A stretch of 64,000 nt of DNA from Streptomyces sp. NBC_01283 (lineage in GTDB: Bacteria; Actinomycetota; Actinomycetes; Streptomycetales; Streptomycetaceae), in assembly GCF_041435335.1 (NCBI RefSeq), contig NZ_CP108430.1, forward strand, positions 3,454,501 through 3,518,500. Direction: 5' to 3'. The translations under genes and the position numbers were made by a program. The notes beneath the pieces are model-generated. The model did not search any database and was not told the DNA's origin. It worked only from the letters and a program-made list of their open reading frames with translations. Shown piece by piece: positions 1-64,000 of the stretch. The number at the start of each line of letters is the position of its first letter. Position 1 is the stretch's first letter.

Positions 1-106
1 TCATCCAGTCCGTGAAATTCTCCGCTCGTACCGCGCACATCACAGTTACCGAAAAGTACGATGGCCGCGCGGCGCACACCGCACATTCACGATCATGGGA
101 GGCGGC

Positions 107-748
107 GTGACAGCCATCGAGCAGACAGAGGCAGCGCGCCCTCGGGGCACACGCCTGCCGCGTCGTGCCCGACGCAATCAGTTGCTGGGCGCGGCGCAGG
201 AGGTCTTCGTCGCGCAGGGGTATCACGCGGCGGCGATGGACGACATCGCCGAGCGGGCCGGAGTCAGCAAGCCGGTGCTCTACCAGCACTTCCCCGGCAA
301 GCTCGACCTGTATCTCGCGCTGCTCGACCAGCACTGCGAATCACTGCTGCAGTCCGTCCGTACGGCGCTCGCGTCCACCTCGGACAACAAACTGCGCGTC
401 GCGGCCACGATGGACGCGTACTTCGCGTACGTGGAGGACGAGGGCGGCGCGTTCCGCCTCGTCTTCGAGTCGGACCTGACGAACGAGGCCGCGGTCCGTG
501 AGCGTGTGGACCGGGTCACCCTCCAGTGCGCGGAAGCGATCTGCGAGGTCATCGCCGAGGACACGGGTCTGCCCCGTGACGAGGCGATGCTGCTGGCGGT
601 GGGCCTCGGCGGCTACTCCCAGGTGGTCGCCCGGTACTGGCTCGCCAGCGGCAGCACGGTCCCGCGCGACAAGGCCGTGGAGCTGCTGACGTCGCTGGCC
701 TGGCGCGGTATCGCGGGCTTCCCGCTGCATGGCCTGGAAGGCCACTGA
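107..748 (+). CDS. TetR family transcriptional regulator
   Basis: A DNA-binding repressor-type protein of 213 residues. The N-terminal third holds the TetR helix-turn-helix, with the recognition helix around residues 50-62 (GVSKPVLYQHFPGKLDLY); the remainder is the helical ligand-binding and dimerisation domain. I chose GTG at 107 because GGGAGG at 97-102 sits 4 bases before it; an in-frame ATG at 95 has no ribosome site and would put that motif inside the gene. It is transcribed in the same direction as the DUF3107 gene that follows after 163 bases. Ligand and targets are not evident; no strong operator was recognised in the 106 bases upstream. Confidence 0.9.
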   Translation: MTAIEQTEAARPRGTRLPRRARRNQLLGAAQEVFVAQGYHAAAMDDIAERAGVSKPVLYQHFPGKLDLYLALLDQHCESLLQSVRTALASTSDNKLRVAATMDAYFAYVEDEGGAFRLVFESDLTNEAAVRERVDRVTLQCAEAICEVIAEDTGLPRDEAMLLAVGLGGYSQVVARYWLASGSTVPRDKAVELLTSLAWRGIAGFPLHGLEGH

Positions 749-911
749 CACCGATCGGGAACGCCGGTTTCCCGTTCCCGCATTCTGTTCCCGATCTCTG
801 TTCGCTACTGGCGTGCAGCGGCGGAAGCATGCGCATCGCCTCACCGGGCTAATGTGTGCTGAGTACGGCGCGGACACCGCGCACATCACTGACCGTCGGA
901 GGGACAAAGCC

Positions 912-1139
912 GTGGAGGTCAAGATCGGCGTGCAGTACGCGCCCCGCGAGATCGTGCTGGAGAGCGGCCAGAGTGCCGAGGAAGTCGAGCACGCGGTGTC
1001 CGAGGCGCTGACCGGCAAGTCGCCGCTGCTGAGCCTCGTGGACGACCACGGCCGCAAGGTCCTGGTTCCGGCCGACCGCCTCGCGTACGTCGAGCTCGGC
1101 GAGCCGACCGCACGCAAGGTGGGCTTCAGCGCCCTGTAG
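912..1139 (+). CDS. DUF3107 family small protein
   Basis: A 75-residue protein starting MEVKIGVQYAPREIVLESG, the full length of the DUF3107 family, which is common in actinobacteria and has no settled function. The GTG start at 912 is fixed by GGAGGG at 898-903. The sequence is a compact alpha/beta protein without signal peptide or membrane segment. It lies between a TetR gene and a small membrane protein gene and is followed by a strong terminator hairpin, so it probably has its own transcript or is the last gene after TetR. Family assignment is firm; function is unknown. Confidence 0.85.
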   Translation: MEVKIGVQYAPREIVLESGQSAEEVEHAVSEALTGKSPLLSLVDDHGRKVLVPADRLAYVELGEPTARKVGFSAL

Positions 1140-1171
1140 TTCAGGGGCGCCGCACGCAGGACGAAGAACGG

Positions 1172-1205
1172 GAACGGCCCGGTGGTCACAACCACCGGGC
1201 CGTTC
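1172..1205 (+). terminator. Terminator hairpin after DUF3107 gene
   Basis: A perfect 15-base-pair stem, GAACGGCCCGGTGGT at 1172-1186 and its complement at 1191-1205, with a four-base loop, begins 32 bases after the DUF3107 stop codon. There is no U-tract, as is usual in Streptomyces. Confidence 0.75.
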
Positions 1206-1331
1206 GCGTGCGTTGGCTCTTACGCGTCGACGCGCCGCTTGCGGGAAGGCTCTGGAGGATTGCATTCCGGCCGCCAGGGGTAAGACCGGCTACGACCGTT
1301 TTGCACCTGGCCGCGAGGGAGGGAACACCCT

Positions 1332-1604
1332 GTGATTCTGGAAGCACTCGGCTCCGCACTGCTCGGTTTCGCCCTGGCATGGGCGGCGGCCCACCGACTG
1401 CCCCACCGGCTGCCCGCACGCAACCTGGTCCTGTCGACCGGGGCCGCGGGCGCCGTGATCGGGTCGTTCGTCACGCACATGGCCCTGGGAGCCGGCCACG
1501 CCCCCGGCACACTCGTGGGCGCGGTGGCCGTGGCAGCAGCACTGCTCTCACTCCTGCTCCGCCCCAGCAGGGGTCACCTACGCCGTCGCTCAGCGACGGC
1601 GTAG
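1332..1604 (+). CDS. Small conserved membrane protein, function unknown
   Basis: A 90-residue protein with three probable membrane segments (about residues 2-20, 32-52 and 58-77) and a short basic C-terminal tail. The GTG start is preceded by a GAGGGAGGG ribosome site. I do not recognise a named domain. The coding end is odd: the last eight codons and the stop form one arm and the centre of a perfect 13-base-pair hairpin (1578-1604), so the C-terminus may have been shaped by a terminator. It stands alone between the DUF3107 gene and a repeat-rich spacer. Confidence 0.7.
   Translation: MILEALGSALLGFALAWAAAHRLPHRLPARNLVLSTGAAGAVIGSFVTHMALGAGHAPGTLVGAVAVAAALLSLLLRPSRGHLRRRSATA
1578..1604 (+). 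terminator. Hairpin overlapping the stop codon
   Basis: CTACGCCGTCGCT at 1578-1590 is followed after one base by its exact reverse complement ending in the TAG stop codon. A second hairpin (GGTCCG and GTCCC arms, 1611-1640) follows at once. Together they look like a terminator pair. Confidence 0.55.
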
Positions 1605-1674
1605 CGGGCGGGTCCGCGCCGTCCCAAAGGGACACGGACCGCATAGGGGCACGGGTACCGACGCACCAAGCCAC

Positions 1675-2085
1675 AGCGCCTCTGGGGCGCGCGGAGACCG
1701 ACGCACAAGCCACAGCGCCGCTTAGGGGCGCGAGGAACTGCGCGCCAAGTCACAGCGCCCCTTGGGAGCGCGAGGAACTGCGCGCCAAGCCACGACGCAC
1801 CCGCAAGGGAACCGGCCACACCAGCCCTTCCCAGGGGCGCGGGGAACTGCGCGCTCAACCCCCACCCACCCGCAGGAGAACCCAGCACACCAGCCCCTCC
1901 AAGGGGCGCGGGGAACTGCGCGCTCAACCCCCACCCACCCGCAGCAGAACCCAGCACACCAGCCCCCCCAGGGGCGCGGGGAACGGCGCGACAAGCCCCA
2001 ACCCACCCGCAGCAGAACCCGGCGCATCAGGCCCCCAGGGAAACGCGGCAAGCCACAGCGCACCCGCAGGTGAATCCGGCCCCCG
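1675..2085. repeat. Array of degenerate Streptomyces-type spacer repeats
   Basis: A spacer of about 490 bases without a credible gene. It holds at least five copies of GGGGCGCGGGGAACTGCGCG or close variants (near 1733, 1767, 1834, 1903 and 1971), alternating with a CACCCGCAGNAGAACCC-like element (near 1798, 1865, 1934, 2004 and 2058). Spacing is roughly 65-70 bases, so the whole reads as a decayed tandem array. The first element is one I recognise as widespread between Streptomyces genes. Confidence 0.7.
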
Positions 2086-2097
2086 GAGCCCCAGCGA

Positions 2098-2835
2098 CTA
2101 CGCCGCCAAGCCCAGCGCAGCCATCCGCTTCGTATGCGCCTCGGTGATCCGCGAGAACATCCGCCCGACCTCGGCAAGGTCGAAGCCATCGGCGACGCCG
2201 CCGACCAGCATGGTCGACAACGCGTCCCGGTCGGCAACAACCCGCTGCGACTGCGAGAGCGCCTCGCCCATCAGCCGCCGCGCCCACAGCGCGAGCCGCC
2301 CGCCGACCCGCGGGTCCGCGTCGATCGCGGCGCGCACCTTCTCCACGGCGAAGCTCGCGTGCCCGGTGTCGTCGAGCACGCCGAGGACGAGACGACGGGT
2401 GTCGCCGTCGAGCCGCGCCGCGACCTCGCGGTAGAAGTCACTGGCGATCGAGTCACCCACGTACGCCTTGACCAGGCCTTCCAGCCAGTCGGACGGCGCC
2501 GTCTGGCGGTGGAAGCCGTCGAGCGCGGCAACGAAGGGCTCCATCGACTCGGTCGCGTCCGCGCCGATCGCCGAGAGCCGGTCCCGAAGCTGCTCGAAGT
2601 GGTGGAACTCGGCCGACGCCATCTTCGCCAGCTCCGCCTTGTCGCCGAGCGTCGGCGCCAGCTTCGCGTCCTCCGCGAGCCGCTCGAACGCCGCGAGCTC
2701 TCCGTAGGCAAGCGCTCCGAGCAGGTCGACGACCGCGGCGCGGTAGTTCGGGTCGGCGGCAGCGGTCGTCCAGTCCTGGGCGGCGATTCCCTTGGGTTCG
2801 GCAGGCGTGTCAGCGGCGGTGTCAGGCGTCTCCAT
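2098..2835 (-). CDS. Ferritin-like diiron protein, MiaE-like family
   Basis: A 245-residue protein starting METPDTAADTPAEPKG. It has the ferritin-like helical bundle with carboxylate/histidine motifs expected for a diiron site: GELAAFE, then EFHHFEQL (an ExxH motif), then further Glu/His residues in GDSIASDFYRE and GHASFAVEKV. This matches actinobacterial proteins placed in the MiaE-like (tRNA hydroxylase-like) family, but the tRNA substrate is not established for this branch. The ATG at 2835 has no ribosome site and a -10-like TATTGT lies 7 bases upstream, so the message may be leaderless. It is divergent from the DEAD-box helicase. Confidence 0.75.
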   Translation of the reverse strand: METPDTAADTPAEPKGIAAQDWTTAAADPNYRAAVVDLLGALAYGELAAFERLAEDAKLAPTLGDKAELAKMASAEFHHFEQLRDRLSAIGADATESMEPFVAALDGFHRQTAPSDWLEGLVKAYVGDSIASDFYREVAARLDGDTRRLVLGVLDDTGHASFAVEKVRAAIDADPRVGGRLALWARRLMGEALSQSQRVVADRDALSTMLVGGVADGFDLAEVGRMFSRITEAHTKRMAALGLAA

Positions 2836-3205
2836 AAACCGCACAATAGCCCGCTCGCAGCAACGTGTAAGGGCCTGGTCAGTGACTGTGACGACGACTA
2901 CGTGACCAATTCGCCAGACACGGCTGCGAGATTCCGGGGTACAGTGGTAATGCGCCTGCCGAATATTCGACGGGCCGTACGAATGAGGATGCCCGGTCGG
3001 AGGCCCGATCGGCTCCGACCCGACAGCCCTCCAGGCAGTACGCACAGTGCGTACGGCATGAGGAGGGAACCTCAGCGGTACGAGCGCTCGAGCGCAGGCA
3101 GTGGTCCCGCGCCCCCGGCCCCGCCCCCCAAGCAGCCGGCGGTAGTGGCACGGTCACGACCCCCAGCGTTCGCCTCGGACTGCGTCTCACAGAAGAGGCA
3201 ATGCC
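2836..3205. other. Divergent promoter region between MiaE-like gene and helicase
   Basis: About 370 bases without a supportable gene. It holds a possible minus-strand promoter (TTACAC, 16 bases, TATTGT; 2843-2870), a palindrome at 3038-3054, and a long probable leader for the helicase message ending in AAGAGG before the CTG start. Confidence 0.5.
3038..3054. promoter_or_regulatory. Perfect 17-base palindrome, possible operator
   Basis: GTACGCAC-A-GTGCGTAC lies about 150 bases before the helicase start. It is a perfect inverted repeat with a single central base and could be a protein-binding site or a leader hairpin; no known box was matched. Confidence 0.45.
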
Positions 3206-5461
3206 CTGACTACGACTTTCCGCGATCTCGGAATTCTCCCCGAGACGGCCGAGGCCCTTGAGGCCGTCGGCATCGTCAGCCCTTTCCCCATCCAAGAGAT
3301 GACGCTCCCCGTTGCCCTCTCCGGCAGCGACGTCATCGGCCAGGCCAAGACCGGCACCGGCAAGACGCTCGGCTTCGGACTCCCGATCCTGGAGCGCGTC
3401 ACCGTCCCCGCGGACGTCGAGGCGGGCCGGGCCAAGCCCGAGCAGCTGACCGACGCCCCGCAGGCGCTCATCGTCGTCCCCACCCGTGAGCTGTGCCAGC
3501 AGGTCACGAACGACCTGCTGACCGCCGGCAAGGCGCGCAATGTCCGCGTCCTCGCCATATACGGCGGCCGTGCGTACGAGCCGCAGGTCGAGGCCCTCAA
3601 GAAGGGCATCGACATCGTCGTCGGCACGCCGGGTCGTCTGCTCGACCTCGCGGGCCAGAAGAAGCTCAACCTCAAGCACATCAAGTGCCTGGTCCTCGAC
3701 GAGGCCGACGAGATGCTCGACCTGGGCTTCCTGCCCGACGTCGAGCGCATCATCAACATGCTTCCGGCCAAGCGCCAGACGATGCTCTTCTCGGCGACCA
3801 TGCCGGGCGCGGTCATCGGCCTGGCCCGCCGCTACATGTCGCAGCCCACGCACATCCGCGCCACCGCGCCGGACGACGAGGGCCAGACCGTCGCGAACAC
3901 GAAGCAGCACGTGTACCGCGCGCACAACATGGACAAGCCCGAGATGGTCTCGCGCATCCTGCAGGCCGACGGCCGCGGACTCGCGATGATCTTCTGCCGT
4001 ACGAAGCGGACCGCCGCGGACATCGCCGAGCAGCTCGAGAAGCGCGGCTTCGCCTCCGGCGCGGTGCACGGCGACCTCGGTCAGGGCGCCCGTGAGCAGG
4101 CGCTGCGCGCCTTCCGCAACGGCAAGGTGGACGTGCTCGTCTGCACGGACGTCGCCGCGCGCGGCATTGACGTCGGTGGCGTCACGCACGTCATCAACTA
4201 CCAGTCCCCCGAGGACGAGAAGACCTACCTGCACCGCATCGGCCGCACCGGCCGCGCGGGCGCCAAGGGCATCGCGATCACGCTGGTCGACTGGGACGAC
4301 ATCCCGCGCTGGCAGCTGATCAACAAGGCCCTTGACCTGGGCTTCCCCGACCCGGTCGAGACGTACTCCAGCTCTCCTCACCTGTACGAGGAGCTGAGCA
4401 TCCCGGCGGGCACGAAGGGTGTGCTGCCGCGCGGCGAGCGGACCCGTGCGGGCCTGCGCGCCGAGGAGATCGAAGACCTCGGCGAGACGGGCGGCAAGGG
4501 TGGCTCGCGCGGGCGCGACCGCGACCGCGATCGTGGCGGCCGTGACGGTGGTCGTGACCGTGGGCGCGCTGCCGAGCCGGAGCGCGAGCCGCGTGAGGCA
4601 CGTACGCCGCGTCGCCGTCGCCGCACCCGGTCGGGTACGCCGCTGGAGACTCCGGCGGTGGCAGTGGCCGAGGCCACCGCACCGTCCGCCGCGGCCGTGG
4701 CTGTGGCCGCTCCGGAGCCCGAGCTGACGGAGCCGCGCACGCCGCGTCGCCGCCGCCGGACGCGGACCGGTTCCGAGGCCGCGGAGGCCGTGGTCGAAAC
4801 AGTCGAGGCCGTGGAGACGGCACCCCCGGCGGAGCCCGCGGAAACGAAGCCGCGACGCCGCACGCGCAAGGCAGCGGAGACCGTGGTCGAGGTGGAGGCC
4901 GAGGCCCCGGCCACGAAGCCGCGCCGCAGGACCCGCAAGGCGGCAGAGGCGGTCGTGGACACGGTCGAGGCCGTGGAGACGGCGTCCCCCACGGAACCGG
5001 TGGAAACGAAGCCGCGTCGCCGCACGCGCAAGGTGGCAGAGCCCGTGGTCGAGACGGCAGAAGCCGCCGAGGCCCCGGCCACCAAGCCGCGCCGCAGGAC
5101 CCGCAAGGCGGCAGAGGCGGCCGTGGACACGGTCGAGGCCGTGGAGACGGCGCCCCCCACGGAACCGGTGGAAACGAAGCCGCGTCGCCGCACGCGCAAG
5201 GTGGCAGAGCCCGTGGTCGAGACGGCAGAAGCCGCCGAGGCCCCGGCCACCAAGCCGCGCCGCAGGACCCGCAAGGCAGCGGAGGCGGCCGTCGACACGG
5301 TCGAGGCCGAGATCCCCGCTCAGCCGACGGAGGAGACGAAGCCGCGTCGCCGTACGCGTAAGGCGACGGAAGCTCCGGTTGCCACCGAGGAGGAGCCGGC
5401 GGTTGCGAAGCCGCGCCGCCGGACCCGCAAGGCGGTGGCGGCACCGGCCGAGGAGAGCTGA
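3206..5461 (+). CDS. DEAD-box RNA helicase with repeated basic tail, probable CTG start
   Basis: An ATP-dependent RNA helicase of 751 residues. The Q motif (FRDLGILPE...PFPIQ) is at 5-30, Walker A AKTGTGKT at 47-54, PTREL at 92, TPGR at 141, DEAD at 165-168, SAT at 196 and HRIGRTGR at 343-350. From about 400 on it is disordered, with an RDRDRDRGG stretch, two PRRRRRTR motifs and eight KPRRRTRK motifs. The frame is closed by TAG at 3143 and has no ATG, GTG or TTG before the Q motif; CTG at 3206 lies 7 bases after AGAGG and gives the family N-terminus MTTTFRDLG. Starting at ATG 3299 would lose the Q motif. Likely roles are ribosome assembly or RNA turnover. Confidence 0.9.
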   Translation: MTTTFRDLGILPETAEALEAVGIVSPFPIQEMTLPVALSGSDVIGQAKTGTGKTLGFGLPILERVTVPADVEAGRAKPEQLTDAPQALIVVPTRELCQQVTNDLLTAGKARNVRVLAIYGGRAYEPQVEALKKGIDIVVGTPGRLLDLAGQKKLNLKHIKCLVLDEADEMLDLGFLPDVERIINMLPAKRQTMLFSATMPGAVIGLARRYMSQPTHIRATAPDDEGQTVANTKQHVYRAHNMDKPEMVSRILQADGRGLAMIFCRTKRTAADIAEQLEKRGFASGAVHGDLGQGAREQALRAFRNGKVDVLVCTDVAARGIDVGGVTHVINYQSPEDEKTYLHRIGRTGRAGAKGIAITLVDWDDIPRWQLINKALDLGFPDPVETYSSSPHLYEELSIPAGTKGVLPRGERTRAGLRAEEIEDLGETGGKGGSRGRDRDRDRGGRDGGRDRGRAAEPEREPREARTPRRRRRTRSGTPLETPAVAVAEATAPSAAAVAVAAPEPELTEPRTPRRRRRTRTGSEAAEAVVETVEAVETAPPAEPAETKPRRRTRKAAETVVEVEAEAPATKPRRRTRKAAEAVVDTVEAVETASPTEPVETKPRRRTRKVAEPVVETAEAAEAPATKPRRRTRKAAEAAVDTVEAVETAPPTEPVETKPRRRTRKVAEPVVETAEAAEAPATKPRRRTRKAAEAAVDTVEAEIPAQPTEETKPRRRTRKATEAPVATEEEPAVAKPRRRTRKAVAAPAEES
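4847..5432 (+). repeat. In-frame tandem repeats encoding KPRRRTRK motifs
   Basis: The helicase tail carries eight KPRRRTRK motifs separated by acidic, Val/Ala-rich linkers. Two neighbouring 168-base units (56 codons; for example starting at 5000 and 5168) are identical over about 110 bases that I compared and nearly so over the rest, which points to recent unequal exchange or slippage. Confidence 0.85.
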
Positions 5462-5487
5462 GACGCTCCGCTGAGGTTGAACGCCTG

Positions 5488-5521
5488 AAGGCCCGGCCCC
5501 CCCACGGGGGTGCCGGGCCTT
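5488..5521 (+). terminator. Terminator of the helicase gene
   Basis: AAGGCCCGGC at 5488-5497 pairs with GCCGGGCCTT at 5512-5521 around a C/G-rich loop that can extend the stem; it starts 27 bases after the stop codon. Confidence 0.75.
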
Positions 5522-6010
5522 CCGTGCGCCGTGCCCCAACTCCCCCTACGCCCAACGCAGTCCCGGCGCTCCGCGCCGGATGTCTCCCACCCGCCCACCC
5601 GTGCACCCGGCGGCCACAAGACGAACGAACAGACAGCACGCGAGCGCCCAAACGTCGCGGGCCGCTGAGATCGCCCCCGCACGCAACACGGCAAAACCAC
5701 CCGCAGCAGACCCGCTGCGGCTGCACGGCAATCAGGCGGGGGGGGCGGGAAACATCGCGCGAAGCGCGGCAAGGCCACCCGCAGGAGACCAGCAGCCCGC
5801 ACCCCCTACGACTGCGGGGCAATCGGGCGGGCGAGTGGGTGGGAAAGATCCGCGCGAAGCGCGGGAAAGCCACCCGCAGGGGATCAGCCGCCGGCTCCAC
5901 GCCCCGCAGCGGACCAGCCGGAGGCCCGCAGCGAGGCCACCCCGCAGGAGAGAGTCGCCCCCGGTGCACCCGGGGGGACCCACGCCCCGCCTACGGATAG
6001 CCTCGAAGGC
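5522..6010. repeat. Repeat-containing spacer before the hydrolase gene
   Basis: About 490 bases with no credible gene. Three related units near 5690-5720, 5730-5790 and 5815-5890 share GCAATCRGGCGGG, a GCGCGAAGCGCGG palindrome and CCACCCGCAGNNGA. The last element also occurs in the spacer at 1675-2085, so the two spacers hold members of the same dispersed repeat group. Confidence 0.6.
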
Positions 6011-6874
6011 ATGAGCAGGCCCCCCACCTTCACCCCGCCCCCCGGCGTCGACGCCCGACCCCTCAAGACCGTGCGCGGCGACTTCGCCACCCTGGACGCC
6101 CGCCCGGCCGGCGAGGCCAAGGGCACGGTCCTGCTGCTCCCCGGATTCACCGGGAGCAAGGAGGACTTCATCGCCCTGCTCAGGCCCATCGCGGATGCCG
6201 GGTACCGAGCCGTCTCCGTAGACGGTCGGGGGCAATACGAGACCTCAGGACCGATCGACGACGAATTCCCTTACGAGCAGGGCGAGTTGGCGCAGGACGT
6301 CCTCGCCCAGGCCGACGCACTCGGCGGTACGCCACACCTCCTCGGGCACTCCCTCGGAGGCCTCATCGCCCGCGCCGCCACCCTCCGCGCCCCCGCGGAC
6401 ACCTTCGCCTCGCTCACTCTGATGGCCTCGGGGCCGGCCCGGATCGCACCCTCCCAGCAGGCCCGCGCCAAGATGCTGACGGACGCGCTCGGCGTCCTGT
6501 CGATGGCCGAGGCCTGGGCGGCCATCCAGGCCATGGATCCGCCGGAGGAAGCCGACCTCGACGGCGCCGCCCTGCGCGACCGCTGGCTGCGGCACAGTCC
6601 CGCCCAGCTCATCGCCACGGGCAAGCAGCTCTGTGTCGAGCCCGACCGCGTCACGGAGCTCGCGGCCGTCCCGCTGCGCAAGCACGTCATCTCCGGCGAG
6701 CGCGACGACACCTGGCCCATCCCCTGGCTCGACGACATGGCGGCCCGGCTGCGGGCTCACCGCACGGTCATCACCGGCGCCGAGCACTCCCCCAACACCG
6801 ACCGCCCCACGGAGACCGCCGCGGCGCTCATCACCTTCTGGGACCAGAACCCGACCAGCCCAGGAGCCCCCTAG
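6011..6874 (+). CDS. Alpha/beta hydrolase
   Basis: A 287-residue cytoplasmic serine hydrolase of the alpha/beta fold. The nucleophile elbow GHSLGG is at 112-117 (Ser114), the oxyanion region is LLPGFTGSKED near 43-53, and the catalytic His is probably in GAEHSPN near 259; an acidic residue near GERDDTW may complete the triad. No signal peptide is present. The substrate cannot be told. The stop codon overlaps the stop of the convergent NYN-domain gene by four bases (CTAG, 6871-6874), leaving no room for a terminator between them. Confidence 0.85.
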   Translation: MSRPPTFTPPPGVDARPLKTVRGDFATLDARPAGEAKGTVLLLPGFTGSKEDFIALLRPIADAGYRAVSVDGRGQYETSGPIDDEFPYEQGELAQDVLAQADALGGTPHLLGHSLGGLIARAATLRAPADTFASLTLMASGPARIAPSQQARAKMLTDALGVLSMAEAWAAIQAMDPPEEADLDGAALRDRWLRHSPAQLIATGKQLCVEPDRVTELAAVPLRKHVISGERDDTWPIPWLDDMAARLRAHRTVITGAEHSPNTDRPTETAAALITFWDQNPTSPGAP

Positions 6875-7794
6875 TACTGCGTCTGCAAATGCTCCCAGAA
6901 CCCGTCCCGCAACGCCCGCCGCAGATCCGACTGCCCCCGCAGCGAGTACGCGAGCAGCTTCTCGGCCTCCACCAGGAGCTCCTGGTCCACCGACCCGGGC
7001 AGGTACGGATGCCCCGGCAGCAGGTCCACCAGCGCCTCGCGCCCCCGCGCGGCCAGCCATTTCGCGGCGATCTGGGCGCCCACGAAACGGACGTCGTCCC
7101 GCGCGGGACGCGGCGTGCCCGCGGTGTCGTACGTCGCGTACGTCGAGAGGGTGCGCCGGGACACGTACGGCTTGAAGAAGTCGAGGTCGAACGTGCGCTG
7201 GCTGTCGACCTCCCACAGCAGCGGCTCCGCCTGGTTGCGGCCCTCGGACGCCTCGATGCCCCACAGGTGCACCCGCGCGCCGTACCCCTGCGCCGCCTCG
7301 ACCGCCGAGACCAGGTCCTCGTCACCCCCGATCAGTGCCGCGTCGCTGATCGCGCGGTGCCGGGCGAGTGACTCCAGGTCCGACCGGATGAGGGAGTCCA
7401 CGCCCTTCTGCTGATTGTTCGCGTTGAGATTGCCCAGGCGCACCTTGACGTCCGGCAGCTCCGCGATCGACTGCTGCTCCACCGTGTGGATGCGGCGCCG
7501 CGCGCCGTCGTACCAGTAGACACGCAGCAGACGACTGTCCGCGAAGATCGTGCGCGCCTTGTCGATGAACGCCTCGATCAGCCCCTCCGCGTCCAGGTCG
7601 AAGGCGCGCCGGTCCTCCGTGCCGACCGCGAGGCGGCCCGCCGCCGCGTACACATACCCGGCATCGACGAAGATCGCGTGCGTGGACGGCGTCTTCGCCA
7701 CCTCGGCGAGCACGCGCTCCAGGAGTCCGTTGGCGCGCTCCAGCTGGGCGCTGATCTGAGCGCTGATCTCGATCTCGTCGTTCATCGGTGCCAT
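6871..7794 (-). CDS. NYN domain (PIN-like) putative ribonuclease
   Basis: A protein of about 307 residues with a NYN domain, a PIN-like metal-dependent RNase fold. The acidic signature is visible: HAIFVDAGYVY near residue 40, QQKGVDSLIRSDL in the middle and DAALIGGDEDLVSAV, followed by GARVHLWG. A C-terminal domain of about 100 residues (VGAQIAAKWLA... to the end) is typical of the Streptomyces members. Starts at 7785, 7794 and GTG 7809 are all possible and none has a clear ribosome site. It is divergent from the 50-residue gene at 7995. RNA processing or decay is a family-based guess; targets are unknown. Confidence 0.8.
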   Translation of the reverse strand: MAPMNDEIEISAQISAQLERANGLLERVLAEVAKTPSTHAIFVDAGYVYAAAGRLAVGTEDRRAFDLDAEGLIEAFIDKARTIFADSRLLRVYWYDGARRRIHTVEQQSIAELPDVKVRLGNLNANNQQKGVDSLIRSDLESLARHRAISDAALIGGDEDLVSAVEAAQGYGARVHLWGIEASEGRNQAEPLLWEVDSQRTFDLDFFKPYVSRRTLSTYATYDTAGTPRPARDDVRFVGAQIAAKWLAARGREALVDLLPGHPYLPGSVDQELLVEAEKLLAYSLRGQSDLRRALRDGFWEHLQTQY

Positions 7795-7874
7795 TGTCCC
7801 GTCGGTCACGCAGCGAACACAACCGGTCTCGCTACTCGCGAGTAATTAGCCTGTCGAAAAATTTCCTTAGCGTA

Positions 7875-7901
7875 GGGAATGTTTGCTGGGGGCAACTCGT
7901 T
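7875..7901 (+). promoter_or_regulatory. Sigma-R-type promoter of the 50-residue gene
   Basis: GGGAAT at 7875-7880, 17 bases, then CGTT at 7898-7901 matches the Streptomyces SigR (thiol-oxidative stress) consensus GGGAAY-N16/17-CGTT at every fixed position. It lies about 95 bases before the start codon at 7995. The leader between contains an imperfect hairpin near 7917-7939. Confidence 0.65.
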
Positions 7902-7994
7902 GTACCCGTATGGAACGCCGGACACAGCTGTCCCGGCGGCCACAACTCCAGTAGTTCTCCTTCAGGAGGATGACCAGACGAAGGGAGAAGCCTT

Positions 7995-8147
7995 ATGCGC
8001 TTCGAAATCATGCGACTCGACGACGTCGACGGCGCCGCCGTGGACCGGACCGTCGTAGACGCCGCCTCCGTCAATCGGATCGTGCAGCAGGCCGCAGCGA
8101 TCGGCCAGCGCATCTATATCCGTCCGGCCGAATCCCCGGCCTCATAA
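7995..8147 (+). CDS. Conserved 50-residue protein of unknown function
   Basis: Encodes MRFEIMRLDDVDGAAVDRTV followed by 30 more residues, ending in IRPAESPAS. The ATG at 7995 has AAGGGAG at 7981-7987 upstream. The composition is normal for a soluble protein, with codon use like its neighbours, and I recall near-identical small proteins in other streptomycetes. A sigma-R-type promoter upstream suggests induction by thiol or redox stress. Downstream are a 13-base tandem repeat and a very strong terminator. It is too short to assign a fold or function. Confidence 0.75.
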   Translation: MRFEIMRLDDVDGAAVDRTVVDAASVNRIVQQAAAIGQRIYIRPAESPAS

Positions 8148-8154
8148 CGCACAA

Positions 8155-8210
8155 GTTGCACATATAGGTTGCACGTATATGTTGCGCACATAGGTTGCAC
8201 GCACAGGTTG
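8155..8210. repeat. 13-base tandem repeat, 4.3 copies
   Basis: GTTGCAC or GTTGCGC starts at 8155, 8168, 8181 and 8194, with a fifth GTTG at 8207, an exact period of 13. The unit is roughly GTTGCACGYAYAG. It fills the space between the stop codon of the 50-residue gene and its terminator. Confidence 0.9.
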
Positions 8211-8244
8211 AAGGGCCCCCGTACATCTTGGTACGGGGGCCCTT
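8211..8244. terminator. Strong bidirectional terminator
   Basis: AAGGGCCCCCGTAC (8211-8224) pairs perfectly with 8231-8244 around the loop ATCTTG. It lies between the convergent 50-residue gene and marC-family gene and probably serves both. Confidence 0.85.
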
Positions 8245-8278
8245 GGCATGCCCGGGCCGCTCCCCCGGCGGGTACGCC

Positions 8279-8884
8279 CTAGCTGCCGTTGATCACCTGC
8301 GTCACGCCGTTGATGATCTGCTGCACCGCGATCGCGGAGAGCATCATGCCCGCGAGCCGCGTCACGAGGACCACGCCGCCGTCCTTGATGACCCGGATGA
8401 TCAGCAGCGAGTAGCGCATCACCAGCCAGAGCACGACGTGCATCGCCACGATCGCCGCCCACACGGAGAGCTGCGTGCCGAGGGTGTCGGCGTCCTGGAC
8501 GGCCAGGATGACCGAGACGATCGCGCCGGGCCCCGCGAGCAGCGGCATGCCGAGCGGCACCAGGGCGACGTTGACGTCCTTCGTCTGCGTCGGCTCGTCC
8601 GACTTGCCGGTGAGCAGGTCGAGCGCGATGAGCAGGAGCAGCAGACCGCCCGCGATCATCAGCGCGGGCACGGAAACGTGCAGGTAGTCGAGGATCTGAT
8701 GGCCCAGGACGCCGAAGACCGCGATCACGCCGAAGGCGACGCACACGGCCTGGAAGGCCATCTTCTTCTGCACCTTGGCGGGGCGGCCGGAGGTGAGTCC
8801 GAGGAAGATCGGCGTGATCCCGGGAGGGTCCATGATCACAAAAAGGGTGAGAAAGAGGGATCCGAAGACGGCAACGTCGAACAC
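8279..8884 (-). CDS. MarC family integral membrane protein
   Basis: A 201-residue polytopic membrane protein of the MarC (UPF0056) family, with about six hydrophobic segments and the typical start FGSLFLTLFVIMDPPGITPIF. Family function is unsettled; the old link to multiple antibiotic resistance has not held. I place the start at GTG 8884 (MFDVAVFGSLFL), which has AAGG 8 bases upstream. Reading further upstream would add a basic, non-conserved extension. It is followed by the PHP gene upstream on the same strand, 109 bases away, so they may share a transcript. Confidence 0.85.
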   Translation of the reverse strand: MFDVAVFGSLFLTLFVIMDPPGITPIFLGLTSGRPAKVQKKMAFQAVCVAFGVIAVFGVLGHQILDYLHVSVPALMIAGGLLLLLIALDLLTGKSDEPTQTKDVNVALVPLGMPLLAGPGAIVSVILAVQDADTLGTQLSVWAAIVAMHVVLWLVMRYSLLIIRVIKDGGVVLVTRLAGMMLSAIAVQQIINGVTQVINGS

Positions 8885-8993
8885 AGTGATGGCCTTGCAG
8901 TGAGTCGTACGAAAATGCCGCACGGGGCGGCGGAAAAGGTGGGGCGGAGTCGCGTCACGCGGAGCCGTGGGCTCGTGGAGTCGTACGGTCGCG

Positions 8994-9860
8994 TTACGCG
9001 GCGGGGCTTCCGCCCGCGCCCGGCACCGGGAACGCCCCGGTCGCCCGGCGCGTGATCTCCCCGTAGATCTCGGGGTCGGTGGTGAACTCCCCGAGCACGC
9101 AGGTCTTGCGGCTGCCGTGGTAGTCGCTCGACCCCGTGGCCAGCAGACCGAGGTCCGTGGCAAGGCCGTGCAGCCGGGCGCGGGTGGCCGGATCGTGGTC
9201 CATGTGGTCGGCCTCGACGCCGTCGAGACCGGCGGCGGCCAGTTCCGCTATCGCCGCCTCGGGTACCACCTGGCCTCGCTTGACGGCCGCCGGGTGCGCG
9301 AAGACGGTGACGCCGCCCGCGGCCTTGACCAGGCGGATCGCGTCGAAGGGGTCCAGTTCGTGCTTCTCGGCGTACGCGCGGCCGCCGTCGGCGAGCCAGT
9401 CCTGCGTGAAGGCGTCCGAGACGGTGGGCACGACGCCCAGTTCCACCAGGGCCTCGGCGACGTGCGGGCGGCCGACCGAACCGTCGCCCGCGATGCGCGC
9501 GACCTGCTCCCAGGTGACCGCGACGCCGAGTTCCTGGAGCTTGCCGACCATCGCCTTCGCGCGGGGTACGCGGTCGTCGCGCACGAGCTCGCGCTCACGG
9601 GCGAGTTCCGGCTCGTCGGGGTCGAAGAGGTAGGCCAGCATGTGCAGGCCCACGCCGTCGAGGCGGCAGGAGAGTTCGGCGCCGGTGACGAGGGTGAGTC
9701 CGGCGGGGAGGGCGGCGACGGCTTCCGCGTACCCGCGGGTGGTGTCGTGGTCCGTCAGCGCTACGACGTCGAGACCGGCCGCGGCGGCGTTGCGCACCAA
9801 CTGCCCCGGGGTGTCCGTGCCGTCGGAAGCGGTGGAGTGGGTGTGCAGGTCGATGCGCAC
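8994..9860 (-). CDS. PHP domain phosphoesterase
   Basis: A 288-residue metal-dependent phosphoesterase. The PHP motifs are visible: RIDLHTHSTASDG at 2-14, LTDHDT near 37, the EADHMDHD motif in the C-terminal half, and SSDYHG near the end. Relatives include the YciV/TrpH-type 3',5'-nucleotide bisphosphate phosphatases and 5'-3' exoribonucleases of E. coli, so small nucleotide or RNA-end hydrolysis is likely. The GTG at 9860 is chosen because GGAG lies 8 bases upstream and the motif-bearing N-terminus starts there; an ATG at 9935 would add a non-conserved 25 residues. Confidence 0.8.
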   Translation of the reverse strand: MRIDLHTHSTASDGTDTPGQLVRNAAAAGLDVVALTDHDTTRGYAEAVAALPAGLTLVTGAELSCRLDGVGLHMLAYLFDPDEPELARERELVRDDRVPRAKAMVGKLQELGVAVTWEQVARIAGDGSVGRPHVAEALVELGVVPTVSDAFTQDWLADGGRAYAEKHELDPFDAIRLVKAAGGVTVFAHPAAVKRGQVVPEAAIAELAAAGLDGVEADHMDHDPATRARLHGLATDLGLLATGSSDYHGSRKTCVLGEFTTDPEIYGEITRRATGAFPVPGAGGSPAA

Positions 9861-10049
9861 GACGCGGACTCCAGGCTCTGACGGGCAGGCGACCAAGGGG
9901 GCAGCCGACTGACGGGTGACAAGGGGGACGCTCAAGGATAACGGGACTCGAACGTTCCGCCGCCCGCCCCGGACGAGACACCCCTCACTGCCTCAACAGC
10001 CGACGAGCGCGCCGTCAGCGTCCGCGAGGACCCGCCGCCCGGCACCTCG

Positions 10050-10111
10050 CCACCCTCACACCCTCACGGCATCACGCCCTCACGCCCTCACGCCCTCACG
10101 CCCTCACGGCA
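10050..10111. repeat. 9-base microsatellite CCCTCACGC
   Basis: CCCTCACAC/CCCTCACGG/CACGCCCTCACGCC... runs through 10050-10111, with five or more near-perfect copies of a 9-base unit, between the PHP gene and the stop codon of the DUF6758 gene. The last bases overlap the DUF6758 coding end. Confidence 0.75.
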
Positions 10112-10745
10112 TCAAGATCCGCGGCGAAAGCGCCCCGCACGGCAGCAGGTCCACCTCGGCCCCCGCGTCCCGCAGGTCGGTCAGGACCAGCTCGTCGTAC
10201 ATCAGAAGCCCCGACTGCTCCGGCCACGCGATCGCCCACAGCCACAGGCCGCGCGCCTCGCCCGCGAACACCGCGCGGTCATCCGGCGTGCCCGCCACGT
10301 GCCACAGCGGGGTCGGCCGGCCCGCGGCGAGGAGCTTAGCCTGCGGTGGCTTCTCGACGTTCAGATACGGACCGGGATCCGGGCCGTCGACTCCCGCGTA
10401 CCGCGCGCCGAGACCGACCCCGAGCTCCTCGGCGACCAGGACCAGCTCGCCCATGCCGCCGAGCGGCGCGGGCCCCGAGCAGGCCACGGCGGTCGCACGA
10501 CCGCCGCTGCGGTCGTCGCCCGCGCAGGCCACGCCCGTGAACAGCCAGCCGACCGGCAGCGGCCACGGCATCCACACCGGCACCTGAGCGCGATGCACCA
10601 CGACCTGGATGGCCTCGACACTGGGCGGGATCACAGGTTGCAGCGGATGCACCGTCCCGTGCACGTCGCACTGCCAGGAGTCGGCAAAGAGACCGGGAGC
10701 CCTGACCCGGCCACCACACTTCGGGCAACTGGGTTCGCCCCTCAT
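10104..10745 (-). CDS. DUF6758 family protein with zinc ribbon
   Basis: A 213-residue soluble protein. The N-terminus has a probable zinc site, CPKCGG followed by CDVHG near residue 26 (CxxC...CxxH). The rest, with WMPWPLPVGWLFTGVACAG and further Trp/Pro-rich segments, matches the uncharacterised actinobacterial DUF6758 proteins. ATG 10745 is used; a TTG at 10754 is closer to GGGGAGG (4 bases) and is a real alternative. It is divergent from the MFS gene across 160 bases. Function unknown. Confidence 0.7.
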   Translation of the reverse strand: MRGEPSCPKCGGRVRAPGLFADSWQCDVHGTVHPLQPVIPPSVEAIQVVVHRAQVPVWMPWPLPVGWLFTGVACAGDDRSGGRATAVACSGPAPLGGMGELVLVAEELGVGLGARYAGVDGPDPGPYLNVEKPPQAKLLAAGRPTPLWHVAGTPDDRAVFAGEARGLWLWAIAWPEQSGLLMYDELVLTDLRDAGAEVDLLPCGALSPRILMP

Positions 10746-10823
10746 AACGACCAACGGTCCTCCCCGGTCGTCGCCCCGTCAAGGACGATCACCCGTCCGG
10801 TGGCCCTGTCACCAGGGGAAATT

Positions 10824-10854
10824 AGATGTAGCTTGCATCTTTTAGTCTGGCTAA
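10824..10854. promoter_or_regulatory. Two short inverted repeats in the DUF6758/MFS divergent region
   Basis: AGATG-N7-CATCT (10824-10840) is followed directly by TTAG-N5-CTAA (10842-10854). The stretch is far more AT-rich than its surroundings and lies 52-82 bases before the MFS start, where a MarR- or TetR-type operator is common. No regulator gene is adjacent. Confidence 0.45.
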
Positions 10855-10905
10855 CTAATATGTGTATACGTCAACGATCTCGACGGAAGCCGCTAAGGAG
10901 CAGGC

Positions 10906-12159
10906 ATGAACAGCAGCACCGAAGGCCCCTCCGAAGGGGACCCGTTCGACGAGGGAGCGACCAGCCTCCTGCGCCAGCCGAAGGCCGTCTGGGCCACCGC
11001 GGGCGCGTCCGTCGTCGCCTTCATGGGCATCGGCCTCGTCGACCCGATCCTCCCCTCCATCGCCAAGGGCCTTGACGCGTCCGCCAGTCAGGTATCCCTG
11101 CTCTTCACCTCGTACTTCCTGATCACCGCCGTCGCCATGCTGGTGACCGGGTTCGTCTCCAGCCGGATCGGCGGCAAGAAGACCCTGCTGCTCGGCCTCG
11201 CGCTCGTCGTGGTCTTCGCCGGGCTCGCCGGAACCTCGGGATCGGTCGGCGAGCTCGTCGGGTTCCGCGCGGGATGGGGGCTCGGCAACGCGCTCTTCGT
11301 GTCGACCGCGCTCGCGGTCATCGTCGGCGCTGCGGCCGGCGGCAGCGCCGCGGCGATCCTGCTCTACGAGTCGGCGCTCGGTCTCGGCATGGCGTGCGGG
11401 CCTCTGCTCGGCGCGGTGCTCGGCAACGCGAGCTGGCGTTACCCGTTCTTCGGCACCGCTGTCCTGATGGCGGTCGGCTTCCTCTGCATCACGGCGTTCC
11501 TGAAGGAGCAGCCGAAGCCCGCGCAGAAGACGTCGCTGCTCGCGCCGATCAAGGCGCTCGGGCACGGCGGGCTCGCGTCGGCCGCCGCCTCCGCGTTCTT
11601 CTACAACTACACGTTCTTCACGGTCCTGGCCTTCACCCCCTTCGTGCTGAACACGACCCCGTACAAGTCGGGTGCGATCTTCTTCGCCTGGGGTCTGCTG
11701 CTCGCGGCCTTCTCGGTGCTGGTGGCCCCGCGGATGCAGGCGCGGTTCGGCTCGCTGAAGGTGCTCGGCGGCTCGCTGGTGCTGCTCGCGGTGGACGTCC
11801 TCGTGCTCGGCTACGGCAACCACACGACGGCCATCGTCTGCACGATCCTGTCCGGCGCCTTCATCGGCGTGAACAACACCGTCTACACCGAGCTCGCGCT
11901 CGGCGTCTCGGACGCGCCGCGCCCGGTGGCCAGCGCCGGTTACAACTTCGTCCGGTGGTTCGCTGCCGCCGCCGCACCGTTCTTCGCGCCGAAGATCGAG
12001 GAGTGGAGCAACATCCACATCCCGTTCGTGGTCGCGGCCGTCACGGCGGTGCTCGGCGCGGTCGTCGTCTGGGTCCGCAAGGACTCCCTCACCCACGAAG
12101 CCGAGGAGCTCGAACCGAAGCACGCGGCGGAGGACGGCGTCACCGTCTTCGCCAACTGA
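10906..12159 (+). CDS. MFS transporter
   Basis: A 417-residue major facilitator of probably 12 membrane segments. The first begins near residue 28 (AVWATAGASVVAFMGIGLVD), the loop 2/3 signature region is SSRIGGKKTLLL near 85, and the C-terminus is a short acidic cytoplasmic tail. It resembles drug/metabolite proton antiporters (DHA1-like). The ATG follows AAGGAG at 10893-10898. The upstream region holds two inverted repeats. Substrate cannot be predicted; the role is inferred as efflux. Confidence 0.85.
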   Translation: MNSSTEGPSEGDPFDEGATSLLRQPKAVWATAGASVVAFMGIGLVDPILPSIAKGLDASASQVSLLFTSYFLITAVAMLVTGFVSSRIGGKKTLLLGLALVVVFAGLAGTSGSVGELVGFRAGWGLGNALFVSTALAVIVGAAAGGSAAAILLYESALGLGMACGPLLGAVLGNASWRYPFFGTAVLMAVGFLCITAFLKEQPKPAQKTSLLAPIKALGHGGLASAAASAFFYNYTFFTVLAFTPFVLNTTPYKSGAIFFAWGLLLAAFSVLVAPRMQARFGSLKVLGGSLVLLAVDVLVLGYGNHTTAIVCTILSGAFIGVNNTVYTELALGVSDAPRPVASAGYNFVRWFAAAAAPFFAPKIEEWSNIHIPFVVAAVTAVLGAVVVWVRKDSLTHEAEELEPKHAAEDGVTVFAN

Positions 12160-12165
12160 TATCTC

Positions 12166-12212
12166 CCGTACGGGATTTCAGTCCGTACGGGATTTCACCG
12201 GACGGGATCTCA
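12166..12212. repeat. Triple direct repeat between convergent genes
   Basis: CCGTACGGGATTTCA occurs at 12166-12180 and 12183-12197, and as CCGGACGGGATCTCA at 12198-12212. CCGTACGG is itself palindromic. The third copy runs into the SUFU stop codon. Confidence 0.75.
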
Positions 12213-12794
12213 GTCCAGGGACACGGACTTGCGCAGCGGATCGCGCAGGTCCGTCCCGCTGTTCAGCCAGCGCTCCTGGAGGGCCTGCGCGCCGTGCACC
12301 CGCTTCCACGCGCCCTCGTTCGGCGTCATGGGAAGGAGCGGCAGGAACCGTACGGGCTCCATCGGCTCGTCGAGCTCCAGGTCCTGCACCAGGCCGCCGG
12401 GCTCCGCGACAAGGACCGACGTGAACTGCGCGCCGGGCCACAGCGGTTCACCCACGTCGAGCGAGGCGCCGGGGGCCACGATCAGGCCCTCGACCTGCGG
12501 CGAAGCGGCCAGTACGGCGAGGGGGCGCAGCACCTTGTCCGTGTCGGCCTCGCCGCCCCGCACCGAGAGGACCAGCTCCGCGCGCGGACCCTTGACCGGG
12601 TCGGCGAGGGCGGCAGTGGGGTCGGCCATCGGCTGGGCCGACATGCCGAGGGTGGCGTAGCGGACCACGTCCCCGTCCGTGAAACGCAGCACTTCGACGC
12701 GGTCGGTGCCGAGGAAGGTCACCGCGGCGCGGGCGTCCGGTTCACCGAGGGCCGTACGGAGACGGGCCTCGACCAGAGCAAGAACATCAGCCAT
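12210..12794 (-). CDS. Suppressor of fused (SUFU) domain protein
   Basis: A 194-residue cytoplasmic protein of the bacterial SUFU-domain family: MADVLALVEARLRTALG at the start, then DRVEVLRFTDGDVVRYATLGMSAQPM, a long central strand/helix region, and a C-terminal segment with RFLPLLPMTPNEGAWKRVHG. In bacteria these proteins are often seen next to toxin or immunity genes, but none is present here, so this looks like a housekeeping copy. The ATG at 12794 is preferred; an upstream extension would add a Cys/Pro-rich non-conserved stretch. It converges on the MFS gene. Confidence 0.75.
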   Translation of the reverse strand: MADVLALVEARLRTALGEPDARAAVTFLGTDRVEVLRFTDGDVVRYATLGMSAQPMADPTAALADPVKGPRAELVLSVRGGEADTDKVLRPLAVLAASPQVEGLIVAPGASLDVGEPLWPGAQFTSVLVAEPGGLVQDLELDEPMEPVRFLPLLPMTPNEGAWKRVHGAQALQERWLNSGTDLRDPLRKSVSLD

Positions 12795-13264
12795 GTCGCG
12801 AGCATAGAACTCGTCAGTGGCGGGTAAAGGCGGGGCTTGACACTTCAGTCGGCTGATAGTGTTGGCCGCTGGTTCCGGGCAGCACGCAGAGCGCGCTTTC
12901 AAGCCCGGCGCAGATGACTTCGCGCGCTACGCGCTTGGGACTTCCCCTACGGGGGACCGGCCGGAGGAGGTGGGGCTGCCATGGATCGAAGTCGACCGTG
13001 CAGTACCACCCGTTCTTCCGTCTGACACCTCACGCAGCCCTGTAGCTGCCACTGTGCGCCTGCGCTCCCCGTGCTCGCGTGCGACGGAAGAGCACTTCGT
13101 TTCCACCTGATCTCTCTGTTCTCTGATCTGAGTCAGTAGCGAAGCTGCCACCGCGATGGTGCGGTGCTCCCCGCTTTGTGGACGTGCCAAACATCCTCAG
13201 CAGGACGTCCCCATTCCGGGTAGTTCCACCCGCCGCCGGCGGCCTCCGTCAAAGGAGCCTGCCC
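12795..13264 (+). promoter_or_regulatory. Long leader region of corA
   Basis: About 470 bases. It contains a TTGACA at 12837-12842 with a TAGTGT only 14 bases further on (a weak promoter candidate), a leader ORF at 12981-13025, and small hairpins near 13151-13168 (CACCGC/GCGGTG) and 13231-13243 (CCGCC/GGCGG), the latter close to the corA ribosome site. This is long for a Streptomyces leader and suggests regulation after initiation. No ykoK-type magnesium riboswitch could be recognised by eye. Confidence 0.45.
12981..13025 (+). CDS. Possible 14-residue leader peptide before corA
   Basis: ATG at 12981 opens MDRSRPCSTTRSSV and closes at TGA 13023-13025. AGGAGGTG at 12965-12972, complementary to the 16S rRNA 3' end without mismatch, makes this one of the strongest ribosome sites in the window. 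After the TGA the same frame stays open for 37 more codons, with four Cys codons close together, to TAG at 13137. It could act as a translated attenuator leader or be a chance ORF. Confidence 0.4.
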   Translation: MDRSRPCSTTRSSV

Positions 13265-14386
13265 ATGTCGATGATCCGTGACCTTCGCGCCGCCGTCCGT
13301 CCCTCGCTCCGCAAGGACGGCAGCGCCTACAGCTCGTACGACACCACCCGCGACCCCACCGCGGCCTCCGCCGTCGTCGACTGCGCCGTCTACCGCGACG
13401 GCCGCCGCGCGGCCTGCGACGACACCCTCACGCCGCACGAGGCGATGCTCCAGGTGCGGCGCGACGGCGGCTTCGCCTGGATCGGTCTGCACGAGCCGAC
13501 CGAGGCCGAATTCGCCGGTATCGCCGCCGAGTTCGGGCTGCACCCCCTCGCCGTCGAGGACGCCGTGCACGCCCACCAGCGGCCCAAGCTGGAGCGCTAC
13601 GACGACACGCTCTTCACCGTCTTCAAGACCATCCACTACGTGGAGCACGCCGAACTCACCGCCACCAGCGAGATCGTGGAGACCGGCGAGGTGATGTGCT
13701 TCACCGGGCGGGACTTCTTCATCACCGTGCGGCACGGCGGCCACGGCTCGCTGCGGGCCCTGCGGCGGCGGCTCCAGGAGGAGCCCGAGCTCCTCGCCAA
13801 GGGTCCTTCCGCCGTCCTGCACACCATCGCGGACCACGTCGTCGACGGCTATCTCGCGGTGGCCGACGCCATGCAGGACGACATCGACGAGGTGGAGACC
13901 GAGGTGTTCTCCGCGCCGAGCAAGGGCAAGGGCTCCGCGCGCGGTGTCGACGCCGGGCGGATCTACCAGCTCAAGCGCGAGGTCCTGGAGTTCAAGCGGG
14001 CCGTGTCGCCACTGCTTCGCCCGATGCTGCTCCTGAGCGAGCGGCCGATGCGGCTCGTCGACCCCGACATCCAGAAGTACTTCCGTGACGTCGCCGACCA
14101 CCTGGCCCGCGTCCAGGAGCAGGTCGTCGGCTTCGACGAACTGCTCAACTCGATCCTCCAGGCCAACCTCGCGCAGGCCGCGGTCGCGCAGAACGAGGAC
14201 ATGCGCAAGATCACCTCCTGGGCGGCGATCATCGCCGTGCCGACGGCGGTCTGCGGGGTCTACGGCATGAACTTCGACCACATGCCCGAGCTGCACTGGC
14301 GGTTCGGCTACCCCATGGTGCTCGGCCTCATCGGCGGCGCCTGCTGGGCCATCCACCGCACCCTGAAGCGCAACGGCTGGCTCTAG
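13265..14386 (+). CDS. corA: CorA family magnesium and cobalt transporter
   Basis: A 373-residue CorA-type channel for Mg2+/Co2+. The long cytoplasmic alpha/beta funnel is followed by the stalk helix and two C-terminal membrane segments; the selectivity motif YGMNFDHMPEL is at about 333-343, with GMN intact. The protein ends in the usual basic KRNGWL. The ATG follows AAGGAG at 13252-13257. It heads a magnesium-related neighbourhood with the MgtE_N/CBS and DUF1003 genes a little downstream, and it has a long leader with a possible translated leader ORF. Confidence 0.9.
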   Translation: MSMIRDLRAAVRPSLRKDGSAYSSYDTTRDPTAASAVVDCAVYRDGRRAACDDTLTPHEAMLQVRRDGGFAWIGLHEPTEAEFAGIAAEFGLHPLAVEDAVHAHQRPKLERYDDTLFTVFKTIHYVEHAELTATSEIVETGEVMCFTGRDFFITVRHGGHGSLRALRRRLQEEPELLAKGPSAVLHTIADHVVDGYLAVADAMQDDIDEVETEVFSAPSKGKGSARGVDAGRIYQLKREVLEFKRAVSPLLRPMLLLSERPMRLVDPDIQKYFRDVADHLARVQEQVVGFDELLNSILQANLAQAAVAQNEDMRKITSWAAIIAVPTAVCGVYGMNFDHMPELHWRFGYPMVLGLIGGACWAIHRTLKRNGWL

Positions 14387-14409
14387 GGGGCACTCGGTAG
14401 GCTGCGCGC

Positions 14410-14922
14410 ATGACAGAAACGCTGCTCGCCCGGGCCCTCCTCGAGGAGGCCACCAAGAAGTCGGGCCTCATCTGGGTGCGCGGCGAAGAACCGGCCCGCG
14501 CCCTGTGGCACGTGTGGCACGAAGGCGCGGCGCACCTCGTCGGCGACGGCCCCGGCGAGCAGCCGCTGCCGGGTCTCGTCGACGGCGGCACCGCCGAAGT
14601 GACCGTACGCAGCAAGGACAAGGGCGGCCGGCTCATCGCATGGACGGCTCTGGTGACCGAGCTCGCGCCGCGTTCCGAGGCGTGGGAGGCGGCCGTCGCC
14701 GAGCTCAAGGGCAAGCGCCTGAACGCCCCCGACGGCGAGCGGATGCCGCAGCGCTGGGCGGACGAGTGCCGGGTCGTCCGGCTCACCCCGCAGGACACGA
14801 TCACCGACCTGCCCGACGGCTCCCTCGCGGCCCCGCCCCTGCCGACCGGGGCGACCACCCGGCAGCCGGCGCCGGAAGCGCTGCCCCGGCTGCTGTTCCG
14901 GCGGAAGAAGCGGCGGAGCTAG
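14410..14922 (+). CDS. Conserved hypothetical protein
   Basis: A 170-residue soluble protein starting MTETLLARALLEEATKKSGLIWVRG, 23 bases after corA in the same direction and so probably cotranscribed. The pattern LWHVWHEGAAHLVGDGPGEQPLPGL followed by strands resembles an FMN-binding split barrel of the pyridoxamine-phosphate-oxidase type, but no flavin-binding signature is clear, so I do not assign a function. The C-terminus is Pro-rich and ends in a basic FRRKKRRS. Confidence 0.7.
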   Translation: MTETLLARALLEEATKKSGLIWVRGEEPARALWHVWHEGAAHLVGDGPGEQPLPGLVDGGTAEVTVRSKDKGGRLIAWTALVTELAPRSEAWEAAVAELKGKRLNAPDGERMPQRWADECRVVRLTPQDTITDLPDGSLAAPPLPTGATTRQPAPEALPRLLFRRKKRRS

Positions 14923-14940
14923 CTGCGGGCCGCGGCGGGC

Positions 14941-15714
14941 TCACGAGTCGGGCAGCTGCTCGCCGTAGTCCACCATCTCGTCCTTGTCCGGCTCGCTGAG
15001 GGGGAAGTCCCTGCCCCAGTCGCTGAGCCGGAGCGTGCCCGCGTCACCCGCGCGCTGCAGGCGCAGCGGGTAGGGCTTGCCCTTGAGCGAGACGTCCAGG
15101 GTGCCGCCCGCACCCTTGTCGCCGGTGATCTTGATGCTGGGGTTGCCGGACGTCGTGCCGCGTTCGCCGGTGGCGAGCTTGCCGTGCAGGGTGAGCATGC
15201 CCTCCAGGAGGAGGTCCTTGTCGGTGAAGCCGCTCAGCTGCTGGTAGGACGCGTCCGCCTCGGGAACCTTCACGTACTTGCCGTCGAGCTTGGCCGCGGC
15301 GTCGCCGTCCGTCCTGCCGGGCTTCTGGCCGCCCTTGGCGTCCTCGTGGGTCCAGAAGGCGGAGTCGGCCAGCAGGTAGAGCTGCTTGCCGACGCGCAGC
15401 AGCTGGAAGGTCTCACCCTTCGAGGTGACCGACCCGGTGCCGCCCTCGTCCTTGAGGCGCATGTCGAGCTTGTACGTGTGCCCCTTGCTGACGAGCGTGC
15501 CCGAGAGCCGCACCGCGGGTGCCGCGTCGGCCGCGGCGCGGGACTTGCTCTGGATCTTCGCGGCGGAGAGTTTGCCGATGCCGTTGGTGCCCTTGTCCGG
15601 GTCCTCCTCGCTGCTGCACCCGGTCAGTCCCGTGATCCCCAGGACGAGACCCGCGCACAGTGTGCTCACGAGGGCTGTCTTGCGGGTGCGGCGGACCGGG
15701 GGGATCGCTGACAC
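14941..15714 (-). CDS. Lipoprotein, LppX/LprAFG-like
   Basis: A 257-residue secreted lipoprotein. A basic N-terminus (RRTRK) and hydrophobic stretch lead to the lipobox LTGC with Cys33, then a Ser/Glu/Asp linker and a beta-rich domain. The spacing and motifs (SKSRAAADAAPAVRLSGTLVSKG, LRVGKQLYLLAD) fit the LppX/LprAFG family, whose mycobacterial members carry lipids across the periplasm; Streptomyces members have unknown cargo. The GTG start has only a weak ribosome site. It is divergent from the MgtE-like gene and convergent with the 170-residue gene. Confidence 0.75.
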   Translation of the reverse strand: MSAIPPVRRTRKTALVSTLCAGLVLGITGLTGCSSEEDPDKGTNGIGKLSAAKIQSKSRAAADAAPAVRLSGTLVSKGHTYKLDMRLKDEGGTGSVTSKGETFQLLRVGKQLYLLADSAFWTHEDAKGGQKPGRTDGDAAAKLDGKYVKVPEADASYQQLSGFTDKDLLLEGMLTLHGKLATGERGTTSGNPSIKITGDKGAGGTLDVSLKGKPYPLRLQRAGDAGTLRLSDWGRDFPLSEPDKDEMVDYGEQLPDS

Positions 15715-15920
15715 AGGGGGCGCTGCCTCTCGTGGGGACGACGGCTACGGCTACGGCAGTACGGCAGCGTACCCGTGCTGACTAGGTGGATCGTCGCCAG
15801 TCCGGCCGGACGCTCCGCCGGGGCGTATCCGACCGGGACGGGCTAGCCTGAAGCCCGCATTGCCCGACAGAACGACACAAAAGGTTACGAGCGCACACAC
15901 CAGCGGAGGAGGGGCGAGCA

Positions 15921-17195
15921 ATGGCGGCCAGCGCCTCCCGGGTCTTCGTGTCACATCTGGCCGGTACCGCCGTCTTCGACCCGAACGGCGACCAGGTGGG
16001 CCGGGTGCGCGACCTGGTGGCGATGCTCCGGGTGCAGCGCAGACCGCCCCGCCTCCTCGGCCTCGTCGTGGAGCTGTCCACGCGGCGCCGCATCTTCCTG
16101 CCCATGACCCGCGTGACCGGCATCGAGTCGGGCCAGGTCATCACGACCGGCGTACTGAACGTGCGGCGCTTCGAGCAGCGGCCCACCGAGCGGCTCGTGC
16201 TCGGCGAGATGCTCGACCGGCGGGTCAGGCTCGTCGAGTCGGACGAGGAGGTCACCGTCCTGGACGTGTCGGTGCAGCAGCTGCCGGCCCGCCGCGACTG
16301 GGAGATCGACCGCGTCTTCGTGCGCAAGGGAAAGGGCGGCACCTTCCGGCGCAAGGGCGAGACGCTGACCGTCGAGTGGTCGGCCGTCGACGGCTTCAGC
16401 CTGGAGGAGCACGGTCAGGGCGCCGAGAGCCTGCTCGCCACCTTCGAACAGCTGCGCCCCGCCGACCTCGCCAACGTCCTGCACCACCTGTCGCCCAAAC
16501 GGCGGGCCGAGGTGGCCGCCGCGCTCGACGACGACCGGCTCGCGGACGTCCTGGAAGAGCTGCCCGAGGACGACCAGATCGAGATCTTCGGCAAGCTCAA
16601 GGAGGAGCGCGCCGCCGACGTCCTGGAGGCGATGGACCCGGACGACGCCGCCGACCTGCTCGCCGAGCTGCCCGAGGAGGACAAGGAGCGGCTGCTCACG
16701 CTGATGCAGCCGGACGACGCGGCCGACGTACGGCGGCTGATGGCGTACGAGGAGCGCACCGCGGGCGGTCTGATGACGACCGAGCCGATCGTGCTCAGGC
16801 CGGACGCGACGGTCGCCGACGCCCTCGCGCGAGTGCGCCAGCAGGACCTCTCCCCCGCGCTCGCCGCGCAGGTCTACGTGTGCCGTCCGCCGGACGAGAC
16901 GCCGACGGGCAAGTACCTGGGCACGGTGCACTTCCAGCGGCTCCTGCGCGATCCGCCGTACACGCTGGTCAGCTCGATCCTCGACGACGATCTGCAGCCG
17001 CTCACGCCGGAGACGGCGCTGCCGCAGGTCGCCGGGTTCTTCGCCACGTACGACATGGTGGCGGCCCCCGTCGTCGACGAGGGCGGCTCGCTGCTCGGTG
17101 CGGTCACCGTCGACGACGTGCTCGACCACATGCTGCCGGACGACTGGCGCGAGACGGAATTCCACCAGGATGAGGTGCCCCGTGCCACCGGCTGA
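15921..17195 (+). CDS. MgtE_N/CBS domain protein with PRC barrel, no channel domain
   Basis: A 424-residue soluble protein. Order: a PRC-barrel-like segment (about 8-90), a linker, the MgtE N-terminal superhelix (about 150-275, with repeated LADVLEELPEDDQ and AADLLAELPEEDK motifs), then two CBS domains (about 280-405). The C-terminal membrane channel domain of true MgtE is absent, and the gene ends normally at a stop with the next gene overlapping, so this is not a recent truncation. The ATG follows GGAGGAGGGG. It overlaps the DUF1003 gene by 14 bases. A role as Mg2+ or nucleotide sensor acting on a separate membrane partner is inferred. Confidence 0.85.
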   Translation: MAASASRVFVSHLAGTAVFDPNGDQVGRVRDLVAMLRVQRRPPRLLGLVVELSTRRRIFLPMTRVTGIESGQVITTGVLNVRRFEQRPTERLVLGEMLDRRVRLVESDEEVTVLDVSVQQLPARRDWEIDRVFVRKGKGGTFRRKGETLTVEWSAVDGFSLEEHGQGAESLLATFEQLRPADLANVLHHLSPKRRAEVAAALDDDRLADVLEELPEDDQIEIFGKLKEERAADVLEAMDPDDAADLLAELPEEDKERLLTLMQPDDAADVRRLMAYEERTAGGLMTTEPIVLRPDATVADALARVRQQDLSPALAAQVYVCRPPDETPTGKYLGTVHFQRLLRDPPYTLVSSILDDDLQPLTPETALPQVAGFFATYDMVAAPVVDEGGSLLGAVTVDDVLDHMLPDDWRETEFHQDEVPRATG

Positions 17196-17757
17196 CCGCG
17201 AGCGGGACGGCCGCCCGGAGCCGCGGACCGCGCCCCGCTTCCGGCTCGACCAGCCGCGGCCACCGCGCCGCAAGTTCCTGCCGGAGTACGACCCCGAGGC
17301 CTTCGGGCGGCTCTCGGAGCGGATCGCGCGGTTCCTGGGGACAGGGCGCTTCATCGTCTGGATGACGGTCACCATCATCGTGTGGGTCGCCTGGAACGTC
17401 TGGGCACCCGAGGGGCTGCGCTTCGACCCGTTCCCCTTCCTGTTCCTGACCCTGGCGCTCTCCCTCCAGGCGTCCTACGCGGCCCCCCTGATCCTGCTCG
17501 CGCAGAACCGCCAGGACGACCGGGACCGGGTCAATCTCGAACAGGACCGCAAACAGAACGAGCGGTCCATCGCGGACACCGAATATCTGAGCCGCGAGAT
17601 CGCCTCGCTGCGCATGGGGCTCGGCGAGGTGGCCACCCGCGACTGGATCCGCTCGGAACTCCAGGACCTGGTCAGGGAGCTGGAGGAGCAGCGCAGGGGC
17701 AACCGTGTCGTATTCCCGGCCGAGGAGAGCGGCGGGCGTGATGTAGGCGACCGTTGA
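17182..17757 (+). CDS. DUF1003 membrane protein
   Basis: A 191-residue protein with a basic Pro-rich N-terminus, two membrane segments (about 53-71 and 82-104) and a long charged helix (DDRDRVNLEQDRKQNERSI...) to the C-terminus, all typical of DUF1003. GTG 17182 is used because GAGG lies 6 bases upstream; ATG 17170 is too close to any ribosome site. The 14-base overlap with the MgtE_N/CBS gene means tight co-expression, so the two products may work together as sensor and membrane part. Function of the family is unknown. Confidence 0.8.
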   Translation: MPPADRERDGRPEPRTAPRFRLDQPRPPRRKFLPEYDPEAFGRLSERIARFLGTGRFIVWMTVTIIVWVAWNVWAPEGLRFDPFPFLFLTLALSLQASYAAPLILLAQNRQDDRDRVNLEQDRKQNERSIADTEYLSREIASLRMGLGEVATRDWIRSELQDLVRELEEQRRGNRVVFPAEESGGRDVGDR

Positions 17758-17788
17758 CGGCTCTTTCCGGGGCAGGGTTACCGCGCCG

Positions 17789-17801
17789 TACTATCGGTCT
17801 T
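17789..17801 (+). promoter_or_regulatory. Possible -10 element for leaderless mrp message
   Basis: TACTAT at 17789-17794 ends 7 bases before the mrp ATG, and no ribosome site is present; both points fit a leaderless transcript. A matching -35 was not clear. Confidence 0.35.
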
Positions 17802-18935
17802 ATGGCTACGGAAGACGCGGTGCGTGAAGCACTGGCGACGGTGAACGACCCCGAGATCCACCGACCGATCACCGAGTTGGGGATGGTCAAATCGGTAGAT
17901 ATCTCCCCTGATGGGGTGGTAGCGGTCACCGTGTACCTCACGGTCTCCGGGTGCCCGATGCGCGAGACCATCACGAAGAACGTGACCGACGCGGTCGCCG
18001 CCGTCGAAGGCGTCACCCACGTGGACGTCACCCTCGACGTGATGAGCGACGAGCAGCGCAAGGAGCTGGCGTCCGCGCTGCGCGGCGGCACCGCCGAGCG
18101 CGAGGTCCCCTTCGCCAAGCCCGGCTCGCTGACCCGTGTCTACGCCGTCGCGTCCGGCAAGGGCGGCGTCGGCAAGTCCTCGGTGACGGTGAACCTCGCG
18201 GCCGCGATGGCGGCGGACGGCCTGAAGGTCGGCGTCGTGGACGCGGACATCTACGGCCACTCCGTGCCCCGGATGCTGGGCGCGGACGGCAAGCCCACCC
18301 AGGTCGAGGACATGATCATGCCGCCGTCGGCGCACGGCGTGAAGGTCATCTCGATCGGCATGTTCACCCCGGGCAACGCCCCGGTCGTCTGGCGTGGCCC
18401 GATGCTCCACCGCGCCCTCCAGCAGTTCCTCGCGGACGTCTTCTGGGGCGACCTGGACGTCCTGCTCCTGGACCTGCCCCCGGGCACCGGCGACATCGCG
18501 ATCTCCGTGGCGCAGCTCGTCCCGAACGCCGAGATCCTCGTCGTGACGACGCCCCAGCAGGCGGCGGCCGAGGTCGCCGAGCGCGCGGGCTCCATCGCCG
18601 TTCAGACCCATCAGAAGATCGTCGGCGTGGTCGAGAACATGGCCGGGCTGCCCTGCCCGCACTGCGGCGAGATGGTCGACGTCTTCGGCACGGGCGGCGG
18701 CCAGCGGGTCGCCGAGGGCCTCACGAAGACGACGGGCGCCAACGTCCCGGTCCTCGGCTCCATCCCGATCGACGTCCGCCTGCGCGAGGGCGGCGACGAG
18801 GGCAAGCCGGTCGTCCTGACGGACCCGGACTCCCCCGCCGGCTCGGCGCTGCGCACGATCGCGGGCAAGCTGGGCGGCCGCCAGCGCGGCCTCGCGGGCA
18901 TGACCCTGGGGATCACCCCGCGCAACAAGTTCTGA
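17802..18935 (+). CDS. mrp: Mrp/NBP35 family ATP-binding iron-sulfur carrier
   Basis: A 377-residue P-loop ATPase that holds and transfers iron-sulfur clusters. An N-terminal MIP18/DUF59 domain (about 4-80, with SGCPM) precedes the deviant Walker A SGKGGVGKSS at 118-127; DADIYGHSVPRM and LLLDLPPGTGD follow, and the cluster-ligand CPHC is at 285-288. Length and motifs are full. It starts 45 bases after the DUF1003 gene without a ribosome site, probably leaderless from its own promoter, and ends at a strong terminator. Confidence 0.93.
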   Translation: MATEDAVREALATVNDPEIHRPITELGMVKSVDISPDGVVAVTVYLTVSGCPMRETITKNVTDAVAAVEGVTHVDVTLDVMSDEQRKELASALRGGTAEREVPFAKPGSLTRVYAVASGKGGVGKSSVTVNLAAAMAADGLKVGVVDADIYGHSVPRMLGADGKPTQVEDMIMPPSAHGVKVISIGMFTPGNAPVVWRGPMLHRALQQFLADVFWGDLDVLLLDLPPGTGDIAISVAQLVPNAEILVVTTPQQAAAEVAERAGSIAVQTHQKIVGVVENMAGLPCPHCGEMVDVFGTGGGQRVAEGLTKTTGANVPVLGSIPIDVRLREGGDEGKPVVLTDPDSPAGSALRTIAGKLGGRQRGLAGMTLGITPRNKF

Positions 18936-18957
18936 GGCTTTACCGGGCTTCACCGCC

Positions 18958-19008
18958 GTACGCCGATGGGGGCGCCGCTCGTCATGAGCGGCGCCCCCAT
19001 CGGCGTAC
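18958..19008. terminator. Very strong bidirectional terminator
   Basis: A perfect 23-base-pair stem (left arm 18958-18980, right arm 18986-19008) with loop GTCAT lies between the convergent mrp and 223-residue genes. Confidence 0.9.
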
Positions 19009-19024
19009 GTGTGCGGCGGTCGGG

Positions 19025-19696
19025 CTAGGCGGCGTACTCGTGGATGTCCTTGACCACGGAGAAGCCCAGGCCGTACGCGCTCATGCCGCGGCCGTAGGCG
19101 CCCAGGGGCACACCGTCCTTGGTGGACCCGGCGAGGATCCAGCCGAACTCCGACTCGCGGTAGTGGAACGAGGTCGGCACCCCGTCCACCGGGAGCGAGA
19201 GCGTCGACCAGTCCTCGCCCTGCAGATCGTCCGCGAGGACCCAGGCCGTCTCGGTCTGCTGGTCCAGCCAGTCGTCGCGCAGGCTGTGGTCCATCTGGCT
19301 GGGCCAGGTGTAGGACAGCAGACCCACTCCGGCGAGCCAGGCCGCGGACGACACCGAGGTCGCCTCCAGCAGGCCCGTGCCGTCCGGGCTGCGGCGCACC
19401 GGGTTGGCCGCGACGGTCACCACGACCGCGAAGCGCTCCTTGTCGCTGTTCCCGAAGGGTCCGTCGCTCCGTACCGACGGCTCATCGCCGTGCCCGATGG
19501 AGCCGTGCTCCACCGCGCCGTCCGCGGCGGTGCCGACCTGCATCAGCCAGCGCTGCCCCGTGAAGGCCTCGTCGAGGCCGTACCAGGGGAAGGGCGCCAG
19601 CAGATAGCTGTCGACCGTGCGCCGGGCGGAGGGCATCGCCTGTGCGGTGCCGTCCGCGGTCGGCGCCTGTGCGCCTACGCGACTTGTCGTCTCCAT
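19025..19696 (-). CDS. Conserved hypothetical protein
   Basis: A 223-residue soluble protein starting METTSRVGAQAPTADGTAQA. The body, with LLAPFPWYGLDEAF and TWPSQMDHSLRDDWLD and ending FSVVKDIHEYAA, is Trp-rich and mixed alpha/beta; I recognise it only as a conserved Streptomyces protein between mrp and tatB. The ATG at 19696 has GGAGG 11 bases upstream. No membrane segment or catalytic motif is visible. Confidence 0.65.
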   Translation of the reverse strand: METTSRVGAQAPTADGTAQAMPSARRTVDSYLLAPFPWYGLDEAFTGQRWLMQVGTAADGAVEHGSIGHGDEPSVRSDGPFGNSDKERFAVVVTVAANPVRRSPDGTGLLEATSVSSAAWLAGVGLLSYTWPSQMDHSLRDDWLDQQTETAWVLADDLQGEDWSTLSLPVDGVPTSFHYRESEFGWILAGSTKDGVPLGAYGRGMSAYGLGFSVVKDIHEYAA

Positions 19697-19882
19697 GTAC
19701 CCGGCCGCCTCCTCGTTCTCATCGGTCCGCAGGGCCCGCCCCCCTCGGGCGTCCTCAGCCGGACAACAAGGCAGGATAGCCACACCCGTTCCGGAAGCTG
19801 GGACACCGGTCGGCGTACGGGTGTCCGGAAAGACGTGCCACGGGGCGTGCTCAGGGGCGGAGCGCGGGCGCCTCGGAGGAGG

Positions 19883-20362
19883 TCAGGTGGCGTCCGCGTC
19901 GAACGGCGGGTGGTCGACGGGCGCGGCCTTCCCGGGCTTCTTGTCCATGTCCATGCGGCCGTCCTTCTTGGCCATGTCGACGCGGCCGCCCGCGTCGGAC
20001 GCGGTGTCCGTGCCGGTCGCGCCGTCGGAGGATTCACTCTCCCGCCCGTGCACGGCGTCCGTGACCTCGGCCATCTCCTTCTTCAGGTCGAAGCCGTTCC
20101 GGATTTCCTTCAGGCCGAGCTCGTCGTTGTCGAGCTGCTTGCGGATGAAGGTCTTCGGATTCAGGTCCTCGAACTCGAAGTCCTTGAATTCCGGGCCGAG
20201 TTCACTGCGTATATCCGCCTTGGCGCTGTCCGAGAATTCACGGATCTTACGTATGGTCCGCGAGGCGTCCTGAATCAGCTTGGGCAGCTTGTCCGGGCCG
20301 AAAACGAGCACGGCGAGGACGACCAGCGCCACTACCTCAAGCGGGCCAATGTCTGAGAACAC
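19883..20362 (-). CDS. tatB: Sec-independent protein translocase TatB
   Basis: A 159-residue TatB with the single N-terminal membrane helix and hinge, MFSDIGPLEVVALVVLAVLVFGPDKLP, then a long amphipathic helix (RTIRKIREFSDSAKADI) and a disordered, Met/Asp/Lys-rich tail. It forms the twin-arginine translocation receptor with TatC. The GTG start follows AAGGAG. It lies 82 bases after the HtrA gene on the same strand, the order seen in the mycobacterial sigE-rseA-htrA-tatB cluster. tatA and tatC are not in this window. Confidence 0.93.
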   Translation of the reverse strand: MFSDIGPLEVVALVVLAVLVFGPDKLPKLIQDASRTIRKIREFSDSAKADIRSELGPEFKDFEFEDLNPKTFIRKQLDNDELGLKEIRNGFDLKKEMAEVTDAVHGRESESSDGATGTDTASDAGGRVDMAKKDGRMDMDKKPGKAAPVDHPPFDADAT

Positions 20363-20444
20363 CTTGAGCTCCTTGCCATCCGGACCGGGTCCACGGTACC
20401 CGGCGTTCCTGTCCGTCCGGTAGCCGCTGGGCGACAGACGTGGA

Positions 20445-22676
20445 TCAGTTCCCGCCCGACGCGCCGAGCACGAGGGTCGCTTTCCGGTCCTTTCCAGCTC
20501 GCTGGACCGTCAATTCAAGGCTGTCCTTCGGCCGATGCGCGCGGATCTTGACGATGAGCTCGTCTCCGGAGTGGATGCGCTGGCCGTCCACCGCGGTGAT
20601 GACGTCGCCCGGTTTGATTCCGGCACGGTCGCCGGGGCCTCCCGCGTTCACGGCGGGGCCGCCGCCCTTGCCCTTGTCGCCGACGCGGGCGCCGTCGCCG
20701 GTGTACTCCATGTCGAGCGTGACGCCGATCACAGGGTGCACGGCCTTGCCGTTGTTGATCAGCTCTTCGGCGACGCGCTTGCCCTGGTTGATGGGGATGG
20801 CGAAGCCGAGGCCGATGGAACCCGCCTGGCCGCCGCCGGGTGCCGAGCTGTCGTCGGCGGAGCGTATGGCGCTGTTGATGCCGATCACCCGGGCCTGGGC
20901 GTCGACCAGCGGGCCGCCGGAGTTGCCGGGGTTGATGGGAGCGTCGGTCTGCAGCGCGTCGACGTAACTCACGTCGCTGCCGTCGCCCTTCTCCCCGCCG
21001 GCGGTGATGGGGCGCTCCTTGGCGCTGATGATGCCCGAGGTGACGGTGTTGGCCAGGTCGAAGGGGGCACCGATGGCGACGACGGGGTCGCCCACCTGCA
21101 CGTTCTCGGAGTTGCCGAGGGGCAGTGGCTTGAGCCCGCGTACGCCGGAGACCTTGACCACGGCGAGGTCGTACCCGGCGTCACGGCCTATGACCTCCGC
21201 CTTGGCGGTCTCGCCGCCGCTGAAGGTCACCGATATCTCGCCACCGGTGCCGGCGGGCTCGACCACGTGGTTGTTGGTGAGGATGTGACCCTTGCCGTCC
21301 AGCACGAACCCGGTGCCGGTGCCCTGCGCCTCGTCGCCGCTGACGTGCAGGGTCACGACGCCGGGCAGCGAGCTCGCCGCGATCCCGGCGACGCTGTCCT
21401 TGGCCCGCGCCTTGTCCTGGGACCCGGCCTGCGGCAACTCGATGTCGGAAACACCGGCGTTCCGCTCCAGATACGCCCCCAAGGCCCCACCCAGGCCTCC
21501 GGCCACGAGGGTGATGACGGCGATCCCGACAAGAATGACCCGCCGCGCCCGCTTCCGCTGCTTGTCCTTGTCGACGGGAACGGCACCACTCTGCTGGAGG
21601 GGGGCGTTCCAGGGGTCGTAGGACTGACGGGGAGGGGCGGGTTGGGGTTGGGATTGGGGCTGAGGCTGGTGATGCGGGGCGGCGTGAGGGTGGGGCTGCG
21701 GGCCGCCGCCTTGCGGGGGCGTGGGGTGCGGGGTGCCGTGGGGCGGGGTGGAGCCGTGGGCGGGGGCCGGGCCCGGGGTGCCGTGGGGCGGGGTGCCGCT
21801 GTGGTTCGCCGCCGGGAGCTGTGTGCCGTGGGTCGGGGTGGCCGTCGGGTGCTGTACGGGCGGGGCGGGGGCCCAGGGGCCGGGCTCACCGTAGGGCGGG
21901 GTGCTGTACGGATCGGGGTCGTGCAGCGGGCGGGGGCGGTCGGCGGGGGCTCCAGGAGCCGAGGCGTCGGGGGCGGAGCCGCTCTGGGCGGGAACACCCG
22001 GGCCCGGGGTGCCGGGCGCAGGATTCGCGGCAGCCTGGGTCGAAACGCCCGAAGCCGGGTCACCAGGAGCAGTGCCGGCGTGTGCGACGGGAGTGGTACC
22101 CGCCGGAGCGGGAACACCCGGGGCGGAGGTGCCGGGCGCGGGGGCCGCGTCGGCAGGCGCGACGGGAACGGTACCGGTGGGGACACCCGGGCCGGGGGCA
22201 CCAGACGTATGGGCAGCTACAGCAGCCGCGTCGGCCGGAGCCGAGGCGTCGGCGCCGGGCGCGACAGCGGACGGACCCACGGCATCAGCCCGGGGGCCAA
22301 GCGCGGCAGCGGTCGGAGTCGGCTCGGCCGAAGCCAGCTCAGACGTCACCCCAGCCAAAGTCGACTCAGACCCAGCCCCGGGCGAAGTCCACCCAGGCGA
22401 AGCCGGCTCAGGCCCCGCGCCAGGCGAAGCCACCTCCGGCCCCACCCCGGACGGACCCGGATCAGGCGTAACCCCAGGTGAAGTCGGTTCAGGCCTTGCG
22501 CCCAGCGGAGTCGCTGCTGCCAGGGTGAAGTCGCCGGAGTCGTCCTCTCGGTCGGCGGCGCCCGTGGCCTCGTCCCCGGTGGCGGGTCCGCCCCGCTCCG
22601 CACCCGTGCCGTCAGGCGCGGACGCCGACCTGGGGCGGCTCCACCACTTCGCCTTCGTGGGCTTGCCCTCGTCCAT
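20445..22676 (-). CDS. htrA: HtrA/DegP-like membrane serine protease with PDZ domain
   Basis: A 743-residue envelope protease. Residues 1 to about 370 are cytoplasmic and disordered, a Pro/Gly/Ala-rich stretch with degenerate repeats (PGAGPEPASPG, GTPGPGVPA). One membrane segment follows (VILVGIAVITLVAGGLGGAL). The extracytoplasmic trypsin-like domain has the triad His in TNNHVV, Asp in GYDLAVVKV and Ser in GNSGGPL, and a PDZ domain (RAGIKPGDVITAVDG) ends the protein. The ATG follows GGGGAG. It comes after the sigma/anti-sigma pair and is a likely member of that envelope stress response. Confidence 0.9.
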   Translation of the reverse strand: MDEGKPTKAKWWSRPRSASAPDGTGAERGGPATGDEATGAADREDDSGDFTLAAATPLGARPEPTSPGVTPDPGPSGVGPEVASPGAGPEPASPGWTSPGAGSESTLAGVTSELASAEPTPTAAALGPRADAVGPSAVAPGADASAPADAAAVAAHTSGAPGPGVPTGTVPVAPADAAPAPGTSAPGVPAPAGTTPVAHAGTAPGDPASGVSTQAAANPAPGTPGPGVPAQSGSAPDASAPGAPADRPRPLHDPDPYSTPPYGEPGPWAPAPPVQHPTATPTHGTQLPAANHSGTPPHGTPGPAPAHGSTPPHGTPHPTPPQGGGPQPHPHAAPHHQPQPQSQPQPAPPRQSYDPWNAPLQQSGAVPVDKDKQRKRARRVILVGIAVITLVAGGLGGALGAYLERNAGVSDIELPQAGSQDKARAKDSVAGIAASSLPGVVTLHVSGDEAQGTGTGFVLDGKGHILTNNHVVEPAGTGGEISVTFSGGETAKAEVIGRDAGYDLAVVKVSGVRGLKPLPLGNSENVQVGDPVVAIGAPFDLANTVTSGIISAKERPITAGGEKGDGSDVSYVDALQTDAPINPGNSGGPLVDAQARVIGINSAIRSADDSSAPGGGQAGSIGLGFAIPINQGKRVAEELINNGKAVHPVIGVTLDMEYTGDGARVGDKGKGGGPAVNAGGPGDRAGIKPGDVITAVDGQRIHSGDELIVKIRAHRPKDSLELTVQRAGKDRKATLVLGASGGN

Positions 22677-22802
22677 GCTCTCCCCACACCTGGCCTACGG
22701 CGGACGCCGATCACGTGCTCAACTCCGCGCCCGCCACAAGCCTCGGGCAGGCACGGCCCACCGAGGATTCAACCAGGTTCCCGCACCGAAGCGCAGAGCA
22801 CG

Positions 22803-23831
22803 TCAGCGGATCTGCGAAGTGCCCTGCAGGGTGCCCTCTATGGGTGAGGACGCCGCGGTGCTCGAAGCCGCCTCGTCCAGGGTCGGCACCGTACCGGCGG
22901 AAGAGGTGCTGCCCGATACGACGGGAGGCACCGGCCGGATCAGCGGGGACATGATCGCCGCGCCGGTCAGCATCGGCGCCGCGATCTGATGCCGGGCGGA
23001 CACGGACTCGGGCTGGTCGATACGAGGGCCCCGCGCAGGCACACCGGGCAGCAGAGGGCCGGTCGCCTGAGTCGGCGCGACCGGCGCCACGAGGACTCCG
23101 GGACGCTGACCCTGCACCGACAGCGGCCCGCTGCCGCGGCGGCGGACGGAATCGGGAGCCGAGGTGGCAGCCGAGCCCGGCGAACGCAGCGGCGACGCAT
23201 TGCTGTTGCTGCTGCCAGAACTGCTGTTGCTGCTGCCCGAGCCCGCGCGCGAGTCACCCGGGTCGGCAGGGATGCCCGTCGTGACGCCGCCCAGCGCTAT
23301 CGCGGCCAGCGACACCGCGCCCGCGGCGGCGAAGGCGAACCTCCGTCCGCGCCACAGCGACCGCTCGGCCTCGTTCCGGCCCACGTCACGGCGGTCGACG
23401 TCATGGATGCGGAAACCGCGCCCCGAACCCGGCAGCACCGTGGCATGGCTGCCCGAGGGCGCGTAGCCGAAGGTCTCGGGCCGTATGCCGAAGACTCCGC
23501 TCGGCGGCAGCCCTGACTCACTGTCCGCGGTGGCGAAGCCGCCGCCGGGGGATCTGGGGCCGGGCGGAGGCTCGCTGCCACCGCCGGGCAGGCCTTGCAG
23601 CCGGGCGAGGAAACTCTCGGAGGGAGGCGGCGGCGCCGCCTCGGCGAAGACACTCTTGAGCCGCCGCTGCGCGTCGGCCTCGGTCTTGCACTTCGGACAG
23701 GTCGCGAGATGAGCGAGGACCCGCTCACGCGCGTCATGGCCCAACTCACCGTCCACCAGGGCGGCGAGTCGGTCCCCCAGATGCTGCTCGGCCAGATGCC
23801 GCTCGGCAGGATTCGACCGTGATCCACTCAC
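22803..23831 (-). CDS. rseA: Zinc-binding anti-sigma factor (RseA-like)
   Basis: A 342-residue partner of the ECF sigma factor encoded just upstream. The N-terminal ZAS domain has HLATCPKC (His41, Cys45, Cys48: HxxxCxxC) preceded by a His in the conserved helix. A linker rich in Pro/Gly leads to a membrane segment near 168-190 and an external Ser/Asn/Pro-rich tail. GTG 23831 overlaps the sigma stop codon by four bases (GTGA), so translation is coupled. Mycobacterial RseA is shorter; the long outer tail is a Streptomyces feature. It should hold the sigma factor at the membrane until stress. Confidence 0.85.
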
Positions 23832-24595
23832 TCGGTCGCGCCCCCTCCTCCCGGCGCCACGGCTCCTGCGAGCGAGCGGCGCTCGGCGCGGGCTTCGGGC
23901 GACCGGTGCTGAAGGGCCTTGCGCAACTGCGAGCGGCCACGGTGGATACGGCTGCGGACCGTGCCCAGCTTGACGCCCAGGGTCGCGGCGATCTCCTCGT
24001 ACGAGAGACCTTCGATGTCGCAGAGGACCACGGCCGCGCGGAACTCCGGAGCGAGGGTGTCGAGCGCCTGCTGCACGTCCGCGTCGAAGTGCGTGTCGTT
24101 GAAGACCTGCTGCGGCGACGGCTCACGGCTGGGGAGGCGCTCCGCCGCGTCGTCGCCGAGGGCGTCGAAACGGATGCGCTGCTTGCGGCGCACCATGTCC
24201 AGGAACAGGTTCGTGGTGATGCGGTGCAGCCAGCCCTCGAACGTGCCGGGGGTGTAGGTCGACAGGGACCGGAAGACACGGACGAAGACCTCTTGCGTGA
24301 GGTCCTCGGCGTCGTGCTGATTGCCGGTCAGGCGGTATGCCAGGCGATAGACCCGTCCGCTGTGCGTGCTGACGATCTCCTCCCAGGTGGGGGGAGTCCA
24401 CGCCTGCGATTCCGCATCAGCGGCAAAGGTCGCGGTCTGAGCGGAACTGGCGGTGTGGAATCGGTCAGCGGTGTCGGTCACGGATTTCGGCTCACCCGCC
24501 AACCCGAGAAAGCGCCTCAGCGCTCCTCCCCGATCCGCGGACGCAGCCGCACCTCCCCTGTCGGCTCTGGTGGTGTCCAGTGGAGCCCCTACCAT
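23828..24595 (-). CDS. sigE: ECF sigma factor, SigE-like (mycobacterial type)
   Basis: A 255-residue sigma-70 family factor with regions 2 (about 73-140, [15 protein letters not shown]) and 4 (about 175-228, [26 protein letters not shown]) and an N-terminal extension of about 70 residues. ATG 24595 is chosen because GAGG lies five bases upstream; ATG 24703 is in frame and could give a longer form. Gene order (divergent methyltransferase, anti-sigma, HtrA, TatB) is that of M. tuberculosis sigE; it is not the well-known Streptomyces SigE beside CseABC. A sigma-R-type promoter lies upstream. Confidence 0.88.
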
Positions 24596-24735
24596 AGCCA
24601 CCTCGCCCGTTAGCTCCGGATAAGCGTTTTTACTGGAATTTGGTACGGGCTTCCTGCCAGGTGTCCTGCCTGGTCGAAGGGCCCGCCGCCAGTCTTGATC
24701 CATTCGTTACCCCCGGCGTCCGCCTACCCCTACTA

Positions 24736-24762
24736 AACGCCCGGTCCCATCTGCGGGTTCCC
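24736..24762 (-). promoter_or_regulatory. Sigma-R-type promoter of the ECF sigma gene
   Basis: On the minus strand GGGAAC (24762-24757), 17 bases and CGTT (24739-24736) match GGGAAY-N16/17-CGTT at every fixed position. Transcription would start near 24730, giving a leader of about 135 bases to ATG 24595 and also covering the alternative start at 24703. Confidence 0.65.
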
Positions 24763-24814
24763 ACCCCCAACGGATACAGTCACGGCCAGGCATCCACGGG
24801 GACAGGAGAGGGCC

Positions 24815-25447
24815 ATTACCGGCAACCGGCAGACGAGCTGGGCGTTCGCCGACGCCTTTGTCGCCGAGGACGAGGCCACACGCTGGGCCCGTGACCGGGC
24901 CCAGGACGCGGGCCTGCCCTCGGTGTCTCCCGGTACCGGCGCCGCGCTGCGCATACTGGCCGCCACCGCGGACGCCAAGGCCGTCGCCGAGATCGGCACG
25001 GGCACGGGCGTGTCCGGGCTCCACCTGCTGCACGGGATGCGGCCCGACGGCGTCCTGACCACCGTCGACCCCGAGCCCGACCGCCAGCAGTTCGCCCGGG
25101 AGGCCTTCCGCGCCGCCGGGTTCGCGGGCAATCGCGCGCGGTTCATCCCCGGCCGCGCACTCGACGTACTGCCGCGCCTCGCGGACGGCGGCTACGACCT
25201 CGTGTTCTGTGACGGCGACCGCACGGAGTACCTGGACTACCTCGCTGAATCGTTGCGCCTGCTGCGGCCCGGCGGGCTCGTCTGCTTCGAGGGCGCCTTC
25301 TCCGACGGCCGCACGGTGGACTCCGGTCCGCAGCCCGCCGAGGTGCTGCGCATCCGCGAGCTCCTGCGCACCGTGCGCGAGAGCCAGGACCTGATGCCGG
25401 CGCTGCTCCCGGTGGGCGACGGCCTGCTCTGCGCCGTCAAGCGCTGA
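24815..25447 (+). CDS. SAM-dependent O-methyltransferase, probable ATT start
   Basis: A 210-residue class I methyltransferase of the small-molecule O-methyltransferase (Methyltransf_3) type. The SAM motif AEIGTGTGVSG is at about 58-68, TVDPEPDRQ follows, then DLVFCDGDR and LLRPGGLVCFE. Homology runs upstream of the first ordinary start (GTG 24923) through TSWAFADAFVAEDEA. The only start with a proper ribosome site is ATT 24815, 6 bases after AGGAG (24804-24808). Its position divergent to the sigE-like gene matches the mycobacterial methyltransferase beside sigE. Substrate unknown. Confidence 0.8.
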   Translation: MTGNRQTSWAFADAFVAEDEATRWARDRAQDAGLPSVSPGTGAALRILAATADAKAVAEIGTGTGVSGLHLLHGMRPDGVLTTVDPEPDRQQFAREAFRAAGFAGNRARFIPGRALDVLPRLADGGYDLVFCDGDRTEYLDYLAESLRLLRPGGLVCFEGAFSDGRTVDSGPQPAEVLRIRELLRTVRESQDLMPALLPVGDGLLCAVKR

Positions 25448-25487
25448 CCCCGGCGCGCTGCCCGGGCACCCCCAACCCCGCGAATAG

Positions 25488-25524
25488 CACTGCCCCGGCA
25501 CGTTTGTACGATGCCGGGGCAGTG
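25488..25524. terminator. Bidirectional terminator
   Basis: CACTGCCCCGGCA at 25488-25500 and its complement at 25512-25524 form a perfect 13-base-pair stem between the convergent methyltransferase and DUF3117 genes. Confidence 0.85.
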
Positions 25525-25546
25525 AAAAAGTGTGGGCGCTTCCGCG

Positions 25547-25714
25547 TCAGCCGACGACCTTCTTCAGGGCGTCGCCGAGTGCATCGGCTTCGTCCGGAGT
25601 CAGTTCGACGACAAGTCGTCCGCCGCCTTCGAGCGGAACGCGCATGACGATGCCCCGCCCCTCCTTGGTCACCTCGAGCGGGCCGTCGCCCGTCCGCGGC
25701 TTCATGGCCGCCAT
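25547..25714 (-). CDS. DUF3117 family small protein
   Basis: A 55-residue protein starting MAAMKPRTGDGPLEVTKEGR and ending in DALGDALKKVVG, the full length of DUF3117, a highly conserved actinobacterial family of unknown function. The ATG at 25714 has GGAAGGGG upstream; longer in-frame extensions are not conserved. It is a soluble beta-rich protein with a C-terminal helix. Confidence 0.88.
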   Translation of the reverse strand: MAAMKPRTGDGPLEVTKEGRGIVMRVPLEGGGRLVVELTPDEADALGDALKKVVG

Positions 25715-26034
25715 GCTCGTTCCCCTTCCTGAAACCAGCTCATCGCAGCCGACAACCCAGGTGTCACCGGCATCGAACACATTGCTTCCAGGCCATTATC
25801 CCGCATCGCGGGACCCGATGACCAACATCGGTCTGCATCGCTTGCGCAACGCGCGCCCGCAAAACCACTCAATTCGGCGATGTGGCTGCGATACTGCGCC
25901 GCCTCTTACGCCTCCACGGCCAGGAATTCTTTGACGCAGGTCACATATCTCCCCTCATGTCGGAGCCCGATGATCTCCGTCATGCTGGGCTCCGACAAAG
26001 ATGACCGGCGCAGGACCACTGGAGGGGATTCACC
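25715..26034. other. Divergent region before the enoyl-CoA hydratase gene
   Basis: About 320 bases without a supportable gene. It holds a short hairpin TCCCGC/GCGGGA near 25798-25812 and a larger inverted repeat at 25959-25996. A 15-codon ORF (25957-26004) overlaps that repeat but has no ribosome site. Confidence 0.5.
25959..25996 (+). promoter_or_regulatory. Inverted repeat in the enoyl-CoA hydratase leader
   Basis: GTCGGAGCCC (25959-25968) and GGGCTCCGAC (25987-25996) are perfect inverted arms separated by 18 bases, ending 38 bases before the start codon. It could be a leader hairpin or an operator. Confidence 0.45.
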
Positions 26035-26835
26035 ATGGCCGACACCGTGCTCTACGAGGTGAGCGACGGTCTCGCGACCATCACGCTCAACCGCCCCGAG
26101 GCGATGAACGCGATGAACGTCGAGGCCAAGGTCGCGCTGCGGGATGCGGTGCAGTCGGCCGAGTCGGACCCCGCGGTCCGTGCCGTACTGCTCACCGCGA
26201 CCGGGCGCGCCTTCTGTGTGGGACAGGACCTGAAAGAACACGTCGGTTCCCTCATGGCGGACCGCGCGGCGGGCACCGGACAGACGATGAGCACGGTCCG
26301 GGAGCACTACAACCCCGTGCTGCGCGCGCTGACCGGGATGGCCAAGCCGGTCGTCGCGGGCGTCAACGGCGTCGCGGCCGGGGCGGGCCTGGGCTTCGCG
26401 CTCGCCGCCGACTACCGGATCGTCGCGGACACCGCGCGTTTCAACACGTCCTTCGCCGGGGTCGCGCTGACCGCCGACTCGGGCGTCTCCTGGACGCTGC
26501 AGCGCGTGATCGGGCCCGGCCGCGCGAGCGACCTGCTGCTGTTCCCGCGCAACATCGGCGCACAGGAGGCGTACGACCTGGGCATCGCCAACAAGGTCGT
26601 CCCCGAGGCCGAGTTGGCGGCCGAGGCCGAGAAGCTGGCCCGCATCCTGGCCGAGGGCCCGACCCTCGCCTACGGGGCCCTCAAGGAGTCGCTCGCCTAC
26701 GCGGCGGGCCACACCCTGGAGGAGTCCCTGGAGAAGGAGGACGAGCTCCAGGCGAAGGCGGGCGCGTCCGAGGACCACGCGATCGCCGTCCAGGCGTTCC
26801 TGGACAAGGCGAAGCCCAAGTACCTCGGCCGGTAG
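26035..26835 (+). CDS. Enoyl-CoA hydratase/isomerase family protein
   Basis: A 266-residue crotonase-fold enzyme acting on acyl-CoA thioesters. The fold signature is ATITLNRPEAMNAMN near 15-29, then AFCVGQDLKEH (oxyanion region), and GVNGVAAGAGLGFALAADYRI near 102-122 with the second oxyanion glycines. The acidic residue at the usual second catalytic position is not obvious (TADSGVSWTL), as in the PaaG/PaaB-like isomerase branch, so isomerase or another crotonase reaction is possible. The ATG follows GGAGGGG. The gene stands alone, convergent with tag. Confidence 0.85.
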   Translation: MADTVLYEVSDGLATITLNRPEAMNAMNVEAKVALRDAVQSAESDPAVRAVLLTATGRAFCVGQDLKEHVGSLMADRAAGTGQTMSTVREHYNPVLRALTGMAKPVVAGVNGVAAGAGLGFALAADYRIVADTARFNTSFAGVALTADSGVSWTLQRVIGPGRASDLLLFPRNIGAQEAYDLGIANKVVPEAELAAEAEKLARILAEGPTLAYGALKESLAYAAGHTLEESLEKEDELQAKAGASEDHAIAVQAFLDKAKPKYLGR

Positions 26836-26857
26836 GTCCTGACGGGCCTGCGGTGGC

Positions 26858-27448
26858 CTAGCGGCCCCGGGGGACGCGGATCACGCAGTCCTCCAGGTGG
26901 TCGTTCACCAGACCGCAGGCCTGCATCAGGGCGTAGGCCGTGGTGGGGCCGACGAATCGGATGCCGCGCTTCTTCAGCTCCTTGGACAGGGCCGTGGACT
27001 CGGGCGTGATCGCCGGTACGTCGGCCAGCACACCCGGGGCCTTGCGGGATGCCGGGTCCGGCGCGTGCGACCAGATGAGTTCGTCGAGCTCCCCCTCGGA
27101 CCAGTCGGCGAGCACGCGCGCGTTGGCGAGGGTCGCGTCGACCTTGGCGCGGTTGCGGATGATGCCGGGATCGGCGAGGAGGCGTTCCCGGTCGGCGTCC
27201 GTGAACCGCGCGACCTCAGCGATCTTGAAACCGGCGAAGGCGGCGCGAAAGCCCTCGCGGCGGCGCAGGATCGTGATCCAAGAGAGACCCGACTGGAAGG
27301 CCTCCAGGCAGAGCCGTTCGTACAGGGCGTCGTCCCCGTGGACCGGGCGGCCCCATTCCTCGTCGTGGTACGCCACATAGTCCTCGGTCGAGAGGCCCCA
27401 CGGGCAGCGGAGTCTGCCGTCGGGACCCGCCACGGCGTCGCCGCTCAT
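26858..27448 (-). CDS. tag: DNA-3-methyladenine glycosylase I
   Basis: A 196-residue base-excision repair enzyme removing 3-methyladenine from alkylated DNA. The Tag signature is complete: RCPWGLSTEDYVAYHDEEWG (Cys15, His28), FQSGLSWITILRRREGFR, and the C-terminal CGLVNDHLEDC whose His and Cys complete the zinc site. The ATG overlaps the stop of the upstream DivIVA-domain gene by four bases (ATGA), so the two are translationally coupled, as also seen in mycobacteria. Confidence 0.95.
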   Translation of the reverse strand: MSGDAVAGPDGRLRCPWGLSTEDYVAYHDEEWGRPVHGDDALYERLCLEAFQSGLSWITILRRREGFRAAFAGFKIAEVARFTDADRERLLADPGIIRNRAKVDATLANARVLADWSEGELDELIWSHAPDPASRKAPGVLADVPAITPESTALSKELKKRGIRFVGPTTAYALMQACGLVNDHLEDCVIRVPRGR

Positions 27449-27867
27449 CGCCCGCCCTCCTCTTCGGCCCCTTCAGCCTCTTCGGTTGTGTCCCTCGGGG
27501 CCGTCTCGCCCTGGAGCGCGGCCGGGGCGTGCGTCTTCAGGAGGCCGGGACCGCCGACCGCGGTGGCCTGGGCGCCGGCGAGTGCCGCCTCCAGCTCCGC
27601 GATGTGGGCGTCCCGCTCGGCCAGTTCGGCGGCGAGGCGGCCGAGGGCCTCGTCCACGTCCATCATGCGATAGCCCCGCACGGTCAGCGGGAAGCGCAGC
27701 GCCTCCACGTCCGCGCGGCGCAGGGCACGGTCCGGCGGCAGCGGGTCGACGAACCGCTCCGCCGCGACGTCGGGCAGCGCGGCGCGCTCCCCTCCGCCCA
27801 CCACGGCCAGGGTCACCGCGCCGACCACCACGACGAGGGCGATGACCAGGAACAAGAACAAGACCAT
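27445..27867 (-). CDS. Membrane-anchored DivIVA-domain protein
   Basis: A 140-residue protein with an N-terminal membrane anchor (VLFLFLVIALVVVVGAVTLAVV), then a DivIVA-like motif (DVEALRFPLTVRGYRMMDVDEALGRL) and a coiled coil of about 30 residues, ending in a Glu-rich tail. It is much shorter than the cell-pole DivIVA/Wag31 and is anchored, so it is a separate family, perhaps linked to envelope growth. It overlaps tag by four bases and is divergent from the FolP2-like gene. Confidence 0.8.
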   Translation of the reverse strand: MVLFLFLVIALVVVVGAVTLAVVGGGERAALPDVAAERFVDPLPPDRALRRADVEALRFPLTVRGYRMMDVDEALGRLAAELAERDAHIAELEAALAGAQATAVGGPGLLKTHAPAALQGETAPRDTTEEAEGAEEEGGR

Positions 27868-27991
27868 CTCTTCAGGCCCCCACGCTCGACTGCCGTGCTG
27901 AAACTGTCAGGGTCCGATCGTGCCATGAGCCTGTGACGGTTAAGGTCGCAGGCGGCCGAACCGCGGCACCGACAGAGGAGGCTCACAGGGG

Positions 27992-28852
27992 ATGCTCAGG
28001 CTTGGCAGGCGTGAATTCGACGCGCACGAGCCGGTGATCATGGCGATCGTGAACCGGACCCCTGACTCCTTCTACGACCAGGGCGCCACGTTCCGCGACG
28101 AGCCGGCGCTCGCCCGCGTGGAACAGGCGGTGTCCGAGGGCGCCGCCATCATCGACATCGGCGGGGTCAAGGCCGGCCCCGGCGAGGAGGTGACGGCCGA
28201 GGAGGAGACGCGGCGGACGGTCGGTTTCGTCGCCGAGGTGCGCAAGCGGTTCCCCGATGTCGTCATCAGCGTCGACACGTGGCGGCACGATGTCGGCGAG
28301 GCGGTCTGCGAGGCCGGTGCGGACGTCCTGAACGACGCGTGGGGCGGGGTCGACCCCCGGCTCGCCGAGGTGGCCGCGCGGTACGGCGTGGGCCTGGTGT
28401 GCACGCACGCGGGCGGCGCCGAGCCGCGGACCCGCCCCCACCGCCGCGCGTACGAGGACGTCATGGCCGACATCCTCTCGGTCACCCTCGGCCTCGCCGA
28501 GCGCGCGGTCGCACTCGGGGTGCCGCGGGAGTCCGTGATGATCGACCCCGGGCACGACTTCGGTAAGAACACGCGGCATTCGCTGGAGGCGACGCGGCGG
28601 CTCGGGGAGATGGTGGAGACCGGGTGGCCCGTGCTGGTGTCCCTGTCCAACAAGGACTTCGTCGGTGAGACGCTCGACAAGCCGGTCAAGGAGCGAGTCG
28701 TGGGCACGCTGGCCACGACCGCCGTCTCGGCGTGGCTGGGGGCGCAGGTGTACCGGGTGCACGAGGTCGCGGAGACCCGGCAGGTCCTCGACATGGTCGC
28801 TACCATCGCGGGGCACCGGGAGCCCGCCGTGGCCCGCAGGGGGCTCGCGTAG
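27992..28852 (+). CDS. folP: Dihydropteroate synthase-like protein (FolP2 type)
   Basis: A 286-residue TIM barrel of the dihydropteroate synthase family. Several catalytic loops depart from the enzyme: MAIVNRTPDSFYDQGATF instead of NVTPDSFSDGG, DIGGVKAGPG instead of DVGGESTRPG, NDAWGGV instead of ND(V/I)SGG, and SNKDFVGE instead of SRKRFIG. It therefore resembles mycobacterial FolP2, which as I recall is not a functional synthase. The true folate gene is likely elsewhere. The ATG follows GGAGG at 27976-27980. It is near LOG, DivIVA-like and tag genes, the same order as in mycobacteria. Function unproven. Confidence 0.8.
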   Translation: MLRLGRREFDAHEPVIMAIVNRTPDSFYDQGATFRDEPALARVEQAVSEGAAIIDIGGVKAGPGEEVTAEEETRRTVGFVAEVRKRFPDVVISVDTWRHDVGEAVCEAGADVLNDAWGGVDPRLAEVAARYGVGLVCTHAGGAEPRTRPHRRAYEDVMADILSVTLGLAERAVALGVPRESVMIDPGHDFGKNTRHSLEATRRLGEMVETGWPVLVSLSNKDFVGETLDKPVKERVVGTLATTAVSAWLGAQVYRVHEVAETRQVLDMVATIAGHREPAVARRGLA

Positions 28853-28870
28853 GACCGGGAGCCGGTGGAT

Positions 28871-28903
28871 CACCGGGCGGGCGGAGCGGATGCCCGCCCG
28901 GTG
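28871..28903. terminator. Bidirectional terminator
   Basis: CACCGGGCGGGC (28871-28882) and its complement (28892-28903) form a 12-base-pair stem between the convergent folP2-like and LOG genes. Confidence 0.8.
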
Positions 28904-28915
28904 CGGCCAGGACCG

Positions 28916-29671
28916 CTAGCGGCCGACTTCCTTGGTGACCAGCGTGACCGCCTCGTCCACGTCGTCCGTGATGTGGAAGAGGTGCAGGTCGTGTTCCGAG
29001 GCCTTGCCGCCCGCCACCACCGTGTCGCGCAGCCAGTCGACGAGTCCACCCCAGTACGCGGAGCCGAAGAGGACGATCGGGAAGCGGGTCACCTTGCGGG
29101 TCTGGACGAGGGTGAGGGCCTCGAAGAGCTCGTCCAGGGTGCCGAGGCCGCCGGGCAGGACCACGAAGCCCTGCGCGTACTTCACGAACATGGTCTTCCG
29201 CACGAAGAAGTAGCGGAAGTTCACGCCGATGTCGACGTGCTCGTTCAGGCCCTGCTCGAAGGGCAGCTCGATGCCGAGGCCCACGGAGACGCCCTTGGCC
29301 TCGCGGGCGCCCCTGTTGGCCGCCTCCATGGCGCCGGGGCCGCCCCCGGTGATCACGGCGAAGCCCGCGTCGACCAGCGCCTTGCCGATCTGGACGCCCG
29401 CCTCGTACTCGGGCGAGCCGACCGGTGTGCGTGCCGATCCGAAGACGCTGATGGCGCTGGGGAGTTCGGCGAGCGCGCCGAAGCCCTCCACGAACTCCGA
29501 CTGGATGCGCATGACCCGCCAGGGGTCGGTGTGCACCCACTCCGACTCGCCTTCGGCATCGGTGTCGAGGAGCCGCTGGTCCGTCGTGCCGGGGGTGATC
29601 TGCTCACGCCGCCGCACCACAGGCCCCAAGTGCTGCTCCTCCGGCGGGCACTGCCCTTCTGGACTACCCAT
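28916..29671 (-). CDS. LOG family protein (TIGR00730)
   Basis: A 251-residue Rossmann-fold protein of the LOG (Lonely guy, formerly lysine decarboxylase-like) family. The diagnostic PGGLGTLDE motif lies near residue 160, the nucleotide loop GGGPGAMEAANRGA near 118, and RKTMFVKYAQGFVVLP between. Characterised members are phosphoribohydrolases acting on nucleoside 5'-monophosphates, including cytokinin precursors. The ATG follows GGAAGGGG. It is convergent with the FolP2-like gene and 87 bases downstream of dapE on the same strand. Confidence 0.88.
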   Translation of the reverse strand: MGSPEGQCPPEEQHLGPVVRRREQITPGTTDQRLLDTDAEGESEWVHTDPWRVMRIQSEFVEGFGALAELPSAISVFGSARTPVGSPEYEAGVQIGKALVDAGFAVITGGGPGAMEAANRGAREAKGVSVGLGIELPFEQGLNEHVDIGVNFRYFFVRKTMFVKYAQGFVVLPGGLGTLDELFEALTLVQTRKVTRFPIVLFGSAYWGGLVDWLRDTVVAGGKASEHDLHLFHITDDVDEAVTLVTKEVGR

Positions 29672-29758
29672 GACGTCCCCTTCCGCTGACGGTCTTGCTC
29701 GACGTGCCGCTTCAGCGTAGGTCTACGGGCGTTACAGGCGGCGCACCCTTGCGGGAAA

Positions 29759-30850
29759 TCAGGATGTCAGCCAGGCACTCAGCCGCTCCTCGGCCTCCGG
29801 GATCAGTGAGGCGAGCACCCGCTCGTCGATCTTGTGGGCGAGCAGCGGGTTGCCCGGGCTGTAGTTCACCGCGGGCACGCCGAGCGCACTGAAGCGGGAG
29901 ACGTCCGTCCAGCCGAACTTGGGGTGTGCCTCGCCGCCGACGGCGGCCATGAAGGCCGCGGCGGCCGGGTGGTCGAGGCCGGGGCGCGCGGCGCCCGTGT
30001 GGTCGTCGACGATGAACTCGTCGATCTCGCAGTCGGCGAAGTAGTCGCGCACGAAGGCGAGCGCCTCGTCCTCGGTGCGGTCCGGGGCGTAGCGGAAGTT
30101 CACGACGACCGTGCACTCGTCGGGGATGACGTTGGTGGCGACACCGCCCTCGACGCGTACGGCGTTGAGGCCCTCGTGGAACCGCAGGCCGTCGACGACC
30201 GGCTTGCGCGGCTCGTACGCGGCGAGCTTCGCCAGGATCGGCGCGGCCTTGTGGATGGCGTTCGAGCCCATCCACGCGCGCGCGGAGTGCGCACGCGTGC
30301 CCTTCGTCTTCAGGAAGACCCGCAGCGTGCCCTGGCAGCCGCCCTCGACCTGGTTGTCCGTCGGCTCCAGGAGGACCGCGAAGTCGCCCGCGAGCCAGTC
30401 GGGGTGGGCTTCGGCGACATGGCCCAGGCCGTTCAGGTGGGCGGCGACCTCTTCGTTGTCGTAGAAGACGAAGGTGAGGTCGCGGTTGGGCTCGGTCACC
30501 GTCTGCGCGATGCGCAGCTGGACGGCGACGCCCGACTTCATGTCGCAGGTCCCGCAGCCCCACAGGATGCCGTCCTCGTCGAGGCGCGAGGGCACGTTGT
30601 CCGCGATCGGGACGGTGTCGATGTGCCCGGCGAGGATCACGCGCTCGGCCCTGCCCAGGTTCGTGCGCGCCACGACGTTGTTGCCGTGCCGGTCGACCGT
30701 GAGGTGCGGCAGGCCGCGCAGGGCCGTCTCGATCGCGTCCGCGAGGGCCTTCTCCTGGCCGCTCGGCGACGGGAAATCGACCAGCTGGGCGGTGAGCGCG
30801 GCAGCGTCGAGCGTGAGGTCGAGCGATGCGTCGGGTGAGGTCTGAGCCAT
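29759..30850 (-). CDS. dapE: Succinyl-diaminopimelate desuccinylase
   Basis: A 363-residue M20 di-zinc amidohydrolase of the succinylase branch of lysine/diaminopimelate synthesis, supplying peptidoglycan DAP. Metal ligands are in ILAGHIDTVP (His, Asp), the catalytic/ligand Glu pair in FVFYDNEEV, further ligands in EPTDN and in the C-terminal LLAHKIDE. A lid domain lies between. The ATG at 30850 has AGGG 8 bases upstream. dapC, the preceding step, is 1.8 kb away on the same strand. Confidence 0.93.
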   Translation of the reverse strand: MAQTSPDASLDLTLDAAALTAQLVDFPSPSGQEKALADAIETALRGLPHLTVDRHGNNVVARTNLGRAERVILAGHIDTVPIADNVPSRLDEDGILWGCGTCDMKSGVAVQLRIAQTVTEPNRDLTFVFYDNEEVAAHLNGLGHVAEAHPDWLAGDFAVLLEPTDNQVEGGCQGTLRVFLKTKGTRAHSARAWMGSNAIHKAAPILAKLAAYEPRKPVVDGLRFHEGLNAVRVEGGVATNVIPDECTVVVNFRYAPDRTEDEALAFVRDYFADCEIDEFIVDDHTGAARPGLDHPAAAAFMAAVGGEAHPKFGWTDVSRFSALGVPAVNYSPGNPLLAHKIDERVLASLIPEAEERLSAWLTS

Positions 30851-30912
30851 GGCTGCGACCCTAACGCCCCTCCTCGCGCCGCCCTGTCGGTGGCCTCCAG
30901 TACCTTGGTCGC

Positions 30913-31836
30913 GTGCCTGAGCCCCCCACCCTCGTCCGGCGCGGCCGCCTCCTGCGCATCGGGGCCGCCGTGGCGGTCCTCCTCGCGCTCGTGGCCTATG
31001 TGGTCGTCCAGTACGTCTTTGGAGGCAAGGCCGCTCCACGCTGCCAGGTGGTCTCGGGCAACGGCGACGGGGCGTCGTACGAGTTCGGTGCCGAGCAGGC
31101 GCAGAACGCGGCGACGGTGGCCGCGGTGGGCACCTCCCGCGGCATGCCGGAGCGTGCGATCACGATCGCCCTGGCGACGGCCCTGCAGGAGTCGGGGCTG
31201 CGCAACATCAGCCATGGCGACCGGGACTCGCTCGGCCTCTTCCAGCAGCGGCCCTCACAGGGCTGGGGCAACGAGAAGCAGATCATGGATCCCGCGTACT
31301 CGGCGGCGCGTTTCTACGCCCATCTCAAGGACGTCCCGGGCTACTCACGGCTGCCTCTGACCGTCGCCGCGCAGCGCGTGCAGCGCAGCGGCTACCCCCA
31401 GGCGTACGCGAAGCACGAGCCGGACGCCGCGCTGCTCGCCGCCGCGCTGACGGGCCGCGCCCCCGCCACCCTCACCTGCGAGGCCCGCACGGCCGACGAG
31501 CCGGGCGACCCGGCGAAGGTGCGGGCCGCCCTGGTCCGCGACTTCGGCCGCGGTGTGGCGCCGGAGAGCGCTCGCGGCAGCACGCTCACCGTGCCGGTGA
31601 GCGCCACGGCGGGCACCGCGGAGGGCGGTTCCGGGCAGCGGGGCTGGGAGCTCGCGCACTGGGCGGTGGCCCAGGCGGCCACGCTCGGCATCGAGCGCGT
31701 CTCGTACGGCGGCCGGGAGTGGAGCGCCACGGATTCCGGGCAGGAGTGGCGCAAGCCGGGCAAGTCAGGCAAGGGCGAGCCGCGCGCGGGCGCCGGGACC
31801 GGCACGGACGAGGTCCGAATTGTCGTTGGGCAGTAG
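30913..31836 (+). CDS. Membrane-anchored lysozyme-fold-like protein
   Basis: A 307-residue protein with one N-terminal membrane segment (about 15-36, IGAAVAVLLALVAYVVVQYV) and an external domain. ALATALQESGLRNISHGDRDSLGLFQQRPSQGWG near 90-122 is the lysozyme/transglycosylase-like motif found beside NlpC/P60 domains in many Streptomyces secreted hydrolases. Databases often call such proteins heavy metal transporters, for which I see no support. The C-terminus is low complexity. The GTG start is used. A cell-wall role is inferred from the motif and anchor. Confidence 0.75.
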   Translation: MPEPPTLVRRGRLLRIGAAVAVLLALVAYVVVQYVFGGKAAPRCQVVSGNGDGASYEFGAEQAQNAATVAAVGTSRGMPERAITIALATALQESGLRNISHGDRDSLGLFQQRPSQGWGNEKQIMDPAYSAARFYAHLKDVPGYSRLPLTVAAQRVQRSGYPQAYAKHEPDAALLAAALTGRAPATLTCEARTADEPGDPAKVRAALVRDFGRGVAPESARGSTLTVPVSATAGTAEGGSGQRGWELAHWAVAQAATLGIERVSYGGREWSATDSGQEWRKPGKSGKGEPRAGAGTGTDEVRIVVGQ

Positions 31837-32139
31837 TACGGCGGATCACCCGATCGAGTCACGCTGATCACTTACGGGCGATGGGCCGCCCACCCTTTCG
31901 CGCATCCCTCCCCGCATCCGCCGGACCCCTTGCGGACACAGTGCATTGACGATTCAGCAGACCCGCGCACGTTGATCGCTTTGCCCGTTTTTATCCACAG
32001 CCGATTATGCGATGCATTGCGAATTCTTTGCGTTGGGCCACCGCAACCTTCGAGGGCTTCGAGCGGTAGTCACTGCGTCCAAGCGCCGGACCCCATCCGG
32101 CCGGACACACCCACGTTCTCTCCCGTCTGAAGGAGCATC
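31837..32139. other. Promoter region of the secreted repeat protein
   Basis: About 300 bases without a gene. The centre (31940-32030) is notably AT-rich for this genome (CCGTTTTTATCC, GCGAATTCTTTGCG) and probably carries the promoter of the gene at 32140; no consensus pair was clear. Confidence 0.4.
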
Positions 32140-32610
32140 ATGTCCCTCCCCCTGACCCGCCGGATCGCCCGCGCCGCGCTGCTCATCGCAGCGGGGGCGG
32201 CTCCCGTGGTCGGTGCGGCCGGCTCCGCAAGCGCCGCCGAGCTTCCGGCCACCCCCGACCTGGGCGGTGTGACCGCCCTGGACAGTGCCGGTCTGGGCAA
32301 CACCGTCGACGGCGCGGCTCAGAACACCACCGGTCTCGCGGGTGAGACCGGCAGCAAGGCCGTGAAGAAGGGCGTCCCGACCGCGGGCAAGGTCGTCGGA
32401 TCGGGCGCCAAGACCACGACTCCCGTCGCGCAGAAGGCCGCGGGCGACCTCGCGGGCAACGCCGGTGACGTGGTCGGCGAGACCGCGGGCACGGCCACCA
32501 AGGACGGCCTGCCGACCGACGCCGTCGGCGAGGGCCTGCCGACGGACGCGGTCACCAAGGGCGGCCTGCCCACCGACCAGCTGCCGGTCAAGAGCCTGCC
32601 GCTCGGCTGA
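32140..32610 (+). CDS. Secreted Ala/Gly-rich repeat protein
   Basis: A 156-residue exported protein. A Sec signal peptide (TRRIARAALLIAAGAAPVVGA, cleavage likely after GSASA near 31) is followed by a low-complexity mature part rich in Ala, Gly, Thr and Val, with a C-terminal threefold GLPTDAV/GLPTDQL repeat. No Cys and no catalytic motif. The ATG follows GAAGGAG. It resembles small surface proteins of streptomycetes but lacks the chaplin domain. Function unknown. Confidence 0.7.
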   Translation: MSLPLTRRIARAALLIAAGAAPVVGAAGSASAAELPATPDLGGVTALDSAGLGNTVDGAAQNTTGLAGETGSKAVKKGVPTAGKVVGSGAKTTTPVAQKAAGDLAGNAGDVVGETAGTATKDGLPTDAVGEGLPTDAVTKGGLPTDQLPVKSLPLG

Positions 32611-32622
32611 TCACCGCCCACA

Positions 32623-32665
32623 CGCGACGAGGGCCCGGAGCCACTGGCTCCGGGCCCTCGTCGCG
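32623..32665. terminator. Very strong bidirectional terminator
   Basis: A perfect 20-base-pair stem (left arm 32623-32642, right arm 32646-32665) with a three-base loop lies between the convergent repeat-protein and dapC genes. Confidence 0.9.
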
Positions 32666-32692
32666 TCCGTGCCCCCGGGCCCGGTCGACGGC

Positions 32693-33811
32693 TCAGGCGA
32701 GCCGTGCGACCGCCTCTGCCACGCGCTCGTCCGTCGCGGTCAGGGCCACGCGGACGAAGCGGTCGCCCGCCGGGCCGTAGAAGTCGCCGGGTGCCACGAG
32801 GATGCCGAGCTCCGCGAGGTGCCCGACGGTGTCCCAGCAGGACTCGTCACGGGTCGCCCAGAGGTAGAGGCTCGCCTCGCTGTGCTCGATGCGGAAGCCG
32901 TGCTTCAGGAGGGCGTCGCGCAGGGCCTCGCGCCGGGCCGCGTACCGCTCGCGCTGCTCGTGGACGTGCTGGTCGTCGCCGAGCGCCGCGACGACCGCCG
33001 CCTGCGTCGGCGCGGACGTCATCATGCCCCCGTGCTTGCGGATCTGGAGGAGGTCGCCGAGGACGTCCGCGTCACCGGCGACGAACGCCGCGCGGTAGCC
33101 CGCGAGGTTCGACCGCTTGGAGAGCGAGTGGACGGCCACGAGTCCCTCGTACGAACCACCGCACACGTCCGGGTGCAGCACCGAGACCGGCTCCGCCTCC
33201 CAGCCGAGCTCCAGGTAGCACTCGTCGCTGACGATCAGCACGCCGTGCTGGCGCGCCCAGGCGACCGTGCGGGTCAGCTCGTCCTTGGACAGGACGCGGC
33301 CGGTGGGGTTCGAGGGCGAGTTGAGCCACAGGAGCTTGAGGTTGGTCGGGTCGAGCTCGGTGCCCGCGGCGGCAGCCGCAAATGTCTCCGTGTCGTACGC
33401 GACGTACTCCGCGCGGGCCAGCCGTGCGCCCACCTCGTACGTCGGGTAGGCGAGCCGCGGGTAGGCGACGACGTCACCCGGGCCCAGGCCCAGCTGCGTC
33501 GGGAGCCAGGCCACCAGTTCCTTGGAGCCCACGATCGGCAGCACGTTGCGGTGCGTGACGTCGCGCGCGCCGAGGCGCCGCTCGCACCAGCCGGTGATCG
33601 CGTCGCGCAGCTCGGGGGTGCCCCAGACCGTCGGGTAGCCCGGTGAGTCCGCCGCCGCGATCAGCGCTTTCTGGATCAGCTCCGGGACCGGGTCGACCGG
33701 GGTGCCCACCGACAGGTCGACGATGCCGCCGGGGTGGGCGGCCGCCGTGGCCTTGTAGGGCTCGAGCTTGTCCCAGGGGAAGGTGGGAAGGCGATCGGAG
33801 ACTACGGACAC
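32693..33811 (-). CDS. dapC: Succinyldiaminopimelate aminotransferase
   Basis: A 372-residue class I PLP-dependent aminotransferase of the succinylase DAP/lysine route. The PLP lysine is in SLSKRSNLAGYR at Lys232; NSPSNPTG (166-171), DECY (196-199) and a C-terminal Arg in DRFVRVALT complete the site. GTG 33811 is chosen because GGGAG lies 7 bases upstream; the longer reading starting near 33910 adds a non-conserved segment. It follows the ferredoxin gene on the same strand, the arrangement also known in mycobacteria, but a terminator hairpin lies between. Confidence 0.9.
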   Translation of the reverse strand: MSVVSDRLPTFPWDKLEPYKATAAAHPGGIVDLSVGTPVDPVPELIQKALIAAADSPGYPTVWGTPELRDAITGWCERRLGARDVTHRNVLPIVGSKELVAWLPTQLGLGPGDVVAYPRLAYPTYEVGARLARAEYVAYDTETFAAAAAGTELDPTNLKLLWLNSPSNPTGRVLSKDELTRTVAWARQHGVLIVSDECYLELGWEAEPVSVLHPDVCGGSYEGLVAVHSLSKRSNLAGYRAAFVAGDADVLGDLLQIRKHGGMMTSAPTQAAVVAALGDDQHVHEQRERYAARREALRDALLKHGFRIEHSEASLYLWATRDESCWDTVGHLAELGILVAPGDFYGPAGDRFVRVALTATDERVAEAVARLA

Positions 33812-33862
33812 GTGCTGACTCCCGTACTGCCTGTACGTACTGCGTGTATGGACAAATGCCTC

Positions 33863-33895
33863 GGTCCCGTACGGCGGCTTGTGCCGTACGGGACC
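33863..33895 (-). terminator. Terminator hairpin after the ferredoxin gene
   Basis: GGTCCCGTACGGC (33863-33875) and its complement (33883-33895) form a perfect 13-base-pair stem 23 bases after the ferredoxin stop; it partly separates fdxA from dapC. Confidence 0.75.
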
Positions 33896-33917
33896 GGGGC
33901 GGCGCTTCAAGCTGCCG

Positions 33918-34238
33918 TTACTGGTTCTGCGGCGGCAATGCGGCGATGAAGGCGTGGTCGCGCTCGATCAGGCCGAGCTTGCTGGCACCACCGGGCGATC
34001 CGAGCTCGTCGAAGAACTCGACGTTCGCCTTGTAGTAGTCCTTCCACTCTTCAGGAGTGTCGTCCTCGTAGAAGATCGCCTCGACCGGGCATACCGGTTC
34101 ACAGGCTCCGCAGTCGACGCATTCGTCCGGGTGGATGTACAAGGACCGGGAGCCCTCGTAAATGCAGTCGACCGGGCACTCCTCGATGCACGCCTTGTCC
34201 TTGACGTCGACACAAGGCTGCGCGATGACGTAGGTCAC
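33918..34238 (-). CDS. fdxA: 7Fe-type ferredoxin
   Basis: A 106-residue small electron carrier of the seven-iron type. Cysteines lie at 9, 17, 21 and 25 (CVDVKDKACIEECPVDC) and at 40, 43, 46 and 50 (CVDCGACEPVC), the pattern of one [3Fe-4S] and one [4Fe-4S] cluster, followed by the usual C-terminal extension of about 50 residues (TPEEWKDYYKANVEFF). The GTG start follows GAGGAGG. Its redox partner is not in the window. Confidence 0.93.
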   Translation of the reverse strand: MTYVIAQPCVDVKDKACIEECPVDCIYEGSRSLYIHPDECVDCGACEPVCPVEAIFYEDDTPEEWKDYYKANVEFFDELGSPGGASKLGLIERDHAFIAALPPQNQ

Positions 34239-34381
34239 GCTGTCGTTCCTCCTCGATACGGGCGTTGGCGGGCCGTCTTCAGGCTCCGCTCGCCTGGCGC
34301 GCGGGAGCGCGGCGTCGTCGATGCCCGCCCCTAGTATCTCCGTTCCCGGGCATGATCCGAACAGGAGGGGCGTACAGAGCT

Positions 34382-35401
34382 GTGGAATTCACTGCGGGCG
34401 GACGGCTTGAGGTGCACATTACCCCTACTGACGTGGGCAAACGGGTCTCCGTGCGGCGCCTGTACGAAGGGACTGGTACGGACGGCAAGTTCACCGACAC
34501 GGTGGGTGTTCTCACATCGTGGAATGACGGTGTGGTACTGATCACACGGCGCGACGGTGAGCGTGTCCGGATCGAGGAGTCCGCCCTGGTCGCGGGCAAG
34601 GTCGTCCCCGCCGCCCCGGCCCGCAGGCGCGGCCCGGCCGCCTCGTACGCCGAACTGGCGCGGGTGGCCGCGCGCGCCTGGCAGCCCGTCGAGAGCGAGC
34701 CGCTCGGCGAGTGGGAGCTGCGGGCGGCGGCCGGATTCACCCGGCGGGCCAACTCGGTGCTTCCGACGGGCGATCCGGGACGGCCGCTGGACGACGCCCT
34801 GGACTACGTGCGCGAGTGGTACGCGGCGCGGGAGCTGCCCGCGTACATCCAGACCGCGACGGGGGCCGCGGGCACCCAGGAGATGCTCTGTGCGGAGCTG
34901 GCGGAGCGGGGCTGGGAGCGCGAGGTGAGCGCGGAGCTCCACATCGGCGCCCTCGCGCCCCTCGGCGATCTGGAAGCGCCCGGAGCAGGGGTGGAGCAGG
35001 TGCGTCTCGCGCGCACCCTCGACGAGGCGTGGCTGCGGCGGTACCAACGATCCGGAGTACCTGGACCCCATGTGTACAAGGTGCTGGCGGGCGGCCCGTC
35101 GGTGTGGTTCGCTTCCGTGCCCGGGGCCTCTCGGGACGCGGGGCCCGCGGCGATCGGGCGGTGCGTCGTGGACGGGCGCTGGGCGGGATTCATGGCGGTC
35201 GAGGTGGATCCGGCGCACCGCAGGCAGGGACTGGCGACCGCGGTGATGGCCGCGCTGTCCCGGCAGGCGCTCGCCGAAGGCGCTTCGGCGGCCTGGCTGC
35301 AGGTCGAGGACGACAACGAGGGTGCGCGAGCGCTGTACGGCGGTCTTGGCTTCGCCGCGCACCACACGTACCACCACTATCGATACCCGTCGGCTCGGTG
35401 A
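34382..35401 (+). CDS. GNAT family acetyltransferase with N-terminal SH3-like domain
   Basis: A 339-residue protein with two parts. Residues 1 to about 72 form a small beta barrel (LEVHITPTDVGKRVSVRRLYEG... GVLTSWNDGVVLITRRDGERVRI), followed by a Pro/Arg linker and a C-terminal GNAT fold; the acetyl-CoA loop is VDPAHRRQGLATAVM near 282 and the fold ends with YGGLGFAAHHTYHHYRYP. GTG 34382 is used, with GGAGGGG 11 bases upstream. It precedes the SirB1-like gene by 36 bases and is probably in its operon. Substrate unknown. Confidence 0.8.
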   Translation: MEFTAGGRLEVHITPTDVGKRVSVRRLYEGTGTDGKFTDTVGVLTSWNDGVVLITRRDGERVRIEESALVAGKVVPAAPARRRGPAASYAELARVAARAWQPVESEPLGEWELRAAAGFTRRANSVLPTGDPGRPLDDALDYVREWYAARELPAYIQTATGAAGTQEMLCAELAERGWEREVSAELHIGALAPLGDLEAPGAGVEQVRLARTLDEAWLRRYQRSGVPGPHVYKVLAGGPSVWFASVPGASRDAGPAAIGRCVVDGRWAGFMAVEVDPAHRRQGLATAVMAALSRQALAEGASAAWLQVEDDNEGARALYGGLGFAAHHTYHHYRYPSAR

Positions 35402-35437
35402 CTCCGGGCGGCTCGGTAAGTAAGGCACGAGGCACGC

Positions 35438-36274
35438 ATGCACGAGGAGTCAAGGACCGCCGCGTCCCGGCGGCGGTTCGCCGAGGAGGCCAGGTCCGAA
35501 CGGCCCGACCTGTCCCTGCTGTGCCTCCTGCTGAGCGCGGAGGCTGATCCGGAGCTCGGGGACGACGACATCGACGCGGCGCAGATCGAGCTGGACCGGC
35601 TCGCCGGGCAGCTCCCCTTCCGGCCCGGCGGGGCCCGGGCGTGGGCGGTCGCGCTCGCCGAACTCCTGGGCGCGCGGTGCGGGTTCATGGGAACGCCCAC
35701 CGACTACCAGCGCCTGGAGTCCTCCCTCCTGCACGAGGTGCTGCAGCGCCGCCGCGGTCTGCCGATCCTGCTCTCGGTGGTGTGGATCGAGGTGGCACGG
35801 CGGGCGGGCGCACCCGTCTACGGCGTCGCGCTGCCCGGTCATTTCGTGGTCGGATTCGGCGCGCGCGAGGAGCAGGTGCTCACCGACCCGTTCGCCGGCG
35901 GGCGGCTCCTGACCCGCGAGGACGCGGAGCTGCTGGTGGCGGGCTCGTCGGGCGGCACGGTGTCCTCCTCGATGCTGACGCCCGCCGATCCGCTGAACAT
36001 CGTGCTCCGCATCCTCAACAACATCCGCGCCTGGGCGGCGGCCCGCCCCGAGCGCTCGGACGTCGCGCTCTGGGCGGTCGAACTCTCCCTGCTGCTGCCC
36101 GCCCACCCGGCGCGGCTGCGTTACGAACGGGCCCAACTACTCGTCCAGCGCGGCGACTTCCTCGCCGGTGCGGCGGAGCTGGAGGAGTACGCCGATGTGG
36201 TGACGACGGTGGAGCCGACCACCGCGGACCGGGTGCGGGATCAGGCGCGGGCCGCGCGGGCCATGCTCAACTGA
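35438..36274 (+). CDS. SirB1/transglutaminase-like protein, copy 1
   Basis: A 278-residue SirB1-type protein (transglutaminase-like superfamily followed by a TPR-like C-terminal part). The core is LLHEVLQRRRGLPILLSVVWIEVARRAG, then GVALPGHFVVGF with the conserved His, and DPFAGG. The cysteine of true transglutaminases is not evident at the expected place. A paralogue with many identical stretches starts at 37669. Its 3' end overlaps the convergent AraC gene by 8 bases. Function of the family is unknown. Confidence 0.8.
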   Translation: MHEESRTAASRRRFAEEARSERPDLSLLCLLLSAEADPELGDDDIDAAQIELDRLAGQLPFRPGGARAWAVALAELLGARCGFMGTPTDYQRLESSLLHEVLQRRRGLPILLSVVWIEVARRAGAPVYGVALPGHFVVGFGAREEQVLTDPFAGGRLLTREDAELLVAGSSGGTVSSSMLTPADPLNIVLRILNNIRAWAAARPERSDVALWAVELSLLLPAHPARLRYERAQLLVQRGDFLAGAAELEEYADVVTTVEPTTADRVRDQARAARAMLN

Positions 36275-37073
36275 CGGCGCCCGTGCGGGCGTAGCGCCCC
36301 GGCGCGATGCCCACCACCCGCTTGAAGTGCCGGGTGAGGTGCGACTGGTCGTAGAAACCGGCGGCGGTCGCCACCTCGCCCGGCGGCTGCCCCGCCAGGA
36401 GGAGACGGCGGGCGTGGTCGACGCGGCGGGACATCACGTACTGGTGCGGTGCGATGCCGTACGCCCCGCTGAAGGCGCGTACGAGATGCGTGGGGTGGGC
36501 GTGGACCAGGCGTGCGGCCTCGGCCAGGGTCACGCCGTCGAACAGCCGCTCGTCGAGGAGGTCGCGAAGGTTCTGGGCGACTCCCCGGCCGGTGTCGCCG
36601 GGGGTGCCTGTGGTGATCCTGGGGCGCAGGTGGCCGCGCAGCCGCTCGCCGATCAGGGCCAGGCGGCTCTCGGCCTCCAGCTCGTCGCCCCGGCGCGCCA
36701 GGGCCGCGTGCAGCTGTCCCACGCGTCCGCGCAGGACGGGGTCGACGAGGTCGGGGCCGTCCACCGCTGGGCCGATGAAGCTCGCGTCGAGCTGTGTCAT
36801 GTCCAGGTAGAGCACCCGCTTGCGGAAGCCGTCGGGGGTGGCGGGCGAGCCGTTGTGCGGGACCTGGGGCGGGAGCAGGGAGACGGTGTCGCCCGGTGTG
36901 CCGTGCTCGTGGCGGTCCAGGTCGTAGCGGACGGCTCCGTCGTCCACGATCAGCAGGGTCCACGCGTCGTGGACGTGCATCGGGTACGCGTGCTCGGTGA
37001 AGTGGGCGTGGAAGACCTCCACGACACCCGCGACCGGCGGGCGCCATGCGGAAATCTCCTGCCGGGCCACCAT
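36267..37073 (-). CDS. AraC family transcriptional regulator
   Basis: A 268-residue regulator: an N-terminal cupin sensor domain (FHAHFTEHAYPMHVHDAWTLLIV, HGTPGDTVSLLPPQVPHNG) and a C-terminal double helix-turn-helix (LAEAARLVHAHPTHLVRAFSGAYGIAPHQYV and VATAAGFYDQSHLTRHFKRVVG). The ATG at 37073 has no ribosome site, so translation may be leaderless. It is divergent from the DUF2000 gene with 49 bases between the start codons, a common regulator/target arrangement for this pair. Confidence 0.88.
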   Translation of the reverse strand: MVARQEISAWRPPVAGVVEVFHAHFTEHAYPMHVHDAWTLLIVDDGAVRYDLDRHEHGTPGDTVSLLPPQVPHNGSPATPDGFRKRVLYLDMTQLDASFIGPAVDGPDLVDPVLRGRVGQLHAALARRGDELEAESRLALIGERLRGHLRPRITTGTPGDTGRGVAQNLRDLLDERLFDGVTLAEAARLVHAHPTHLVRAFSGAYGIAPHQYVMSRRVDHARRLLLAGQPPGEVATAAGFYDQSHLTRHFKRVVGIAPGRYARTGAVS

Positions 37074-37122
37074 GCAAAGAACGTACAAGACGCGGCAGGC
37101 GTCCACTCGGCAGTCTCAAGAC

Positions 37123-37599
37123 ATGAGAACCACCGCTGAGACAGAAGCCGCCGGGACAGAGACCGCCGAGGTCACGGGCCCGGCGCCCGTCCGCTTCGAC
37201 ACGAAGATCGCCGTCCTGCTCCGTGACGACCTGGAGCCCTGGCAGCGCCTCAACGTGACCGCGTTCCTGGTCAGCGGGCTCGGCACGGCGGTGCCCGAGG
37301 TGGTCGGCGAGCCGTACGAGGACGCCGACGGCATCCCCTATCTGCCGATGTTCCGCCAGCCCGTGCTCGTCTTCGAGGGCTCGAAGGAGACGCTGACCGC
37401 GGCGCACGGCCGGGCCCTGTCCCGCTCGCTGCCGAGGGCGCTTTTCACGTCCGACCTGTTCGCCACCGGCAACGACCGGGACAACCGGGCCGCGGTGCGG
37501 GCGGTGCCCACGGACCAGCTCGACCTGGTGGGGATGCTCGTCCACGGTCCGCGCAACGCCGTGGACAAGGTCCTCAAAGGGGCCCGGATGCACCCTTGA
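37123..37599 (+). CDS. DUF2000 family protein
   Basis: A 158-residue soluble protein of the DUF2000 (peptidyl-tRNA hydrolase-like fold) family: an acidic N-terminal tail of about 25 residues, then DTKIAVLLRDDLEPWQRLNVTAFLVSG, GIPYLPMFRQPVLVFEG and a C-terminal VGMLVHGPRNAVDKVLKGA. No catalytic role is established. The ATG at 37123 lacks a clear ribosome site. It pairs divergently with an AraC regulator that likely controls it. Confidence 0.8.
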   Translation: MRTTAETEAAGTETAEVTGPAPVRFDTKIAVLLRDDLEPWQRLNVTAFLVSGLGTAVPEVVGEPYEDADGIPYLPMFRQPVLVFEGSKETLTAAHGRALSRSLPRALFTSDLFATGNDRDNRAAVRAVPTDQLDLVGMLVHGPRNAVDKVLKGARMHP

Positions 37600-37668
37600 C
37601 CGAAGGGAGCACCGGCGCGGGGCGAGATCGGAGCGCTATCGATCGGCCCGGCAGGGCACGAAGCAGCT

Positions 37669-38511
37669 ATGCACCCCCAATCCCCGGAGCGGCGACGTCT
37701 CTTCGCCGATCAGGCACGGGCCGCACGGCCCGATCTCGCGCTGCTGTGCCTGCTGATCGCCGCGGAGGCCGACCCCGGTCTCGACGACGCGGGCATGCGC
37801 GCGACGCCGCGCATCCTCGACCGCCTGGCCGACCAGCTGACCGAGCGGCTGCCCGACAAGGCCGGCGGCCCCCGGTCCTGGGCGCTCGCACTGGCCGAAC
37901 TGCTCGGCACGCGCTACGGGTTCAAGGGCAGACCCGGCGACTACCAGCACCTCCGCTCGGCGCTCCTGCACGAGGTGCTGCGGCGGCGCAGGGGTCTGCC
38001 CATCCTGCTCTCGGTGGTGTGGATCGAGGTCGCCCGGCGTGCGGGCGTACCCGTCCACGGGGTGGCCCTGCCCGGCCACTTCGTGGTCGGCTTCGGCGCG
38101 CGCGACGAGCAGGTCCTCGCCAACCCGTTCGCGGGCGGGCACGTCCTGTCCACCACGGACGCGGAGCTGCTGGTGGCGGGGGCCACCGGCGCGCCGCTCG
38201 TGCCGTCGATGCTGAGCCCCGCGGGACCCCTCGACATCGTCCTGCGCGTCCTCAACAACATCCGCGCGTGGGCGGCGGCCCGCCCCGAGCGTTCGGATGT
38301 CGCGCTCTGGGCGGTCGAACTCTCCCTGCTGCTGCCCGCCCACTCGGACCGGCTGCACTACGACCGGGCGCAACTCCTGGTCCGGCGCGGCGACTTCATG
38401 GCGGGCGCCGCCGAGATCGAGACGTATGCCGACGCCCTGGAGGACACCGATGAGGCGGCGGCGGTGCGGCTGCGTCAGGAGGCCATCGGGGCACGGGCGA
38501 TGATGAACTGA
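37669..38511 (+). CDS. SirB1/transglutaminase-like protein, copy 2
   Basis: A 280-residue paralogue of the protein encoded at 35438, with the same order of motifs: LLHEVLRRRRGLPILLSVVWIEVARRAG, GVALPGHFVVGFGARDEQVL, and a C-terminal part NNIRAWAAARPERSDVALWAVELSLLLPAHS that is nearly identical in both copies. The two copies flank the AraC/DUF2000 pair. They differ most at the N-terminus and in the stretch after DPFAGG/NPFAGG. The ATG has no strong ribosome site. Duplication followed by modest divergence is the simplest reading. Confidence 0.8.
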   Translation: MHPQSPERRRLFADQARAARPDLALLCLLIAAEADPGLDDAGMRATPRILDRLADQLTERLPDKAGGPRSWALALAELLGTRYGFKGRPGDYQHLRSALLHEVLRRRRGLPILLSVVWIEVARRAGVPVHGVALPGHFVVGFGARDEQVLANPFAGGHVLSTTDAELLVAGATGAPLVPSMLSPAGPLDIVLRVLNNIRAWAAARPERSDVALWAVELSLLLPAHSDRLHYDRAQLLVRRGDFMAGAAEIETYADALEDTDEAAAVRLRQEAIGARAMMN

Positions 38512-38529
38512 GCCCCGTGGGCGGGTGGT

Positions 38530-39189
38530 TCAGAGCCAGCCCTTGTCCCGGGCGACCTTGACCGCTTCGGCGCGGTTGCGCACGGCCAGCTTCTGGATGG
38601 CCGTCGAGAGGTAGTTGCGGACCGTGCCCGCGGAGAGGTGCAGGGCCGTGGCCAGCTCGGCGTTGGTCGCGCCGTCGGCCGCGGCACGCAGGACCTCGCG
38701 CTCACGGTCGGTCAGCGGGTTCGCGCCTCCGGCGAGTGCGGCCGCCGCGAGCGTGGGGTCGATGACCCGCTCCCCCGCGAGGACCTTGCGGACCGCTTCG
38801 GCGAGCTGGGCCGCGGGCGCGTCCTTGACCAGGAAGGCGTCCGCGCCGGCCTCCATGGCGCTGCGGAGGTAGCCGGGGCGGCCGAAGGTGGTGAGGACGA
38901 CGATCTTCAACCCGGGGAATTCGGCGTGCAGTTGGGCCGCCGCCTCGATGCCCGTGCAGCCGGGCATCTCGATGTCGAGGAGCGCCACGTCCACAGCGTG
39001 TTCGCGTGCCGCAGCGAGGACCTCGTCGCCGCGGGCCACCTGGGCGACCACCTCGATGTCCGGCTCCAGGCCGAGCAGCGCCGCGAGCGCCTCACGGACC
39101 ATCGACTGGTCCTCGGCGAGGAGCACCCTGACGGTGCCGCTCCCGCCGCCCGCACCGGCCCCGCCGTCCACCCTGCTCACGCTGCTCAT
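38530..39189 (-). CDS. NarL/LuxR family response regulator
   Basis: A 219-residue two-component regulator. The receiver domain has LLAEDQSMVREAL, the phospho-acceptor Asp in VDVALLDIEMPG, Thr in VVLTTFG and Lys in FLVKDAP; the C-terminal LuxR helix-turn-helix is LTDREREVLRAAADGATNAELATALHLSAGTVRNYLS. ATG 39189 overlaps the kinase stop by four bases (ATGA); a GTG start at VRVLLAED is possible. As the last gene of the exporter operon it probably controls its own operon through the palindrome at 42139. Confidence 0.9.
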   Translation of the reverse strand: MSSVSRVDGGAGAGGGSGTVRVLLAEDQSMVREALAALLGLEPDIEVVAQVARGDEVLAAAREHAVDVALLDIEMPGCTGIEAAAQLHAEFPGLKIVVLTTFGRPGYLRSAMEAGADAFLVKDAPAAQLAEAVRKVLAGERVIDPTLAAAALAGGANPLTDREREVLRAAADGATNAELATALHLSAGTVRNYLSTAIQKLAVRNRAEAVKVARDKGWL

Positions 39190-40382
39190 GAGGGGGATCC
39201 TACGGCCGCCCCGGCCAGCGGCACGCGGGCCGCGAGACGGAAGCCGCGGCCGTCGGCCGGACCCGTCTCCAGGACGCCGCCGACCGCCTCCACGCGCTCG
39301 GTCAGACCCGTGAGGCCATTGCCCGCCGCGGCGCCCGAGCCGCCCGATCCGTCGTCCTCCACACAGAGTTCGAGGAGCGGACCCGCGAGGGTCTGCCGGG
39401 CGGTGAACGTCACCGTGCAGCGTCGGGCGCCACTGTGCCGTACGACGTTGGTGACGGCCTCCCGCAGCACCCACGCGAGGGCCGCCTCGCCCTCCTCGCC
39501 CGGGAGTTCGGCGGGCACCTCCAGCGGTACGTCGGCGGCGACACCGGCGGCCGTCAGCGCCGTGCGGGCGCCCGCGAGCTCACCGGCGAGCGTGCGCCTG
39601 CGGTAGCCGGAGACGGCCTCGCGCACGTCCACCAGGGCCTGGCGGCTGACCTGTTCGATGTCGGCGACCTGCTGGGCCGCCTTGTCCGGGTGGTCGGGGA
39701 GCATGCGCCCGGCGAGCTCGCTCTTGAGCGTGATCAGGGAGAGCGAGTGGCCGAGCAGGTCGTGCAGGTCCCTGGCGAGCCTCAGCCGCTCTTCGTTGGC
39801 GGCGAGTTGGGCGACGGTGGCGCGGGCCTGCCGGAGCATGATCGTCGTACGGATCAGCTCGCGTACGCCCGACATCGCGAAGCCCACCAGGAGGGTGATC
39901 ACCCCGAGGTTGGTGATCAGGTCGCCGAGGCCGTCGTCCCGCAGGCCCACCAGGATCATCACCAGGGTGACCCCGGGGATGACATAGATCGCGTACCGCA
40001 TCGGCAGGACGGCGCCCGCGGAGACCGAGACGTACACGAAGAGGCCGAGCCACTGGTCGCCGAAGCCGAGGGCGAGGATCACGGCGAGGGCCAGGAGCAG
40101 GCCGAAGGAGATGATGACGGCGCGCCATTGGAGGATCTTGGTGGTGTAGCGGAAGACCAGGGTCAGGTAGCAGACCACGAAGACCGCGAGGCCGAGCCAG
40201 CCGAACACGGTGGCGAGGGTCGTGTGGTGGCCGTCGGTCAGGTCCTTGATCGGCGAGCTCAGGAAGACCAGCCAGACGCCGATCCAGACCGACTTCGTCA
40301 GGAACTGGCGGCGGCCCTGCGGCGGTCGCCCGAACGTGTACACGGGATGCTTCTCGCCGCCCGCGGCGTATGACTCGCTCAC
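39186..40382 (-). CDS. Sensor histidine kinase (HisKA_3 type)
   Basis: A 398-residue membrane kinase with about five or six N-terminal membrane segments and almost no external domain, the intramembrane-sensing layout. The dimerisation/phosphorylation motif is LARDLHDLLGHSLSLITLKSELA; the ATPase domain has REAVTNVVRHSGA (N box), VEDDGSGG and GNGLTGLTERV (G boxes). GTG 40382 overlaps the permease stop by four bases (GTGA), and the response regulator overlaps its own stop, so signalling and transport are translationally coupled. Confidence 0.9.
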   Translation of the reverse strand: MSESYAAGGEKHPVYTFGRPPQGRRQFLTKSVWIGVWLVFLSSPIKDLTDGHHTTLATVFGWLGLAVFVVCYLTLVFRYTTKILQWRAVIISFGLLLALAVILALGFGDQWLGLFVYVSVSAGAVLPMRYAIYVIPGVTLVMILVGLRDDGLGDLITNLGVITLLVGFAMSGVRELIRTTIMLRQARATVAQLAANEERLRLARDLHDLLGHSLSLITLKSELAGRMLPDHPDKAAQQVADIEQVSRQALVDVREAVSGYRRRTLAGELAGARTALTAAGVAADVPLEVPAELPGEEGEAALAWVLREAVTNVVRHSGARRCTVTFTARQTLAGPLLELCVEDDGSGGSGAAAGNGLTGLTERVEAVGGVLETGPADGRGFRLAARVPLAGAAVGSPS

Positions 40383-41146
40383 GCCTTCAGTGTGTCCTTC
40401 CGGTACAGCCACGCCGCGCCGCCCGCGAAGAGAAGGAAGTAGGCGACGAGGAGCGTGACGTCCTTCGCATGCGGGGCGTTGCCCAGTTCGATGGCCTGTC
40501 CGAGGGCAGCGTACGCGTGCGTGGGCAGCCAGGACGCGATGTCCTGGAGCCACTGCGGGAAGGTCGTCGTCGGCATCCACAGGCCGCCGAGCACGGAGAG
40601 CCCGAAGTAGACGATCATCGTGATCGGGCGTACGGCGTCACCGGTCGCGAGATAGCCGATGGCCACGCCGAGTGCCGCGAAGCAGAGGCTGCCCGCCCAG
40701 ATCGCGCCGGTCAGGGCCAGCCACTGCCAGGCCTCGAAGCGGACGTCCTTGACCGCCGCCGCGACCACGAACACCACGACGATGGACGGCAGGCTGACCA
40801 CGGCCGCGCTCGCGGTCTTCGCCAGGACGTAGCCCCGGCCGGGCAGGGAGGTCAGGCGCAGCTGCCGCACCCAGCCGTTCTCGCGCTCCTTGGCGATGCG
40901 CTCGCTGTTGCCCATGAGGACGGCGGTGAGAGCGCCGAACGACGCCATCGACACCATGAAGAAGGCGGGCAGGTTCAGGCCCGTCCCCTCGACCTTCTCG
41001 GTGGCGGACTGGCCGCCCGCGATGATCAGGAAGAGCAGCGAGGGATAAACCACGGAGAAGAAGAGGAATTTGCGGTTGCGCAGGGAACGGGCGATCTCCA
41101 GCTTGACGAGAGCGCGTGAAGCGAAGGAACGCGTCGGATTCGTCAT
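40379..41146 (-). CDS. ABC-2 type exporter permease
   Basis: A 255-residue membrane protein with six probable membrane segments in the ABC-2 arrangement; the large loop after segment 2 carries GNSERIAKERENGWVRQLRLT, typical of drug/peptide exporters of the YadH/DrrB kind. It is the membrane half of the exporter with the ATPase encoded just upstream (4-base ATGA overlap) and overlaps the kinase gene by 4 bases. Membrane stress or a small antibiotic is the likely trigger in this operon class; no substrate can be named. Confidence 0.88.
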   Translation of the reverse strand: MTNPTRSFASRALVKLEIARSLRNRKFLFFSVVYPSLLFLIIAGGQSATEKVEGTGLNLPAFFMVSMASFGALTAVLMGNSERIAKERENGWVRQLRLTSLPGRGYVLAKTASAAVVSLPSIVVVFVVAAAVKDVRFEAWQWLALTGAIWAGSLCFAALGVAIGYLATGDAVRPITMIVYFGLSVLGGLWMPTTTFPQWLQDIASWLPTHAYAALGQAIELGNAPHAKDVTLLVAYFLLFAGGAAWLYRKDTLKA

Positions 41147-42087
41147 CGGGTCCTGGCCTCCTCGGCCTCGGTGATCGCCACGAAGGCCTGCTCCAGACCG
41201 AGCCCGGCGACCTCCAGATTGCGGGGGTAGACGCCGAGCCCGTACAGCGCGTGCACGGTCGCGTCGGCGTCCGTCGACTGGAGGCGGACCGTGTGGCCCG
41301 ACACGTCGAGGGTGGTCAGGAACGGCAGTGCGCGCAGCTTGCCCGCGAGCGCGTCGCTCACGTCCTCCAGGTCGAAGGAGACCTTGCGGGCGCCCGCCTT
41401 CGCCTTGATCTCGGCGGCGGTGCCGTCCGCGAGGAGACGGCCGCGGTGCAGCACCAGGACGCGGTCGGCGATCGCGTCGGCCTCCTCCAGGTAGTGCGTG
41501 GCGAAGAGGACGGCGCGGCCCTGCTCCGCCTGCTCGCGCATGGTCGCCCAGAAGGCCTGGCGGGTGGTGACGTCCATGCCGGTGGTCGGCTCGTCGAGGA
41601 CGATCAGGTCGTTCTCGCCGGCCGTCGCGAGCGCGAAGCGGACGCGCTGCTCCTGGCCGCCGGAGAGCTTGTTGACCCTGCGGTCGGCGAGCTGCGAGAT
41701 GCCCGCGTGGGCGAGTACGTCGTTCACCCGGTGGGGCCGCGGGTGCAGCGCGCAGGCGAGCCGGACCAGTTCCTTGACGGTGACCTCGTCCATCAGGCCG
41801 CCGCTCTGCAGCATCGCGCCGACCCGGCCCGATGTGATCGCCTCGCGCGGACTCGTGCCGAAGACCCGCACGGTGCCGCTGTCCGGGCGGCGCAGGCCGA
41901 GCAGCAGGTCGAGCGTGGAGGACTTGCCCGCGCCGTTCGGGCCGAGCAAGGCGACGGTCTCGCCGGGGTGGAGCTCCAGCGTGAGGGCGTCCACGGCGAG
42001 CACGTCGCCGTAGCTCTTGGTCACCTGCTCGAAGCTCACCGCGCCGGTCGCGGGCGGTGCCGCGGTCTGTGTCGTCATGTGATCCAT
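41143..42087 (-). CDS. ABC exporter ATP-binding protein
   Basis: A 314-residue ATPase of the CcmA/DrrA type. Walker A is LLGPNGAGKSST, the Q loop is in GAMLQSGGL, the signature is KLSGGQEQRVRFA, Walker B is LIVLDEPTTGMD and the H loop is LFATHYLEEAD; a C-terminal domain of about 90 residues follows. ATG 42087 or 42078 is the likely start, neither with a strong ribosome site. It is the first gene of the four-gene operon and lies 52 bases after the palindrome ATGACA-GA-TGTCAT. Confidence 0.9.
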   Translation of the reverse strand: MDHMTTQTAAPPATGAVSFEQVTKSYGDVLAVDALTLELHPGETVALLGPNGAGKSSTLDLLLGLRRPDSGTVRVFGTSPREAITSGRVGAMLQSGGLMDEVTVKELVRLACALHPRPHRVNDVLAHAGISQLADRRVNKLSGGQEQRVRFALATAGENDLIVLDEPTTGMDVTTRQAFWATMREQAEQGRAVLFATHYLEEADAIADRVLVLHRGRLLADGTAAEIKAKAGARKVSFDLEDVSDALAGKLRALPFLTTLDVSGHTVRLQSTDADATVHALYGLGVYPRNLEVAGLGLEQAFVAITEAEEARTR

Positions 42088-42138
42088 CGTCGCCAAAGGG
42101 CGGTCGACGGCGGCAGTGTCGTGTGTGCCGAGTCCGGG

Positions 42139-42152
42139 ATGACAGATGTCAT
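42139..42152 (-). promoter_or_regulatory. Palindromic site before the exporter/two-component operon
   Basis: ATGACA-GA-TGTCAT is a perfect inverted repeat 52 bases before the ATPase start. Palindromes with ATGAC/GTCAT arms are typical targets of NarL-type regulators of such exporter operons, so autoregulation by the operon-encoded regulator is likely. Confidence 0.6.
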
Positions 42153-42153
42153 G

Positions 42154-42197
42154 CCGGAGGCCGGGCGGTCCGTCTCGGCGGGCCGCCCGGCCTCCGG
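42154..42197 (-). terminator. Terminator after the PG_binding_4 gene
   Basis: CCGGAGGCCGGGCGG (42154-42168) and its complement (42183-42197) form a perfect 15-base-pair stem just after the stop codon of the gene ending at 42211. Confidence 0.8.
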
Positions 42198-42210
42198 GTG
42201 CGCGGCGGAA

Positions 42211-44382
42211 TCAGCTGCCGTTCGTCTCGATCACTCCGACCCGCTCCGCGGGCGTCTTGCCGGTCAGCGCCTTGTTCATCGCGGCGGCCACGTCCGTCGG
42301 CTGGACCGGGGTCTTCTCGCCGTTGCCGCGCTGGATCAGGATGCCGTCGAAGACGTTGCCGTAGAGCTTCTTGAGCTCGGCGAGGTTGTAGTGCGGCTGC
42401 AGGGTGCCGTTCGCCGCCACCTTCGTCTCCAGGATCTTCGGCAGCGACTTGGCCGGGCCGAACGGGATCGAGGCGGTGCCCGCCTTGATCGTGACGTTCG
42501 CGGACATGGCGGGCTTCGCGAAGCGCGTCATGAACTTGTCGACCTCGGCGTTCGGGACGGTCGGCTTGCGCGTGGTGACGGGCAGCTCGACGGTGCCGGC
42601 ACTGTTGGTCTCGACCTGCTTCTTGTACGCCTCCGAGACGGCCTTCGTCGACGCGGCGACGTCGATGCCGTTGCCCGCCTTGCCGTACACGGGAACGGCC
42701 TTGCCGGGCACGAACTTGACCCCGCCCTCCTTGGCCGAGCCGGAGCCGCCCGCGGCGCGCTCCAGGGCGGCCGCAAGCTTCTCCTCGTCCACGGGCATGA
42801 CCGGATCGGCGACGCGTGCGCCGCCGAAGAGCGAGCCGATCACCGATACGGGGTTGTAGTCGCTGCCCGCGGCCTCGCGGACGGTCGCCTGGCTGTCCAG
42901 GGTCAGGCCCGCCTGGTCCGGCTTGAGCGTGACCGACTCGCCGTCGACCGACAGCTTCAGGGGCTTGGCGACGCGCTCGCCGATCGCCGCGTCGAGCTTC
43001 TTGACGGCCTCCTCGCGCGTGCCGCCGCCGATGTCGACGCCGAGCGCGGTGGTGCCCTTCGGCACGTCGGCGTGGTTCATCAAAAGACCGGCGCCGTACG
43101 CCCCGCAGGCCACGACGACCACTGCGACGGCCACGAGAACGAGCTTGTTGCGCCCCTTCTTCTTGGCCGGGGCCGCGGCGACGGGCACGTTCGGCTGCAC
43201 CGGCTCGGGCAGCTTGGGCGGGGTGTGCGGAAGGGGTCCGTCGGTCTGCGGGCCCGCGGCGAACGGCGAGTTCTGCGCGGGCGGCACGACGGGGATGCCG
43301 CTGGTCAGGGTGTCGCCGGAGACGTTGGTCCCGGGGGAAGGCGCGCTGGGGCCGCCGGGGATGGAGCCGGGGCCGCCGTGGACGGGGCCGCCGGGGGTCT
43401 GGCCGCCGGGGGGTCCCTGGAGGGGGCCCGCCTTCTGCGGCGTGAGGATGGCGGTGTCGTCACCCATCACGGGCGCACCGGCGCCCATGCCCGAACGGGC
43501 TGCGGGACCGGCCGGGTTGGGCCGGTTGCCGGAGTTGCCTGGGTTGCCGGGGCCGCCGGGTCCGCCCTGGTTCGGCGATGCCATCGGGTTCGCCCGGCCT
43601 GCCGGGTTTGCCTGGTTCGCCGGGTGGGACGGGTCGGCGGGCTTCGGCGGCAGCGGGCCGTCACCGGTCACCGGACCGCCGGTCGGCCCGGCCGGGCCAC
43701 GGCCGCCGTCACCCGCGGCCCCTCCGGAGAAGTACGGCAGGTCACCGCGGTGCGGGTCGCCGCCCTGCGGCGCACCCGTGCCGAGCGGGCCGGCCGCCAC
43801 GGCGCCGGACACGTCGAAGGAGCCCGTGCCGGAGCCGTCGCTCCCCGAACCCGCGGACCCGGACGCGCCGTTCCCGCCGGTGCCCGCACTGCTGGTGCTC
43901 TTGCGCGGCGCGAACCAGTCGCTCGTCTTCTCCTCCGCCGGGGCGGAGGGCGCAGGCGACCCGGCGGCGGACGGTCCGGAGGGCGCGGAGCCCGCGACGG
44001 GCGCCCCGGCGGCACCGGGACCACCCGCGCCGTTCGCGGACCCCGGACGCCCCGCGCCGTCCCCGGCGTCGGACGCGTCCGGCGTGCGGCCCGCGTTCAG
44101 CGGACGGGACGCACCAGGGTCGCTGTCCCCGACGGGCGTGCGCATGACGACCGGTGGGATGGGCCGCGATCCGGGAATGTTGATCCGGATGCGCGTGGTC
44201 AGCGTGGTCTCGGTCTTGGGCTCGTCGGGCCGCTCGTCGGCGGTCTGCCGCTGCGCGCCGTCCACGGCGCCGTCCGACGCGGCACCCTGCGCGGGGGAGC
44301 CGTACGGCGGCGTCCCCGAGGGGTAAGCGGCTCCACCGCGCCCCTGGGGCCCGGAGGACGAACTGTCAGTTTCACGACTCAA
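42211..44382 (-). CDS. Membrane protein with PG_binding_4 domain
   Basis: A 723-residue single-span protein. Residues 1 to about 415 are cytoplasmic, disordered and rich in Gly, Pro, Ser and Asn. A membrane segment (KLVLVAVAVVVVACGAYGAGLLM) follows, then an outer part with one or two PG_binding_4 domains of the kind found before VanW and L,D-transpeptidase domains (TALGVDIGGGTREEAVKKLDAAIGERV; VDVAAS-like repeats). No VanW or catalytic domain is present. The TTG start has GGGAG upstream and an in-frame SRETDSSSSG opening. Binding of cell-wall peptides is a family-based inference. Confidence 0.75.
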   Translation of the reverse strand: MSRETDSSSSGPQGRGGAAYPSGTPPYGSPAQGAASDGAVDGAQRQTADERPDEPKTETTLTTRIRINIPGSRPIPPVVMRTPVGDSDPGASRPLNAGRTPDASDAGDGAGRPGSANGAGGPGAAGAPVAGSAPSGPSAAGSPAPSAPAEEKTSDWFAPRKSTSSAGTGGNGASGSAGSGSDGSGTGSFDVSGAVAAGPLGTGAPQGGDPHRGDLPYFSGGAAGDGGRGPAGPTGGPVTGDGPLPPKPADPSHPANQANPAGRANPMASPNQGGPGGPGNPGNSGNRPNPAGPAARSGMGAGAPVMGDDTAILTPQKAGPLQGPPGGQTPGGPVHGGPGSIPGGPSAPSPGTNVSGDTLTSGIPVVPPAQNSPFAAGPQTDGPLPHTPPKLPEPVQPNVPVAAAPAKKKGRNKLVLVAVAVVVVACGAYGAGLLMNHADVPKGTTALGVDIGGGTREEAVKKLDAAIGERVAKPLKLSVDGESVTLKPDQAGLTLDSQATVREAAGSDYNPVSVIGSLFGGARVADPVMPVDEEKLAAALERAAGGSGSAKEGGVKFVPGKAVPVYGKAGNGIDVAASTKAVSEAYKKQVETNSAGTVELPVTTRKPTVPNAEVDKFMTRFAKPAMSANVTIKAGTASIPFGPAKSLPKILETKVAANGTLQPHYNLAELKKLYGNVFDGILIQRGNGEKTPVQPTDVAAAMNKALTGKTPAERVGVIETNGS

Positions 44383-44552
44383 GGCAGGTTCTCCCGGTTG
44401 GCTCCGCCGCCCGTGCTCCCCGCGCGGAGGGGAATTTCCCCCGGCCGGAGGCTGGGGGAGGCTCGGCGGCGCGCACCACCATACTGGCCGCCGTCGGCAG
44501 TCATCCTGTGACCGCCGTCAAACCCGTGCGGTACACGGGCTGAAGTGGCACG

Positions 44553-45011
44553 TCACTTGCCAAGTCGGGCGGCGGGCCCGACTGGTTGCGTCCCCTGGCC
44601 GAGGGTGGCACACATCACAGCGACCGCCATCCCGCCGAGCAGGAAGGCGTACGAGCCGAGTCCCGCGCCGAAGAGGAAGTCTCCCTCGGGCCGGCTGGCC
44701 GTGAGCAGCATGACGGAGACGAGCCAGCCCGCCGCCGGTGCCACCGCCCCCGCCCTGGTGCCGATGGCCCGCACCCCGCCGTGGAAGAGCCCGGCGGCCC
44801 CGAGGAGCGCGAGCAGCAACCCGCCCGGGAACCAGCCCCCTTGGATCAGCGCACCGGCGGTGCCGACGACCGCGCCGAGCACGAAGAGGCCTCCGTAGGC
44901 GGCGATACGGCCGAAATTCAGCGGCTGGGCGAGGGCGCTGCCGCCGGGCGGGGCGGCGGCGGACGACGAACCGGAACCCGGCGCCGACGTGGCACGCGAA
45001 CGAGTACTCAC
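44553..45011 (-). CDS. DUF6113 family membrane protein
   Basis: A 152-residue protein with a Ser/Ala/Pro-rich N-terminus and four probable membrane segments ([22 protein letters not shown] onwards). It matches the DUF6113 family encoded next to mshB in many actinobacteria. GTG 45011 overlaps the mshB stop codon by four bases (GTGA), so it is co-translated with the mycothiol deacetylase. A link to mycothiol or the membrane is only inferred from this position. Confidence 0.75.
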
Positions 45012-45919
45012 AGCGCCGTCACCCCTGCCCCTTCGAGTCCCGCGAACAGATCCGTCTCACGCTCGCCGTCCACCGCACCGGTTTCTCCTCGCACCAACTC
45101 GTAGTACTCCACTTCGAAGATCGGCTGCGCGAGCCCGTTCGACAGGACGAAGAGCGGGCCCTGCACCTCGATCTGCGTGGCGTGCGCGCGCATCGCTGCC
45201 GCCTTCGCCTGCGCGAAGGCGGTCCCGTCGATCTCCGCCGTGATCCGTTCGTCGTCCGTCACACCGGGGACGTCCGCGACCACGCCGGGGGTGGTGAACG
45301 GGGAGTGCCGCAGAGCACCCTCCATCCACCGGAACCGCTCTTCGACGACGGTACGCGGCGCGCGGTTCCAGTAGATCTTGTGGATGGTGTGCGGTTCGCC
45401 GAGATCGGCGCGGAAGGCGCCCTCGGCGGCGAGGTCCGCGGCGCGCATCGCGACCCGGTGGGCCTGGATGTGGTCGGGGTGGCCGTATCCGCCGTCCGGG
45501 TCGTACGTCACGAGGACCTGGGGCCGCACCTCGCGGATCACCTCGACGAGGTGCGCGGCGGCTTCGTCGAGATCGGCGGACCAGAAGGCGCCCGCGCGGT
45601 GGTTCTGCTCGATGCCCATCATCCCGGAGTCGCGGTAGCGGCCGGTGCCGCCGAGGAAGCGGTGGTCGGTGACCCCCAGCTCCTTCATCGCGGCAGCCAG
45701 CTCGCCGATGCGCTGCGGCCCGAGCGCGTCCTCGCGGTCGGGTGCGAGATGGGCGAGGTCGGGCGGGATGACCTCGCCCTCCTCGCCCAGCGTGCAGGTC
45801 ACCAGCGTGACGTGGACGCCGTCGGCCACGTACTTGGCCATCGTCGCGCCATTGTTGATCGACTCGTCGTCGGGGTGCGCGTGCACGAGCAGTAGACGCC
45901 GGGCGGGCAGTTCCGTCAT
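45008..45919 (-). CDS. mshB: Mycothiol biosynthesis deacetylase MshB
   Basis: A 303-residue zinc deacetylase converting N-acetyl-glucosaminyl-inositol to GlcN-Ins in mycothiol synthesis. The LmbE-type motif [10 protein letters not shown] (His15, Asp18) is near the start, and the third zinc ligand is in [11 protein letters not shown] in the middle. [25 protein letters not shown] and the full length match MshB rather than the related amidase Mca. The ATG at 45919 is used. It is followed by the overlapping DUF6113 gene, an order also found in mycobacteria. Confidence 0.93.
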
Positions 45920-45971
45920 GGGACCACCCTACGAGCACCCCGCGCGACGATCGGAATGTGATGCGAAGGGA

Positions 45972-46166
45972 TCAGAACTTGATGTCGCCGATCATCCCCG
46001 CCACGTTCGTCGTCAGCTCGTTGATCGTCGGGGCGATGGAGGAACTCGCCAGATAGAAGCCGAGCAAGACACAGACGATCATGTGGCCCGCTTTCAACCC
46101 TGACTTCTTGACCAGCAAGAAGACAATGATCGCCAGCAGCACCACCGCCGAAATCGAGAGTGCCAC
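45972..46166 (-). CDS. Small conserved membrane protein, 64 residues
   Basis: A 64-residue protein with two membrane segments: ISAVVLLAIIVFLLV and GHMIVCVLLGFYLASSSIA, and a short C-terminus TNVAGMIGDIKF. GTG 46166 has GGAGG 9 bases upstream. I know near-identical small proteins from many streptomycetes, without function. It sits upstream of mshB on the same strand (53 bases) and could be cotranscribed. Size and layout allow a role as membrane adaptor or holin-like protein, but nothing more can be said. Confidence 0.75.
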   Translation of the reverse strand: MALSISAVVLLAIIVFLLVKKSGLKAGHMIVCVLLGFYLASSSIAPTINELTTNVAGMIGDIKF

Positions 46167-46315
46167 GGCGGCTCACCTCCAAGTCCCAGACCCTGCACCA
46201 GTGCGGACGCCAGCAGGTACATACCCACTAAGCGCTACGGATCATAACTATCCGTGGGTCCGCATGACTCGGAGCACGGCAGCACAAGGGGGCGCATGCC
46301 CTCTAGGCTCGGACG

Positions 46316-48499
46316 ATGACCACCGAGACGCCCGCATCCGCCGGGCCCGCCGAGAGTCACACGCAGCGGCTCTCCTTCCCCCGTCTGCACGCCCGCACGC
46401 AACGCTTCACTCTCGGTGCGCCCCGCGCGTTCACGGTGGCGCCGGACGGGTCCCGGGTCACCTTCCTGCGCTCGTCGTCGGGCACCGACCGGGCGAACCA
46501 ACTCTGGGTCCTGGACCTGGCGGACGGCGCTGCCGAGCGGGTCGCGGCCGACCCCCAGGCCCTGTTGAAGGGCGCGGTCGAGCAGCTCTCCGCCGAGGAG
46601 CGGGCCCGCCGTGAGCGCAGCCGTGAGGGCGGCGCGGGCATCGTGGGCTACGCGACGGACGCGGCGGTGGAGCTCGCCGCCTTCACGCTCTCCGGGCGGC
46701 TCTTCGCGGCGGAACTGCGCGTGGGCACGGCGCGCGAACTGCCCGCCCCCGCACCGGTGATCGACCCGCGCCCCTCGCCGGACGGCCGCCACATCGCGTA
46801 CGTCGCCGGGGGCGCCCTGCGGGTGACGGGCGCCGACGGGGAGGGCGACCGGGCACTGGTGGCGCCGGAGCCGGACTCCGTGGAGAACGAGACCGTGACG
46901 TACGGCCTCGCGGAGTTCATCGCGGCCGAGGAGATGCAGCGTTCGCGGGGCTTCTGGTGGTCGCCGGAATCGGACCGGCTCCTGGTCGCACGCGCCGACG
47001 ACGCCCCGGTGAGGCGCTGGTGGATCGCCGATCCCGCGCACCCGGAGACGGAGCCCGCGCGGGTCGCGTACCCGGCGGCAGGCACGGCCAACGCGGACGT
47101 GCGCCTCTTCGTCGTCGAGCTGGACGGCACGCGCACCGAGGTGATGTGGGACCGCGCCCGCTACCCGTATCTGGCGCGGGTGCACTGGTCGTCGGCCGGG
47201 GCACCGCTGCTCCTCGTCCAGTCCAGGGACCAGCTCAGCCAGCTCTATCTGGCCGTGGACCCGGACGACGGGTCGACCCGCATGGTGCACGCGGAGGAAG
47301 ACCCGCAGTGGCTGGAGCTCTTCCCCGGCGCCCCGTCGTGGTCCCCCAGCGGGCGCCTCGTGCGGATCGTGGACGAGGGCGGCGCGCGGGTCCTCGCGGT
47401 GGGCGAACGCCCGCTGACGGGGCCGCAGCTGCACGTCCGCGCGGTGCTCGACGTGGCGGACGAGGACGTGCTGATCTCGGCGTCGGCGGGCGCGGCCGCC
47501 GCGTCCCCGGAGACCGGCGAGGTGCACGTCTACCGGGTCAACGAACTGGGCGTCGAGCGCGTCTCCGCCGAACCCGGGGTGCACTCGGCGGTGCGCGCGG
47601 GCGGCCTCACGGTGCTCGTGTCGGCCACCCTCGACCAGCCGGGCTCCCGCGTCCAGGTACTGCGCGACGGCAAGCAGGTGGCGACCGTCGCCTCATACGC
47701 GCGGCGTCCGGGGCTCACCCCGCGCGTGACTCTTACCGAAGGGGGCGCACGCAAGATCCCGTGCGCCGTCCTGCTCCCCACGGACTACGAGGAGGGTTCG
47801 GGCCCCCTGCCCGTGCTCCTCGATCCGTACGGCGGCCCGCACGGCCAGCGGGTGCTCGCCGCCCACAACCCGTACCTCACGTCCCAGTGGTTCGCCGACC
47901 AGGGCTTCGCGGTGGTCGTCGCGGACGGCCGGGGCACCCCGGGCCGCTCCCCCGCCTGGGAGAAGGAGATCCGGCGGGACTTCACGCTCACCCTGGACGA
48001 CCAGGTGGACGCGCTGCGGGGGCTGGCCGCCGACCACCCCCTCGACCTGGACCGGGTCGCCATCCGGGGCTGGTCCTACGGCGGTTACCTCGCGGGGCTC
48101 GCGGTCCTGCGCCGCCCCGACGTCTTCCACGCGGGGGTGGCGGGGGCGCCGGTGACGGACTGGCAGCTGTACGACACGCACTACACGGAGCGGTATCTGG
48201 GCAACCCCTCGGAGGACCCGGCGCCGTACGCCCTGAGCTCGCTGGTCACCGACGAGGGTCTGGTGGCGCCGGAGGAGCCGCACCGGCCGCTGATGATCGT
48301 GCACGGCCTCGCGGACGACAACGTGGTGGTGGCGCACGCGTTGCGGCTGTCGTCGGCGCTGCTTGCCGCGGGGCGCCCGCACGAGGTCCTGCCGCTCTCC
48401 GGGGTCACGCACATGACCCCGCAGGAACAGGTCGCGGAGAATCTGCTGCTGCTTCAGGTGGACTTCCTGAAGCGCTCGCTGGGCCTTCCCCGGGCCTAG
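46316..48499 (+). CDS. S9 family prolyl oligopeptidase (DPP IV-like)
   Basis: A 727-residue serine peptidase. An N-terminal beta-propeller of about 430 residues (with DPP IV-type segments such as GLAEFIAAEEMQRSRGFWWSPE) precedes an alpha/beta hydrolase domain; the catalytic Ser587 lies in GWSYGGY, the Asp in GLADDNVV and the His in GVTHMTP near the end. No signal peptide, so probably cytoplasmic. The two Glu of the DPP IV signature are present in AEFIAAEE, which fits cleavage of dipeptides after proline. It is transcribed alone and ends at a terminator. Confidence 0.9.
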   Translation: MTTETPASAGPAESHTQRLSFPRLHARTQRFTLGAPRAFTVAPDGSRVTFLRSSSGTDRANQLWVLDLADGAAERVAADPQALLKGAVEQLSAEERARRERSREGGAGIVGYATDAAVELAAFTLSGRLFAAELRVGTARELPAPAPVIDPRPSPDGRHIAYVAGGALRVTGADGEGDRALVAPEPDSVENETVTYGLAEFIAAEEMQRSRGFWWSPESDRLLVARADDAPVRRWWIADPAHPETEPARVAYPAAGTANADVRLFVVELDGTRTEVMWDRARYPYLARVHWSSAGAPLLLVQSRDQLSQLYLAVDPDDGSTRMVHAEEDPQWLELFPGAPSWSPSGRLVRIVDEGGARVLAVGERPLTGPQLHVRAVLDVADEDVLISASAGAAAASPETGEVHVYRVNELGVERVSAEPGVHSAVRAGGLTVLVSATLDQPGSRVQVLRDGKQVATVASYARRPGLTPRVTLTEGGARKIPCAVLLPTDYEEGSGPLPVLLDPYGGPHGQRVLAAHNPYLTSQWFADQGFAVVVADGRGTPGRSPAWEKEIRRDFTLTLDDQVDALRGLAADHPLDLDRVAIRGWSYGGYLAGLAVLRRPDVFHAGVAGAPVTDWQLYDTHYTERYLGNPSEDPAPYALSSLVTDEGLVAPEEPHRPLMIVHGLADDNVVVAHALRLSSALLAAGRPHEVLPLSGVTHMTPQEQVAENLLLLQVDFLKRSLGLPRA

Positions 48500-48506
48500 G
48501 GACGGC

Positions 48507-48542
48507 GATCGGCCGGGGCGACATGGCACACCCCGGCCGATC
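48507..48542 (+). terminator. Terminator of the S9 peptidase gene
   Basis: GATCGGCCGGGG (48507-48518) and its complement (48531-48542) form a 12-base-pair stem 8 bases after the stop codon. Confidence 0.8.
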
Positions 48543-48720
48543 CACGGCACCCGCACGGCCGTACGTTCTTCAGCCTGCCGCGTGCGTATATCGCCGGCGC
48601 GACGGTGCGGTTGCTCGCGTGTAAAGCGCCAACGGGCTTCTTTCCCCAACCCCGCCCCTTCCCGAAAACCCGCTCGGCGCGGGGGCCTTGGCTGCCGTCA
48701 TCACCGGCTCCGCCGAGTTC

Positions 48721-48773
48721 GTCCTCAATCGCCGGACGGGCTGAAATATTCAGCCCGTCCGGCGATTGAGGAC
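48721..48773. repeat. Dispersed 53-base palindrome (Streptomyces type)
   Basis: Two perfect 25-base arms (48721-48745 and 48749-48773) with loop ATA; the core is CGCCGGACGGGCTGAA. I recognise this as a family of dispersed intergenic palindromes of streptomycetes. Here it lies 11 bases from the stop codon of the first oligopeptide ATPase gene and may end both converging transcripts. Confidence 0.85.
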
Positions 48774-48783
48774 AGCGCCCGCC

Positions 48784-49923
48784 CTACGGCACCACCTGCT
48801 TCTCCTCCGCGAAGTGGCACGCCGAGTCGTGGGCCGCGGGGCCCGTGACGCCTCGGAATTCCGCCGGGACGGCCAGTGCCGGCACCTCAAGCGCGCACCG
48901 CTCCTGCGCCTTCCAGCACCGGGTGCGGAAGCGGCAGCCCGAGGGCGGATTGGCGGGCGAGGGCACGTCGCCGCTCAGGATGATCCGCTCCCGGTGGTCC
49001 CGCGCCTCGGGGTCGGGCACCGGCACCGCCGAGAGCAGCGCCTGCGTGTACGGATGCGTCGGGTGCTCGTAGATCTCCGCGTCGGAGCCGATCTCGACGA
49101 TCCGTCCCAGGTACATCACGCCGACCCGGTCGGAGATGTGCCGCACGATCGAGAGGTCGTGCGCGATGAACACGTACGACAGGTCGAACTCGTTCTGCAG
49201 CTTGTCCAGGAGGTTCACCACCTGCGCCTGCACCGAGACGTCGAGCGCGGAGACCGGCTCGTCGGCCACGATGATCTCGGGGCGCAGGGCCAGGCCGCGC
49301 GCGATCCCGATGCGCTGTCGCTGGCCGCCGGAGAACTGGTGCGGATAGCGGTTGATGTACTCGGGGTTCAGCCCGACCACGTCGAGGAGTTCCCGCACCC
49401 TCTGCCGCCGCGAGCCCTTCGGCGCGACCTCCGGATGGATCTCGTACGGCTCCCCGATGATGTCGCCGACCGTCATCCGGGGATTCAGCGAGGTGTAGGG
49501 GTCCTGGAAGACCATCTGGATGTTGCGGCGCACGGCCTTCAGCGCGCGCCCGGACAGCTTGCTGATGTCCTCGCCCTTGTAGCGGATCTCGCCCGCCGTC
49601 GGCCGCTCCAGATTGACCAGCATCTTCGCGACGGTCGACTTGCCGCAGCCCGACTCCCCCACGATGCCGAGCGTCTCGCCCCGGCCGAGGTCGAAGTCGA
49701 CGCCGTCGACGGCCTTGACCGCGCCGATCTGCTTGCGGATGACGATGCCCTGGGTGAGCGGGTAGTGCTTGACCAGACCCCGCACCTGGAGGATCGGCTC
49801 ACGGCCCGACGCCGAGCCGAGCGCGGCGAACTCGTGCTCCGCCCGCGCCTTGTCCATCAGCTGCCGCGCGGTCTCGCCCTCCTCCTCCAGCTGCTTCTTG
49901 CTGATGTGCTCACCGTGCGGCAT
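48784..49923 (-). CDS. Oligopeptide ABC transporter ATPase (OppF/DppF type), operon 1
   Basis: A 379-residue ATPase of a peptide importer. Walker [10 protein letters not shown], signature [17 protein letters not shown], Walker [13 protein letters not shown] and the H loop [11 protein letters not shown] are intact, and the C-terminal oligopeptide-transporter extension with its four Cys ([16 protein letters not shown]...SACHF), probably an iron-sulfur or zinc site, is present. ATG 49923 follows AAGGAG and overlaps the OppD-type gene by 14 bases. Last gene of the operon starting at 54561. See the second operon at 57344 for its paralogue. Confidence 0.92.
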
Positions 49924-50956
49924 CGAGCGTCTCCTTCCAGAAGTGGCAGGCGCTCCGGCGGTCGGCGGCCAGGCCCTCGTACGCCACGTCGTAGAGCGGC
50001 GGCTCGTCGGTCCTGCAGACGTCCTGTGCCATCGGGCAGCGGGGGTTGAAGGCGCAGCCCGGCGGGATGTTCATGAGGTTGGGCGGCAGGCCCTTGATCG
50101 CGTAGAGCTCCTGGCCCTTCTGGTCGAGCCGGGGGATCGACTCGAGCAGACCGCGCGTGTACGGGTGCGCGGGCGCCCGGTAGATCTCGTGCACAGGGGC
50201 CTTCTCGACGATGCGGCCCGCGTACATGACGGCGATGTTGTCGGCGACGTCCGCCACGACGCCCAGGTCGTGCGTGATGAGGATCAGGCCCATGTGCAGC
50301 TCGCGCTGGAGCTCGGCGAGGAGGTCCATCACCTGGGCCTGGACGGTCACGTCCAGGGCGGTGGTCGGTTCGTCGGCGATGATCAGCGAGGGTTCGAGGG
50401 CCATCGCCATGGCGATCATGATGCGCTGGCGCATGCCGCCGCTGAACTGGTGCGGGTACTGCCCGACCCGTTCCTTCGCGGCCGGGATGCGTACGCGGTC
50501 CATCAGCTCGACGGCCTTGGCCTTGGCGTCCTTGCGGGACATCCCCTGGTGGACGACGTACATCTCGCCGAGCTGCTGGCCGACGCTGACCACGGGGTTC
50601 AGCGACGACAGGGCGTCCTGGAAGATCATCGCCATGCCGGCGCCGCGCGTCTTGCGCCGCTCCTCCGCCTTGAGCTTGAGGAGGTCCTGGCCCTTGAAGA
50701 GGATCTCGCCGCCGGTGATCTTGCCTGGCGGCATGTCGAGGATGCCCATGATGGCCTGCGCGGTCACGGACTTGCCGGACCCGGACTCACCGAGCACGGC
50801 GAGCGTCTCGCCCTCGGCGACGCTGTAGTCGACGCCGTTGACGGCCTTGGCGACACCGTCCCTGGTCCGGAACTCCACGTGCAGGTCGCGCACTTCGAGC
50901 AGCTTGGACGCCCCAGGGGTGGGCGCCGCTGATGCCTCGGATGCCACGGTTGCCAT
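49910..50956 (-). CDS. Oligopeptide ABC transporter ATPase (OppD/DppD type), operon 1
   Basis: A 348-residue ATPase that pairs with the OppF-type subunit. Walker [10 protein letters not shown], signature [15 protein letters not shown], Walker [14 protein letters not shown] loop [11 protein letters not shown], then the C-terminal Cys cluster ([16 protein letters not shown]...CHFW). ATG 50956 follows GAGG; the upstream permease ends 7 bases before. Energy for peptide uptake is provided by the two ATPases together. Confidence 0.92.
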
Positions 50957-50962
50957 GGGCGC

Positions 50963-51940
50963 CTACCTCAGCTTCGGGTCGAGGGCGTCGCGCACCGCGT
51001 CGCCGAGCATGATGAACGCGAGCACGGTGATCGCAAGGGCTCCGGCGGGCCAGAGCAGCATGTGCGGGGCGTTGCGGATGTACTGGGAGGCGGCCGAGAT
51101 GTCGATGCCCCAGCTCACGGTCGGCGGCTTCAGACCCACGCCGAGGTAGGAGAGGGTCGCCTCCAGGGCGATGTACGTGCCGAGCGCGATGGTGGCGACC
51201 ACGATGACCGGCGCGATCGCGTTCGGCGCGATGTGCCGGAGGAGCATCCGCGAGTTGGAGGCGCCGAGCGCGCGCGCCGCCTGGACGTAGTCGTTCTGCT
51301 TGGCGGTGATGACGGACCCGCGGGCGATGCGCGAGAGCTGCGGCCAGCCGAGCAGGACCATGAAGCCGATCACCGGCCAGACGGTGTTGCTGGTGACGAC
51401 CGACAGGAGCACCAGGCCGCCGAGCACGACGGGGATGGCGAAGAAGACGTCGGTGATCCGGGAGAGGATCGCGTCCCAGAACCCGCCGAAGAACCCCGCG
51501 AGCCCGCCCAGCACGCTGCCCAGGATCGCGACACCGAGCGTGGCGCAGACGCCGACGGTGACCGAGGCACGGGCCCCGTACACGGTCCGCGTGTAGACGT
51601 CGCAGCCCTGCCCGTCGAAGCCGAAGGGGTGGCCGGAGGCGGAGCTCTTCTGGGCGTCGGCGAGGTTGCAGTCGAGCGGATTGCCGGAGGCGATCGCGGA
51701 CGGCCAGAGCGAGATGAAGACGAGGAAGAGAATGATGAGGCCCGAGATGATGAAGATCGGGTTCCGTCGCAGCTCGTGCCAGGCGTCCGACCACAGGCTG
51801 CGGGCCGGTGCCGAAGGACCGGTGCCTTCGGGGCCGCCGGGGACCTTGTCCAGCGTCGACCCCTCGGTCGCCGCGAGGTCCATCGCGCCACCCGCACCGG
51901 TCGGGGCGATGGCACCGTCTGGCTCTCGGGGGTCAGGCAT
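50963..51940 (-). CDS. Oligopeptide ABC transporter permease (OppC type), operon 1
   Basis: A 325-residue inner-membrane subunit with a cytoplasmic N-terminal tail of about 50 residues, six membrane segments and the ATPase-contact EAA-like motif QAARALGASNSRMLLRHIAPN. The C-terminus MLGDAVRDALDPKLR is the OppC/DppC signature. ATG 51940 follows GAGG and lies inside the end of the OppB-type gene (8-base overlap). Confidence 0.92.
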   Translation of the reverse strand: MPDPREPDGAIAPTGAGGAMDLAATEGSTLDKVPGGPEGTGPSAPARSLWSDAWHELRRNPIFIISGLIILFLVFISLWPSAIASGNPLDCNLADAQKSSASGHPFGFDGQGCDVYTRTVYGARASVTVGVCATLGVAILGSVLGGLAGFFGGFWDAILSRITDVFFAIPVVLGGLVLLSVVTSNTVWPVIGFMVLLGWPQLSRIARGSVITAKQNDYVQAARALGASNSRMLLRHIAPNAIAPVIVVATIALGTYIALEATLSYLGVGLKPPTVSWGIDISAASQYIRNAPHMLLWPAGALAITVLAFIMLGDAVRDALDPKLR

Positions 51941-52856
51941 AACGGATCCTCGGGTCGAGTACGGCGTACAGGAGGTCGACGATCAGGTTGGCCACCAGGA
52001 AGACCAGGACGAGTACGGTCACGAAGCCCACGACGGTCTGGGTGCTCTGGCGGAGGATCCCCTGATAGAGCTGGAAGCCGACGCCGTGGATGTTGAAGAT
52101 CCGCTCGGTGACGATCGCGCCGCCCATCAGGGCGCCGATGTCCGTGCCGATGAAGGTGACCACCGGGATGAGTGAATTCCGCAGCAGGTGCCGGGTGATG
52201 ACGCGGCGTCTCGGGAGCCCCTTGGCGATGGCCGTGCGGACATAGTCCGCCCGGCGGTTCTCGGCGATGGAGGTCCGGGTGAGCCGGGTGACGTACGCCA
52301 GGGACACCGAGGCGAGCACGAGCCCCGGCACGATGAGTTCGTTGACGGGCGCCTCCGAGGAGACGGAGGGTTTGATCACGCCCCATTCGACGCCGAGAAG
52401 CAGCTGGAGCAGCAGGCCGGTGACGAAGGTGGGGATCGCGATGACGACGAGTGTCAGGAGCAGGACGACGGTGTCGATGGGGCGCCCGCGCCGCAGCCCG
52501 GTGACGACGCCCAGCGAGATGCCGATGACGATCTCGAAGACGATCGCGACGAGCGTCAGGCGGATCGTGAGCGGGAAGGCCGTCGACATCAGCTCGGTGA
52601 CCTTCTGGCCGTTGAAGGCGGTCCCGAAGTCACCGGTGAAGACATTGCCCATATAGGTCGCGTACTGCTGCCACACCGGCTTATCGAGGCCGAACTCCTT
52701 CTTCAGCTGAGCGGCCGTCGCGGGGTCGCACTTTCGGTCCCCGCACAGTCCCGCGACGGGGTCGCCCATCACGTTCACCATCAGGAAGATCAGCAGCGTG
52801 GCGCCGAAGAAGACCGGGATCATCTGCAGCAGACGCCGGATCACATAACGTCCCAT
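51933..52856 (-). CDS. Oligopeptide ABC transporter permease (OppB type), operon 1
   Basis: A 307-residue permease with six membrane segments, starting MGRYVIRRLLQMIPVFFGATL, with an external loop carrying GDRKCDPATAAQLKKEFGLDKP after the first segment and the EAA-like motif RTAIAKGLPRRRVITRHLLRNSLIP. It ends LYAVLDPRIRYA, the usual OppB/DppB end. ATG 52856 follows GGAG. A strong hairpin lies between it and the binding-protein gene. Confidence 0.92.
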   Translation of the reverse strand: MGRYVIRRLLQMIPVFFGATLLIFLMVNVMGDPVAGLCGDRKCDPATAAQLKKEFGLDKPVWQQYATYMGNVFTGDFGTAFNGQKVTELMSTAFPLTIRLTLVAIVFEIVIGISLGVVTGLRRGRPIDTVVLLLTLVVIAIPTFVTGLLLQLLLGVEWGVIKPSVSSEAPVNELIVPGLVLASVSLAYVTRLTRTSIAENRRADYVRTAIAKGLPRRRVITRHLLRNSLIPVVTFIGTDIGALMGGAIVTERIFNIHGVGFQLYQGILRQSTQTVVGFVTVLVLVFLVANLIVDLLYAVLDPRIRYA

Positions 52857-52875
52857 GAGGGGCTCCGGAAGTAAC

Positions 52876-52921
52876 GGGAGCGGTCATCCGGCGCGCATCA
52901 CCGCGCCGGATGACCGCTCCC
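52876..52921 (-). terminator. Intercistronic hairpin after the binding-protein gene, operon 1
   Basis: A perfect 20-base-pair stem (52876-52895 and 52902-52921) with loop CATCAC sits between the binding-protein and first permease genes. It is likely a partial terminator or mRNA 3' protector that raises binding-protein levels over the membrane subunits. Confidence 0.75.
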
Positions 52922-52926
52922 TGGCC

Positions 52927-54561
52927 TCAGCTGACCTTGATCTCGTTGTAGACCGGGACGCTGAACTGGTTCAGTGCCACGTCGGAGACCTTGTCCGAGT
53001 AGCCGGCGCTGCCGTTCTGGTACCAGAGCGGAATGACCGCCATCTGATCGGCGAGCACCTTTTCGGCGTCCTGGAACGTGGAGACGGCCTTTCCGGTGTC
53101 GGTCTCCGCGTTGGCCTTGTCGACGAGCTTGTCGAATTCCTTGTTCGACCACTTGCCGTCGTTGGACGGTGCGTCCGTGTAGTACAGCGGCTGCAGGAAG
53201 TTCTGGATCAGCGGGTAGTCCATCTGCCAGCCCGCGCGCCAGGCGCCGTCCAGCTTCTGCTGGGAGGCCTTGCTGCGGAAGTCGGCGAAGGTGCCGACCG
53301 GGCTTCCGACGCAGGACTTGTCGTTTCCGAGAGCCTTGTTGATGGAGTTGCAGACGGCGTCGACCCATTCCTTGTGCGAGCCGGTGTCCGCGTTGTACGT
53401 GATCTTCAGCGTGCCGCCGGGAATTCCGCCGCCGTCGGCGATCAGCTTCTTCGCCTTGTCCGCGTCGTACTTGCAGGGGTCGCCGCAGAGCCCGGACTTG
53501 TAGCCGCCGGCCTCGCCGAGGACCGGAGACGTCCAGTCGGTGGCCGGGGTGCGGGTCTTCTGGAAGATCGTCTCGGTGATCTGGTCGCGGTTGATCGCCA
53601 TGGAAAGGCCCTGGCGGACCTTCTCCATTCCCGCCTTCGACCACTTGCTGTCGTAGAAGGGGAAGGCAAGGGTCTGGATGATGCCCGCCGGGGTGTTGAT
53701 GTAGCGGTCACCCAGGTCACTCTTGGCGTTCTTGAGCTGCGACGCCGGAACGTCGTCGACGAGGTCGAGGTTCCCCGCCATCAGGTCCGTATAGGCGGTG
53801 TTGTTGTCGGTGTAGACCTTGAGGTCCACACCGCCGTTCTTCGCCTTGTCCTCGCCGCTGTAGTCGTCCCACTTCCGCAGGGACATCTTGGAGCCCTTGT
53901 CGTACGAGTCCACGGTGTACGGGCCGTTTCCGACCGGCTTGGCGAGCCAGGCGTCGTGGTCGTCGTAGAACGTCTTGGGCAGCGGCGCGAAGGCCGGATA
54001 GCCGAGGGTCTTGGGCCAGGTGGAGAACTTCTGCGTGAGCTTGACGGTGAAGGTCTTGTCGTCGACGACCTTCAGTCCGGAGAGCTTGTCGGCGCTCGCG
54101 TCACCCTTCTCCGGGTGGACCTTGTCGTAGCCCTCGATGTAACCGAAGAAGTAGGCGTTCTTCTGGTTGTTCTTCAAGTGCGCGCCGTAATTCCAGGCAT
54201 CGACGAAGGACTTCGCGGTGACCTTCTCGCCGTTGCTGAACTTCCAGCCGTCCTTGAGCTTTACGATGAAGTTCTGCGAGTCCTTGGTGTCGATCTTGTC
54301 GGCGACCATGTTCTTGGCCTCGCCGGACTTCGGGTCGTACCGCACGAGCCCCCGGAAGATCATGTCGAGCACCTTGCCGCCCTGCACCTCATTGGTATTG
54401 GCGGGCTCCAGCGGGTTCTGCGGATCGCCCCAGGAGGACCCCACGATCCCGGAGCCGTCGCCGCCACCGCCGCCGCTGTCCCCGCCTCCGCCGCAGGCGG
54501 TCGCCGCGAGAGCGACGGTCACCGCACATGCGGCCCACTTGGCGTGCGTGGCTCCACGCAT
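52927..54561 (-). CDS. Peptide-binding lipoprotein of ABC transporter, operon 1
   Basis: A 544-residue family 5 extracellular solute-binding lipoprotein (OppA/DppA type). The signal peptide ends in the lipobox with Cys23 (ALAATAC), followed by a Gly/Ser/Asp linker and the SBP_bac_5 domain (VQGGKVLDMIFRGLVRYDPKSGEAKN, FTVKLTQKFSTWPKTLGYPAFAPLP). ATG 54561 is chosen because GAGGAGG lies just upstream; a start 24 bases earlier would include the ribosome site. It captures oligopeptides outside the cell for the permease encoded downstream. Confidence 0.92.
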   Translation of the reverse strand: MRGATHAKWAACAVTVALAATACGGGGDSGGGGGDGSGIVGSSWGDPQNPLEPANTNEVQGGKVLDMIFRGLVRYDPKSGEAKNMVADKIDTKDSQNFIVKLKDGWKFSNGEKVTAKSFVDAWNYGAHLKNNQKNAYFFGYIEGYDKVHPEKGDASADKLSGLKVVDDKTFTVKLTQKFSTWPKTLGYPAFAPLPKTFYDDHDAWLAKPVGNGPYTVDSYDKGSKMSLRKWDDYSGEDKAKNGGVDLKVYTDNNTAYTDLMAGNLDLVDDVPASQLKNAKSDLGDRYINTPAGIIQTLAFPFYDSKWSKAGMEKVRQGLSMAINRDQITETIFQKTRTPATDWTSPVLGEAGGYKSGLCGDPCKYDADKAKKLIADGGGIPGGTLKITYNADTGSHKEWVDAVCNSINKALGNDKSCVGSPVGTFADFRSKASQQKLDGAWRAGWQMDYPLIQNFLQPLYYTDAPSNDGKWSNKEFDKLVDKANAETDTGKAVSTFQDAEKVLADQMAVIPLWYQNGSAGYSDKVSDVALNQFSVPVYNEIKVS

Positions 54562-54616
54562 GGAGTTCCTCCTCTTAACGATCACGCGTCACGTAGGCCC
54601 AATATCGACCCACATC

Positions 54617-54626
54617 CGACATGTCG
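54617..54626 (-). promoter_or_regulatory. Short palindrome upstream of operon 1
   Basis: CGACATGTCG, a perfect 10-base palindrome, lies 55 bases before the binding-protein start in a patch of lower GC. It may be an operator; the match is short and could be chance. Confidence 0.25.
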
Positions 54627-54721
54627 CACCTCGGAGTCACCCTTTCGAGAGGCACATTGCGGCACTCGCGTGACACACGGGGCGGCGCCGGGGGCCGTCC
54701 GGTCGTGAGGGACCCGCGCCG

Positions 54722-55270
54722 TCAGTCGGTCGCCAGGCGTGCGTGCAGCTCGACGTCGTGACGCACGCCGTCGTACGCGAGCTTCTGCCGCTGGATCCCC
54801 TCCACCGCGAACCCGGCACCCCGGGCGACGCCGCACGACGCGGGATTGTTGACGCGATGCCCCAACTCGAGCCGGAACAGGCCCAGCTCGTCGAAGGCCC
54901 ACCGGCTCAGCGCCCGGCAGCCGTACGTCGCCACGTTCCGCCCGCGGGCACCGGGCACCGTCCAGTACGAGACCCATCCGGTGGCGTGCGTGCGGTTCAC
55001 CGCGCCCACCGCGACATTGCCGAGCGGGGCGCCTTCGCCGTCGACGACCGCGAAGGCGTACGCGGTACCGGCGGCCCACTCCCGCTGCCGGCGCGCGACC
55101 CAGCGGACGGCATCCTCCGCCGAGTCGACGGGCTGGTCGGCCTGCCGCGCCATCTCCCCCGCCCGCGGGGAGGCGAAGACGGCCACGACGGCACCGGCGT
55201 CACGCTCGGCCCAGGGCCGCAGGGCCAGGGTCCCGCCCGCCTCGACCGACTCACTGATCACCGGCTTCAC
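54722..55270 (-). CDS. GNAT family N-acetyltransferase
   Basis: A 182-residue acetyltransferase of the RimJ/RimL-like type (LALRPWAERDAGAVVAVF at the start, WVSYWTVPGARGRNVATYGCRALSRWAFDELGLFRLELG with the acetyl-CoA loop, and NNPASCGVARGAGF). GTG 55270 overlaps the stop of the upstream membrane protein gene by four bases (GTGA), so it is the third gene of the sigma-factor operon. Possible targets are ribosomal proteins, other proteins or small amines; none can be named. Confidence 0.82.
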   Translation of the reverse strand: MKPVISESVEAGGTLALRPWAERDAGAVVAVFASPRAGEMARQADQPVDSAEDAVRWVARRQREWAAGTAYAFAVVDGEGAPLGNVAVGAVNRTHATGWVSYWTVPGARGRNVATYGCRALSRWAFDELGLFRLELGHRVNNPASCGVARGAGFAVEGIQRQKLAYDGVRHDVELHARLATD

Positions 55271-55917
55271 CGCGCGCTCTCCTCCGCCTCCACTTCGACC
55301 ACCGAGACCCACTTGCCCCACCGCTTCACGTCGACACGGAGCCACGAGGAGGACTTGGTCTCCCCGGACCAGTGCTCCACGCCCGTCCCATGGTCCCGCA
55401 GCCCGCACTCGGCCAACACACCCCGGAGGCGGGCCACTTCACCGCCCGCGGCGTTCTCACTGTCGTACTCGGTGACGCGCTGCCGGGCGGTGGCGCCCTT
55501 GTCGCTGTAGTAGCTCGTGGCGTACTGGACCTGATTCGGCACCTTCCGCAGGGCGTACGACCCCGGGCAGCTGTCCGGCTCTCCGACCGCGGGCAACGCC
55601 AGATCCGGCTCGTCCTGCTCCTCGTCGCCCTTCCAGTGCCACTTCCCGGCCTCCGGCATCTCCTCGGGGGGCAGCGCCCGCACCATGCCGCCCACCTTGA
55701 AGGGGTTGGCCGTCGGCGAGGCCGCGGGCCGCACCTCACGCCCCGCACCGCCTCCGGGCGCCCCCACCCACACGGCGCCCCCCGCCACCACCGCGGTGAC
55801 GGCCACGCCCAGAGCGGCCCGCCGACGCAGCGTGCGCCGCCGCCCGCGTACCCGCACCTGGGCCGCCGTCGGCATCCGTACGGCGACCTCGTCCAGCAGT
55901 TCCTCGACCTCAGCCAT
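55267..55917 (-). CDS. Membrane-anchored protein encoded with an ECF sigma factor
   Basis: A 216-residue protein: a short cytoplasmic helix (MAEVEELLDEVAVRMP), a basic stretch, one membrane segment (ALGVAVTAVVAGGAVWVG, about 35-52) and an external domain of about 160 residues with two Cys (DSCPGSY, AECGLRD). No zinc anti-sigma motif is present. It overlaps the sigma gene by 8 bases, the usual place of a sigma-factor partner, so it may sense envelope signals or act as an unusual anti-sigma factor. No known domain was recognised. Confidence 0.7.
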   Translation of the reverse strand: MAEVEELLDEVAVRMPTAAQVRVRGRRRTLRRRAALGVAVTAVVAGGAVWVGAPGGGAGREVRPAASPTANPFKVGGMVRALPPEEMPEAGKWHWKGDEEQDEPDLALPAVGEPDSCPGSYALRKVPNQVQYATSYYSDKGATARQRVTEYDSENAAGGEVARLRGVLAECGLRDHGTGVEHWSGETKSSSWLRVDVKRWGKWVSVVEVEAEESAR

Positions 55918-56455
55918 GGTTGGCGGCCCCCTCAGCGGCGAAAGCGGTCGTGTCCGTCAGGCGCTCGCCCAGCACCTTGCGGGCCCGGCTGAGCCGGGTG
56001 CGTACAGCCCCGTTGGAAGCGCCCGTCTCCCGGGCCACCTGCTCCACCGGCAGGTCGAGCAGGTGATGCAGCACCACCGCCTGCCGCTGCTGCGGCGGCA
56101 GTTCACGCAGCGCGGCCAGCAGCGCCACCCGGTCCGCGGAAAGTTCCGGCACATCCGGTGCCGCGCCGTGCCTGAGCTGGGCCCGCAGCCGGTTCCTGGT
56201 CCGGCGCCAGGTGCTGATCGCGAGCCGCGAGGCGACCGTCCGCACCCACGGCAGCGGATCCCCGTCCCGCGTCAACCCCTCCCACCGGTGCCACGCCCGC
56301 ACATACGCCTCCTGCACGGCGTCCTCCGCCTCGGCCAGATCGCCGGTCATCGCATAGACCGTCGCGACCAGCCTCTTGGCGGTGGCGGCGTAGAACGTAT
56401 CGAACTCCTGAGCATGATCAGGATCCCGGTCAGACCCTCTCGCCCACTGCGTCAT
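55910..56455 (-). CDS. ECF sigma factor (SigE-family type)
   Basis: A 181-residue group IV sigma factor with region 2 (FDTFYAATAKRLVATVYAMTGDLAEAEDAVQEAYVRAW) and region 4 (LPVEQVARETGASNGAVRTRLSRARKVLGERL), of the actinobacterial SigE-family (SigL/SigE-like TIGR02983) kind with no long extensions. It is the first gene of a three-gene operon with overlaps of 8 and 4 bases. A possible ECF-type promoter (GGGAAT-N16-CGTA) lies about 85 bases upstream, which would fit autoregulation. Confidence 0.88.
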   Translation of the reverse strand: MTQWARGSDRDPDHAQEFDTFYAATAKRLVATVYAMTGDLAEAEDAVQEAYVRAWHRWEGLTRDGDPLPWVRTVASRLAISTWRRTRNRLRAQLRHGAAPDVPELSADRVALLAALRELPPQQRQAVVLHHLLDLPVEQVARETGASNGAVRTRLSRARKVLGERLTDTTAFAAEGAANHG

Positions 56456-56540
56456 CGTCCCCCGTCCGTCGCTCGGTTCGGCGGCTCGCCCGTCCCGCTC
56501 GCCGCTTCTACCTTTCCCACGCTCGGGGTGCGGCCTACGT

Positions 56541-56566
56541 TACGGACGATTTTCCGGGCTATTCCC
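56541..56566 (-). promoter_or_regulatory. Possible ECF-type promoter of the sigma operon
   Basis: On the minus strand GGGAAT (56566-56561), 16 bases and CGTA (56544-56541) fit an ECF promoter and differ from the sigma-R consensus only in the last base of the -10. It may be autoregulatory. Confidence 0.4.
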
Positions 56567-56687
56567 GCAGAGCCCCACCAAAGCCTCAACTCCCCCTCAA
56601 GTCACTAGCGGTACCAGAACTTCACCCCTTAGCTTGAATACGCACCGCTAGCCATGGGCAACACCGAGCAACAATAATGGGAGAGTA

Positions 56688-57269
56688 ATGCGCGCACTGA
56701 CCACCGCGTCCCTCATGAGTGCCATGGCACTGGCTGCCGGAACGCTGGCCATGGCCGGCCCTGCGTCCGCCGCCGAGAACCACGGGGACATCTCTGGTGG
56801 CGGCGTGTCCGCCCTTCAGGAGATTCCGAGCTCGACCACGAGCAAAGCCAAGGTCAAGGGCGGAACCCAGAAGGTCTATTCAGCCAATATCGGCTACAAC
56901 AAGAACGCCTACTCCGAGTGCAAGCCGCATGCTTCCACCATGGAGAAGGTCGTCTGGAACCTGGGCAAGGTCACCCGCAAGTCAGCGCGAGTGAAGAGCA
57001 TCAAGGTGCGCTACTACAACGAGCGCGAGCTGCACGTCGGTTCGGCCTACGTCTTCGATGGAAGCCACGACGAGAAGTGGCGGAAGTCCAACGGGTGGTA
57101 CATCTCCAAGGGTTCCAAGTGGAGGACGTACAAGCTGAACAAGACGGTCAAGTTCTCCAAGAGCAAGCCGCTTCAGTTCATGCTGCACCTCCAGATCGCC
57201 GGCGCTAACGAGCCGATGTGGTGCCACCCCAGGTCGAAGCTCTACTTCAATCTCAAGCCCAACCGTTAG
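56688..57269 (+). CDS. Secreted protein of unknown function
   Basis: A 193-residue exported protein. The signal peptide (TTASLMSAMALAAGTLAMA, cleavage after GPASA near 29) precedes a mature domain rich in Lys, Tyr, Trp and Asn, with two Cys (SECKPHAS and MWCHPRS) that may form a disulfide. Lysine is mostly AAG, and GC is visibly lower than in all neighbouring genes, suggesting later acquisition. GGGAGAG lies just before the ATG. It lies between the two oligopeptide operons, divergent from the ECF sigma gene. No family recognised. Confidence 0.7.
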   Translation: MRALTTASLMSAMALAAGTLAMAGPASAAENHGDISGGGVSALQEIPSSTTSKAKVKGGTQKVYSANIGYNKNAYSECKPHASTMEKVVWNLGKVTRKSARVKSIKVRYYNERELHVGSAYVFDGSHDEKWRKSNGWYISKGSKWRTYKLNKTVKFSKSKPLQFMLHLQIAGANEPMWCHPRSKLYFNLKPNR

Positions 57270-57285
57270 CCGGTCCGGGCAAGGG

Positions 57286-57332
57286 AATGCGTGCGCCCCG
57301 CCGAACTTGATGTTCGGCGGGGCGCACGCATT
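57286..57332. terminator. Very strong bidirectional terminator
   Basis: A perfect 21-base-pair stem (57286-57306 and 57312-57332, loop TTGAT) lies between the convergent secreted-protein gene and second oligopeptide operon. Confidence 0.9.
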
Positions 57333-57343
57333 GTTGCCGGGCT

Positions 57344-58502
<1,159 letters not shown>

Positions 58503-58510
<8 letters not shown>

Positions 58511-59564
58511 GGATCGTCTCCTTCCAGAAGTGGCACGCGCTGCCGCGACCCGGCAGCTCCGCGCCGTCCTGCTCGCTCACCGGCACCAGGGCCGGGACGT
58601 CCGTACGGCAGATGTCCTGCGCCTTGGGGCAGCGCGGGTTGAAGGCACAACCGGACGGAATGTGGAGCAGGTTGGGCGGCAGGCCCTTGATCGCGTAGAG
58701 CTCCTGGCCCTTCTGGTCGAGACGGGGAATCGACTCGAGCAGGCCGCGCGTGTACGGGTGCGCGGGGCGCTTGTAGAGCTCGTGGACCGGGGCCGTCTCG
58801 ACGATCCGGCCCGCGTACATGACCGCGATCTTGTCCGCGACATCAGCGACCACGCCGAGGTCGTGGGTGATCAGGATCAGGCCCATGTTGTACTCGCGCT
58901 GCAGGTCGGAGAGCAGGTCCATGACCTGTGCCTGGACCGTCACGTCGAGAGCCGTCGTCGGCTCGTCGGCGATGATCAGGTCCGGCTCAAGGGCGAGCGC
59001 CATCGCGATCATGATGCGCTGGCGCATACCGCCGGAGAACTGGTGCGGGTAGTCGTTCACCCGCTCCTTGGCGGCCGGGATCTTCACCCGCTCCATCAGC
59101 TCGATGGCCTTGGCCTTGGCCTGCTTACGGCTGACACCGTCGTGCACCCGGAACATCTCGCCGAGCTGATAGCCCACCGAGAGCACGGGGTTGAGCGACG
59201 ACAGCGCGTCCTGGAAGATCATCGCGATCTTGCGACCACGGATCTTCCTGCGCTCCTCGTTGGACATCTTCAGCATGTCCTGGCCGCGGAAGAGGATCTC
59301 GCCCTGCGGGATCTTGCCGGGCGGCATGTCGAGGATGCCCATGATCGCCTGGGCGGTCACGGACTTGCCGGAGCCCGACTCACCGAGCACGGCGAGCGTC
59401 TCGCCCGCGTCCACGCTGTAGTTGACGCCGTTGACCGCCTTGACCACGCCTTCACGGGTGTGGAACTCGACGTGCAGGTCCTTGACGTCAAGCAGCCTGC
59501 CGCTCTTTTCCTCACCCGAGCGGGGGGCGGGAACCGAGTCTTCCTTGATGTCGATGCTGGTCAT
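58503..59564 (-). CDS. Oligopeptide ABC transporter ATPase (OppD/DppD type), operon 2
   Basis: A 353-residue paralogue of the ATPase at 49910. Walker [10 protein letters not shown], signature [15 protein letters not shown], Walker [14 protein letters not shown] loop [11 protein letters not shown], and a C-terminal Cys cluster ([16 protein letters not shown]...CHFW). The N-terminus carries a short charged tail (MTSIDIKEDSVPAPRSGEEK). ATG 59564 follows GGGAGG; the permease gene ends 11 bases upstream. Confidence 0.92.
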
Positions 59565-59575
59565 TTACGCCTCCC

Positions 59576-60538
59576 TCAGCGCAGCTTCGGGTCGAGGGCT
59601 TCGCGTACGGCGTCACCCATCATGATGAACGCCAGCACGGTCAGGCTGAGCATCCCAGCGGGGAAGAACAGCGTGTGCGGGTTGTTCCGGATGTCCTGTG
59701 TCGCGTCGGAGATGTCGCCGCCCCAGGAGATGGCGTCATCGGCAAGACCGAGACCCAGGTAGGACAGCGTCGACTCGGCGACGATGTACGTACCGAGCGA
59801 GATGGTCGCGACGACGATCACCGGAGCGATGGCGTTCGGCAGGATGTGGCGGAACATGATCCGCTTGGTCCCGGCGCCAAGTGCGCGTGCCGCCACCACG
59901 TAGTCCGCGTGCTTGGTGGTGATGACTGCGCCGCGCATCACGCGGGCGATCTGCGTCCAGCCGAGGAAGGCCAGAGCGCCTGTGACCACCCACACGGTGC
60001 GCTCGGTGAAGGCGTTCAGGACGACCATGGCGCCAAGCAGGAACGGGATCCCGAAGAACACGTCGGTCAGCCGGGAAATGAGGCTGTCCCAGAACCCGCC
60101 GAAGTAGCCGGCGAGCATGCCGCACAGGCCGCCGAAGAGAGTGACTAGCAGCGTCACGCTGATGCCAACCGTGATCGAGTTCCGCGCTCCGTAGAGAACG
60201 CGGGCATAGATGCTGCGGCCCGTCCTGTCGTATCCGAACCAATCCGGCTGGAAGAAGTGGCCCAGGTTCGGCTTGCCCAGGAAGTGGTTGACCTGGTCGC
60301 CGGACTCCGGGTTGGCGCTGGTGAACAGGCCGGGGAAGGCGGCCACCAGGAGCAGGACGAGGATCAGCACTGCGGATATGACGAAGAGCGGGTTGCGGCG
60401 CAGATCCCGCCAGGCGTCTCCCCACAGGCTGCGCGGCTTACCAGGCGCAGGCACGGCCGAGACGGCAGCTCCCGCCACCACTTCGTCCTGTGCCGCGGCC
60501 GTCTCGTCCGAAGTCGAGGTCTTGGTGAGGTCAGGCAT
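59576..60538 (-). CDS. Oligopeptide ABC transporter permease (OppC type), operon 2
   Basis: A 320-residue membrane subunit with a cytoplasmic N-terminal tail, six membrane segments, the EAA-like motif VAARALGAGTKRIMFRHILPN and the ending MMGDAVREALDPKLR. ATG 60538 follows GAGG within the end of the OppB-type gene (8-base overlap), exactly as in operon 1. The external loop after the first segment (NPESGDQVNHFLGKPNLGHFF) differs strongly from the operon 1 copy, so substrate range may differ. Confidence 0.92.
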   Translation of the reverse strand: MPDLTKTSTSDETAAAQDEVVAGAAVSAVPAPGKPRSLWGDAWRDLRRNPLFVISAVLILVLLLVAAFPGLFTSANPESGDQVNHFLGKPNLGHFFQPDWFGYDRTGRSIYARVLYGARNSITVGISVTLLVTLFGGLCGMLAGYFGGFWDSLISRLTDVFFGIPFLLGAMVVLNAFTERTVWVVTGALAFLGWTQIARVMRGAVITTKHADYVVAARALGAGTKRIMFRHILPNAIAPVIVVATISLGTYIVAESTLSYLGLGLADDAISWGGDISDATQDIRNNPHTLFFPAGMLSLTVLAFIMMGDAVREALDPKLR

Positions 60539-61460
60539 AACGGATCCTCGGGTCCAGGACCGCGTAAAGCAGGTCGACGATCAGGCTGGCGACGAGGTAT
60601 ACGAGCACCAGAACGGTCACAATGCCGACGATGACCGCGCCCTCCCGGTGGGCCAGGCCCTGGAAGAGGAGGTTGCCGACGCCTGTCACATTGAAGATGC
60701 CCTCGGTGATGACCGCGCCGCTCATCAGGGCACCGATGTCGGTGCCGAGGTAAGTGACCACGGGAATCAGCGAGTTGCGGAGCAGGTGCCTGGTGATGAT
60801 GCGCTTGCGCGGAAGGCCCTTGGCGACGGCCGTGCGCATGTAGTCCGCCGAGCGGTTCTCAGCCACGGACGTACGGGTGAGGCGCGCCACGTAGGCCAGG
60901 CCGACCATGCCCAGCACCAGTGCCGGCACCATCAACTGCCCCAGGTTCTCGGAGTCCTGGACCGTCGGTGTGATCCACTCCAGCTCATTGCCGAAATAGA
61001 GCTGGAAGAGACGGCCGATCACGAAGATGGGGACGGAAATGACGAGGAGCGTGAACAGCGTCACCCCGTTGTCCACGATGCGCCCGCGCCTGATGCCCGC
61101 GAGCACGCCCAGCGTGATGCCGACCACGAGTTCGAAGGACCAGGCCATGGCGGCCAGGCGAAGCGAGACCGGGAACGCCTGGGTGATCTCGTCGAGCACC
61201 GGCCTGTTTCCGGCGATCGTCTTGCCGAAGTCTCCCTGCAGGAGCCCCTTCATGTAATGCAGGTACTGCTCCCAGAGCGGCAGATCCAGACCTCGGTCGT
61301 GGCGAATCTGCGCCACCTGCGCCGGGTCCGGCGGCTTGTCGCCCCACAGCGCCCGTACGGGGTCGCCGGGGAGCACGTTGACCATGATGAAGATCAACAG
61401 GGTTGTCCCGATGAAGACCGGGATCATCTGGAGCAGTCGCCGCGCGACATATCGCCCCAT
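60531..61460 (-). CDS. Oligopeptide ABC transporter permease (OppB type), operon 2
   Basis: A 309-residue permease with six membrane segments, starting MGRYVARRLLQMIPVFIGTTL, with EAA-like motif RTAVAKGLPRKRIITRHLLRNSLIP, and ending LYAVLDPRIRYA. Outside the loops it is closely similar to the operon 1 copy; the first external loop has no Cys pair here (GDKPPDPAQVAQIRHDRGLD), unlike operon 1. ATG 61460 follows GGAGG. Confidence 0.92.
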   Translation of the reverse strand: MGRYVARRLLQMIPVFIGTTLLIFIMVNVLPGDPVRALWGDKPPDPAQVAQIRHDRGLDLPLWEQYLHYMKGLLQGDFGKTIAGNRPVLDEITQAFPVSLRLAAMAWSFELVVGITLGVLAGIRRGRIVDNGVTLFTLLVISVPIFVIGRLFQLYFGNELEWITPTVQDSENLGQLMVPALVLGMVGLAYVARLTRTSVAENRSADYMRTAVAKGLPRKRIITRHLLRNSLIPVVTYLGTDIGALMSGAVITEGIFNVTGVGNLLFQGLAHREGAVIVGIVTVLVLVYLVASLIVDLLYAVLDPRIRYA

Positions 61461-61486
61461 TGGTGCCTCCGTCCAATCCGGAGCCG

Positions 61487-61525
61487 CCCGAAGCGACGCC
61501 CGGGATCGCCGGGCGTCGCTTCGGG
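61487..61525 (-). terminator. Intercistronic hairpin after the binding-protein gene, operon 2
   Basis: CCCGAAGCGACGCCCGG (61487-61503) and its complement (61509-61525) form a perfect 17-base-pair stem in the same gap as the hairpin at 52876 in operon 1, but with an unrelated sequence. Confidence 0.75.
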
Positions 61526-61541
61526 AACTGGGCTCCGACGC

Positions 61542-63167
61542 CTACTTCTCGAAGACCTCGATGTCGGTGAGGACAGGGTCTCCGGCCTGGTCGAACTTGA
61601 CGTTCTTCACGTTCTTGGAGGACGCGGAGAGCACCTTGTTGTACCAGAGGGGGATACCCGGGAAGGTCTCTGCCAGACGCGCTTCGGCCTTCTGGTAGAG
61701 CTCCGCGGACTCGTCGACGGTCTTGGCCGCATCGGCCTTCTTGGTCAGCTCGTCGAACTTCTTGTCCGAGAAACCGCCCTTGTTGCCGTCGACGCCCGTG
61801 CCGTAGAGGTCGGCGAGGAAGTTGCCGTTGAACGGGTAGTCGAGCACCCAGCCCGACCGGTACATCGCCTTGACCTGCTTCTTGTCCCGCACCTCGGTGT
61901 CGGCCTGGAAGTCGGTCTTCGGGTCGCCGACGCACTTCACGCCGGTCGACTTGGTGATGCTGTTGCACACCGCCGTGACCCAACCCTTGTGCGGCTGGTC
62001 GGCGTTGTACTGGATGGAGACCTTGTTCCCGGGAACGCCGCCGCCGTCCTTGACGAACTGCTTGGCCTTCTTCGGGTTGAACTTGCAGAACTCACCACAG
62101 GCGTCGGCCTTGTAGCCCTTGACGCCCTTGGCGACCCAGCCCGTGGCGGACTCACGCGTACCGGCGAAGGTGGTCTTCGCGATGGTGTCGCGGTCGATGG
62201 CCATCGAAAGACCCTGGATGACCTTGACGTCGACGTCCTTGAACGTCTTGCTGTAGAACGCCGGGTTGACCGTGTTGATCGCCGAGAAGTCCTGCTCGAT
62301 GGCGCGGTCGCCGAAGTCCTGCTTGAAGTTGGCGAGCTCGCTGTCCGGGATCAGCGGCATCGTGTCGACGTTGTCCGAGCGCAGGTCGTCGTACGCGGCC
62401 TGCGGCGTCGTGTACGCCTTGAAGTTGATGCCGCCGTTCTTCGGCTTGGCGTCACCCTTGTAGCCGGACCACGCGGTCACCTGGACCGACTTCTTGTGGT
62501 CCCAGCTCTTGAACTTGTACGGGCCGTTGCCGACGGGCGCCTCGCCGTACTTCTTCGGGTCCTTCAGCGCTGCCGAAGGCATCGGGTAGAAGGGCGCATA
62601 GACGAGCTTGTACGCGTAGTACGGGATGCCCGTGTTCAGCGTGATGGTGAAGGTGTTGTCGTCGACGACCTTCAGGCCCTCCATCGACTTCGACTTGGCC
62701 TTCCCCTTCTCGGGGTGGACCTTGTCGTAGCCGGCGATGTCGCGGTACCAGCCACTGTTCTGCTGGCCGTTGGCCGGGTCGGCCGCCCAGTTCCAGGCGT
62801 CGACGTACGACTTGGCGGTGACAGCCTCACCGTTGTGGAACTTCCAGCCCGGCTTCAGCTTGACGGTCCACACCTTGTTCGCCTTGTCGGGGGTGACCGA
62901 CTCGGCGTTCTCGTAGGTGATGTTGCCCTGCTTGTCGTAGTGGACCAGGCCCGTGAAGAGCGAGTCGATGACGACGCTGCCGTACGCCTCCATGGTGTTG
63001 GAAGGCTGCAGGGCGTTCTGCGGCTCACCATTGGCGTAGCTGACGATCCCCTTCGGGTCCACCTTGCCACTGCCGCTGCTGCTGTCGTCGCCGCCACCAC
63101 AGGCCGTTGCCGTCAGCGCCACGACACCCGCTATCGCGACCCACTTGGCGCTCTTGGCACCACGCAT
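61542..63167 (-). CDS. Peptide-binding lipoprotein of ABC transporter, operon 2
   Basis: A 541-residue family 5 binding lipoprotein, paralogous to that at 52927 (both open MRGAxxAKW and have lipobox Cys23, here LTATAC). The SBP_bac_5 core is AYGSVVIDSLFTGLVHYDKQGNITYENAE... FTITLNTGIPYYAYKLVYAPFYPMP. ATG 63167 follows GAGGAGG. As the gene next to typA it holds the position where I expect the bldK locus of S. coelicolor, whose lipoprotein BldKB takes up a developmental peptide. I recall a different gene order there (permease first), so orthology is not claimed. Confidence 0.92.
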   Translation of the reverse strand: MRGAKSAKWVAIAGVVALTATACGGGDDSSSGSGKVDPKGIVSYANGEPQNALQPSNTMEAYGSVVIDSLFTGLVHYDKQGNITYENAESVTPDKANKVWTVKLKPGWKFHNGEAVTAKSYVDAWNWAADPANGQQNSGWYRDIAGYDKVHPEKGKAKSKSMEGLKVVDDNTFTITLNTGIPYYAYKLVYAPFYPMPSAALKDPKKYGEAPVGNGPYKFKSWDHKKSVQVTAWSGYKGDAKPKNGGINFKAYTTPQAAYDDLRSDNVDTMPLIPDSELANFKQDFGDRAIEQDFSAINTVNPAFYSKTFKDVDVKVIQGLSMAIDRDTIAKTTFAGTRESATGWVAKGVKGYKADACGEFCKFNPKKAKQFVKDGGGVPGNKVSIQYNADQPHKGWVTAVCNSITKSTGVKCVGDPKTDFQADTEVRDKKQVKAMYRSGWVLDYPFNGNFLADLYGTGVDGNKGGFSDKKFDELTKKADAAKTVDESAELYQKAEARLAETFPGIPLWYNKVLSASSKNVKNVKFDQAGDPVLTDIEVFEK

Positions 63168-63674
63168 GGGGTTCCTCCTCATGAGTCCACTTGTTCACTA
63201 CAAGAGGGGGTACAAGAAACCGCGCCGACACCCCTGACGGCGCGTAGATCGAAGTACCCCAGTGTGCTCGTGAGTCGGCGCTCCCCACAGCGCGTGACCC
63301 ATTGACCCGAGCTATACGCGGTCAACTATTAGCCATGAGGTACCGCCCGACCACACTCTTTTGGTCTCGGTTCAATCACACCTGGTGCGTACAACTTCCA
63401 AAATCCGGACAAACCGATCCGAGATAGATGGTTGCGAAACGGACGTGTTACACATCTAACGGTCAACGGTGTCCGCATTCCGGACAGATGGTCCAGGAAA
63501 ACAGGTTGCGGCCGACCGAACCGGAGCCGACTCACGGCGTCTTCGGGGGCGGCTCTGTGGACGCGCGTAGATGCGCGGAGAGTCGCGACGGTGCGGAACC
63601 GCCGCCCCCGGAAGCCTGGGCCAGCGTAGTGCCGCTCAGGGCCGCGCAAGGGGGTAACCCCCGCAGACGCGCGA
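63168..63674. other. Long upstream region of operon 2
   Basis: About 500 bases without a supportable gene. The part at 63300-63480 is clearly more AT-rich than the average (ACAACTTCCAAAATCCGGAC, GTTACACATCTAACGGTC) and probably contains the promoter and regulatory sites of the second oligopeptide operon; no consensus pair or known box was identified. Confidence 0.4.
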
Positions 63675-63720
63675 GAGGCCGGTTTCCGCCTCTCCCTGGG
63701 GAGAGGCGGAAACCGGCCTC
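63675..63720 (-). terminator. Terminator downstream of typA
   Basis: A perfect 21-base-pair stem (63675-63695 and 63700-63720) about 70 bases after the typA stop codon. A weaker hairpin with AGCCCG/CGGGCT arms lies between, at about 63758-63780. Confidence 0.85.
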
Positions 63721-63792
63721 AGATGCCGAATTCGCAGAGCGTCAGCGGCAGTTGTGCCGAGCCCGAGTTTTTAGCCGGGCTTTGCCCCGGCC

Positions 63793-64000
63793 TTAGCCGT
63801 GCTTGGCGCGCGAGGCGGTGCGGCCACGCTGCTTCTGGTCCAGGACGACCTTGCGGATACGCACGGTCTCCGGGGTCACCTCGATGCACTCGTCGTCGCG
63901 GCAGAACTCCAGGGACTGCTCAAGCGACAGCTTGCGGGCGGGCACGACGTTCTCGGTCGTGTCCGCGGAAGCCGCACGCATGTTGGTGAGCTTCTTCTCC
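63793..64000 (-). CDS. typA: Translational GTPase TypA/BipA, C-terminal end (partial)
   Basis: The last 68 residues of TypA/BipA, a ribosome-associated translational GTPase of the elongation-factor family; the rest lies beyond the window edge. The visible C-terminal domain has MRAASADTTENVVPARKLSL, then EQSLEFCRDDECIEVTPETVRIRKVVLD, the sequence that ends all TypA proteins, followed by a basic tail QKQRGRTASRAKHG. The GTPase domain is not visible here. Strand and reading frame agree with a terminator about 70 bases downstream. Confidence 0.93.
   Translation of the reverse strand, partial: EKKLTNMRAASADTTENVVPARKLSLEQSLEFCRDDECIEVTPETVRIRKVVLDQKQRGRTASRAKHG

Follow-up and report, generated by a model that had tools for sequence, protein, structure and literature searches.

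A conserved SigE-type promoter sequence upstream of a Streptomyces sigE-like cluster and its predicted self-activation

The cluster headed by a SigE-type ECF sigma factor gene in the window (the whole 64,000-nucleotide stretch of Streptomyces sp. NBC_01283 that was analysed) raises the question of which sigma factor reads the promoter sequence in front of it. A preliminary description had taken the string GGGAAC-N17-CGTT, on the minus strand upstream of the cluster, as an exact match to the SigR consensus, and had proposed that thiol stress switches on the sigE-like, anti-sigma and htrA genes through SigR, in a regulatory link shared with mycobacterial SigH and conserved across actinobacteria. 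The letters are indeed present, the minus strand at 24736–24762 reading GGGAACCCGCAGATGGGACCGGGCGTT, and a conserved ECF-type promoter sequence does precede the sigma, anti-sigma, htrA and tatB genes (Table 1). The exact match to SigR is wrong, as the site has C at base 5 of the -35 element and the SigR consensus has T.

The sigma protein scores 365.5 bits against the SigE equivalog NF007229, above the curated cut-off of 265. The product of the next gene is recognized by Pfam zf-HC2 (31.1 bits, cut-off 22.2), and its translation contains, by eye, an H-x3-C-x2-C motif (HLATCPKC) and one hydrophobic stretch; since it remains below the cut-off of the RseA equivalog NF041468 (31.1 bits vs 165), it is named RseA-like only. 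The HtrA-type protein is composed of a long Pro/Ala-rich N-terminal part followed by trypsin-like and PDZ domains, with 248.1 bits against TIGR02037, below the cut-off of 416.2. The gene order is presumably that of SCO5146-SCO5150 of S. coelicolor. This correspondence is supported by what PMC10433416 describes for SCO5146 and SCO5147. The region 23800-25500 gave no Rfam match above the gathering score. An N-terminally extended isoform starting from ATG 24703, as for SigR', was considered and rejected, because the leader between promoter and ATG, 77–206 nt long in 79 named Streptomyces loci, is not kept modulo 3 (remainders 31/29/19); the frame of 291 residues that begins at 24703 therefore probably extends too far.

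Table 1. Features of the sigE cluster, its divergent neighbour and the intergenic region.
Feature	Coordinates	Strand	Basis or remark
TatB	19883..20362	-	NF002374, 250.6 bits, cut-off 162
HtrA-type serine protease	20445..22676	-	PF13365 and PF13180
Zinc-finger anti-sigma factor (RseA-like)	22803..23831	-	overlaps the end of the sigma gene
SigE-type ECF sigma factor, 255 aa	23828..24595	-	ATG 24595 after GAGGTGG
Conserved block over the sigE start codon	~24541..24640 (approximate limits)	-	alignment
SigE-type promoter sequence GGGAACC-N16-CGTT	24736..24762	-	sequence and conservation
TACAGT, predicted -10 of the O-methyltransferase	24775..24780	+	alignment; putative function
Divergent O-methyltransferase	24815..25447	+	PF01596, 92.3 bits; probably starts at ATT 24815

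The -35 hexamer of the site, GGAACC, corresponds to 24761-24756 of the minus strand, with C both at base 5 (24757) and at base 6 (24756), and the -10 CGTT to 24739-24736; transcription is predicted to start at about 24729-24726. Three consensuses come into consideration: that of SigR, given as GGAAT-N18-GTT (Paget et al., quoted in PMC2375139) and also as GGAAT-N18-19-GTT (PMC9205884); that of SigH, GGAAYR-N17-18-GTT (PMC4803200), with the older form GGGAACA-N16-CGTT (PMC2375139); and that of mycobacterial SigE, GGGAACY-N16-17-CGTT (PMC8022548, quoting Song 2008). Among them only the SigE consensus, which is mycobacterial, is matched exactly and base for base. The spacing to GTT (GGAAC-N18-GTT) is that of SigR, whereas base 5 is C instead of T, and base 6 is C instead of the purine of SigH. 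In the window scan the SigR pattern GGAAT-N18,19-GTT was absent at the site, and its single match lies at 7876-7901. This match belongs to a SigR-type sequence, GGGAATG-N16-CGTT at 7875-7901 (+), located upstream of a 50-codon open reading frame (7995-8147, plus strand); 0.76 chance matches of the pattern are expected in the window.

The SigE pattern GGGAACY-N16-17-CGTT occurs twice in the window against 0.11 expected, a number reached in 0/100 shuffles, the second match being at 53749 inside a high-GC3 open frame. The looser GGGAAY-N16-19-GTT gives four matches against 1.36 expected, and four were reached in 5/100 shuffles; the looser motif by itself is weak evidence for a real site, so that the reality of the site is decided by conservation. 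On a larger scale, GGGAACY-N16-17-CGTT occurs 168 times in five same-genus genomes (24 for the reversed pattern), and GGGAAY-N17-CGTT 35 times in the 9.6-Mb genome of the strain itself (6 for the reversed pattern).

The site is present in 24/24 same-genus loci (L001-L024) and in 80/80 named Streptomyces sigE loci, two sets that may share genomes; the alignment of the same region in other streptomycetes, which the preliminary description had indicated as a check, thus finds the motif kept. Of the named loci, 79/80 have a pyrimidine at base 6 of the -35 element (C in 78, T in one), the only purine being the A of S. albidus (L451). Mean column identity is 0.972 over the 27-bp site, compared with 0.734 for the 45 nt that lie upstream of it and 0.533 for the 40 nt that follow downstream, as calculated on 79 of the 80 named rows (L475, which has the site, was left out). 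At the level of sequence and conservation, the promoter is real.

Promoter classes inside the genus were compared in 25 same-genus genomes, for genes with a GGGAAY-N17-CGTT site in the strain's own genome and for sigR, which was added by family search; gene names were likewise assigned by family searches. The sigR promoter is GGGAATG in 25/25 genomes, that of trxB is GGGAATG in 24 and GGGAATT in one, and that of rbpA is GGGAATC in 25/25. These SigR-gene promoters share with the site the GGAA..GTT layout and a similar spacing, and differ from it in having T at base 5 in 75/75 cases. In contrast, htpX carries GGGAAC followed by a pyrimidine in 24/24 usable loci (T 15, C 9, no purine; the remaining locus, L118, was cut at a contig end), and ftsH carries GGGAACC in 23 of the 24 loci obtained from the 25 genomes and GGGAACG in one. 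In the strain's own genome, T5 is also found at genes for a mycoredoxin, a DSBA-family protein, a PAC2-family protein and a primary-like sigma factor, the last of which is read as hrdD. At the gene level, the three genes with C and a pyrimidine are separated from the seven T5 genes with a Fisher p of 0.008, a descriptive value, since the grouping had been noticed beforehand and four of the seven T5 genes rest on one genome. In these sets the classes are separated by base 5 and not by base 6 taken by itself, as rbpA is a T5 promoter with C6. The htpX gene tree requires five C/T changes at base 6, which was never a purine, which suggests selection for a pyrimidine. Judged by these letters, sigE most likely shares its promoter class with htpX and ftsH.

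A murA-like gene with GGGAACT in the strain's own genome served as negative control: its site was found in 1/22 usable loci (of 25 loci, L160, L162 and L163 had no usable upstream region) and was for this reason taken as chance. For FxsA, which we take to adjoin rbpA, a SigE-type site was sought on both strands of the 25 rbpA loci and was found only in L190. The single ftsH site with no base-6 pyrimidine (L135) belongs to G008, the one same-genus genome in which no sigE match was found and whose assembly consists of ~740 contigs. Two further genes, one of the TerD family (L273-L276, with N17) and one for a response regulator (L066, L281-L283), are preceded by GGGAACC in each of the four same-genus genomes with full site lists, which do not include G015; TAGGAT in the spacer at the TerD-family gene could be a housekeeping -10. 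Both genes are possible further SigE targets, to be considered as leads only.

The promoter class is also that of reported SigE targets in M. tuberculosis, and the locus resembles the sigE locus of that species in its SigE-equivalog protein and in its anti-sigma, htrA, tatB and O-methyltransferase neighbours, a neighbourhood that is presumably syntenic with Rv1220c-Rv1224. The 14 residues of the region 4.2 helix of SigE are identical in the five Streptomyces and seven mycobacteria-like rows compared, and differ from the SigR recognition helix, TPIGTVMSRLHRGR in the four SigR rows compared. As the helix is common to both groups, the transfer of the mycobacterial SigE preference to Streptomyces SigE is plausible. 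Since the letters of the site fit the gene's own product rather than SigR, the envelope-stress switch is likely self-activating, and the site is probably not a SigR promoter but the one from which the SigE-type factor activates its own gene. In the proposed mechanism, the zinc-finger anti-sigma factor would lose its hold on SigE under envelope or secretion stress. RNA polymerase carrying the freed SigE would then recognise GGGAACC-N16-CGTT upstream of the operon to which sigE itself belongs (sigE, the anti-sigma gene and probably htrA and tatB) and so amplify the response; htpX and ftsH, whose promoters are of the same class, would likely be activated by SigE as well. In this model the point at which transcription starts, its dependence on SigE, the reach of the operon and the nature of the signal are all predicted. 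A SigE-type motif conserved at its own gene, htpX and ftsH would define a short, testable regulon.

Beyond the genus, GGAAYN-N16-18-GTT was found upstream of sigE in 140/150 distinct loci from 27 families, and in 0/152 loci of the reversed-sequence control, counted before the removal of L031 and L038, which repeat genomes G000 and G013. This sample is part of the 206 genomes with a match; outside the genus, loci were chosen by hand so that they cover a range of families, with about one to thirteen from each, and 20 of the 152 loci, with no start anchor, were placed by match position. When the first site in each upstream region is taken, bases 5-6 are CC in 52 and CT in one of the 53 loci of the strain's own family, CT in 13/13 loci of f80, CC in 8/8 of f82 and CG in 8/8 of f81 and 3/3 of f78. 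Mixed bases are seen in f3 (CT 9, CC 3, CA 1), f10 (CA 4, CC 2) and f88 (CC 3, CT 1, CG 1), and six of seven f8 upstream regions have no site, the other having CG. If the site nearest the gene is taken instead, the own family falls to 50/53 pyrimidines, owing to an additional GGAACG site in the leader of three genomes. In f6, read from its proteins as the mycobacteria-like family, bases 5-6 are TA in 8 and CA in 3 of 11 loci, different from the CC found here. Bases 5-6 are thus family-specific, of SigE type in Streptomyces and two other well-sampled families and of SigH type in f6. In sigR promoters of other families (site nearest the gene; 28 of 29 loci used, L403 being left out and L407 lying below the family cut-off), T5 occurs in 19 and CA in 7 of the 26 found, C5 with a pyrimidine in 0/26, and the reversed control matched in 2/28. 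Taken together, these bases indicate that the sigE promoters of f6 resemble the SigH type, and that the sigE promoters of Streptomyces are unlike those of sigR.

These data divide the proposal of an actinobacterial link from SigH or SigR to sigE into two parts. The ECF-type site is kept upstream of sigE across families, and in M. tuberculosis sigE is controlled by SigH, which binds to its upstream region (PMC4803200); the assignment to SigR is not supported, and the SigH-type bases of f6 are lacking in Streptomyces, so that at the level of single bases the thiol-stress link of mycobacteria is not kept here. A flip of base 6, together with base 5, may have given the same operon different masters, SigE itself in Streptomyces and the two well-sampled families and the thiol-stress sigma factor in mycobacteria-like and related ones, with Streptomyces SigE heading a membrane-proteostasis regulon with HtpX and FtsH. 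This view is held tentatively, with slightly more doubt than confidence, and is weakened because SigE is also reported to act on mycobacterial sigE (PMC4921905, PMC10100808). The family-specific base 6 would make the control of sister ECF factors a question reducible to point mutations.

The mycobacterial literature also defines how far the letters can discriminate. At base 6 a purine is favoured by mycobacterial SigH and a pyrimidine by SigE, with some promoters read by both factors (PMC4803200); either SigE or SigH is said to recognise the upstream sigE promoter of M. tuberculosis (PMC4921905), htpX and sigE itself are listed as direct SigE targets in this species (PMC10100808; for htpX also PMC8022548), and overlapping SigH and SigE regulons in Corynebacterium glutamicum are the subject of PMC10012870. 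As M. tuberculosis sigE is a SigE target too, a promoter with a purine at base 6 may still be read by SigE, and, as its promoter is recognisable by either factor, one with a pyrimidine may still be read by SigR; the base-6 rule, which comes from mycobacteria, may not separate promoters alike in Streptomyces. These overlaps are the ground for a dual promoter, in which SigR would give a thiol-stress kick-start and SigE would sustain the loop, both using the site; this is nevertheless unlikely, because the site and the Streptomyces SigR-gene promoters differ at base 5 with no exception in the sets examined. Given the overlap between both sigma classes in M. tuberculosis, SigR may add a weak input and be at most a helper.

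Control by SigR, with thiol stress switching on the gene as proposed in the preliminary description, is the weaker reading in comparison to SigE self-activation and is quite improbable. The GGAA..GTT layout with N18 fits apart from base 5, control of sigE by SigH in M. tuberculosis offers a precedent, and the looser GGGAA-N18,20-CGTT of S. coelicolor includes 12 of 58 sites at diamide-responsive genes (PMC2375139); furthermore, deletion of SLIV_12645 in S. lividans alters the response to diamide (PMC6295645). Against it stand C5 and the pyrimidine of the site, and the network in PMC9205884, which combines earlier data with in vitro transcription and names hrdB and hrdD, not the SCO5147-type gene, among sigma genes under SigR, although this assay misses known targets. 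It is very improbable that the site is conserved as a regulator site or as part of the divergent methyltransferase promoter, with incidental ECF-like boxes, since in other families the -35 and -10 boxes remain at promoter distance from each other although the spacer sequence changes, and htpX carries the same boxes with a variable spacer, even if the spacer and the stretch toward the methyltransferase are also conserved in the alignment, TACAGT on the plus strand lying close to the sigE -35 with the conserved GTGACTGTATCCG on the opposite strand, and a CutR ChIP peak lies at SCO5146/5147 (PMC10433416). Overlap with the divergent promoter or with the reported CutR site may account for this spacer and flank conservation.

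The predicted self-activated SigE promoter can be placed beside what is published on SCO5147 of S. coelicolor and SLIV_12645 (SigR1) of S. lividans, which are taken as orthologs by synteny and description: both are described as relatives of M. tuberculosis SigE, with the divergent methyltransferase SCO5146 (PMC6295645, PMC10433416). Vancomycin induces SCO5147 5- to 7-fold, and its disruption does not raise susceptibility to bacitracin or vancomycin (PMC3123327). The gene is in the HrdB ChIP regulon (PMC6344877) and is bound and activated ~2-fold by CutR (PMC10433416), which indicates that other inputs exist. SCO5147/SigR1 influences growth, the secretome and the production of antibiotics (PMC6295645), and the same source, reviewing the S. 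lividans homologue, interprets Kim 2012 as assigning SCO5147, along with SigR, to the transcription of redox genes. On diamide this source is in conflict with itself, the abstract reporting a more sensitive SigR1 mutant and its Table 1 smaller zones (~19 vs 33 mm). The literature passages on the gene state no promoter class, self-activation or regulon for SCO5147.

The block over the sigE start codon includes an AT-rich stretch, GCTTATCCGGAGCTAACGG, the ribosome site, the ATG and the first codons, ~100 nt that are nearly invariant. Conservation at third codon positions of sigE is 0.987 in codons 1-8, 0.945 in codons 9-16 and 0.847 in the core, and the block contains rare AGA, AGG and GGA codons with the AT-rich stretch upstream; the methyltransferase start is comparably conserved (0.993 in codons 1-8). 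An AT-rich WhiB7-type site is known at sigEp1 of M. tuberculosis (PMC4921905), in light of which a second promoter, or else an RNA element, may lie within the block.

The O-methyltransferase appears to start with ATT after GGAGAGG (24805-24817, plus strand) in 69/69 strictly parsed named Streptomyces loci, and ATT is also found in 11/11 loosely parsed ones; the preceding codon varies in the 69 loci (GTC 41, GCC 26, CCC 1, GAC 1). IF3-sensitive noncanonical starts have been reported for sigR (GTC) and infC (PMC5472188), and this ATT is a candidate for the same type of start. By eye, ATC or ATT follows a GGAGG-type site in three f82 loci and in two of four f80 loci, the other two f80 loci having ATG.
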